Shown: in pieces, positions 1 through 34,265 of the stretch
Position numbering within the stretch: the first letter of the stretch is position 1
Layout: every line of letters starts with the position of its first letter
Source: Candidatus Eiseniibacteriota bacterium
GTDB taxonomy: Bacteria > Eisenbacteria > RBG-16-71-46
Direction: 5' to 3'
Assembly: GCA_025360715.1 (NCBI GenBank)
Contig: JANYBS010000153.1
Coordinates: 1 to 34,265, forward strand
DNA length: 34,265 nt
Made by a program: the position numbers and the translations under genes
Notes under the pieces: generated by a model
The model's input: only the letters and a program-made list of their open reading frames with translations
Told to the model about the DNA's origin: nothing
The model's database searches: none

Positions 1-33
1 GCCGGACACGCCGGCGAAGAGTGCTCGCATCAT
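1..33 (-). CDS. flgE: Flagellar hook protein FlgE, N-terminal fragment
   Basis: Only the first 11 codons lie in the window. They read MMRALFAGVSG, the characteristic opening of FlgE/FlgF/FlgG-family hook and rod proteins. The start is well placed, with a GAGGGGGA ribosome-binding site about ten bases upstream. The gene follows flgD in the same direction, which is the usual flgD-flgE order, so the hook subunit FlgE is the most likely identity. FlgD caps the growing hook made of this subunit. The rest of the gene lies beyond the left edge. FlgF or FlgG cannot be fully excluded from 11 residues. Confidence 0.75.
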   Translation of the reverse strand, partial: MMRALFAGVSG

Positions 34-100
34 GTGGAACCGTCCCCCTCGTGGATGGTGTGCTACGTGAAGATGGGAATCGCTATCGGTTCGGCTCGTT

Positions 101-883
101 TCAGTGGCGCAGCGTCGGCAGATACGGATCCGGGATGCTCGGATCGCCTGCACCGCCGCCCGGGCCCGGCCCGACGGGAACCACGGGGGTGGTGCCGCCG
201 GGGTTGTTGTTGGTGGTGCTCGTGGACATGGGCTCGATCTGCACGATGTCCTCGAAGGCAACCTGCAGCGTGCCCAGTGCGAGCGTGAGTTTGCCGCTAC
301 CGAAGTTGACGCCGGTCACGGTGCCCATCGTGTAGGTGTTCACAGGGACGTTGGTCTTGTTCGCGCCGGTCACCGTCAGCGAATAGTGCCAATCGCCCGG
401 CGGCAGGTTGCCGGGCAAGGTGATGTCCTGCGCGCCCTGCGAGAGCTGGCCCAGATCGCGCGTGCCGATCTCGCGGCCCGTGCCGTCCTTGATCGAGAGC
501 GTGGCCATTCCGCCGGATCCGCCGACGTCGACGTGGATGCGCGCCGAGCCGGTCTGCGGAACATGGACCATGTCGCCACCCGCGATCACCTGCCGGCCGA
601 ACAGCGAGGTCGACAGACTGGCTTGGTTGATGAGCGTGCTGGCCTGAGTCGCCGAGGCCTGCGCGGTCATCGCGTCGTTGATCTTGGTGAGCTGCTCCAC
701 GCTGGTGAACTGCGCGAGCTGCGCAGCGAGTTCGTGCGGCTGCAACGGGCTCGAGGGATCCTGGTTCTTGAGCTGCGTGATGAACAGCTTCAGGAACGCA
801 TCCTTGTCGAGCGACTTCTTGGGACCCGTGCTGGCCGTGGCTGTCGTGCCGAAAAGGTTGCTGTTGGTCGTCGGCGAGATCAC
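101..883 (-). CDS. flgD: Hook assembly (hook-capping) protein FlgD
   Basis: FlgD is the scaffold that caps the distal rod and hook during assembly outside the cell. This 260-residue protein has the family's N-terminal signature (LDKDAFLKLFITQLKNQDP near residues 26-44, then a QLAQFTSVEQL segment near 55-65). A beta-rich middle region follows, and the protein ends with a Pro/Gly-rich tail from about residue 225 that looks like a low-complexity extension. The start codon is GTG, overlapping the fliK stop by four bases (GTGA), with an AGGAAAGG-like ribosome site. flgE follows directly. The family assignment is secure; the tail is the only unusual part. Confidence 0.93.
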   Translation of the reverse strand: MISPTTNSNLFGTTATASTGPKKSLDKDAFLKLFITQLKNQDPSSPLQPHELAAQLAQFTSVEQLTKINDAMTAQASATQASTLINQASLSTSLFGRQVIAGGDMVHVPQTGSARIHVDVGGSGGMATLSIKDGTGREIGTRDLGQLSQGAQDITLPGNLPPGDWHYSLTVTGANKTNVPVNTYTMGTVTGVNFGSGKLTLALGTLQVAFEDIVQIEPMSTSTTNNNPGGTTPVVPVGPGPGGGAGDPSIPDPYLPTLRH

Positions 884-2739
884 TGGGACCGCCTTTCCTG
901 GCGCGTGCCTCGGCGCTGACGGGGCTGCGCCCCATCCCCGCTCTGCTCACGCGCATCTCGTCCCTGCGGTGAACGACGCTGCGGCTCTCCTTGCCGCGTG
1001 TCGCCGCCGGTCCGCGCACTGTCACGCGAGTCGGCCGTTGCCGCGACTCCGCCGCCGCGCGTGTCATGCACGGCGATACGGGCCTCGGTGAATCCGGATT
1101 CCTGCAATGCGCGCTTGAGCGATCCCACTTCATTGCCGAGCCGCTCCAGCGTGCCTTCGTGCGACGAGAGGATCGACGCGCGCACTTCATCGCCACGCAC
1201 GGAGATCCGCAGACGGCCCTCGAGTCCGTCCTCGCCTTGAAACTGCAACGTCACCTGGTCCGCCGCGCGGCGCGTGGGCTCCAGACGCGGGTCCTGCACG
1301 TCCAGCGCCTGCGCCACTGCATCGGCGTTCGTGGCAGAAGGCGCCGCCGCACCGCTCTGGCCCGGGCGCACACCCTGGGCGGAGGGCAGCACTGCGCCGG
1401 GCGTCGTGGGCTCGGTGGCCACGGCGGCCGGCGCTGCTTCGGCCGACGGCTCGGGCTCCACGCTCTCGGCGTTCGGCTGGTTCGAGCGATCCTCATGCGA
1501 GCCGGCACCGTTGCTGCCGGCGGCCGTACCGGCTGCAGGCGCAGCGGCCGCGGCAGCACCCGGCTCAGTGATGGGCACCGCGGCGCCCTCGCTGCGCGCG
1601 GCGCCGAGCAGCGAGGGCGTGGCCGAAGCGCGCGCAGGCGCGGCCGTGGCCGCAACCGTGGTTCCTTCGCCAGTCGCGTCGTTGTCCTGCGTGGTGGCGT
1701 TGCGAGCGTCCCCGCCCGCCTCCGCGAGTGTTGCCGGCGCGGACGACGTTGCAGGCGCCGCGTTCCCGCGTGCGATGATCGACGGTGGGACCGGCATCGC
1801 TGTCGCCATGCGTGCCGGCGCCGCTGCTCCAGCCGTGATGGTCTTCGCCGCAGCGCCCGGCCGCGATGCGACGACCTCACTCGCGAGCGCCGGCTCTCGT
1901 GCCGCTGCGCCGCGCGCCGGTCGTGCGACGATGCGCGACGCGAGCACTTTCACCTGCAGAGCTGGAGCATCGCCACTGCCGAGCGGCGTCGCAGCGCCGG
2001 CAGTAGCCGTCGCGACATCGGCAGGCACTGCGGGCGTGGCCGGTGCCATAGCGGCGCGCGCAAGTGCTGCCGTAGCGGGTGTCATCGCCTGCGCGCTGGG
2101 CGCGACCGAGGCGGCCCCGGTGTTCACCGGCGTCGTCTCTGCCAGTGCCGCGAAGGCAACCGCGTTCGTCGCGAGCACGCTCACCGCTGCGTCATCAAGC
2201 TTTGTCGGCGCGCCGTCACGAACCACCATGGTGCCGGCAGCGCCCTCGTCCGGGGCCGGTGCTGGCGGTGCGGGAGGTGCGTGATCGATCCGGCCGGGCT
2301 GATCCTGGGCACCGGCACGCGCTGCGTCGTCGGACGCCCAGGACGTCTGGCCGTCCGTGCGCTGCGAGTCGTCAACGTTCCGGCTCTCGCGGGCGCCGCG
2401 CGACTCGTGCGTGGCACTGCGCTCGCGCGTAGTGTGCGCAGACGTCGTGCGTTGCTCCGCCGGACGTTCCCCACCGTCGTCGTGAGCGGAGTCGCGCACC
2501 GCGTCGTTCGTCTCGCGTGGCCGCTCCTCGGCGGAACGCGCTTCGCCCGTGTTCATGGCCGGACGCGCCGGCAGCGCGGGCTTGATGTGCGCGGCCGAAG
2601 CTGCGAGCCCAAGCGCGTAGTCGAAGCCCAGGCCCTTGTCGGCGCGGGCATTCGTACTGCGGTGCGTCAGGTCGCGGGCGCCCGGTTGCAGCCCGGGAGG
2701 AATCGAGCTTGTCGAGCTTGTCGAGCTTGTCGAGCTCAA
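880..2739 (-). CDS. fliK: Flagellar hook-length control protein FliK
   Basis: FliK is the secreted ruler that sets hook length and switches the export gate (via FlhB) to late substrates. The 619-residue protein has the expected plan: a long, poorly conserved Ala/Pro/Thr-rich N-terminal region, and a C-terminal Flg_hook domain near residues 490-570. In that domain a VTLQFQGEDGLEGRLRISV core is followed by a stretch with regularly spaced Leu residues. The start is a TTG whose last two bases overlap the motE stop (TTGA), with GAGG seven bases upstream. The first 12 residues are Ser-Ser-Thr repeats encoded by a 9-base tandem repeat. It overlaps flgD by four bases, so the two are translationally coupled. 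It lies on the long side for FliK. Confidence 0.88.
   Translation of the reverse strand: MSSTSSTSSTSSIPPGLQPGARDLTHRSTNARADKGLGFDYALGLAASAAHIKPALPARPAMNTGEARSAEERPRETNDAVRDSAHDDGGERPAEQRTTSAHTTRERSATHESRGARESRNVDDSQRTDGQTSWASDDAARAGAQDQPGRIDHAPPAPPAPAPDEGAAGTMVVRDGAPTKLDDAAVSVLATNAVAFAALAETTPVNTGAASVAPSAQAMTPATAALARAAMAPATPAVPADVATATAGAATPLGSGDAPALQVKVLASRIVARPARGAAAREPALASEVVASRPGAAAKTITAGAAAPARMATAMPVPPSIIARGNAAPATSSAPATLAEAGGDARNATTQDNDATGEGTTVAATAAPARASATPSLLGAARSEGAAVPITEPGAAAAAAPAAGTAAGSNGAGSHEDRSNQPNAESVEPEPSAEAAPAAVATEPTTPGAVLPSAQGVRPGQSGAAAPSATNADAVAQALDVQDPRLEPTRRAADQVTLQFQGEDGLEGRLRISVRGDEVRASILSSHEGTLERLGNEVGSLKRALQESGFTEARIAVHDTRGGGVAATADSRDSARTGGDTRQGEPQRRSPQGRDAREQSGDGAQPRQRRGTRQERRSQ
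2705..2736 (-). repeat. Perfect 9-base tandem repeat at the start of fliK
   Basis: The unit GAGCTTGTC (plus strand) occurs three times without mismatch at 2705-2731, followed by five bases of a fourth copy. It encodes the Ser-Ser-Thr repeats that begin FliK. Nine bases is a multiple of three, so copy-number slippage would lengthen or shorten the protein without shifting frame. Confidence 0.85.
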
Positions 2740-3287
2740 GGTCGGACCTCTTTGGGTGCGGGGATGAGCAGCCGCTTGCTGAGTGCAGCGGCGCGCTCCG
2801 AGGGCAACTGCGCGAGCACGGTGGCGGCATTGCGCGGCGACATGGAGCGCAGCAGGCCTTCGACCTGTTCGTCGGTCATGTAGCTCACGATCCTGGCGGC
2901 CTCGGCGGGCTTCATGTTCATGAGGATGCTGCCCACGGACTTGTACGTCTCCGCGTCGGGCGCCTGCGCCGAGCGGCCCTCGTGCACGCCGTTCTCCAGC
3001 GGCTTCACGACGCTGACTTGGGGATTCTGGGCGGCGAGCACGGCAGTCACCGGACCGACCGGATGCGTGGCCTCGGCGGCCGGCTTGGCCGAGGTATCGG
3101 CATGGGCAGCTGCCGCAGGCGCGGCAGCCGCGACCACCCGATGCTCGCCGTGCGCCGTGGAATCCGCGTGCACGCCGAGTGAATCGGTGGCTGTCAGCTT
3201 GACGGGCGTGCGCATCACCACCACGCCGGTGCTGCCGCCGACGCCGATGAGGAATGCGACGGCACCGAAGATCACGAGCTTGATCAT
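2736..3287 (-). CDS. MotE-like protein with MgtE_N-type helical domain
   Basis: The 183-residue protein starts with a membrane anchor or signal-anchor (residues 3-25, VIFGAVAFLIGVGG), followed by an Ala-rich linker. A C-terminal helical domain (about 110-175) contains ILMNMKPAEAARIVSYM and a later repeat MSPRNAATVLAQL, typical of the MgtE N-terminal/FliG-like fold. In alphaproteobacteria MotE is a periplasmic chaperone for MotC; homologues between fliJ and fliK occur widely in flagellar operons. Here it sits exactly between those genes, with 4-base overlaps on both sides, so a role in basal-body or motor assembly is very likely. I leave the symbol blank because MotC dependence cannot be judged. 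Confidence 0.75.
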   Translation of the reverse strand: MIKLVIFGAVAFLIGVGGSTGVVVMRTPVKLTATDSLGVHADSTAHGEHRVVAAAAPAAAAHADTSAKPAAEATHPVGPVTAVLAAQNPQVSVVKPLENGVHEGRSAQAPDAETYKSVGSILMNMKPAEAARIVSYMTDEQVEGLLRSMSPRNAATVLAQLPSERAAALSKRLLIPAPKEVRP

Positions 3288-3736
3288 GACTTCTTGTCCC
3301 CCTGTCCGTGGCGGTTCAGAGCCACTCCATCCATCTCCTTCTGCTCCGCCCGGCCGCCGGCCTCGCGCCAGGTCTCGAACTGCCGTTCCTTGAGCTTCTC
3401 GACGCTGCGCAGGTCGCGGCGGCGGTCGCTGTAGATCTCCTTCTCACCGGAGACCTTGTCGCTCGCGTCCTGCACCGACTTCGAGGCGGCTTCCGTTTGT
3501 CCCGCGGCGGCATCACGCGCGATCGAGCGGTTGAGCATGTCGCCGGCGCGAAACCACTCGCCGTCGGTCGGAGCGGATTGCTCATGACAGCGTTCCAGGT
3601 GCTCCTGCGCGGCCGCGAGCGCGGCCAGACGCGCCTGCTCTTCGCGCATGGCGGCACCCAGTTCGGCGGCCTGGGCGCGCTCCGCGCGTTCGCGCAACTG
3701 GCGGATGCGCTCCAGACGAAAGGAGAAGCGTTTCAC
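3284..3736 (-). CDS. fliJ: Flagellar export chaperone FliJ
   Basis: FliJ is the small coiled-coil protein that works with the FliI ATPase at the export gate. The 150-residue sequence begins KRFSFRLERIRQLRERAE, the family's typical opening, and is highly charged and predicted to be almost wholly helical (Glu/Arg/Gln/Ala-rich heptads). It starts with GTG overlapping the fliI stop by four bases (GTGA) and ends overlapping the next start by four. Size, composition and position directly after fliI all agree. FliJ sequences diverge quickly, so synteny carries much of the call. Confidence 0.87.
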   Translation of the reverse strand: MKRFSFRLERIRQLRERAERAQAAELGAAMREEQARLAALAAAQEHLERCHEQSAPTDGEWFRAGDMLNRSIARDAAAGQTEAASKSVQDASDKVSGEKEIYSDRRRDLRSVEKLKERQFETWREAGGRAEQKEMDGVALNRHGQGDKKS

Positions 3737-5085
3737 GCGGCACCTCCGGCTTGGGCCATGGACGCGCGCGCGATCGCTTCGATGCGCGAGGCGGTCTCAT
3801 CGAACCCCGTATGGTCGTCGGCCTGCTGGCGCAGCACGTCGAGCATCTGCGGGCGCAAGGTGATCGCCGCGTCCACGAGCGGATCCGCGCCGGCCTTGTA
3901 GGCGCCGACCGAGATCAGGTCCTCGTTGGAGCGGTAGGAGGATTCCAGCCGCAGGAACTGGTTGGCCGCTTCACGGTGGTCGCGGTCCGTGACCTCGTCA
4001 CGGACTCGGCTCACGCTCTCGAGCACGTCGATGGCCGGGAAGTGTTTCGCACTCGCCAGTTTGCGCGAGAGCACGATATGGCCGTCGAGGATCGAGCGCG
4101 CCGAGTCGGCGACCGGCTCATTGAAGTCGTCGCCCTCGACGAGCACCGTGTACATGCCCGTGATGCTGCCCTGCGTCGACGTGCCCGCGCGCTCGAGCAG
4201 ACGCGGCAGGTTCGCGAAAACCGACGGCGGATAGCCTTTGGTCGTGGGCGGTTCGCCCACGGCGAGCCCGATCTCGCGCCACGCCATGGCCACGCGCGTG
4301 ACGGAATCCATCATGAGCAGCACGTCGCGGCCCGTGTCGCGGAAGTACTCCGCGATCGCCGTGGCGACCAGTGCTCCCGTGGCGCGCACGACCGGCGCCT
4401 GATCGCCCGTGGCGACGATGACGACCGAGCGCTTCAGGCCCTCGGGCCCAAGGTCGCGCTCGAGGAACTCGCGCACTTCGCGGCCACGCTCGCCCAGCAG
4501 GGCGATCACGTTGATGTCGGCGCTCGCGCGGCGCGCGATCATGCCGAGCAGCACGCTCTTGCCCACGCCCGAGCCGGCCATGATGCCGATACGCTGCCCG
4601 CGGCCGAGCGTGAGCAGGCCATCGATGGCGCGCACACCGGTCGTGAGCGGCGTGTGGATGCGCGGACGCTCGAGCGGCGACGGTGGCTCCGCCGAAAGCG
4701 GCTGGCGGCGCGTGAGCAGCGGCGAGCGGCCACCATCGATAGGGCGACCCAGGCCATCGAGCACGCGGCCCACGAGCGACTCGCCGGCCTGCGCGAAGAA
4801 CGCGCGGCCGAGCGGCACGACGCTCGCGCCGGGATGCACGCCCTCGAGCTCGCCGAGCGGCATGAGCAGCACGCCGCGCTCATGGAAGCCGGCGACCTGC
4901 GCCAGGATGCCGGTGCGGTCATCGGGCGTGATGCGGCAGACCTCGCCGACCGCGACGGGCAGCGAGCTGACTTCCACGACCTGCCCGATCACACGTGTGA
5001 CGCGGCCGTAGACGGTGAATCGCGGCGTCTCGTTCACGAGCGAGACCGCGCGGGCCGCCCAATCGGCCGCGGTGGTATCAGTCAT
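3733..5085 (-). CDS. fliI: Flagellum-specific ATPase FliI
   Basis: FliI is the F1-beta-like hexameric ATPase at the cytoplasmic face of the flagellar export apparatus. From the chosen ATG the protein has 450 residues, close to the usual 440-460. The Walker A motif AGSGVGKS is at residues 170-177 and Walker B DVLLMMD at about 254-260. The flanking GERGREVREFLE and PPSVFANLPRLLERAG segments are characteristic of FliI/YscN ATPases. The frame is open further upstream, but the ATG at 5085 has GAGG seven bases before it and overlaps fliH by eight bases, so I take it as the start. The upstream reading would add an unlikely Arg/Ser-rich extension inside fliH. Confidence 0.95.
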   Translation of the reverse strand: MTDTTAADWAARAVSLVNETPRFTVYGRVTRVIGQVVEVSSLPVAVGEVCRITPDDRTGILAQVAGFHERGVLLMPLGELEGVHPGASVVPLGRAFFAQAGESLVGRVLDGLGRPIDGGRSPLLTRRQPLSAEPPSPLERPRIHTPLTTGVRAIDGLLTLGRGQRIGIMAGSGVGKSVLLGMIARRASADINVIALLGERGREVREFLERDLGPEGLKRSVVIVATGDQAPVVRATGALVATAIAEYFRDTGRDVLLMMDSVTRVAMAWREIGLAVGEPPTTKGYPPSVFANLPRLLERAGTSTQGSITGMYTVLVEGDDFNEPVADSARSILDGHIVLSRKLASAKHFPAIDVLESVSRVRDEVTDRDHREAANQFLRLESSYRSNEDLISVGAYKAGADPLVDAAITLRPQMLDVLRQQADDHTGFDETASRIEAIARASMAQAGGAA

Positions 5086-5704
5086 GATCGAGCCTCTCGT
5101 ACAGGTTGCGAAGCGCCACATCCGTGCGGCCATCGACGATACGCTGCGGGCTCTCCAGGATGAAGCCACCACGCTCCACCAACGGATCCGGCGCCCACTC
5201 CAGGCGCACGTGACGCCCGGCAGGGATCAGCCCTTCGACCGAGCCACCCAGCGTGGCGAGGTCCTCGGGATTCATGCGGATCTCCAGTACGGCATCGAGC
5301 GGCAACAACTCGAGCGCCTTGCGCACGCGTTCGACGACCGCGAAGGACTCCATGCTCAGCTCGTGCTGCAGGATCTGCCGCGCCACGGCAATGGCCAGGC
5401 CGTGCAGGTCGCGCTCGCGGTCCCGCGCGAACTCGCTCGTGATGGACTCCAGGTGCTCGATCACACGCGTGATGCCGCCGAGCGCCGAGCGGCAGCATTC
5501 GTCGACTTGCGACTGCGCTGCGGATTCGCCATCGGCGAAACCGCGCTCATAGGCGGCCTGCTCGATGGACTCGCGCGCGTTCACCGCGCGCTCCTCCTGC
5601 GAGGAACGCAGCGTCGGCAGCCAGCTCGCCGACTCGACCGGCGGCGCCAGACCCTGCACCAGCGACAATGGCGCCCAGCGCAGGGGTTCACTGGATGATG
5701 TCAT
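5078..5704 (-). CDS. fliH: Flagellar assembly protein FliH
   Basis: FliH is the stator-like regulator that binds the FliI N-terminus and links the ATPase to the motor C-ring. The 208-residue protein has a Glu/Ala-rich helical segment (about 38-75, including AAYERGFADGESAAQ with its small-residue spacing) typical of FliH/YscL. A C-terminal domain follows with IAVARQILQHEL and a final GGFILESPQRIVDGRTDVAL block that is well conserved in the family. I chose the ATG at 5704 because GGAGG lies five bases upstream; an in-frame GTG two codons earlier is possible. It begins inside the end of fliG and overlaps fliI. Confidence 0.9.
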   Translation of the reverse strand: MTSSSEPLRWAPLSLVQGLAPPVESASWLPTLRSSQEERAVNARESIEQAAYERGFADGESAAQSQVDECCRSALGGITRVIEHLESITSEFARDRERDLHGLAIAVARQILQHELSMESFAVVERVRKALELLPLDAVLEIRMNPEDLATLGGSVEGLIPAGRHVRLEWAPDPLVERGGFILESPQRIVDGRTDVALRNLYERLDHD

Positions 5705-6722
5705 CGCCACCTCCGCGGCCCGAGATCATGATCTCGCCGCTGTCACTGAGGCCGCGCACGATCTCGATGATGCGGCCGTGCGCCGCTTCGACATCCTTCA
5801 CGCGCACCGGGCCGAGCATCTCGATCTCTTCCTCGAGCGCCTGGCCTGCGCGTTCTGACATGTTGGAGCGGATGTGCTTGCGCAGTTCATCACTGGCCGC
5901 CTTGAGCGAGAGCGCCAGGTCCTTGGTGTCGATATCACGCAGCACGCGCTGGATGCCGCGCGAGTCGACCAGAAGCAGGTCCTCGAAGACGAACATGAGG
6001 GCCTTGATCTGGTTCGCGATATCGGTGTTGCGCGTACCGATGCCCTCGAGCAACTCCTTCTCGAGGGTGCCGCCGGTCAGGTTGAGTAGCTTGGCCACGG
6101 CGTTCGGGCCGCCCGACAGGGTCATCTCATTCGAGAGGGACAGGTCGGTCTTGCTCGACAGCCCGCTCTCGACCAGCATGAGCATGTCGGGTGAGATCTT
6201 GTCCATGCGCGCGATGCGGTAAAGCACCTCGGCCGCGAGCCCGGACTCCATGCCGGTGATCACCCCCGAAGACTGCCGCGGATCCAGATGCGCCAGGATG
6301 AGCGCGATCGTCTGCGGATGCTCACCGCGCAGGATGCCCGACAGCACCTCGGGCTGGGCGTTGCGAAGGCGCTTGAGGCCCGTGTCGACCAGCTGCTCCT
6401 GGATCTTCTCCAGGATCGCCTTGGCTTTGGCACTGCCCAGCGCCTGTTCGAGGATCTCGTGCGCGTATTCCACACCACCGCGCGCGACGGACTCCACAGC
6501 ACGCGAGACCTGCTCGAATTCGCTCAGGACGATGCCGACGCTGTCGGCGCCGACCAGCTGCATCGACGCGATCTCGCGCGAGATCGATTCCACCTCGCGC
6601 GGTGAGAGCATCTGCATGATCTTCGCCGAACGCTCCGCACCCATCGCCATGCACAACACGGCGCCCTTCTGCGGTCCGCTCATGATCCCGTCTTCACGGG
6701 CCTTGGCGCGCGCGGCAGGCAT
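5688..6722 (-). CDS. fliG: Flagellar motor switch protein FliG
   Basis: FliG is the C-ring component that touches the stator and generates torque, bound to the MS ring through its N-terminal domain. From the ATG at 6722 it is 344 residues. FliG signatures are clear: LANLDPRQSS-like sequence (here LAHLDPRQSSGVI), the armadillo-like middle domain, and a C-terminal MFVFEDLLLVDSRGIQRVLRDI torque-helix region rich in charged residues. The start shares one base with the fliF stop (TGATG) and has GGAG five bases upstream. A second ATG at 6683 would give 331 residues, the length of E. coli FliG, so the precise start is not certain. Confidence 0.95.
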   Translation of the reverse strand: MPAARAKAREDGIMSGPQKGAVLCMAMGAERSAKIMQMLSPREVESISREIASMQLVGADSVGIVLSEFEQVSRAVESVARGGVEYAHEILEQALGSAKAKAILEKIQEQLVDTGLKRLRNAQPEVLSGILRGEHPQTIALILAHLDPRQSSGVITGMESGLAAEVLYRIARMDKISPDMLMLVESGLSSKTDLSLSNEMTLSGGPNAVAKLLNLTGGTLEKELLEGIGTRNTDIANQIKALMFVFEDLLLVDSRGIQRVLRDIDTKDLALSLKAASDELRKHIRSNMSERAGQALEEEIEMLGPVRVKDVEAAHGRIIEIVRGLSDSGEIMISGRGGGDDIIQ

Positions 6723-8203
6723 CAGTTCTCCGCCAGCCACGCCTTGAGGACCTGTGCGGTCACCTCAGGGCGTTCGGTCGAATCCTGCTTGAGGCGGTTC
6801 TTCATCTTCATGACTTCGGTATCCTCGGGCGGTGGCAGGGCCTCCATCGGCGCCTGCTCGCGCGCAGCGATGGCGCCGCCACCGCTGCTGCGGGCGCCGG
6901 CGGTGACCGAAGGCCGCGCCGAGGGCGCGAACACCGACTTCATCTGCATGGCCACGAGCAGCAGCACGACGATCGCGACCACGCCCACGAGCGGGTGGCT
7001 GAAGCGCTCGGCGACGGCCACGGGATCGACCTTGATCTTGGCGTTCTTGGCGTCGGCCGCAGCTTGCACCGGCTCGAAGGGCACGGCGAGCACGCTCATA
7101 CGATCGCCGCGCGTACTGTCGATGCCCACGGCATTGCGGACCATGGCGTCGATATCGGTGAGCTGACGCTCGCGCTCGCCCGGGCGCATGGATTTCTCGT
7201 CCACGAGCACGGCGACCGTGAGGCGCGTGAGCCGGCCCGCCTGGCTCGTGCTCTTCGCCAGCTTGTGGGAGTTCTGGTACTGGTTGCTCACGATGGTCTG
7301 CGGTGTGCCACCGTCGGCCGGCCCGCCTTCGCTGCGCTGCTCGGTCTGCAGCACCTGGCCATCGGGATTGAACGTCTCGGAGGTCTCCTCGACCTGATCG
7401 AAGCTGACTTGCGCCGCGACCTGCGCGCGCACGCGGCCGACGCCCACCACCGTCGCGACCAGATCCTCGATCTTGTCGACCGTGCGCTGCTCCATGCCGT
7501 GCTGCACCTCGAGTTGGCGGCCGGTGAGGCCTGCGCCGCCGGCGCCCGCGGATGGCAGAGAGAGCACGCGGCCGGTGTTGTCCATGACCGCGATGTTCTC
7601 CGCGGCCAGACCCTCGACGCTGTTGCTCACGATGTAGGTGATGCCCTGCACGGTCTCGCCCGTGAGCGGCGTTCCGCCCTTGAGCGAGAGCACGACCGAC
7701 GCGCCTGCCTGGCGGTCCTGGCGGCGGATCGAGCTTGTGTTGGGCAGAAGCAGATGGACTTCGGCGTGCTCGACGCCCTGGATCTCGCCGATGGTGCGCG
7801 CGAGTTCGCCTTCGAGCGCGCGCTGGTACGTGACGCGCTGCGTGAAGTCGGTCATGCCCCACGACGGCTTATCGAACAGCTCGAGCCCCGGGCGGCCATT
7901 GGTGGGCAACCCGTCCTTGGCCAGCGCCACACGCGCGCGCGCCACCTCGGTCGCCGGCACCTCGATCTCGGTGCCGCTCGCGCCAAGACGGTACGGGATG
8001 TTCGACTTGGCCAGGTTCTCGCCCACCGCGCCGGCCTCTTTGAGTTCGAGGTCGTGGAAGAGCGTGACGTACGTGGGCGTCGAGGCCCAATGGCCGACGA
8101 ACGCGATCGCGACTCCGATCACGGCGAGTGCGCCAAACAGCATGAATCGGCGTGTGCCGTCCATGCCGCGGACGGAATCCATCAGAGAGTTGTTGTCCGC
8201 CAT
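6722..8203 (-). CDS. fliF: Flagellar MS-ring protein FliF
   Basis: FliF forms the inner-membrane MS ring on which the rod and C-ring are built. The 493-residue protein has an N-terminal membrane segment (about 20-40), then the YscJ-like ring-building motifs, including FDKPSWGMTDFTQRVTYQRA near residues 109-128 and ARTIGEIQGVEHAEVHLLLP near 135-154. The RBM3 region follows, with a second membrane segment near 405-425 (LVGVVAIVVLLLVAMQM). The C-terminal tail, about 65 residues with charged residues near the end, should carry the FliG-binding helix. At under 500 residues it is shorter than enteric FliF (about 550) but within the range of many phyla. The call is secure. Confidence 0.95.
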   Translation of the reverse strand: MADNNSLMDSVRGMDGTRRFMLFGALAVIGVAIAFVGHWASTPTYVTLFHDLELKEAGAVGENLAKSNIPYRLGASGTEIEVPATEVARARVALAKDGLPTNGRPGLELFDKPSWGMTDFTQRVTYQRALEGELARTIGEIQGVEHAEVHLLLPNTSSIRRQDRQAGASVVLSLKGGTPLTGETVQGITYIVSNSVEGLAAENIAVMDNTGRVLSLPSAGAGGAGLTGRQLEVQHGMEQRTVDKIEDLVATVVGVGRVRAQVAAQVSFDQVEETSETFNPDGQVLQTEQRSEGGPADGGTPQTIVSNQYQNSHKLAKSTSQAGRLTRLTVAVLVDEKSMRPGERERQLTDIDAMVRNAVGIDSTRGDRMSVLAVPFEPVQAAADAKNAKIKVDPVAVAERFSHPLVGVVAIVVLLLVAMQMKSVFAPSARPSVTAGARSSGGGAIAAREQAPMEALPPPEDTEVMKMKNRLKQDSTERPEVTAQVLKAWLAEN

Positions 8204-8219
8204 GGGGGTCGTTCGGTCC

Positions 8220-8519
8220 CTACGAGATGTTCATCACGGTGCGATAGGCATCGGTGAGCTTGTTGCGGACTTCCACGAGCAGCTCGAGCGAGATCTGCGC
8301 TTCCTCGCTGGCCGCCATCACCTGGTGCAACTCCACCGGCTCACCACGCAGGAACGCGCCGATCATGTCCTTGGCGTTCTCCTGCATGTCGCTGGTGTCG
8401 TTGATCGATTTCTTGAACAGGTCCGCGAACGACGCGCCGGGCTTCGACGCCGCCGGCATGGACAGCTCCGGGCGCTCGATCGCGCTGGGCAGTGAAGCGC
8501 CGATCCGCAGGTCACTCAT
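8220..8519 (-). CDS. fliE: Flagellar hook-basal body protein FliE
   Basis: FliE joins the MS ring to the proximal rod. At 99 residues it has the normal FliE length. Its C-terminal half carries the family signature: SFADLFKKSINDTSDMQ, a central VELHQVMAASEEAQISLEL block and a closing VRNKLTDAYRTVMNI. It lies between the 103-residue gene and fliF, with gaps of 4 and 16 bases, in the usual flgB-flgC-fliE-fliF order apart from the inserted gene. Confidence 0.95.
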   Translation of the reverse strand: MSDLRIGASLPSAIERPELSMPAASKPGASFADLFKKSINDTSDMQENAKDMIGAFLRGEPVELHQVMAASEEAQISLELLVEVRNKLTDAYRTVMNIS

Positions 8520-8523
8520 GACG

Positions 8524-8835
8524 TCATGCCCTCACGTCGATGCGCTGCCCGGTGGGCGCGCCCGGCGCCGGCGCGGCGGCAGCCGCGCGCGACGGCCGGT
8601 AGGTGGCAGAGCCCAGCGCCGCCTGCTGCGTGAAGAAGGCGCGCTCGTCCTCGGTGAGCAGTTGCCACAACGTGGACTGCTGAGGGGCTTGTGACTGCTG
8701 TGCCGCCGACGCGCTCGCAGGTGCGGCGGACCCTGGCGACGCGGCGGCCTTCACCGTCACGGCAGGATCCGAGACCCGCGCCGCGCGCAGTTCCGGGAAC
8801 GGCCGGATGGAGTTCGACGGTCCTTGGACGCTCAT
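8524..8835 (-). CDS. Uncharacterised 103-residue protein in the flagellar rod operon
   Basis: I do not recognise a named family. The protein has a low-complexity Ala/Ser/Gln middle, then one conserved-looking block near residues 56-80 (LWQLLTEDERAFFTQQAALG followed by SATYRP), and an Ala/Pro-rich tail. There is no signal peptide or membrane segment. It has a good GAGGGGAG ribosome site directly before the ATG, sits 19 bases after flgC and 4 bases before fliE, and so is translated as part of the operon. The position, between two rod-adjacent genes, points to a small accessory of rod or MS-ring assembly. That role is inference from context alone. Confidence 0.7.
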   Translation of the reverse strand: MSVQGPSNSIRPFPELRAARVSDPAVTVKAAASPGSAAPASASAAQQSQAPQQSTLWQLLTEDERAFFTQQAALGSATYRPSRAAAAAPAPGAPTGQRIDVRA

Positions 8836-8854
8836 GCTCCCCTCGATTCGCTTT

Positions 8855-9283
8855 TCAGATGTCCAGCGCGCGACGCAACATGCTCTTCGCGGCCTGGAAC
8901 ACGGTGACGTTCGCTTCGTGGACGCGGCGGACGATCATGAGATCCACCAGCTCGCTGTTCACGTCGACATTCGGATACTCGACGAAGCCCTGCGCGTTCG
9001 CGTCCGGATGACCCGGGTCGTACACGAGCCGGCCCGGCCGCTGGTCCTTGACGACCTGCAGGCTCGCCTGGCCCGTCTTGGGGTCGACGCCGAGTTGCGC
9101 CACTTCACGCTTGTAGGCGCCACCCTCGGGCGTACGCGTGACCTCGGCGTTCGCAAGGTTCGACGAGATGACCTCGAGGAACTTCTGCTGTGTCGCCATG
9201 CCGTCGGCGGCGGTGCCGAGCCCGGGCATGAGCTGGCGCACGGGCCGAGGCCACTGCGCGAAGCGCGAGATGGCGTCAGCCAC
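8855..9283 (-). CDS. flgC: Proximal rod protein FlgC
   Basis: FlgC is one of the proximal rod subunits. The family features are present: ATQQKFLEVISSNLANAEVT (the conserved rod/hook N-terminal motif), then RLVYDPGHPDANAQGFVEYP, then NVDVNSELVDLMIVRRVHEA and a C-terminal helical end. The frame is open upstream, but I place the start at the GTG at 9283, which gives 142 residues (the family is about 134-150) and an 8-base overlap with flgB. The first in-frame ATG (9229) would leave only 124. No strong ribosome site precedes the GTG, so the start is the weakest point. Confidence 0.88.
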   Translation of the reverse strand: MADAISRFAQWPRPVRQLMPGLGTAADGMATQQKFLEVISSNLANAEVTRTPEGGAYKREVAQLGVDPKTGQASLQVVKDQRPGRLVYDPGHPDANAQGFVEYPNVDVNSELVDLMIVRRVHEANVTVFQAAKSMLRRALDI

Positions 9284-9575
9284 GGTCTTTGAGCGCCGCG
9301 CGCAACCGCGCGTACGCCCCCTGGAGCAGCTTGGCGTCGGCCTCATAGCGGAGCTGCGTGTCCGCGAGAGACGCCATATCACGCTCGAGATCGACCTGAC
9401 TGATCTTCGCGTTCGCGCTCTTGGCCTGCAGCGCGTTCGAGAACTCGGTCTGGGTGCTGGTGTTGAGCGCGTTCGAGACACGCGCAGCGATGGCACGATG
9501 CGTGGCCGAGGTCTCCTCGAGACCCCCTCGCAGCATCGACGTCACCGTCCCACTTCCGAACAGTCCCTTGATCAT
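9276..9575 (-). CDS. flgB: Proximal rod protein FlgB (short form)
   Basis: FlgB is the first proximal rod subunit. From the ATG at 9575, preceded by GAGGGGGAG, it is 99 residues. The N-terminal helix runs into ARVSNALNTSTQTEF, which takes the place of the usual N-x-AN-x-x-T-x-G-Y motif. The C-terminal VDLERDMASLADTQLRYEA block is a good FlgB match. The family usually has 110-140 residues; the variable middle segment is largely missing here. It is the first gene of the operon, about 26 bases after the expected transcription start of a sigma-54 promoter. Confidence 0.85.
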   Translation of the reverse strand: MIKGLFGSGTVTSMLRGGLEETSATHRAIAARVSNALNTSTQTEFSNALQAKSANAKISQVDLERDMASLADTQLRYEADAKLLQGAYARLRAALKDRG

Positions 9576-9611
9576 GGCTCCCCCTCGTGAGCTTTCCCAA
9601 GGGGGCTCTAC

Positions 9612-9627
9612 TGCAAGCCGTGGGCCG
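9612..9627 (-). promoter_or_regulatory. Sigma-54 promoter for the flgB operon
   Basis: On the minus strand the 16-mer reads CGGCCCACGGCTTGCA. It has the invariant GG, ten bases, then GC, with a perfect TTGCA at -12; the -24 half (CGGCCC against TGGCAC) is weaker. The expected transcript start is near 9601, about 26 bases before flgB. The adjacent NtrC-type activator gene supports it. Confidence 0.7.
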
Positions 9628-9775
9628 TTCGGCTTGGCCGCGCGCGCCATGGTGCCACCTGTGGCGCGAAGTGGCGGTGATAAGGCGAGCTACACAGCGC
9701 GGGCCCGGCGCTCGATGGGGGATCCTGGGCGCTCGCAGCAGACGACCGCAGCCGCCGTTCGGCAGAAGGTGCCGG

Positions 9776-9816
9776 AAAAAAGTGCCGCGCCCGGCGGCGT
9801 GAGCCACTGGGCGCGG
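9776..9816 (-). terminator. Rho-independent terminator after flgR
   Basis: Reading the minus strand, an 8-base-pair stem CCGCGCCC/GGGCGCGG with a 16-base loop is followed by CAC and a run of six T. It lies 30 bases past the flgR stop and before the flgB promoter, so it separates the activator from the operon. Confidence 0.75.
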
Positions 9817-9845
9817 TGAGTGGGATCCGGCGCTCGCCGGCGCGC

Positions 9846-11228
9846 TCAGGCGGCTGCTTCGGGCGGCCCGTTGAGCTTGGTGCGCAGCGTTCGCTCGCTG
9901 ATGCCCAGCAGCGCCGCGGCCTTCGCGCGATGGCCACCCGTGGCGACCAGTGCGCGCTCGATGGCGATGCGTTCGAGCTCGCGCAGGTTGAGCGGCGTCT
10001 CGGCCGGCGTCGCCGCAACGGCGCCGGGCGCAGAGGCGGGCGCAGGAGCCGCCGCGCGCGAGGCACCCGGTGACTCGCCGAACGCCTCGGGACCCAAGGC
10101 GCCGCCGCGATTGAGCAGCACCGCGCGCTCGACCGCATTGGCGAGCTCGCGGATGTTGCCAGTCCATGGCCGCGCGCGCAGCACGTCGAAGGTCTCGCGC
10201 TTCACCTCGGGCGCGCGCACGCCAAGCTCGGCGGCGGTGAGGTCGGCGAAGTGCTTGACCAGTACGGGCAGGTCTTCCAGCCGCTCGCGCAAGGCTGGCG
10301 TGCGCACCGGCACCACCGCGACGCGGAAATAGAGGTCGCGCCGGAACCGGCCCGCCTCGACCTCGGCCAGCAGATCGCGGTTAGTGGTCGCGACGATGCG
10401 CACATCGACACGCACGCTCTGATTACCACCCACGCGCTCGAATTCCTGTTCCTGGATGGCCCGCAGCAGCTTCGCCTGCAGGTCCAGGCGCATCTCCGAG
10501 ATCTCATCCAACAAAAGTGTTCCGCGGTGGGCGCGCTCGAACGCACCCGGCTGGCGCTGCGTGGCGCCCGTGAATGCGCCGCGCTCGTGGCCGAACAGCG
10601 TGCTTTCGACCAAGCCCTCGGGCAGGGCCGCGCAGTTCACGGTCACGAATGGCTGGTCATGGCGCGGGCTCTGCTCATGCACAGCGCGCGCGAAGAGCTC
10701 TTTGCCCGTACCGGACTCGCCCTCGAGCAGCACCGTCGCGCGAGTGGGTGCGACTCGCGAGAGCGTCTCCATGACGTCGCGTAGCGCTGGGGAGTCACCC
10801 ACGATTGTCCGGCGGCCGCGCAGGGTACTCAACTCGCGTTTGTAGGCTTCGTTCTCGCGCCGCAGCCGGGCGACCTCGATCGCGTTGTTCACCGCGATGC
10901 GCAGAGCCTCCTGACGAAGCGGCTTCGTGAGGTAGTCCACCGCACCATGGCGGATCGAGAGTACCGCGTGCTCGATGCTGGAATACCCGGTCATGATGAT
11001 GACGGGGATATCGTGGCCCTGGAGGCGCAACTGCTCGAGCAGGTCGAGCCCGGTGGCCTGGGGCATGCGGTAGTCCGAGATGATCAGGTCGAAAGCCTGG
11101 TGACGGATCGCCTGGAGTCCCTCATCGACACTGGTCGCCAGCACAGGCTGGTGCCCGATCTGGGTGAGATGGTGTTCCAGCACCACGCCGACCGACGGCT
11201 CGTCATCGATACAAAGGATGTTGGACAT
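9846..11228 (-). CDS. NtrC-family sigma-54 activator, FlgR-like
   Basis: The 460-residue protein is a complete NtrC-type response regulator. The receiver domain (1-120) has the acidic pair Asp8/Asp9, phosphoacceptor Asp52 (in SDYRMP), and Lys102. The AAA+ domain (about 140-375) has Walker A GESGTGKE at 170-177, the sigma-54-binding loop GAFTGA at 217-222 and Walker B LLLDEIS at 238-244. A Fis-type helix-turn-helix closes the protein (about 415-455, HRAKAAALLGISERTLRTKL). It lies directly upstream of the sigma-54 promoter of flgB, which suggests it activates the hook-basal body genes, as FlgR/FleR/FlbD do. No partner sensor kinase is in the window. It is separated from flgL by divergent promoters. 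Confidence 0.9.
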   Translation of the reverse strand: MSNILCIDDEPSVGVVLEHHLTQIGHQPVLATSVDEGLQAIRHQAFDLIISDYRMPQATGLDLLEQLRLQGHDIPVIIMTGYSSIEHAVLSIRHGAVDYLTKPLRQEALRIAVNNAIEVARLRRENEAYKRELSTLRGRRTIVGDSPALRDVMETLSRVAPTRATVLLEGESGTGKELFARAVHEQSPRHDQPFVTVNCAALPEGLVESTLFGHERGAFTGATQRQPGAFERAHRGTLLLDEISEMRLDLQAKLLRAIQEQEFERVGGNQSVRVDVRIVATTNRDLLAEVEAGRFRRDLYFRVAVVPVRTPALRERLEDLPVLVKHFADLTAAELGVRAPEVKRETFDVLRARPWTGNIRELANAVERAVLLNRGGALGPEAFGESPGASRAAAPAPASAPGAVAATPAETPLNLRELERIAIERALVATGGHRAKAAALLGISERTLRTKLNGPPEAAA

Positions 11229-11289
11229 GGCCCTCGTGTCTCATCTCGCCCCCTCTTCTGAGGAGGTCGTCAACGCCGCCGGTCCGCCA

Positions 11290-11310
11290 GCCCCCGGGAA
11301 TGTCGGGGGC
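11290..11310. repeat. Inverted repeat between flgR and flgL
   Basis: A perfect 7-base inverted repeat (GCCCCCG, 7-base loop, CGGGGGC) lies between the divergent flgR and flgL starts, just upstream of the flgL promoter. No T run follows on either strand, so it is not a terminator. A regulator site is possible but unproven. Confidence 0.4.
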
Positions 11311-11320
11311 GAAAGGCAGA

Positions 11321-11349
11321 TCAAGGTGGCTGTCAATGTAGCCGATACT
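11321..11349 (+). promoter_or_regulatory. Sigma-28 promoter for flgL
   Basis: TCAAGGTG, 13 bases, then CCGATACT, matching the FliA-type pattern (TCAAGTTT or TAAAGTTT, 12 bases, CCGATAA) with one extra spacer base. It ends about 34 bases before the flgL ATG. Confidence 0.65.
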
Positions 11350-11382
11350 AACGCCATCGTCACCGCACGCACGAGGGGGCTT

Positions 11383-12249
11383 ATGCGGATCACCAATCTG
11401 ATGCTGACTGCAAATCTCATGTCCGGCCTGCGCGGCCGGATGAGCTCGATCGCCCGCGCTTCGGCTCAGGTATCGACGGGTAGGCGCATCCAGACCATCT
11501 CGGATGATCCGGTGGACGCCTCGCAGGTCATGCGCATGGAAGCTCAGGCGCGCGACATCGACCAGTACCGGCGCAATGGCACCTTCGCGACGACCAAGCT
11601 GTCGACCGAAGACGTGGCCCTGACCAGCCTGCGCAAGGTCATCCAGCAAGCGAAGGATCTGGCCGTGGGCGTGAAGAGCGCCAACCCCAGCGATCCGGAC
11701 CGTCTGGCGGCGCTCAACACGGCCAAAGCCCTTAAAGACCAGATGGTCGCTCTGGGCAACTCCAAAGTGGGCGATGAGTACATCTTCGGCGGCGACCAGA
11801 GCACCACGCCGCCATTCCAGGCCAATGGCACGTACGTGGGCGACACCACGGTGCGCAGCATCCCCGTGAACAGCGGGGTCACGGTGGCCGTGAACCATGC
11901 GGGCCAGCCGCTCTTCACCGACGCGCTGGCCGCCATCGACAACATGATCACGCAGCTGCAGTCGGGGAGCCCATCGCAGATCTCCGCGTCCACGCAGAAC
12001 CTGAACGACGCCGACCAGACCGCGCTGGCCAGCCAGACCGAAGTCGGCTCGCGGCTGCAGTCGATCAAGAATGTGAGCGAGCAACTCGGTGCGCAGAGCA
12101 CCGCCCTGCTCGATCGCCGCGACGCGGTGCTGAACATCGACCCCGCGCAGGCGATCGTGAACATGCAGCAGGAACAGCTGGCGCTCGAGCGTTCGTATTC
12201 GGTGATCGGCCGCGTCATGCAGGCCTCGCTCACGGACTACTTGCGCTAG
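11383..12249 (+). CDS. flgL: Hook-filament junction protein FlgL
   Basis: FlgL forms the second junction layer between hook and filament. From the ATG at 11383 (GAGGGGGC just upstream) the protein is 288 residues and opens MRITNLMLTANLMSGLRGRM, the standard FlgL beginning. The flagellin-like N-terminal helix with STGRRIQTISDDPVDA and a C-terminal helical domain ending in ERSYSVIGRVMQASLTDYL also fit. The middle contains NSKVGDEYIFGGDQSTTPPF, another FlgL hallmark. The same frame runs open into the flgR region but carries no FlgL sequence there. flgK, normally beside flgL, is not in the window. Confidence 0.93.
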   Translation: MRITNLMLTANLMSGLRGRMSSIARASAQVSTGRRIQTISDDPVDASQVMRMEAQARDIDQYRRNGTFATTKLSTEDVALTSLRKVIQQAKDLAVGVKSANPSDPDRLAALNTAKALKDQMVALGNSKVGDEYIFGGDQSTTPPFQANGTYVGDTTVRSIPVNSGVTVAVNHAGQPLFTDALAAIDNMITQLQSGSPSQISASTQNLNDADQTALASQTEVGSRLQSIKNVSEQLGAQSTALLDRRDAVLNIDPAQAIVNMQQEQLALERSYSVIGRVMQASLTDYLR

Positions 12250-12274
12250 CCCAGACAGCATCGCGGCAGCTCTC

Positions 12275-12313
12275 GCGGCCCATCGCATCACGCGGTGGGC
12301 CGCGATTCTTTTT
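12275..12313 (+). terminator. Rho-independent terminator after flgL
   Basis: An 8-base-pair stem GCGGCCCA/TGGGCCGC with a 13-base loop is followed by GATTCTTTTT. It lies 25 bases after the flgL stop and just before the promoter of the first flagellin gene. Confidence 0.85.
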
Positions 12314-12334
12314 CGCGGAGCGCGCGAGCGCCCC

Positions 12335-12367
12335 TCAAGTTCTGTGAGGCCCGCCCGAAGCTAGGCA
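12335..12367 (+). promoter_or_regulatory. Sigma-28 promoter for the first flagellin gene
   Basis: TCAAGTTC, exactly 12 bases, then CCGAAGCTAGG. Spacing equals the FliA consensus. The same block, with the same spacing and the same GCTAGG ending, precedes the second flagellin gene. Confidence 0.75.
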
Positions 12368-12386
12368 GCGTTGGTCCACTGTGCAC

Positions 12387-12437
12387 CCGGCAGAATGCCG
12401 GAAGAAAGACTCACAACCCTAGAAAGGGAATCTCGCC
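12387..12437 (+). promoter_or_regulatory. Flagellin 1 mRNA leader with hairpin and conserved ribosome site
   Basis: The leader contains a small hairpin (CCGGCA, GAA loop, TGCCGG at 12387-12401) and GAAAGGGA eight bases before the ATG. CCGGCAGAA and GAAAGGGA followed by CTCGC recur in the leader of the second flagellin. With flbT and flaF nearby, this leader is a candidate target for post-transcriptional control; that is inference. Confidence 0.45.
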
Positions 12438-13250
12438 ATGGCGATCAATGACATCACCCTCGCTGGCAGCATGCGCGGCAACCTCGTCTCCCTGCAGGCC
12501 GTCGCGATGCTCCAGAGCCGCACGACCCAGCGCCTGTCCACCGGCAAGAAGGTCAACAGCGCCGTGGACGATCCGTCGGCGTTCTTCGCGGCCCAGAACC
12601 ACATGGCCCGGGCCAACGACCTCGCCGCCCGCAAGGACCAGATGGGCGAAGCGATCCAGACCGTGAAGGCCGGCCTCCAAGGCATCGACGGCATCTCGGC
12701 GCTGATCCAGCAGGCGAAGGGCCTCGCGGCGTCGGCGCGTTCGGCGACCGTCACGGACCGCGCTGCGCTGGCGACACAGTTCGACGCGCTCCGCACGCAG
12801 ATCACCCAGATGGCCGGCGATGCGTCGTACAAGGGCACGAACTTCCTGGCCTCCGGCTCGCTCGTCGTCGACTTCAATGAGGCCGCGAGCGCGTCGCTCA
12901 CGATCTCGGGCTTCGACGCCTCGGCGACCGGTCTCGCGATCAATGCGGCCGCCGGCAGCTGGGCGACCAACGCGAACATCGACGCGGCCGTCTCGGACAT
13001 GGACACGGCGCTCACGACGCTGCGTGCGAGTGCGAAGACGCTGGCCTCGAACAATGGCGTCATCACCGCGCGCCAGAGCTTCACGCAGGACATCATCTCC
13101 ACGCTCACGGCCGGCGCCGACCAGCTCACCTCCGCCGACGTGAACGAGGAAGGCGCGAACATGCTGGCCCTGCAGACCCGCCAGCAGCTGGGTGTGGTCG
13201 CCCTGCAGCTCTCGTCGCAGGCGCAGCAGAGCATCATGCGACTGTTCTAG
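12438..13250 (+). CDS. Flagellin (first copy)
   Basis: The 270-residue flagellin consists almost only of the D0/D1 helical core with a short central insert (about residues 140-175), so the filament should lack large outer domains. The N-terminus (AINDITLAGSMRGNLVSLQ, then TTQRLSTGKKVNSAVDDPSA) and the C-terminus (EEGANMLALQTRQQLGVVAL) are diagnostic. The opening and the ARKDQMGEAIQTVK segment closely resemble flagellins of Rhodospirillales-type alphaproteobacteria. It is followed by a strong terminator and has its own sigma-28 promoter. The second copy, 260 bases downstream, is about 80% identical by eye. It contains no cysteine. Confidence 0.95.
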   Translation: MAINDITLAGSMRGNLVSLQAVAMLQSRTTQRLSTGKKVNSAVDDPSAFFAAQNHMARANDLAARKDQMGEAIQTVKAGLQGIDGISALIQQAKGLAASARSATVTDRAALATQFDALRTQITQMAGDASYKGTNFLASGSLVVDFNEAASASLTISGFDASATGLAINAAAGSWATNANIDAAVSDMDTALTTLRASAKTLASNNGVITARQSFTQDIISTLTAGADQLTSADVNEEGANMLALQTRQQLGVVALQLSSQAQQSIMRLF

Positions 13251-13315
13251 TCCCAAGAAGGGGACGCCGGCGCAGGACGCGCCGGCAGCTCGCCCCGGCA
13301 CAGGGACGTCACCGG

Positions 13316-13355
13316 CGGCGGCTCCGCTCGATCGAGCGGGGCCGCCGTGCTTTTT
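13316..13355 (+). terminator. Rho-independent terminator after the first flagellin
   Basis: An almost perfect 32-base palindrome (13316-13347, about 14 usable stem pairs with one G-U, tetraloop ATCG region) is followed by TGCTTTTTC. It is one of the strongest terminators in the window. Confidence 0.88.
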
Positions 13356-13403
13356 CTGCTGTATCCGCTGCGATTTGCAAGCCAGGAAAGCGTTCGCGGC
13401 CCC

Positions 13404-13436
13404 TCAAGTTCCTGCCGAGGGACCCGACGCTAGGGC
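13404..13436 (+). promoter_or_regulatory. Sigma-28 promoter for the second flagellin gene
   Basis: TCAAGTTC, exactly 12 bases, then CCGACGCTAGG. It has the same layout as the promoter of the first flagellin gene. Confidence 0.75.
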
Positions 13437-13456
13437 TGTCGGCATATCGCCGGCAG

Positions 13457-13510
13457 CCGGCAGAAGCCAGGCGAGAAACCTATAGGATCCCACGAAAGGG
13501 ACCTCGCACC
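13457..13510 (+). promoter_or_regulatory. Flagellin 2 mRNA leader sharing motifs with flagellin 1
   Basis: CCGGCAGAA (13457-13465) and GAAAGGGA (13494-13501) followed by CCTCGC repeat the motifs of the first flagellin leader in the same order, while the sequence between them differs. This selective conservation suggests a shared translational control site. Confidence 0.4.
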
Positions 13511-14326
13511 ATGGCTATCAATGACATCACCCTCGCGGGCAGCATGCGCACCAACCTCGTCAATCTGCAGGGCGTCGCTACACTGCAGGCTCGCACCACG
13601 CAGCGTCTGTCGACCGGCAAGAAGGTCAACAGCGCTGTGGACGATCCGTCGGCCTTCTTCGCGGCTCAGAATCACCAGAACCGCGCGGCGGACCTTGCGG
13701 CTCGTAAGGACCAGGTGGGTGAAGCGATCCAGACCGTCAAGGCCGCTCTCCAGGGCCTCGACGGCATCAGCGCGCTGATCCAGCAGGCGAAGGGCCTCAC
13801 GGCGTCGGCCCGTTCGGCGAACACTGCGGACCGTGCCTCGCTGGCCACGCAGTTCGACGCACTGCGCACGCAGATCACGCAGCTCGCGGGCGACGCCAGC
13901 TACAAGGGTACCAACTTCCTGGCGTCGGGCAGCTCGCTCACGGTGAGCTTCAACGAAAGTGGCACGTCCTCGCTGACGGTCTCGGGCTTCGACGCTTCGG
14001 CGACGGGTCTGGCCATCAACGCCGCGGCCGGTAGCTGGGCTTCGAACGCGAACATCGATTCGGCGAACACCGATCTCAATGCCGCGCTCAACACGCTCCG
14101 CACGGACGCGAAGTCGCTGGCGTCGAACAACGGCGTCATGACCACGCGTCAGGATTTCACGACGCAGTTGATCAACACGGAGTCGTCCGGCGCGGACATG
14201 CTGACCGCGGCGGACACGAACGAGGAAGGCGCGAACATGCTGGCGCTGCAGACGCGTCAGCAGCTCGGTGTCGTCGCCCTCCAGCTGTCGTCGCAGGCCC
14301 AGCAGTCGGTCCTGCGTCTGTTCTAG
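13511..14326 (+). CDS. Flagellin (second copy)
   Basis: The 271-residue filament subunit is nearly collinear with the first copy. Differences are spread through the protein and concentrate in the central surface-exposed part (one extra Ser near 142, SLTVSFNESGTSSL) and near 195-245; both termini are almost unchanged. It has its own sigma-28 promoter and leader. The stretch after the stop has a hairpin but no T run, so transcription may continue into flbT and flaF. Both copies look intact, so the filament may be mixed or the two genes may be used at different times. Confidence 0.95.
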   Translation: MAINDITLAGSMRTNLVNLQGVATLQARTTQRLSTGKKVNSAVDDPSAFFAAQNHQNRAADLAARKDQVGEAIQTVKAALQGLDGISALIQQAKGLTASARSANTADRASLATQFDALRTQITQLAGDASYKGTNFLASGSSLTVSFNESGTSSLTVSGFDASATGLAINAAAGSWASNANIDSANTDLNAALNTLRTDAKSLASNNGVMTTRQDFTTQLINTESSGADMLTAADTNEEGANMLALQTRQQLGVVALQLSSQAQQSVLRLF

Positions 14327-14349
14327 ACGAACGCGGGCCAGTAAGCGGT

Positions 14350-14371
14350 GGCGGGCCAGAAACGGCCCGCC
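14350..14371 (+). repeat. Hairpin after the second flagellin gene
   Basis: Perfect 8-base stem GGCGGGCC/GGCCCGCC with a 6-base loop, 24 bases after the stop. No T run follows, so it may protect the 3' end or only partly terminate transcription before flbT. Confidence 0.5.
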
Positions 14372-14509
14372 CCGCCGCCGGCCCAGACAGCCACAGAGGC
14401 GAGCAGGGTGAGCCGGAGACAGAATGCCATCCGGCTCCACCTTGACCCGCCGAAGTGGCGACCACGAAACACGAACGAGGAAGAAACCTCCTCTGAGGAA
14501 GAAGACCTC

Positions 14510-14899
14510 ATGGCACTGCGACTGACGCTGAAACCGAATGAACGCGCCATCCTGGGCGGAGCCGTACTCACGAATGGGAAGCATCGTGCCGAACTATTCG
14601 TGGAGACTGAAGTGCCCGTGCTGCGCGGCAGCGACATCCTCAGCCCATCGGCCGTGAAGACGCCCTGCGAACGCATCGTCCTCGCCGTCCAGCTGATGTA
14701 TATCGATCCCGCGCATCGTGAGGTGCATCACCAGACCTACCTCGCGCTAGTCGAGGACGTGCTCGATGCAAGCCCCAGTTCGCGACGCTTGCTCGATCCA
14801 CTGGACGAGAGCGTGCGGACCGGCCAGTTCTATCAGGCTCTCAAGCAGGGCCGGCAGCTTCTCGCTTACGAGAAGGAGCTCCTCTCGGATGTTCGCTAG
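14510..14899 (+). CDS. flbT: Flagellin regulatory protein FlbT
   Basis: FlbT is known from Caulobacter, where it binds flagellin mRNA leaders and lowers flagellin translation until the hook is complete. The 129-residue protein matches the family: LRLTLKPNERAILGGAVL at the start, a central LRGSDIL, and TPCERIVLAVQLMYIDP near residues 59-75. I chose the ATG at 14510, where the FlbT similarity begins; GAGGAAG lies about 10 bases before it. The open frame upstream is not coding in character. flaF overlaps its end by 11 bases. FlbT is best known in alphaproteobacteria, so its presence matters for the origin of this locus. Confidence 0.85.
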   Translation: MALRLTLKPNERAILGGAVLTNGKHRAELFVETEVPVLRGSDILSPSAVKTPCERIVLAVQLMYIDPAHREVHHQTYLALVEDVLDASPSSRRLLDPLDESVRTGQFYQALKQGRQLLAYEKELLSDVR

Positions 14900-15296
14900 C
14901 GCACGTCGCGCCTACGATTCGGGTTCCAAGACCACGGCATCGGGGCGCGAGCTCGAGGCCCGGGCGTTGTACAAGGCGGCGCGCCTTCTGGAGGAGTGCC
15001 GCCTCGCCTGGGACGCCGCAGACCGGCCGCAGCGGCTGGATGACGCGCTACGTTACAATCTGAAGCTCTGGACATTCTTCCAAGGGGAATTGGCGTCGCC
15101 GCAGTGCGAGCTGCCCCGCGAGATACGAATCAACCTGCTGCGGATCAGTCAGTTCGTCGACAAGCGTAGCTTCACGATGCTGGCCACCCCGACGCCGGAG
15201 GGCGTCAAGGCCCTGATCGATATCGACCGTCATATCGCGTCGGGACTTTCGGCGCAGCTCGAACCCACACCAGCAGCTCCGGTGGCGGGAGCCTGA
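14889..15296 (+). CDS. flaF: Flagellar biosynthesis regulator FlaF
   Basis: FlaF is the partner of FlbT; in Caulobacter it promotes flagellin production and secretion. The 135-residue protein shows the family plan: a Y near the start (ARRAYDS), helices containing LYKAARLLEECR, then LDDALRYNLKLWTFFQGEL, a third helical block, and a closing ALIDIDRHIASGL that mirrors the LIDINR-x-I-x-x-GL end of FlaF. The ATG at 14889 lies inside the end of flbT; the much longer open frame upstream lacks FlaF similarity. It is transcribed with flbT. Confidence 0.82.
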   Translation: MFASARRAYDSGSKTTASGRELEARALYKAARLLEECRLAWDAADRPQRLDDALRYNLKLWTFFQGELASPQCELPREIRINLLRISQFVDKRSFTMLATPTPEGVKALIDIDRHIASGLSAQLEPTPAAPVAGA

Positions 15297-15317
15297 GACG
15301 ACATGCGTTTCGCGCTG

Positions 15318-15352
15318 GGGCACTCAAGTTGCAAGCCCTTGCGTCCGATAAC
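15318..15352 (+). promoter_or_regulatory. Overlapping sigma-54-like and sigma-28-like promoters for flgM
   Basis: 15318-15333 reads GGGCACTCAAGTTGCA, a strong sigma-54 match (GGCAC, five bases, TTGCA; GG-10-GC spacing exact). 15324-15352 reads TCAAGTTG, 13 bases, CCGATAA, a sigma-28 match with one extra spacer base. The two share the bases TCAAGTTG. Either could serve flgM, whose ATG is about 95 bases downstream. Confidence 0.6.
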
Positions 15353-15447
15353 CAGAATAGTATCGTGATGGGATCACCCCTGCGGCGCACCGTGCGCTCG
15401 TGGGAGCGTGACACGGAAGAACCGGCCATCATGGCTCCGAGGGGATC

Positions 15448-15774
15448 ATGACCGTCCGACCGACACAATCTGGACAGACTTCGAGCTCGGGACTGAACCG
15501 CACCGGCAAGACGCCGGCCCCAGCGACTAAGGCGGCGCGCGCGCCTCAGACGCCATCGCCCGCCGCACCGGTCTCGCCTTCTTCGCACCGCGATCAACTC
15601 GCGATCTCCAGCGAAGCGCGCGATCTCCAGCGGCTCGGCGGCGCGGCGCAGGACACGACCAGTGAGTTGTCAGCCGACCGCATGCGCGAAGTCGTCAAGC
15701 GCATGAACGACGGCCACTACGACAAGCCCGACGTGATGGACGAAGTGATCCGCCGCATGGCGAAGGACCTCTAG
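15448..15774 (+). CDS. flgM: FlgM-like anti-sigma-28 factor
   Basis: FlgM binds and inhibits the flagellar sigma factor FliA until the hook is finished, then is exported through the flagellum. The 108-residue protein has a disordered Ser/Thr/Pro/Ala-rich N-terminal half and a C-terminal half of FlgM type: RDQLAISSEARDLQRL, then MREVVKRMNDGHYDKPDVMD and a closing VIRRMAKDL. This layout (ISSEA motif, then a helix, a G-x-Y turn and a final helix) is the sigma-binding half of FlgM. The ATG has GAGGGGATC before it. Its own promoter region carries a FliA-type element, giving a feedback loop. FlgM is weakly conserved, so the call rests on pattern and context. Confidence 0.75.
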   Translation: MTVRPTQSGQTSSSGLNRTGKTPAPATKAARAPQTPSPAAPVSPSSHRDQLAISSEARDLQRLGGAAQDTTSELSADRMREVVKRMNDGHYDKPDVMDEVIRRMAKDL

Positions 15775-15806
15775 TCGTCAGTCTCTCCGAAGAGATCGGT
15801 GATCTC

Positions 15807-16202
15807 ATGAAGTGCCTTGTGGTCGATGACTCCGGCATCACCCGCCGCATCCTGGTGAACAGCCTGCGCAACATCGGGTTCGACACCATCGTCGAGGCCG
15901 CCGACGGCAGGATCGCACTCGAGCTGTGCGACACGACCTTCGACGTCGTGATCACCGACTGGAACATGCCGAACATGCAAGGCGTGGAGCTCGTGCGGAG
16001 CCTGCGCGCGAAGCCGGAATTCGCCAAGCTGCCGATCCTGCTCGTGACCGCGCGCAACCTGAAGGCGGACGTCGTCGAAGCCGTGGATGCCGGCATCAGT
16101 GGCTTCGTGGTCAAGCCGTTCACGCCGGAGATCATCAAGCTCAAGATCGAGGAACTCCTCGCCTCCAGCGACGCAGACAAAGCGACCGGCACGGAGGGCT
16201 GA
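15807..16202 (+). CDS. cheY: CheY-like single-domain response regulator
   Basis: The 131-residue protein is one receiver domain with no output domain. The catalytic set is intact: Asp7/Asp8, phosphoacceptor Asp51 (VVITDWNMP), Thr81 (LLVTARN) and Lys103 (VVKPF). The DWNMP and TARN/VKPF wording is close to chemotaxis CheY. When phosphorylated, CheY binds FliM and switches flagellar rotation. It lies 33 bases after flgM in the same direction, among flagellar genes. No cheA or cheZ is present here, so another phosphorelay role remains possible. Confidence 0.85.
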   Translation: MKCLVVDDSGITRRILVNSLRNIGFDTIVEAADGRIALELCDTTFDVVITDWNMPNMQGVELVRSLRAKPEFAKLPILLVTARNLKADVVEAVDAGISGFVVKPFTPEIIKLKIEELLASSDADKATGTEG

Positions 16203-16229
16203 ACCCCGCCTGCACGCCTTTCACAGAAA

Positions 16230-16270
16230 CCCGCGCCTCCGGCATTCCGGACGCGCGGGCTTCTGCGTTT
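16230..16270 (+). terminator. Hairpin terminator after cheY
   Basis: A 13-position stem (12 pairs, one mismatch) with a CATT loop at 16230-16259 is followed by the T-rich CTTCTGCGTTT. It ends the flgM-cheY unit before the DUF2911 gene. Confidence 0.65.
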
Positions 16271-16340
16271 CGCGCTCCGCGACAGCAATGTCCACATCCG
16301 GTCAAAGTCGCATGCGGCCCTGCGTGGGAGCGGTCCGCCC

Positions 16341-16350
16341 GTGCTAGGGT
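16341..16350 (+). promoter_or_regulatory. Extended -10 element for the DUF2911 gene
   Basis: GTGCTAGGGT fits an extended -10 box (TGn then TAnnnT). Near-identical elements occur upstream of the PIG-L gene and the SGNH hydrolase gene. No clear -35 box is visible. Confidence 0.4.
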
Positions 16351-16404
16351 CCGCCGCGTTCCCACCCCCCCCTTCAGCACTCCTTCACTCTTCAGGAGAC
16401 GCTT

Positions 16405-17268
16405 ATGCGCCGGATGCTCTTTTTGCTGCTCACGGCCGCTGCCGTGCTTACCGCCACCGCTACCCATGCCCAGCTGACGCTGCCGCGCGCCAGCGCGCAC
16501 GCGGTCGTCACGCAGACCGTCGGCACCACCGACCTCACCGTGACCTACTCGCGCCCTGGCGTGAAGAGCCGCGCTATCTGGGGCGCGCTCGTTCCCTACG
16601 ACAAGCCGTGGCGCACAGGCGCGAACGAGATCACGCAGTTCACCACAGCGGACACGATCCAGGTCGAGGGCCAGACGCTGCCAGCCGGCACGTATGGCCT
16701 GGTCACGATCCCGTCAGCGGACCAGTGGATCATCGCCTTCACCAAGGACAAGGACATGTGGGGCGCGTTCGACTACACGAGCGACCACGACCAGCTGCGT
16801 GTGACGGTGAAGCCACAGGCGTCCAGCGAATCGCAGGAGTGGATGCGCTTCACGATCGAGCCGGGCAAAGCCGGTGAGGCCGACGTGGTGTTCGCGTGGG
16901 AGAAGCTCCGGGTGCCGTTCCATGTGACCGTGGATGTGAACGCCAAAGTGCTGCGCGAGGCCCGCGCGGCGATCGCGGCGGCCAAGGGCGATGACTGGCG
17001 CACTTACTACCGCGCCGCAAGCTGGGCGTTCGACAACCAGCAGGTGCCCACGCAGGCGGCGGCTTGGTCGGCCATGGCGCTGCAGCGCGAGAAGAACTTC
17101 AACACCCTCGCATTGGCCGCCCGATACGCGCAGCGCGCCGGCCAGCAGAAAGACGCGATCGCGCAGATGACCCAGGCGGTCGCACTCGCGAAAGCTGACA
17201 AGAAGGCCGAGGCCGAGGAGATCGCGTCGCTCGAAAAGCTCCTGGCAGAGTGGAAATCGGCGAAGTAA
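16405..17268 (+). CDS. Secreted DUF2911 protein
   Basis: The 287-residue protein has a signal peptide (1-22, cleavage near THAQ). A DUF2911 domain follows, with the family's recognisable VTYSRPGVKSRAIWGALVPYDKPWRTGANE (in part, residues 48-77) and LPAGTYGLVTIPS near 91-103. The C-terminal third is helical (KVLREARAAIAAAKGDDWRT onward) and may form TPR-like hairpins. DUF2911 proteins are exported and their function is unknown; they are common in Bacteroidota and related groups. CAGGAGA lies before the ATG. It faces the symporter gene convergently, with only six bases between the stops. Confidence 0.85.
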   Translation: MRRMLFLLLTAAAVLTATATHAQLTLPRASAHAVVTQTVGTTDLTVTYSRPGVKSRAIWGALVPYDKPWRTGANEITQFTTADTIQVEGQTLPAGTYGLVTIPSADQWIIAFTKDKDMWGAFDYTSDHDQLRVTVKPQASSESQEWMRFTIEPGKAGEADVVFAWEKLRVPFHVTVDVNAKVLREARAAIAAAKGDDWRTYYRAASWAFDNQQVPTQAAAWSAMALQREKNFNTLALAARYAQRAGQQKDAIAQMTQAVALAKADKKAEAEEIASLEKLLAEWKSAK

Positions 17269-17274
17269 GGCGAC

Positions 17275-19008
17275 TCAGGGCCGGAGCGGCCGCTGCGGCA
17301 ACTGCTCCGGCTTGGCCCGCCATGCGGGCACCAGGTGCGCCAACAATGCCGCGAACGCGACGGTGAGCACGCAGCCGACGACGTTGAACCAGAGCCAGAA
17401 CACCAGGTCGAGCTTCCAGCACGCGAGCACCGCCGCTTCGGCGAGCAGCGCCGCGAAGAAGACCGCCGGGCCGCCCGCGCGGCGCACAAGGAAGGCCGTC
17501 ACGAATAGTCCGAGGATCGTGCCGTAGAAGAGCGATCCCATCTGGTTCACAGTCTCGACGAGCGAGCCCGAGCGCCCCGCGATCTGCGAGAACAGCACCG
17601 CGAACGCGACCCAGAACACGTTCGCCAGCCGCGTCCAAAGCAGCTCGCGCTGGTCGCCACCCTGCCCGCGGCGCATCACGCCGGGTAGGCGTTCGAGCAC
17701 ATCGACCATGGTCGTGGACGTCAGCGCATGGACTTCGGAGGACGTCGAGTTCATCGACGCCGCGAAGATGGCCGCGAGCACGAGGCCCACCACGCCGAGC
17801 GGCATGCGCGTGAGCACGAAGTGCAGGAACACGTAGTTCGTATCATTCGTGTTGGTGGCGGGACCGGCCGCCTTGAGCAGCGCCACGGCGGAATCGCGCG
17901 CGGCCTTGTCGCCCGCCTGCGCCTGCTTCAGCCGCGCTTCCGGCTCCGAAACGCCGGCGCCTCGCCGGCGCGCATCGAGCCAGTCCGTGAGCGCGGCGCG
18001 CTTCTGGATGCCCATGGCGGCATGCGTGCGCTCGATGGCATCCCACTCGGCCGCGTGAGTGCCGGCGCGGACGCGCGCGGCGCCGGCGGGATCGAAGAAC
18101 ACCGGCGAAGGCGCGAACTGGTACGTGACGAACACCAGCACGCCCAATAGCAGGATGAACGCCTGCATGGGCACCTTGAAGAGGCCATTGAACAGCAACC
18201 CCAAGCGGCTCTCGCGGCTCGAGCGCGCCGACAGGTAGCGGCCCACCTGCGACTGGTCCGTGCCGAAGTACGAGAATTGCAGGAAGAATCCACCGACAAG
18301 TCCGGCCCACAGGTTGTAGCGACCGCGCGGATCGAAGTGCGTATCGACCGCCTGGAGCTTGCCCAGATGCCCGGCCACGGCCAGTGCATCGTCGGCGCCC
18401 AGACCCTGCGGAAGGGCGCGCAACGCGAGTACGAACGCCAGCACCATGGCACCGATGATGATCGTGAATTGTAGCGCCTGCGTGTGTGCGACGGCGCGCG
18501 CGCCGCCTAGCGCGGTGGTGCCAAGCACGAGCAACCCCAGCAGCGCGCAAGTCACGCGCACATCGAGCCCGAGGATCACCGACAGCACGAGCCCGGGCGC
18601 GTACAACGTGATCCCGGCGGCGAGTCCGCGTTGCATCAGGAACAGGAACGTGGCCAGCGAGCGCGTGCGGCCATCGAAGCGCCGCTCCAGATACTCGTAT
18701 GCCGTGCGCACTCGCAGGCGTTGATAGAGGGGCACGAGCGTCGCGCAGAGCACCACCATCGCGACCGGCAGGCCGAAATAGAACTGCACGAACGACAGCC
18801 CGCCCACGTAGCCCTGCCCCGGTGTCGCCAGGAAGGTCACGGCGCTGGCTTGCGTCGCCATGACCGACAGCGCCACCATCGGCCACGGCATGTCGCGACC
18901 CGCGACGAGGTACCCTGCCATGTCACGCGTTCCGCGCGAGCGCCAGAGCCCATAGAGCACGAACCCCGTGAGCGTCGTGACGAGCACCGCCAGATCGAGC
19001 GGTCTCAC
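17275..19008 (-). CDS. Sodium:solute symporter, SSS (SLC5) family
   Basis: This inner-membrane transporter of about 577 residues couples uptake of an organic solute to sodium. Many hydrophobic segments are visible. The early block RDMPWPMVALSVMATQASAV, followed by TFLATPGQGYVGG, is the SSS signature, and AGLVGGFFLQFSYFGTDQSQ and ASMNSTSSEVHALTST correspond to conserved sodium-site helices. A hydrophilic insertion sits near 320-380. I chose the GTG at 19008, which overlaps the stop of the mini-gene as GTGA and has GAGG eight bases upstream; an ATG at 19029 is possible. The substrate is unknown; the deacetylase upstream suggests a sugar or amino-sugar-like compound. Confidence 0.88.
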   Translation of the reverse strand: MRPLDLAVLVTTLTGFVLYGLWRSRGTRDMAGYLVAGRDMPWPMVALSVMATQASAVTFLATPGQGYVGGLSFVQFYFGLPVAMVVLCATLVPLYQRLRVRTAYEYLERRFDGRTRSLATFLFLMQRGLAAGITLYAPGLVLSVILGLDVRVTCALLGLLVLGTTALGGARAVAHTQALQFTIIIGAMVLAFVLALRALPQGLGADDALAVAGHLGKLQAVDTHFDPRGRYNLWAGLVGGFFLQFSYFGTDQSQVGRYLSARSSRESRLGLLFNGLFKVPMQAFILLLGVLVFVTYQFAPSPVFFDPAGAARVRAGTHAAEWDAIERTHAAMGIQKRAALTDWLDARRRGAGVSEPEARLKQAQAGDKAARDSAVALLKAAGPATNTNDTNYVFLHFVLTRMPLGVVGLVLAAIFAASMNSTSSEVHALTSTTMVDVLERLPGVMRRGQGGDQRELLWTRLANVFWVAFAVLFSQIAGRSGSLVETVNQMGSLFYGTILGLFVTAFLVRRAGGPAVFFAALLAEAAVLACWKLDLVFWLWFNVVGCVLTVAFAALLAHLVPAWRAKPEQLPQRPLRP

Positions 19009-19121
19009 GAGTAATGCCTCGTGAGCCACTGCAGCGCGGCGATCACCGCAACGAGCACGAGAAGGACGAGCGCGTAGAGCACACTCCAGCGCCCGCCGAA
19101 TGGCGGCGCGGGATCGCTCAC
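19005..19121 (-). CDS. 38-residue membrane protein ahead of the SSS symporter
   Basis: The predicted peptide is a short N-terminal stretch with DPAPPFGGRW, one membrane helix (about 12-31, LYALVLLVLVAVIAALQWL) and a short TRHYS end. Such PPF-x-x-W mini-proteins ahead of SSS symporter genes are familiar from Bacteroidota-like genomes, but I know of no assigned function. The GTG start at 19121 is an inference; the frame is open further up but overlaps the PIG-L stop region and is Arg/Pro-rich. It overlaps the symporter start by four bases, which suggests coupled translation and a possible small transporter subunit. Confidence 0.6.
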   Translation of the reverse strand: MSDPAPPFGGRWSVLYALVLLVLVAVIAALQWLTRHYS

Positions 19122-19153
19122 CGGCTCATGCGGCTCATTCGGCTCGCCGCGCG

Positions 19154-21661
19154 TCACGGGACGGCGGGCGCGCCGCGCTGGCTGAGCAGGTTCGCGAGCA
19201 GCCGCCACGCGCCGGGCACGCCGGCCGGGACCTGGCGGAACATGGCGTACGCGCAGTACTCGAACACGCCCTTGCCATATCTGGCATAGAGCAACCCGCC
19301 ATCGCGCGCGGGTTCGCCCGGATCGTGGCTGCTGAACAGCGTGTCGTAGCGCGGATCGAACGGGTTCGCGAAGTAGAGTCCGCGCTCCTGCACCCAGCCA
19401 TCGAAATCCGCGGGCCCGATCGCATTCGGCGTGTGCAACACCGGATGGTCGCCGTGCAGAAATGTGATCGGCGCCTCCTCCACAGTGACGCGGTCGCGAG
19501 AGATCTGGAACGGGTACGGGCCCAGGTCGCCGAGCGGGCCATCGGCTGTGGTGTTGTACTGCATGAGCAACGTGCCGCCTTGTTTGACGTAGTCCAGCAA
19601 CCGCGGCTGCGTCGCGCGCAAGCGCGGCCGGGTGTTGTAGGCGCGCACGCCGGTCATGATCGCATCAAACCGCGACAGGTCCGCATGCTCCAGATCGTCG
19701 TCGCTCAGGAACGTGACCTCGTAGCCCATCTGCTGCAGCGCGCCGGGGATGGCATCGCCCGGGCCCATGACGTACGCCACCTTGGAGCCCGTGTGGCGGA
19801 TGTCGGCGCGCACCAACCGCGCGCTCGCCGGCGGGAACAGCGTCTGCATGGGGATATGCGGATAGTCGATGCGCTCCATGCGCTGCGACCACGTGGCACC
19901 ATCGACCACGATGCTCGCCGTGACACTCGTGGCGGCCGGGCCCTCGCCCGGCGCGACGGTGAAGGCCACGTGCGTCTCATCACCAGCCTTCGCCAGCGCG
20001 ATATCGGCACCGGCCGGCTGGGCGGTCCAGCCTGCAGGCAGGTCCAGATGCAGGCGGCCCTTCACGCCGGAACGCTGCGCCTGGACGCGCACCTCGATCG
20101 GCCGCGGTGAGCGGTCGGTGAACGCGTAGACGCCCTGATCGAGCTGCAGCGTGGCGGGTGGCGCGATCTCGAGGGCGCGCCAGCGTTCGCCCTGCACGGG
20201 GTCGGCCCAGCGGTAGGCGACCGGCAGTTCCAGCGTGAGCCGTCCGCCAGGCAGTTGCAGCGTGATCGTGGCCGAGAGGCTCGCGGGGTTCTCAGGAAGC
20301 CCGATGCGCGCTCGGTCGCGCACGTTGAAGAGCCCCTTGCTCGCGCTCTCGCGCAGCCAATAGGGCTGCGTGAGCGGCGCCGTGCGCGGTACGTGCACCA
20401 CGAGCGTATCGGAGCGCGTCGCGCCCACGGCGCCAACACCGGCGTGTTCGGCGTCGCCGGCGCGCAGGCGTGCGATCGACACACCCAGCGCGAAACGGTC
20501 GAAGACGGTGACCACGACGGGCAGCGAATCCCCCGGCGTGACGGTGGGACGCGTCGCGATGGCCTCGACCCACACGCCGGCGGCGGAACGGATGAGTTCG
20601 TCGATCTCGGCCCGCTTGGCGCGCCACCATGCGGCGTCGCCGGCCGGCGCGGCCTGGATGAGATCGCGGATCGCGAAGAGCTGCGGCAGCAGCGCCTGCG
20701 GTTGCGCGGGGTCGTACGCCTTCTCTGCCGCCGTGATCGCAGCGTCCACACGCTCGCCGCCCTTGGCGCGGGCCCACGTCAGGTCCACTCCGTCGAACAG
20801 GTCCGCGGTGGCAGCGTCACCCTTGCGCAGCGCAAGGTAGTTCGGCAGCGCACCATGACGCTCGGCCACTCCGAAACCCTGGCTCTTGTGATTGCTCCGC
20901 GAGAGCGCCGCGATCTCGCCGAATGACTTGCCCAGCACCGGGTCGTACGTGCCCACGTCGACCTTGAGCCAGTCGGCCGGAACCTTGTCGTCGTCCGGAT
21001 TCCACGCGTTCCAGAACAACCGCTTCGCGCGCCACGGCTGGACCCCGAGCGCGAACTGCCCGGGGAACGCGTGCGGATCGGCTGCCACGTCGAACGCCTG
21101 CTCAGCGAGGATGGCCGAAGCGGTGTGGTGGCCGTGGCCACCGCTGCCATCGGTCGGGAAGCGCGTGATGATCACGTCGGGCTGGAAGCGCCGGATCGCC
21201 CACACCACATCGGCCAGCACGGAATCGCGGCCCCAGAAGGCGAAGGTCTCCTCGGGATTCTTAGAGAATCCGAAGTCGAGGGCGCGCGTGAACATCTGCT
21301 GCGCGCCGTCCACTCGCCGGGCCGCCATGAGCTCCTGCGTGCGGATCACGCCCAGATCGGCGCCCAGCTCGGTGCCGATCAGGTTCTGCCCGCCATCGCC
21401 GCGCGTCATCGCCAGATAGGCCGTGCGCACCTTCCGGCCGCCGGCGAACCACGCGAGCATCGCGGTGTTCTCGTCATCGGGATGCGCAGCCACATAGAGC
21501 ACGCTGCCGGTCACGTGCAGGCGCGCGAGCGCGGCACGCATGCCCGCCGCATCGAGCGGCTCGGCTGGGCGCGGATGCGCCTGAACCGCGGCGGCCGAAG
21601 CCAGGGCCGTGAACAAGGCAAACATGAGGACACGGGCGCTGCGGGTGCGGTTCGGGAGCAT
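19154..21661 (-). CDS. Exported PIG-L (LmbE-like) family deacetylase
   Basis: The 835-residue protein has a signal peptide (1-28, ending near VQAHP). A zinc-dependent PIG-L deacetylase domain follows, with the metal motif AHPDDE at 59-64 and GHGHH at 175-179; family members remove N-acetyl groups from GlcNAc-type sugars. A long middle section (about 360-600) looks beta-rich. The last 200 residues (DLSRFDAIMTGVRAYNTRPR, then YVKQGGTLLMQYNT) resemble a ThuA/glutamine-amidotransferase-like fold. Large PIG-L proteins of this shape pair with SSS symporters. Export suggests action on envelope or extracellular glycans. The start has GGAGG upstream. Confidence 0.85.
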   Translation of the reverse strand: MLPNRTRSARVLMFALFTALASAAAVQAHPRPAEPLDAAGMRAALARLHVTGSVLYVAAHPDDENTAMLAWFAGGRKVRTAYLAMTRGDGGQNLIGTELGADLGVIRTQELMAARRVDGAQQMFTRALDFGFSKNPEETFAFWGRDSVLADVVWAIRRFQPDVIITRFPTDGSGGHGHHTASAILAEQAFDVAADPHAFPGQFALGVQPWRAKRLFWNAWNPDDDKVPADWLKVDVGTYDPVLGKSFGEIAALSRSNHKSQGFGVAERHGALPNYLALRKGDAATADLFDGVDLTWARAKGGERVDAAITAAEKAYDPAQPQALLPQLFAIRDLIQAAPAGDAAWWRAKRAEIDELIRSAAGVWVEAIATRPTVTPGDSLPVVVTVFDRFALGVSIARLRAGDAEHAGVGAVGATRSDTLVVHVPRTAPLTQPYWLRESASKGLFNVRDRARIGLPENPASLSATITLQLPGGRLTLELPVAYRWADPVQGERWRALEIAPPATLQLDQGVYAFTDRSPRPIEVRVQAQRSGVKGRLHLDLPAGWTAQPAGADIALAKAGDETHVAFTVAPGEGPAATSVTASIVVDGATWSQRMERIDYPHIPMQTLFPPASARLVRADIRHTGSKVAYVMGPGDAIPGALQQMGYEVTFLSDDDLEHADLSRFDAIMTGVRAYNTRPRLRATQPRLLDYVKQGGTLLMQYNTTADGPLGDLGPYPFQISRDRVTVEEAPITFLHGDHPVLHTPNAIGPADFDGWVQERGLYFANPFDPRYDTLFSSHDPGEPARDGGLLYARYGKGVFEYCAYAMFRQVPAGVPGAWRLLANLLSQRGAPAVP

Positions 21662-21727
21662 GCGAACGACGTCCTCCGCGAGGATGGCGAGCGGGAGTTC
21701 CAGGAAGCCGGCGCGAGCCGGGGCGCG

Positions 21728-21737
21728 AACCTAGCAC
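21728..21737 (-). promoter_or_regulatory. Extended -10 element for the PIG-L gene
   Basis: The minus strand reads GTGCTAGGTT, about 67 bases before the PIG-L ATG. It matches the element upstream of the DUF2911 gene at nine of ten positions. Confidence 0.4.
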
Positions 21738-21924
21738 GCACGCCGCGAGCGACGCAGCGCCCGGCGCGCCCGGCGCGGCAGGGCGGGCGCCCGAAGCGGC
21801 GGGGTGCGCACGCCGGCACGACGGGCGTCATGACCTTGTCCAGAATCCGCCCTTATCCGCTTGGGAACGTGCGAAATCCCAGCGCGCGACCCGGTTGCGG
21901 GATGCGCCGCACTGCAGGTTGCAC

Positions 21925-21953
21925 TCAAGTCCCGCCCCGGTAGGTGCCGATAC
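21925..21953 (+). promoter_or_regulatory. Weak sigma-28-like promoter for the FHA-kinase-pilT cluster
   Basis: TCAAGTCC, 14 bases, then CCGATAC. The half-sites are good, but the spacer is two bases longer than in the flagellin promoters, so the assignment is tentative. It lies about 96 bases before the FHA start. Confidence 0.35.
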
Positions 21954-22048
21954 CCCGTGGGAATCGCTGGAACGCCTGGCGTCTTCATGCGCCTTCACAC
22001 GAGATCGCATCACCACATGAGGTGGGATGCGCTTGGAGGAACTGCACC

Positions 22049-22633
22049 GTGTCCGACGAGAAAGTGGTCAAGCTCCGGCTCTCGCTCATGGGCCGTCCTG
22101 TGCGCAACTACACGTTCGACAAGCCCGTCATCACCATCGGCCGCGACCCGGGCTCCGACGTGTTCGTGGATAACCCCGGCGTCTCGCGTGACCACTTCCG
22201 CATGGAGCGCACGCCCACGGGCGACTACACGCTGGTGGACCTGGGCAGTGCGAACGGCACGTATGTGAATGAGCAGATGGTCCACAACGCCGTGCTCGGC
22301 AACAACGACGTCGTGCGCTTCGGCAAGTACACGCTGTGGATCGGCTATGACGCGGACCGCCGCGCGCTCGCCGAGGCCACGCGCCGCTCCGGCGCCGACA
22401 ATGAGCAGCACACGGTCGTGCTCTCGCGCGCAGAACTGGGCAACCTGATCGAGGTCGCCAAGGAGAAGGAGTCTTCGCCGCCTGCGCCGCCCGTCGTGCT
22501 TCAGGCGCCCGCGTCTGCCGGGGTGGTCACCGAGGTCAAGGCTGCTCCGGCGCCGTTCGCTGGCATCATCGTGGGCTTCCTGCTGGGCGCTGCACTCGGT
22601 GCAGGCGCCGTCTGGATGATCCTCTCGCGCTGA
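22049..22633 (+). CDS. FHA-domain protein with C-terminal membrane anchor
   Basis: FHA domains bind phosphothreonine peptides. From the GTG at 22049, with GGAGGA about nine bases upstream, the protein is 194 residues. The FHA domain is at about 20-100 with its ligand residues visible: TIGRDPGSDV, then VSRDHF and GSANGTYVN. A linker with NEQHTVVLSRAELGNLIEV follows, then a Pro-rich stretch and a membrane helix (about 169-191). It probably binds phosphorylated proteins at the inner membrane. The kinase gene 46 bases downstream is the obvious partner. Confidence 0.85.
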   Translation: MSDEKVVKLRLSLMGRPVRNYTFDKPVITIGRDPGSDVFVDNPGVSRDHFRMERTPTGDYTLVDLGSANGTYVNEQMVHNAVLGNNDVVRFGKYTLWIGYDADRRALAEATRRSGADNEQHTVVLSRAELGNLIEVAKEKESSPPAPPVVLQAPASAGVVTEVKAAPAPFAGIIVGFLLGAALGAGAVWMILSR

Positions 22634-22679
22634 TCGCAAGTCGTCCCCAGTTGCATCCGGAAGGGATTCCCGAGGACGT

Positions 22680-25043
22680 ATGGACCTGATCCGCCGCTTC
22701 CAGACAGGACGCCACGCGAAGAGACTGCAGAGCTCGGAGCCTTCGGCCGGCACTGCGGCCGTCGACGCGCGCTCGAGCTTGCTCGCGCTGGGGCCATCGG
22801 CCATTCCGGCAGTGTTCGACGCGATCGTGGACGCGCCGGCATCGGCGGCGCTGCTCGACGTGCTCGAGCGATTGCTCGACAACGAGTCGCTCGCCGCGTT
22901 CACCGACGCGCTTCGCGACAAGAATCCGCGCATCGTCGAGGCCGCCGCCACGGTGCTGTCACGTGCGCCCGACTATGACCCGACGCAGCTGCTGGCGCTG
23001 TTCTCCGACGCCACCGTATCCAAGGCGCGCCTGGAGACGATCCTGACGGCACAGATCGACCGCGTGCAGGCGCCGATCCTGATGCGCGTCCTGCCCGACT
23101 TGTCGAAGGAAGCGCGCACGAGCGTGTATCGCCTGCTCGAGCGGCGGGCCGATCCGAGCATTGTGCAGGACGCGATCGCACTCACGACGCATGCCGAGTG
23201 GTGGCTGCGACTGCATGCAGTCAAACTCCTCGCCCGCTTCCCGCGCGAGGACGGCATCGCCGCCGTGGCAAAGTCCCTCAAGGACGACAATTCTGCCGTG
23301 CGGCTCGAGGCCGTTCGCACGCTGGGCACGCTGCAGGCTGCGAGCGCGGTGCCTGCGCTCTGTGCCTGCCTGCGCGATTCCGACATCAAGGTGCAGACCG
23401 CGACGATCGAGGCGCTGATCCAGCTGGCCGACGTCTCGTCGGTCCCGCACCTGCTCGAGCACCTCAAAGACGAATCCGAGTATGTGCGCCGCGGCGCGGT
23501 CGAGGTGCTCAACCAGGTCGTGACCGTGGACGCGATCAAGGACCTCGTCTCGGCACTGCGCGACAGTGACTGGTGGGTGCGCGTGCGCGCGGCCGACGCG
23601 CTCGGAACACTGGGTGGTACGCGCGTGATCGAAGCCGTGATCGGCCTCATCCACGACGAGGACGACTTCATCCGCCGTTACGCGGTCGAGATCCTGAATA
23701 CCGTCCCCGACCGGCGTGCCGTACTGCCGCTCATCGAAGCGCTCGAGGACGCCGATTGGTGGGTGCGCGAGCGCGCGATCGATGCCCTTGCCAAGACGGG
23801 CGACTCGCGAGCCGTGGAGCCGCTGGTGCGCATGCTCGCTCGCGACCCGCGCTCGATCCCGTTGTGCGTGAAAGCTCTCAGTACCATCGGCGACCCGAGC
23901 GCGGTCGAGCCGTTGTGCCGGCTGGCCGCGTCCGAGAGCGCCGAGATCCGCCGCGAGGCCATCCACGGGCTCACTGCGATGGCCAAGAAGACGCTTCCTC
24001 CGGAAGTGCGCACGCGCCTTCTCGAGGCGCTCGAGAGTGCAGGCGTCCAAGCGGACCGTGTCGCACCCATGCCACTCGAAGTCCGTAACCAGCGCGGACC
24101 GGAGAGCGGCCGCGCTGACGGCGGCACTCGCCCGAGCACACCGCCGGGAGGAGTATCGGGAGTGCAGCAGACCGGCCACTCGCCTTCGGGCGGCGCGCCG
24201 CGCGCGCTCAACTTCCAGAAGCTCGAGCCCGGCACCGTGCTCTCGGATCGCTACCGCGTGCTGCAGCGTATCGGCGGCGGCGGGTTCGGCACGGTCTATC
24301 TGGTCGAGGACGTGATCGTCCGCGAGGAGATGGTGCTCAAGGTGCTCTCGCCGCAGTTGTCGATGGACGAGAACATGATCCGCCGCTTCGTGCAGGAGCT
24401 TAAGCTGACACGGCGCATCGCGCACCCGAACGTGATCCGCATCTACGACCTGCTCGACCTGGAAGGCGCGCACGCGATCTCGATGGAGTTCTTCAAGGGC
24501 CGCGACCTGGGCACGGTGCTCAAGCAGGAAGGCCCGATGAGCGTGGAACGTGTACTGCAGATCGTCGAACAGGTCGTGGAAGGCCTTGCCGCAGCGCATG
24601 AGATGGGCATCATCCATCGCGACATCAAACCGGCGAACCTCTTGCTCGGCGACGACGGCAAGGTGAAGATCGTCGATTTCGGCCTGGCCTCGGTCGGGCA
24701 GACGGCGAAGTCGCGACTTACCCAGAGCGGTATCCTCGTGGGCACGCCGGAATACATCTCGCCCGAGCAGATCACCGGCCACGACGTGGACGGCCGCACC
24801 GACCTGTATTCGCTGGGCGTGGTCATGTACGAACTGCTGTCAGGCGTGCAGGCGTTCTCGGGCACCAACGCCGTGAATGTGCTCTTCCAGCATCTGGAGA
24901 GCGAGGTCCCGCCATTGTCGAGCGTCGCCGCCGGCATCCCGCCGCCCGTGAACGAACTCGTCATGCGCTGCATGTCGCGCTTCGCGAATGACAGGCCGCA
25001 GAACGCCGCCCTCATGCTGGAGATGCTGCGGCGCGCCGCCTAG
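22680..25043 (+). CDS. HEAT-repeat protein fused to a Ser/Thr protein kinase
   Basis: The 787-residue protein has two parts. Residues about 30-460 are a run of HEAT/PBS-lyase-like repeats, clearest in LRDSDWWVRVRAADALGTLG and LEDADWWVRERAIDALAKTG, a scaffold for protein binding. After a Gly/Ser/Pro-rich linker (about 465-510) comes a Hanks-type kinase: GGGGFG loop near 530, lysine in LKVLS near 552, HRDIKPAN near 646, DFG near 665, and GTPEYISPEQ in the activation segment. All catalytic residues are present. There is no membrane segment. It lies between the FHA gene and two pilT genes, suggesting phosphorylation of pilus or motility components. Confidence 0.92.
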   Translation: MDLIRRFQTGRHAKRLQSSEPSAGTAAVDARSSLLALGPSAIPAVFDAIVDAPASAALLDVLERLLDNESLAAFTDALRDKNPRIVEAAATVLSRAPDYDPTQLLALFSDATVSKARLETILTAQIDRVQAPILMRVLPDLSKEARTSVYRLLERRADPSIVQDAIALTTHAEWWLRLHAVKLLARFPREDGIAAVAKSLKDDNSAVRLEAVRTLGTLQAASAVPALCACLRDSDIKVQTATIEALIQLADVSSVPHLLEHLKDESEYVRRGAVEVLNQVVTVDAIKDLVSALRDSDWWVRVRAADALGTLGGTRVIEAVIGLIHDEDDFIRRYAVEILNTVPDRRAVLPLIEALEDADWWVRERAIDALAKTGDSRAVEPLVRMLARDPRSIPLCVKALSTIGDPSAVEPLCRLAASESAEIRREAIHGLTAMAKKTLPPEVRTRLLEALESAGVQADRVAPMPLEVRNQRGPESGRADGGTRPSTPPGGVSGVQQTGHSPSGGAPRALNFQKLEPGTVLSDRYRVLQRIGGGGFGTVYLVEDVIVREEMVLKVLSPQLSMDENMIRRFVQELKLTRRIAHPNVIRIYDLLDLEGAHAISMEFFKGRDLGTVLKQEGPMSVERVLQIVEQVVEGLAAAHEMGIIHRDIKPANLLLGDDGKVKIVDFGLASVGQTAKSRLTQSGILVGTPEYISPEQITGHDVDGRTDLYSLGVVMYELLSGVQAFSGTNAVNVLFQHLESEVPPLSSVAAGIPPPVNELVMRCMSRFANDRPQNAALMLEMLRRAA

Positions 25044-25059
25044 GCCCCCGCACGAACCC

Positions 25060-26157
25060 ATGCCACGGATCGACGCCTTCCTCCAGATCGGCCAGCAGCA
25101 GGGCGGCTCCGACATCCACTTCACGGTCGGGCTGCCGCCGCTCGTGCGTCTCGACGGCGAGTTGCTGCCCGTCAAGTACCGCGAACTCACGCAGGACGAG
25201 ACCGAGGGCCTGGTCCGCGAGATCCTCACCGAACAGCAGCAACATATCTTCGAGACCACGGGCACGCTCGACCTTGCCTATCGCGCCGAGAACCTGGGCC
25301 GCTTCCGCATCAACCTGTGTCGTCACCGCAAGGGCATCGCCGCGATCTGCCGCGTGATCCCACAGGAGGTGCCGACGTTGGATGCGCTGGGTCTGCCGCG
25401 CATCCTGGCGCAATTCACCAAACTCAACGCTGGACTCGTGCTGGTCACGGGCCCGACGGGCACGGGCAAATCCACGACGCTGGCCGCGATGATCCGCGAG
25501 ATCAATCACACGCAGAGCCTGAACATCATCACACTCGAAGACCCGGTCGAGTTCGTGCACCAGAGCGACCAGTCGCTCGTGGTGCAGCGCGAGATCGGCA
25601 CGCACGTCGAATCGTTCAAGGACGGCTTGCGATCGGCGCTGCGCCAGGACCCCGATGTGATCCTGGTCGGTGAGCTGCGCGACCCCGACACGGTCACGCT
25701 GGCGCTCGAAGCCGCCGAGACCGGCCACCTGGTGCTGGGCACGCTGCACACTCGCGGTGCCGCGCAGACGATCGATCGCATCGTCGACGCGCATCCGTCG
25801 GAGAATCAGTCGCAGGTGCGGCACTCGCTGGCGGATAACCTGAAGGCAGTCGTGAGCCAGGAACTGATCCGCGCTGCGGACGGCCGCGGACGTCGCGCAG
25901 CGCTCGAGATCCTGGTCTCCACGCCCGCCGTGCAGCAGCACATCCGTGAGGGCAAGACGTTCCAGATCGCAAGCGCCATCACCACCGGCCGCCGCCTGGG
26001 CATGCAGCTCATGGACCAGTCCATGCTGTCGCTGGTGCGCGCGGGCGAGATCGATCCCGACGAGGCGTTCTTGCGCGCCGAGGACAAGTGGGGCTTCGCG
26101 CCGTTCGTGACGCGCCCGGAATTGCTACAGATGATGACCGGCGACAAGGTGGCCTGA
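25060..26157 (+). CDS. PilT-type twitching motility ATPase (first copy)
   Basis: PilT is the hexameric ATPase that retracts type IV pili. The 365-residue protein begins RIDAFLQIGQQQGGSDIHFT, the usual PilT N-terminal domain. Walker A is GPTGTGKS at 131-138. Later come the Asp box (IITLEDPVEF), Walker B (DPDVILVGELRD), the His box (GHLVLGTLHTRGAAQTIDRI) and the C-terminal REGKTFQIASAITTGRRLGM segment. The start at 25060 follows the kinase stop by 16 bases; the open frame continues upstream inside the kinase gene. It is followed two bases later by a second PilT-like gene, as in pilT-pilU pairs. Confidence 0.92.
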   Translation: MPRIDAFLQIGQQQGGSDIHFTVGLPPLVRLDGELLPVKYRELTQDETEGLVREILTEQQQHIFETTGTLDLAYRAENLGRFRINLCRHRKGIAAICRVIPQEVPTLDALGLPRILAQFTKLNAGLVLVTGPTGTGKSTTLAAMIREINHTQSLNIITLEDPVEFVHQSDQSLVVQREIGTHVESFKDGLRSALRQDPDVILVGELRDPDTVTLALEAAETGHLVLGTLHTRGAAQTIDRIVDAHPSENQSQVRHSLADNLKAVVSQELIRAADGRGRRAALEILVSTPAVQQHIREGKTFQIASAITTGRRLGMQLMDQSMLSLVRAGEIDPDEAFLRAEDKWGFAPFVTRPELLQMMTGDKVA

Positions 26158-26159
26158 CC

Positions 26160-27233
26160 ATGAACCGCATCGATGCCTTTCTCGAACTCGCGGTGAACCA
26201 GGGCGGCTCGGACCTGCATCTGCTCTCGGGCGAGGCGCCACGCATCCGCCTGCACGGCGACTTGCAGCCCGTGCGATTCCGTGAACTGTCGGAACACGAT
26301 GTCACGGAATTCCTGAATGAGTTCATGACGCCTGAGCAGCGCGCGAAGCTCGCCGCGCGCTCCGCGGTGGACTTCGCCTATGAATCCGAGACGGCGGGGC
26401 GCTTCCGCGTGAATGTGTACAAGCACTCGGGTGGCATCGGCGCCGCGTTACGCGTGGTGAGAGGCGAAGTGCCCCGGCTGGAGACACTCGAGCTGCCGGC
26501 GGCGGTCACCCAGAGCCTTTCGATCGGCAAGGGACTCACGCTGGTGACGGGTCCCACCGGCTCGGGCAAGTCCACCACGCTCGCTGCCATGATCGACCAT
26601 ATCAACCGCACGCGTCGCGGCCATGTGATCACGATCGAGGATCCGATCGAGTACGTGCATGAATATCAGAAGTGCGTCGTGACGCAGCGAGAAGTCGGTG
26701 CGCACGCCACCAATTTCGCCGAAGCGCTGCACAGCGCCGTGCGCGAGGATCCGGACGCGATCCTCGTGGGCGAGATGCGCGACCTTGAGACGATCAGCCT
26801 GGCGCTGACCGCCGCGGAGACCGGCATCCAGGTGTTCGGGACGCTGCATACGAATGGCGCGGTCCGGTGCGTGGACCGTATCGTGAACGTCTTCCCGGCG
26901 CGGCGTCAGGAGCAGGTTCGCACGATGCTCGCGGACAGCTTGCGTCTGGTCGTCGCGCAGCAATTGGTGCGCAAGGCGGACCACACCGGCCGACTGGTCG
27001 CGGCTGAGGTCCTGGTGAACACGACAGCGGTGAGCGCGATGATCCGCGGCGGCAACACGCACAAGCTCGCGGCGGCGATCCTGGCCGGCACGCGCGTGGG
27101 CATGCAGTCACTCGACAGCGTGCTCATGGACTACGTGAAGCGCGACCTGATCACGGGCGAGGAAGCGTATGAACACGCGCTGGACCGCGGCCCGTTCGAG
27201 CGTTTCGTGTCGGGAGACGCCGCGGCGGCTTGA
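26160..27233 (+). CDS. PilT-type twitching motility ATPase (second copy, PilU-like position)
   Basis: The 357-residue PilT paralogue has the same architecture: N-terminal RIDAFLELAVNQGGSDLHLL, Walker A GPTGSGKS at 131-138, ITIEDPIEY, Walker B DPDAILVGEMRD, and a C-terminal GGNTHKLAAAILAGTRVGMQ. The two copies differ enough to be old duplicates. In species with two retraction ATPases the second (PilU) helps PilT at high load. No pilus structural genes are in the window, so pili would be encoded elsewhere. The ATG lies two bases after the previous stop; the two are translated as one unit. Confidence 0.9.
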   Translation: MNRIDAFLELAVNQGGSDLHLLSGEAPRIRLHGDLQPVRFRELSEHDVTEFLNEFMTPEQRAKLAARSAVDFAYESETAGRFRVNVYKHSGGIGAALRVVRGEVPRLETLELPAAVTQSLSIGKGLTLVTGPTGSGKSTTLAAMIDHINRTRRGHVITIEDPIEYVHEYQKCVVTQREVGAHATNFAEALHSAVREDPDAILVGEMRDLETISLALTAAETGIQVFGTLHTNGAVRCVDRIVNVFPARRQEQVRTMLADSLRLVVAQQLVRKADHTGRLVAAEVLVNTTAVSAMIRGGNTHKLAAAILAGTRVGMQSLDSVLMDYVKRDLITGEEAYEHALDRGPFERFVSGDAAAA

Positions 27234-27294
27234 GGCAACGCCTGCACCGGCGCGGCCGCTTCGTGGCAGCGATGCCGCAAGGCGGCACCGGGGA

Positions 27295-28539
27295 TCAGGC
27301 GGCCTTCTCGACTCCTTCGTCGTCGGCGCTCACGCCGTAGACGAGTTCGAGCAATCCTGGCAGGCCTTCACGGACGGCATCGACCACGTCGGCGTCCCAA
27401 TCCACGCCACGGCCCTGCATGAGGATCTCGACCACCTTGAATGGCGGCAGCGGCTGCTTGTAGACCCGCGGCGACATGAGCGCATCGAAGACGTCGGCCA
27501 CCGAGATGATGCGCGCCGCGAGCGGGATGTCGTCGCCGGCGATGCCGAAGGGCCCCGTGCCATCGAGCTTCTCATGATGGTACGCGGCGACTCTCGGCAC
27601 GTCGCGCAGGTGCTGCGGGTACTCGATCTTGTCCAGGATGTTCTGCGTGTGCGCCGCGTGAAGCGACATCTCCTCGCGCTCCTCCGGCGTGAGGCGGTCC
27701 GGCTTGAAAAGCACCTCGTCGCGGACCCCCTGCTTGCCCAGATCATGCAGCAGAGCCGCGACCGAGAGCACCTCGAGCGCTTCGTCGCCGATACCCATGT
27801 GCCGGCCGATGCCGATCGACATGGCCTGGACGCGCTCGGAATGCTCTGCGGATTCTAGATCCTTGAGCGTGAGCGAATGCACAAGGGCGTTGATCGTGGA
27901 CTGGAACGCCCGGCGCTGCTGGAGATGCAGCTCAAGATGTTCCAGCGCGAGTCCCACCTGACTGGCGACGACGGACAGGAGATCGACATCCTCGCGCGTG
28001 AAGCGGCCTTTGGCGGGGCGGCGGATATCGAGCTGCAATACGCCGAACGGCTGGCGGTTTCCCATGAGCGGCGCACAGATCGCGGTCTCGAGCCGGGACA
28101 GCACCATGCTCTGCGTGGGATCGAAGCCCTGGCCCAGCGCGTAGAGCACTGCGCAACCCTCGGTCATGACGTGCGACACGATCGTGCGACTGGGTAACTC
28201 GGAGTCCACGTCACCGGTGCGCGAACGAGAAAGCCGTGTGTTCAGTGCGCCATCGCCGGTGCGCGTCGCGAGCACCAGATGCGAGGCGTTCGGGAACGCG
28301 CGGAACGCATACTCCGAGATCACCTCGAACAGACGCACTTCGTCATTGCGCGAAGCGGCGGTCTCGCGCACGAGCCCGAGCAGTAGCTCCGCGACACCGG
28401 CATCCGAGCGCACGACCTGCCCCTGCACGTCGCTCCACTCATGGAGCGGACGTGACGCGAGCACGGTGGGCTCGAAAGCCTCACCGCGTACAGATCGCGG
28501 ACCGCCTTCCGAGGGCGGCTTGGGTGCCGGGGTGTCCAT
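27295..28539 (-). CDS. GAF and HD-GYP-type protein with altered GYP motif
   Basis: HD-GYP proteins hydrolyse cyclic di-GMP. The 414-residue protein has a GAF domain (about 45-205, LETAICAPLMGNRQPFGVLQ) and an HD domain (about 215-395). The metal-binding set is largely present: His233 in EHSERV, HD at 265-266, HH at 321-322. However, the hallmark HHE-x-x-DG-x-GYP is HHEKLDGTGPFG here (321-332), so GYP is replaced. The start is the ATG at 28539; the frame is open for another 160 codons upstream, but that part overlaps the divergent gene and is Ser/Arg-rich. No strong ribosome site is seen. It may bind c-di-GMP poorly, or act on another nucleotide. Confidence 0.85.
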   Translation of the reverse strand: MDTPAPKPPSEGGPRSVRGEAFEPTVLASRPLHEWSDVQGQVVRSDAGVAELLLGLVRETAASRNDEVRLFEVISEYAFRAFPNASHLVLATRTGDGALNTRLSRSRTGDVDSELPSRTIVSHVMTEGCAVLYALGQGFDPTQSMVLSRLETAICAPLMGNRQPFGVLQLDIRRPAKGRFTREDVDLLSVVASQVGLALEHLELHLQQRRAFQSTINALVHSLTLKDLESAEHSERVQAMSIGIGRHMGIGDEALEVLSVAALLHDLGKQGVRDEVLFKPDRLTPEEREEMSLHAAHTQNILDKIEYPQHLRDVPRVAAYHHEKLDGTGPFGIAGDDIPLAARIISVADVFDALMSPRVYKQPLPPFKVVEILMQGRGVDWDADVVDAVREGLPGLLELVYGVSADDEGVEKAA

Positions 28540-28599
28540 GCGGGGGTCATCGGCGCTCCCGGCCCCACGCTTGAGCCCGGAGAGGCACTCAGACGGGAC

Positions 28600-28628
28600 T
28601 ACAGTTCCGCCGCCAGATGGCCGAAAAC
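28600..28628 (+). promoter_or_regulatory. Sigma-28-like promoter for the HD-GYP gene
   Basis: TACAGTTC, 13 bases, then CCGAAAAC. Spacing equals that of the flgL and flgM elements, with one mismatch in each half. It ends about 75 bases before the ATG. If real, it would place an HD-domain enzyme in the flagellar regulon. Confidence 0.4.
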
Positions 28629-28702
28629 ACAGCAGACGCCCCGCTCCACCGGACTTCCCGGCGGACGCCGAATGGGGGTACCGGAGTATTCCCGGAGGAA
28701 GC

Positions 28703-29341
28703 ATGGACCCGCGCCATCCGCTGCTGCTCACCGTGCGTGCTCTCACGACGGTCATCGACGCCACCGACCCGTTCGCCCGCGGCCGTGCGCTGCGTATCTC
28801 GCGATACGCCATACGCGTGGCGACCGAACTGGGCGTGACGCCCGAAGAGATGACCACCGTGGAACTCGGCGCCCTCCTCCACGATCTCGGCCGCACGGCG
28901 CTGCTGCACGATGTGACGCTAAGCCCGCGCCCGCTGGATCCCGGCGAGCGCGCCATGATCCAGACGCACCCGACGATCGGCTGGGAGATGCTCAAGGACA
29001 TCCCGGGTCTCGAAGAAGTGGCGGACATCGTCTATTCGCACCACGAGCGTCCCGACGGCAAAGGCTACCCGCGCGCACTGCAGGCGCCGCAGATCTCGAT
29101 CGGCGCTCGTGTCGTGATGGTGTGCTCGGCCTATGACGCGATGACCGAGGACCGCCCTTACCGCCGCGGCCTGGCGCCGCGTGCCGCGTGCCAGGAGCTG
29201 GAGCGCAACTCGGGCACCCAGTTCTTCCCTGACGTGGTCAACGCGTTCGTGCAACTGCACGACGCCGGCCGCCTGTGGGAAGCCTTCACGCGCGAGGAAC
29301 TGGACCTCTACGTGAAGCGGAGCGATCTCGCGGCTGCGTGA
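28703..29341 (+). CDS. HD-GYP-type phosphohydrolase lacking the first conserved His
   Basis: The 212-residue protein is a stand-alone HD-GYP-type domain. HD is at 60-61 (LLHDLGRTALL), HH at 113-114 and the full DGKGYP at 118-123, and the later RVVMVCSAYDAMTEDRPYR block is typical. The N-terminal helix normally reads like D-P-Y-T-x-GHS-x-RV; here it is DPFARGRALRIS, so the conserved His is Arg28. The ATG has a textbook CGGAGGAAGC before it; the open frame upstream is not coding. It faces away from the GAF/HD-GYP gene, with a 163-base shared promoter region. Catalytic competence is uncertain. Confidence 0.87.
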   Translation: MDPRHPLLLTVRALTTVIDATDPFARGRALRISRYAIRVATELGVTPEEMTTVELGALLHDLGRTALLHDVTLSPRPLDPGERAMIQTHPTIGWEMLKDIPGLEEVADIVYSHHERPDGKGYPRALQAPQISIGARVVMVCSAYDAMTEDRPYRRGLAPRAACQELERNSGTQFFPDVVNAFVQLHDAGRLWEAFTREELDLYVKRSDLAAA

Positions 29342-29347
29342 TAGAGT
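29338..29347 (+). promoter_or_regulatory. Extended -10 element just before the SGNH gene
   Basis: GTGATAGAGT (TGA plus TAGAGT) overlaps the preceding stop codon. A start about seven bases beyond would fall on the GTG start codon at 29355, giving a leaderless mRNA. Confidence 0.35.
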
Positions 29348-29354
29348 CGGACGC

Positions 29355-30068
29355 GTGACTCTTGAGCGCGGCCGTCGCTTCACTTTGCTGCTCCTCCTGC
29401 TCGGCGCAGGCATCGCGCTGTCGCCCTTCGGCGCCAGCGCCCGTGCGCGCCCGATGGGTTCCCACATGCGCTACCTCGCCTTGGGTGACTCCTACACGAT
29501 CGGCGAAGCCGTGCCCGAGGCTTCGCGCTGGCCACGGCAACTGGCCGCCGCGCTCCGCGGCAAGGGCATCGAGCTCGAGGACCCGCAGATCATCGCGCGC
29601 ACGGGCTGGACCACCGATGAGTTGGATGCCGCCATCGGGGCTGCGCCCCCGCACGGTTCCTACGCTTTCGTCACACTCCTGATCGGGGTGAACAACCAGT
29701 ACCGCGGCCGCGACCGCGGCGAGTATCGCGCGCAGTTCAGGCACCTGCTCGGCCGCGCCATCCACTTCGCGGGCGCCCATGCGGCACACGTGCTGGTCGT
29801 GAGCATCCCCGACTGGGGCGCGACCGCATTCGCCGCGGGCCGCGACCGCGACCGCATCGCCCGGGAGATCGACGCGTTCAATGCGATCGCGCGCGAGGAG
29901 ACGGCGCAGGCGGGTGCCCGGTTCGCCGACATCACGCCCGTGAGCCGCGCGCTGGGCGCGAGCCCCGATGCGCTGGCGGCCGACGGCCTGCATCCCTCCG
30001 CACTGGCGTACACCGCATGGCTGTCGGTGATCACCCCTGCGGCCACGGCGATCCTCGCGCAACCCTGA
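29355..30068 (+). CDS. Exported SGNH/GDSL hydrolase
   Basis: The 237-residue protein has an N-terminal signal peptide (Leu-rich 10-22, ending near ASARA). It belongs to the SGNH esterase/lipase superfamily, which cleaves esters or O-acetyl groups. Block I is LALGDSYT with nucleophile Ser46. Asn113/Asn114 in LLIGVNNQ stands for block III, and block V has Asp210 and His213 in ADGLHPS. The start is a GTG with no clear ribosome site but an extended -10 just upstream. It lies 13 bases after the HD-GYP gene and is convergent with the FAS1 gene. The substrate cannot be told. Confidence 0.85.
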   Translation: MTLERGRRFTLLLLLLGAGIALSPFGASARARPMGSHMRYLALGDSYTIGEAVPEASRWPRQLAAALRGKGIELEDPQIIARTGWTTDELDAAIGAAPPHGSYAFVTLLIGVNNQYRGRDRGEYRAQFRHLLGRAIHFAGAHAAHVLVVSIPDWGATAFAAGRDRDRIAREIDAFNAIAREETAQAGARFADITPVSRALGASPDALAADGLHPSALAYTAWLSVITPAATAILAQP

Positions 30069-30090
30069 CGCCCCCGGCGGGTATGCGAAA

Positions 30091-30119
30091 CGGCCGGGCC
30101 CCAGAGGGGAGCCCGGCCG
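30091..30119. terminator. Shared hairpin between convergent SGNH and FAS1 genes
   Basis: A 9-base-pair stem CGGCCGGGC/GCCCGGCCG with an inner CCC/GGG pairing. On the minus strand it is followed by only TTTCG and on the plus strand by none, so termination strength is uncertain. Its place between two convergent stops suggests a two-way terminator. Confidence 0.55.
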
Positions 30120-30140
30120 AACGCGCTTCGGGGGACGCTG

Positions 30141-30710
30141 TCAGTTCGGGAGCACGACGCGGTCGAGCACATGGATCACGCCGTTGCTCTGGTACACGTC
30201 GTAGGTGCTGATGTTGGCGGTGTGCCCGGCTTCATCGCGCACGACGATATTGGCATCGCCGTTCAGCATGGCGGTGAGGGTGCCGCCGCTCACGGTCTTG
30301 AGCATGGCACTGCCGCCGCCCTTGGCAATCAGCGCGCGCAGCGCCTTCGAGTCGAAGCGGCCGGCGACCACGTGATAGGTGAGCACCTTCGTGAGCGCCG
30401 CCTTGTTCTCGGGCTTCAAGAGGGTCTCGACGGTGCCTGCGGGGAGATGCGTGAATGCGTCATTCGTGGGCGCGAAGACGGTGAATGGACCTTTGCCCTT
30501 GAGCGTCTCGACGAGGCCAGCAGCCTTGACGGCGGCCACGAGCGTGGTGTGATCGGCCGAGTTCACCGCGTTGTCCACGATGTCCTTGGCCGCCATCATG
30601 GGCTGGCCGCCCACGCTGACGTTCGCCGGCATCATCGTACGAGCCTGCGCAGCGACCGCGCAGAGGGCGAGCAGCGAGACGTACGCGAACACCTTACGGA
30701 ATGACTTCAT
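30141..30710 (-). CDS. Secreted FAS1 (fasciclin) domain protein
   Basis: The 189-residue protein has a signal peptide (1-23, ending near AAQA) and a single FAS1 domain. Its two conserved stretches are GKGPFTVFAPTNDAF and LTYHVVAGRFDS, with a YQSNGVIHVLDRVVLP ending typical of the family. FAS1 domains mediate adhesion and binding at the cell surface. A strong AGGAGGAAGTC ribosome site precedes the ATG. It stands alone, divergent from msrB. It is a small periplasmic or extracellular protein of unknown ligand. Confidence 0.92.
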   Translation of the reverse strand: MKSFRKVFAYVSLLALCAVAAQARTMMPANVSVGGQPMMAAKDIVDNAVNSADHTTLVAAVKAAGLVETLKGKGPFTVFAPTNDAFTHLPAGTVETLLKPENKAALTKVLTYHVVAGRFDSKALRALIAKGGGSAMLKTVSGGTLTAMLNGDANIVVRDEAGHTANISTYDVYQSNGVIHVLDRVVLPN

Positions 30711-30950
30711 GACTTCCTCCTGTGTCGGGACACTTCCGGGTCATCAGCCGCGGGGAGCGTCCCCACCGCTGTTCGGCACCTCTACGGCTGCGTGGCGTGA
30801 TCGGATGAGGGCCGCGCGGTGACCACGCATCCTTGACGGCGCGTGGACATCAAATGCACGTCAAGCTCATCCCATTCCGCATGCACGTGCGTAGAGGATG
30901 CGAACGGATGGCCGCACGGGCCCTCCGAGAGACACCTGAAGGGAGACCCG

Positions 30951-31484
30951 ATGAAGAACCTCATGGCATTCGCGACCCTCGGGGCGTTCGCCCTCGCGCT
31001 GATCTTCATGGCGACGATGTGGGCGCCGCGAGATGTGGCACAGGCAGCCGCGCCGGCGATGAGCCGGAAGCCTGCCAAGGAAGAGCGCATCGTGCGCGTC
31101 GAGAAGACCGACGAGGAGTGGCGCAAGCAGCTCTCCGCCGAGAGCTACCGCGTGCTGCGCCACGAAGGCACCGAGATCGCATTCACGGGCAAGTATTGGA
31201 ATGAACACCACAAGGGCACCTTCGTCTGCGCCGGCTGCGGACTGGAGCTGTTCGACTCGAAGCAGAAGTTCGATTCCGGCACCGGCTGGCCCAGCTTCTG
31301 GCAGCCCGCAGTGAAGACCCACGTGATCGGCAAGACGGACTCGGCGCTCGGTATGGAGCGCACGGCGGTGGAATGTGCGCGCTGCGGTGGCCACCTGGGC
31401 CATGTATTCGACGACGGCCCGCAGCCGACGGGGCTTCGGTATTGCATCAACTCGGCGGCGCTGGCCTTCGTACCCGCCAAGTGA
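30951..31484 (+). CDS. msrB: Peptide-methionine (R)-S-oxide reductase MsrB, membrane-anchored or exported
   Basis: MsrB reduces methionine-R-sulfoxide in oxidised proteins. The 177-residue protein has a hydrophobic N-terminal segment (5-23, then [13 protein letters not shown]), so it is a signal peptide or anchor and the enzyme should act in the periplasm. The MsrB core is complete: zinc cysteines Cys93/Cys96 and Cys142/Cys145, GTGWPSFW at 110-117, and catalytic Cys165 in RYCINSAAL. It has GAAGGGAGACCCG before the ATG. It is followed by a large hairpin. A periplasmic MsrB would need an electron donor encoded elsewhere. Confidence 0.92.
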
Positions 31485-31507
31485 AGCTTCCGGCAACACG
31501 GCAGCAA

Positions 31508-31541
31508 GAAGGCCCTTGGGACTCCGGACCCGGGGGCCTTC
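31508..31541 (+). terminator. Hairpin terminator after msrB
   Basis: A 13-pair stem (two G-U pairs) with an 8-base loop, 24 bases past the msrB stop. There is no T run, so it may need Rho or act mainly as a 3' stabiliser. Confidence 0.5.
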
Positions 31542-31546
31542 GCATA

Positions 31547-31555
31547 TGCCATAAT
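31547..31555 (+). promoter_or_regulatory. Extended -10 promoter for the GH13 gene
   Basis: TGC followed by CATAAT, a close match to an extended -10 box, about 49 bases before the GH13 start. No clear -35 box is visible. Confidence 0.45.
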
Positions 31556-31603
31556 CAGGGGGTTCTGGCCGCTGCGCCTCCACCCTCTCCTTTGCAGGAC
31601 ACC

Positions 31604-34123
31604 ATGATGCCTCGCACCTTGTGGATCGCCTCGCTCGGCCTCGCGTTCGCGCTCGCGTGCGGGAGCGCGGCGCAGGCTGCCGGCCCCGACGACAACGTGG
31701 AATGGAACGGCATCTCGCACGTGCCCACACTCGACCGCCGGCCACTGTGCCCGCTCGCAGGCGAGACCTTCCAGGTGCGGTTCCAGAGCTACCGCAACGA
31801 CCTCACAAGCGCGCGGCTGCGCATCAGCGATGGCACGAATGTGAGCTTCGCGAATGCCTCGCGCATCGCCACGCGCGGCGCCTATGACGTCTGGGCCGCG
31901 CAGGTGCCGGCCACGGCTGCGACGAGCGAGAGCTACTGGCTCGAACTCACCGACGGCCCGATCACGGACTACTTGAGCTTGACGGGCATGAGCCACACGA
32001 CTCCGGCCGACGGCGGTTTCGCGCTCGACTTCACCACGCTCAGCCACGCGCCCGTGGGTGCCACGCTCACGAACAGTGGCGGCGCGGTATTCAAGGTCTG
32101 GGCGCCGTCCGCCAGCAGCGCGACCGTGCGCGGCGAGTTCAACGGCTGGGGCGCCGCGAACCCCATGACGAAGGTCGGCGAATACTTCATCGCCAAGGTC
32201 GCCGCTGTGAACGCCGGGCAACAGTATAAATATGTGTTCCCGACGCGGCCCACCAACGGCGGCTACGTGCAGGACCCCACCGCGCGCGGATACACGCCGG
32301 ACGGCCAGGGAGGCTGGAACAGCATCGTCCGCAATCCGTTCACCTACGCGTGGGGCGATTCCACCTGGAACACGCCGGACGCCGACTCGCTCGTCATCTA
32401 CCAGCTGCACATCGGCACGTTCGCCGGCTTCAACGATCCCGTGGGCGCGACGAGCTTTCCGAGCGGCTACCGCGATGTGGCGGCGCGGGTGGGACACCTG
32501 CGCGACCTGGGCGTGAACGCCGTGCAACTGACCCCGGTGCCGGAGAGCGACGGCGACATCACCGCGGGGTACAACCCGGTCGCACAATTCGCGCCCAAGT
32601 GGCGATACGGCACCGCGGACGACTTCAAGTATATGGTCGACACGTTCCATCGCAATGGCATCGCCGTGTTGCTCGACATCGTGTGGAACCATTTCTCGAG
32701 CAGCGGCAACTTCATGTGGCAGTTCGCCAGCAGCACGCAAGACTACTTCGAGTCGCCCGACTTCAAGACGCCGTGGGGCTCGCAGGCGGCGTTCGGCAAG
32801 ACCGGCGTCGCCGACTACTTCGCCAACAGTGCGCTGAGCTGGCTCGAGGAGTACCACGTGGACGGCTTCCGCATGGACGCCACGAGCTACATGAACACCA
32901 GCAGCCACTCGGCGTCGGGGTGGGCGCTCATGCAGCGGCTGAACCGCGACATCGGCCAGCGCTACGCCGGCCACTTCGCGATCGCCGAGCAACTGCCGAA
33001 CAATGGCGCCGTCACCACGGCCGTCAGCAGCGGCGGAGCGGGCTTCTCGGCCCAGTATCACCAGAAGTTCCGCGACAACATCCGCAATGCCATCTTCAAC
33101 ATGGCCGGCAACAGCGGCGACATGCAGAGCGTTCGCGACGCGCTGCTCGGCAGCGGTGCGACCATCCAAGGCAAGAGCGCGCTCAACTACGTGCAGCTGC
33201 ATGACGAGGCCTGGCCCACGAGCGGCGGCCAGCGCATGGTGAAGACGATCGACACGTCGGCGCCATACGACGACATCTACGCGGCCGGCCGCAGCAAGCT
33301 CGCCGAGGGGCTGGTGCTCACCTCGCAGGGCGTGCCCGAGATGTTGCAGGGCGATGAATGGCTCGAGAGCATCGACTTCGGCGCCGACTCGCCCACCCGC
33401 ATCGACTGGTCCAAGAAGACCACGTACAACTTCATCTACCGTTACTACCAGCGCCTCATGTTTCTGCGTCGGCGGCTCTCGGCGCTGCGCGCGTCCGCGA
33501 GCACGTATGTATTCAAGGTGGACCAGGTCAACAACCTCAACCACCTGGTGGCGTTTCGCCGGCTGGATGGCAACGGGAACCCGGTCGTAGTCGTGGCGAA
33601 CTTCGGCAACAGCGATCTTGCGAACTACCGCCTGGGCATGCCGGCGAGCGGGCCGTGGACCGAGCTGATCAACAGCCAGGACCCGAACTTCGGCGGCGCC
33701 GGGCCGCTCAACGCCGGCGCGCTCTCGACCGACGGCACGACGGCGGACGGCTTCACCCAGTCACTCACTCTGCAGATCCCCAAGATGAGCCTGATCGTGC
33801 TCGCGCCGCAGGGCTATGTCGACGCGCCTGCGCCGCGCGTGGGCACTCACCTGGATCTCTCCACGCCCTTCCCGAATCCGGTGCATGGCGTGAGCAGCAT
33901 CGCGTTCACACTGCCGCAGCGTGGCCACGTGCAACTGACGGTCGTCGACCTGGGCGGGCGCATGGTCCGCACGCTCGAATCGGGTTCGCTCGAAGCAGGC
34001 GCGCATCTCACGTCATGGGACGGCCGCGACGTGAGCGGCGCGCTTGCCTCGCCGGGACTCTACTTCGTGCGCTTGCAGACGCCCGCGGGCACGAAGGCCG
34101 TGCGGCTCACGCGACTGGACTGA
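31604..34123 (+). CDS. Secreted GH13 alpha-glucan-active enzyme with C-terminal FlgD-like Ig domain
   Basis: The 839-residue protein has a signal peptide (1-25), a beta-sandwich N-terminal part, and a CBM48-like domain near 150-230 (FKVWAPSASSATVRGEFNGW). The GH13 barrel spans about 260-650. GH13 motifs: VLLDIVWNH near 355, GFRMDATSY (nucleophile Asp) near 420, FAIAEQ (acid/base Glu) near 460, and VQLHDE (third Asp) near 529, so it should be active. Overall it resembles branching enzymes or glycosyltrehalose-type members more than a plain amylase. From about 750 a FlgD-like Ig domain starts at PFPNPVHG and ends in PGLYFVRLQTPAGTKAVRL, a tail typical of surface or secreted proteins in FCB-type lineages. 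AGGA precedes two adjacent ATGs. Confidence 0.88.
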   Translation: MMPRTLWIASLGLAFALACGSAAQAAGPDDNVEWNGISHVPTLDRRPLCPLAGETFQVRFQSYRNDLTSARLRISDGTNVSFANASRIATRGAYDVWAAQVPATAATSESYWLELTDGPITDYLSLTGMSHTTPADGGFALDFTTLSHAPVGATLTNSGGAVFKVWAPSASSATVRGEFNGWGAANPMTKVGEYFIAKVAAVNAGQQYKYVFPTRPTNGGYVQDPTARGYTPDGQGGWNSIVRNPFTYAWGDSTWNTPDADSLVIYQLHIGTFAGFNDPVGATSFPSGYRDVAARVGHLRDLGVNAVQLTPVPESDGDITAGYNPVAQFAPKWRYGTADDFKYMVDTFHRNGIAVLLDIVWNHFSSSGNFMWQFASSTQDYFESPDFKTPWGSQAAFGKTGVADYFANSALSWLEEYHVDGFRMDATSYMNTSSHSASGWALMQRLNRDIGQRYAGHFAIAEQLPNNGAVTTAVSSGGAGFSAQYHQKFRDNIRNAIFNMAGNSGDMQSVRDALLGSGATIQGKSALNYVQLHDEAWPTSGGQRMVKTIDTSAPYDDIYAAGRSKLAEGLVLTSQGVPEMLQGDEWLESIDFGADSPTRIDWSKKTTYNFIYRYYQRLMFLRRRLSALRASASTYVFKVDQVNNLNHLVAFRRLDGNGNPVVVVANFGNSDLANYRLGMPASGPWTELINSQDPNFGGAGPLNAGALSTDGTTADGFTQSLTLQIPKMSLIVLAPQGYVDAPAPRVGTHLDLSTPFPNPVHGVSSIAFTLPQRGHVQLTVVDLGGRMVRTLESGSLEAGAHLTSWDGRDVSGALASPGLYFVRLQTPAGTKAVRLTRLD

Positions 34124-34159
34124 TAGTTTGTGTAGCGAAGAATGTGGATGGCATGAGTA

Positions 34160-34196
34160 CTGCGGTGGCACTCGGTCATGTCCGAGACCGCCGCAG
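34160..34196 (+). terminator. Two-tier hairpin after the GH13 gene
   Basis: Outer stem CTGCGGTGG/CCGCCGCAG (one G-U) and inner stem CTCGG/CCGAG, 37 bases after the stop. It is followed by a direct repeat of CCTTCTGCCCG but no T run. A terminator role is likely from position; strength is uncertain. Confidence 0.45.
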
Positions 34197-34265
34197 CCTT
34201 CTGCCCGCCCTTCTGCCCGCGAAAGCGGTGCAAGCAGCACACTTCCAAGACCGGCTTCCGCTGGG

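Follow-up and report, generated by a model that had tools for sequence, protein, structure and literature searches.

Among uncultured Eisenbacteria we found a block of four genes that encode, always in the same order, a membrane-anchored FHA-domain protein, a HEAT-repeat scaffold fused to a Hanks-type Ser/Thr kinase and two PilT-type ATPases. The kinase and FHA motifs are intact, the two ATPases are paralogues in clades of their own, and the block and neighbouring HD-GYP-type genes share sigma-28-like promoters. With moderate confidence, we read the block as a phospho-signalling operon that would govern a dedicated pair of pilus-retraction-type ATPases, coupled to c-di-GMP turnover.

Results

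The window analysed here is the whole of contig C184 (34,265 nucleotides) of a 4.29 Mb draft genome, labelled G000. As stated in the initial annotation, the genes for the FHA protein, the HEAT/kinase fusion, PilT1 and PilT2 lie on the same strand, and recomputing the gaps from the stop and start codons again gave 46, 16 and 2 bases. Domains were assigned with Pfam and NCBIfam profiles, and all four domain calls were unambiguous (Table 1). A PIG-L deacetylase gene lies upstream of the block on the opposite strand, and in the contig's first 15 kb the translated open reading frames read largely as flagellar genes.

Table 1. Features of the four-gene block and its surroundings (positions in the window)
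Feature	Position	Strand	Details
Sigma-28-like site upstream of FHA gene	21925-21952	+	TCAAG-N16-GCCGATA; conserved in relatives
FHA-domain protein gene	22049-22633	+	194 aa; GTG start, GGAGGA ahead of start
T-V-V-L, candidate phosphothreonine motif in FHA linker	22412-22423	+	aa 122-125; T-x-V-L invariant
HEAT-repeat scaffold and Hanks-type Ser/Thr kinase fusion	22680-25043	+	787 aa
Kinase domain of the fusion	24252-25004	+	aa 525-775; PF00069 E 5.7e-50
PilT1, PilT/PilU-family hexameric ATPase	25060-26157	+	365 aa; TIGR01420 446 bits
PilT2, PilT/PilU-family ATPase	26160-27233	+	357 aa; TIGR01420 421 bits
GAF-HD(GYP) protein	27295-28539	-	PF13487 and PF13492; orthologues beside module in L021, L026, L027, L028
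Sigma-28-like site directly before GAF-HD gene	28548-28574	-	11/12 positions
HD-GYP protein	28703-29341	+	PF13487 2e-31; start inferred

The kinase fusion was detected at E < 1e-100 in 10 of 47 Eisenbacteria genomes, and the module is carried by 12 of the 47, while most Eisenbacteria have pili without it. Eight genomes, spanning four families, have the complete set of four genes with unchanged order and strand (G000, G021, G020, G031, G030, G018, G012 and G002). The loci of G023, G019, G029 and G003 are cut by contig ends, and their visible part fits the module order. Intergenic gaps are mostly below 60 bases across the loci, and some genomes show small overlaps instead. In G002 the FHA and kinase genes are 244 bases apart and the two PilT genes 76. 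The gene order is far from chance. The initial annotation had proposed a check of this order across genomes and would have been undermined by an order unique to this one, which is not the case, since the block is co-directional and, to all appearance, ancient and co-inherited. The conservation suggests an old, vertically inherited operon-like unit of Eisenbacteria. A horizontally transferred cassette is not favoured, as the PilT1 and PilT2 subtrees track genome kinship. A contig scan with the kinase alone, which reaches close relatives only, returned one locus, itself from Candidatus Eisenbacteria. In a plasmid search, PilT2 matches did not exceed 48% identity and kinase matches spanned the kinase half only.

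The fusion of a Hanks kinase to a HEAT scaffold was borne out by six stretches of HEAT_2 (PF13646) followed by the kinase domain (PF00069). The VLK, HRDIKP and DFG motifs are intact in the window and in orthologues, which also share the activation loop SRLTxSGxLxGTPxY. Among the orthologues that reach this stretch, the segment SRLTxSG is invariant (SRVTxSG in G002). That is, the catalytic lysine, HRD, DFG and activation loop of a Hanks-type Ser/Thr kinase are all present.

The FHA protein (PF00498, E 5.6e-19, domain at aa 28-92) has a single C-terminal hydrophobic segment (aa 173-191), in agreement with the membrane anchor described at the outset. Among ten orthologues the pocket residues G31 R32, S46 R47 H49 and N69 G70 are invariant, and the surrounding GRD, SRxH and SANG residues are invariant or nearly so. 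The protein thus has the GR, SxxH and NG residues of a phosphothreonine-binding FHA domain, and such binding is predicted. The 61-residue linker between domain and anchor is poorly conserved, and in the ten orthologues only T122, V124 and L125 are invariant in it. Sequences of the T-x-x-L kind are known to be bound by FHA domains when phosphorylated, which makes the threonine of T-x-V-L, T122, a candidate phosphothreonine site. In the predicted structure the motif would lie just ahead of a low-confidence helix; the model as a whole (mean pLDDT 47) is too poor to interpret. Membership of the OdhI/GarA-type FHA switch family was rejected by score and motif position (NF041660, 66 bits against a cut-off of 200, with no ETTS motif before the FHA domain), so the protein may work like these switches but is not one of them.

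Two features were absent from the initial annotation, the T-x-V-L motif and the HD-GYP neighbours. Wherever the contig reaches far enough, the PilT2 end of the module is flanked by HD-GYP-type genes (the window, L021, L022, L026, L027, L028, L044 and L046). The distal of the two genes in the window (28703-29341) encodes a canonical HHExxDGxGYP and has orthologues at all seven of these other loci. Its neighbour, the GAF-HD protein, reads HHEKLDGTGPFG (GPF) in place of the GYP of HD-GYP enzymes; its c-di-GMP activity is uncertain. A FHA-GAF-HD fusion adjoins the module in G002 (L044:7456-8961), and its HD motif looks degenerate, without the HD pair.

The 300-bp upstream regions of nine orthologous loci were searched for the form AAG-N15-17-GCCGAT and compared with 2000 shuffles. 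The site (TCAAG-N15/16-GCCGATA or a close form) stands before the FHA gene in 8 of the 9 testable loci; the shuffles gave a mean of 0.02 regions and never more than one. At the ninth locus, that of G002, a 12/12 match precedes the kinase gene instead of the FHA gene. Aligned orthologous upstream DNA has little else in common, although shared descent could keep sequence. An 11/12 site also precedes the GAF-HD orthologue in G021, G018 and G019. Among the gene starts listed for the window, matches at 11 or more of 12 positions occur only before flgL, the gene at 15448, the FHA gene and the GAF-HD gene. Unlike flgL, two flagellin genes (12438 and 13511) have no such site ahead of them, and their promoters may be of another type. 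As a sequence match, the site is conserved, start-proximal and above chance, as expected of a sigma-28 (FliA-type) promoter, and its consensus points to recognition by a FliA/WhiG-type sigma factor. Genes for such factors score above the cut-off in 41 of the 47 genomes, G021 included, and a second copy adjoins flhA in the flagellated genomes; the two copies of G000 lie on C240 and C145.

Genome-wide, the exact pattern gave 12 matches in G000 and 8 in G021 (reversed control, 0) and 21 in four more genomes (control, 1). The genes that recur downstream of it include a TPR protein (four genomes), the FHA module (three), csrA (two), a PAS histidine kinase (two) and others, and a site-bearing CheY-like regulator is 92-94% identical in four genomes. 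The csrA site (of the form TGAAG in G000) lies within a response-regulator cluster in G000:C240 (L080) and G021:C24 (L079), and in both a FliA/WhiG-type sigma gene follows a few kb downstream of csrA. About 9 kb from the module of G021 a YfiR/HmsC-like (DUF4154) gene has the same site (G021:C20:145069, L069).

The breadth of this regulon bears on a plainer reading, in which the block is a co-expression unit only: kinase and FHA protein would act on other targets, such as the HD-GYP proteins or other regulon members, and the PilT proteins would merely be co-timed. The several signalling proteins in the regulon (CheY-like, PAS histidine kinase, CsrA, YfiR-like) would fit this, as would the fusion of the neighbouring GAF-HD protein to an FHA domain in G002. 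No phosphatase gene was found next to the four-gene block, which points the same way; two PP2C-type matches elsewhere in the genome make a phosphatase available in principle. On the other hand, the four genes of the block remain closely spaced in four families while the flanks change, and the PilT subtrees follow genome kinship. We consider mere co-timing rather unlikely.

Under our preferred reading, that of a phospho-signalling operon, the two ATPases would be its output. Both exceed the TIGR01420 PilT/PilU cut-off of 319.1 bits, and the assignment of the two proteins to this family in the initial annotation was correct. Their description as retraction ATPases goes further than the motifs do: the AIRNLIRE of retraction-competent PilT is absent in both, the site reading PAVQQHIRE and TAVSAMIRG in the window pair. 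Because of this change we call them PilT-type ATPases and not working retraction motors. PilT1 of the window keeps Walker A, Walker B and the His box. PilT2 keeps Walker A and B, and its first His-box histidine is replaced, as it is (TGI/V/A) in all PilT2 orthologues. Retraction activity is uncertain, given the altered AIRNLIRE of the pair and the loss of this histidine.

In a PilT tree of 61 rows (PilT1 and PilT2 orthologues, other Eisenbacteria paralogues, and PilT and PilU references), PilT1 and PilT2 form separate clades with support of 100/100 each, and the two are sisters at 98/90. The nearest other clade holds PilT copies such as that of C190 (93/84, branch not starred). This paralogue adjoins a DUF4388 protein in G000:C190 (L030:715-3293), and likewise in G021:C18 (L053). 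A solved PilU chain sits in another clade together with other Eisenbacteria paralogues, and PilT2 is thus not PilU. The canonical PilT of the same genome is encoded on C35, directly between PilB and PilC, and PilB was found in 46 of the 47 genomes; since a separate canonical PilB-PilT-PilC operon exists, we regard PilT1 and PilT2 as dedicated paralogues. The tandem PilT pairs of G025, G035, G019 (C170) and G020 (C82) are of another type and group with the PilT/PilU references, and in the stretches searched near them there was no match to the module FHA protein or kinase. In G008, a large TPR-CHAT protein is followed by a tandem PilT-type pair of another lineage (L045:5030-10923). Group-specific Ser/Thr residues were considered as phosphosites, and the only one, T135 of PilT1, lies in Walker A and is not convincing.

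The same motif changes could mean that PilT1 and PilT2 are regulatory or degenerate ATPases, PilU-like or decoys, which would mix into canonical PilT rings under kinase control and no longer retract. Besides the AIRNLIRE and His-box changes, Walker B is partly altered in PilT1 of G002 and G003. Yet the proteins retain Walker A, most of Walker B and the second histidine of the His box, so that ATP binding and hydrolysis look possible, and the canonical Eisenbacteria PilT itself has a modified AIRNLIRE (PAIKA[TV]IRE). Degeneration of this kind seems improbable to us.

The upstream site had also been taken as a hint at flagellar timing. The site is real, but by itself it does not mean such timing. 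Neither FliF nor FlhA turned up in G021 (99% complete) or in three genus-g8 genomes (65-87% complete), all of which have the module. The site precedes the FHA gene of G021 and of two g8 genomes; the locus of the third g8 genome is truncated where its contig ends. These two families were not found in G020 either, despite flagellar genes adjoining its module, which shows that a draft assembly may fail to reveal them; their absence is more convincing in G021, given its completeness and its about 30 contigs. Because the site recurs before csrA, the CheY-like regulator and the TPR protein, also where FliF and FlhA were not found, we take it to mark a sigma-28-type regulon and not simply flagellar timing. 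That the module is part of a flagellar programme, with a PilT-like motor that works alongside the flagellum or is switched against it, seems very improbable to us. The module adjoins a flagellar cluster in three genus-g1 genomes, has its promoter type in common with flgL and is more frequent alongside flagellar genes (8 of 12 module genomes versus 8 of 35 others; Fisher p = 0.012, kinship ignored), but a flagellar-only role is weakened by G021 and the three incomplete g8 genomes, where the module is present, the site is kept as described and no FliF or FlhA was found.

Discussion

In its full form, which we put forward tentatively, our proposal is that a Ser/Thr kinase directly controls a bacterial pilus motor. 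The scaffold kinase and a membrane FHA adaptor would phosphorylate and recruit a ring of the paralogous PilT1 and PilT2, and c-di-GMP phosphodiesterases would be co-expressed by a sigma-28-type factor, which in some lineages would have persisted after the flagellum was lost. We infer every phosphorylation and binding step, as well as the type IV pilus as the machine, from the sequences. In the reading given above with moderate confidence, the HEAT solenoid may sense or dock a partner and position the kinase, which would autophosphorylate and be bound by the membrane-anchored FHA protein. The kinase could also phosphorylate the T-x-V-L threonine in the FHA linker, and the phosphorylated linker might fold back on the FHA pocket or compete for it, in the manner of PknG and OdhI/GarA. 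Depending on the state of phosphorylation, the FHA adaptor would or would not keep the ring of PilT1 and PilT2, or else the kinase, at the inner membrane. Held beside the base of a type IV pilus, the ring could add to or replace canonical PilT. The co-expressed HD-GYP enzymes would simultaneously lower c-di-GMP, tipping the cell to retraction or motility.

If this holds true, the module offers a compact four-gene system for reconstituting the phospho-control of a pilus motor. A sigma-28-type regulon that includes csrA, a CheY-like regulator and the module in lineages that yielded no flagellar core genes also touches on the question of a general role of FliA-type sigma factors in surface motility.

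Pilus retraction ATPases are tuned by c-di-GMP-linked complexes and two-component signalling. We found no bacterial circuit in which retraction ATPases are genetically linked to an FHA adaptor and a Hanks kinase in the open-access literature, where single mentions in subscription journals could be missed. The initial annotation held that no such circuit is among those commonly described, and for pilus motors of bacteria this is roughly correct. That view does not extend to Archaea: in Sulfolobus, ArnA/ArnB on the FHA side and the Hanks-type kinases ArnC/ArnD control the archaellum, a pilus-related motility machine (PMC5300886). The Arn network resembles the module in pairing an FHA protein with Hanks-type kinases, control of a pilus-related machine being our inference for the module. 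It differs in being archaeal, in acting on archaellin expression, in forming no operon with motor ATPases and in having no reported repeat scaffold.

In Xanthomonas, an RpfG-GGDEF-PilZ complex acts on PilT/PilU (PMC3749722). There, too, HD-GYP signalling is tied to retraction ATPases, but the system has neither a Hanks-type kinase nor an FHA protein, and its genes are not described as sharing an operon with PilT. SigF, a group 3 alternative sigma factor, controls pilA in cyanobacteria, which are bacteria without flagella (PMC7690835); the likeness is an alternative sigma factor acting on a pilus gene without flagella, whereas the target there is the major pilin and not a kinase-motor operon. 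Within the TIGR01420 PilT/PilU family, to which both ATPases belong by score, they stand apart by their paired clades and altered His box and AIRNLIRE.

In PknG, a kinase is joined to a TPR scaffold that localises it, and an FHA protein serves as docking site (PMC8546545). Like PknG with OdhI/GarA of Actinobacteria, the module combines a repeat-scaffold kinase with an FHA protein that has a separate phosphorylatable threonine motif, here a candidate one. Unlike in that system, the scaffold is HEAT and not TPR and lies N-terminal to the kinase, the FHA protein is membrane-anchored with T-x-V-L after the FHA domain, and the gene partners are pilus motors rather than metabolism.
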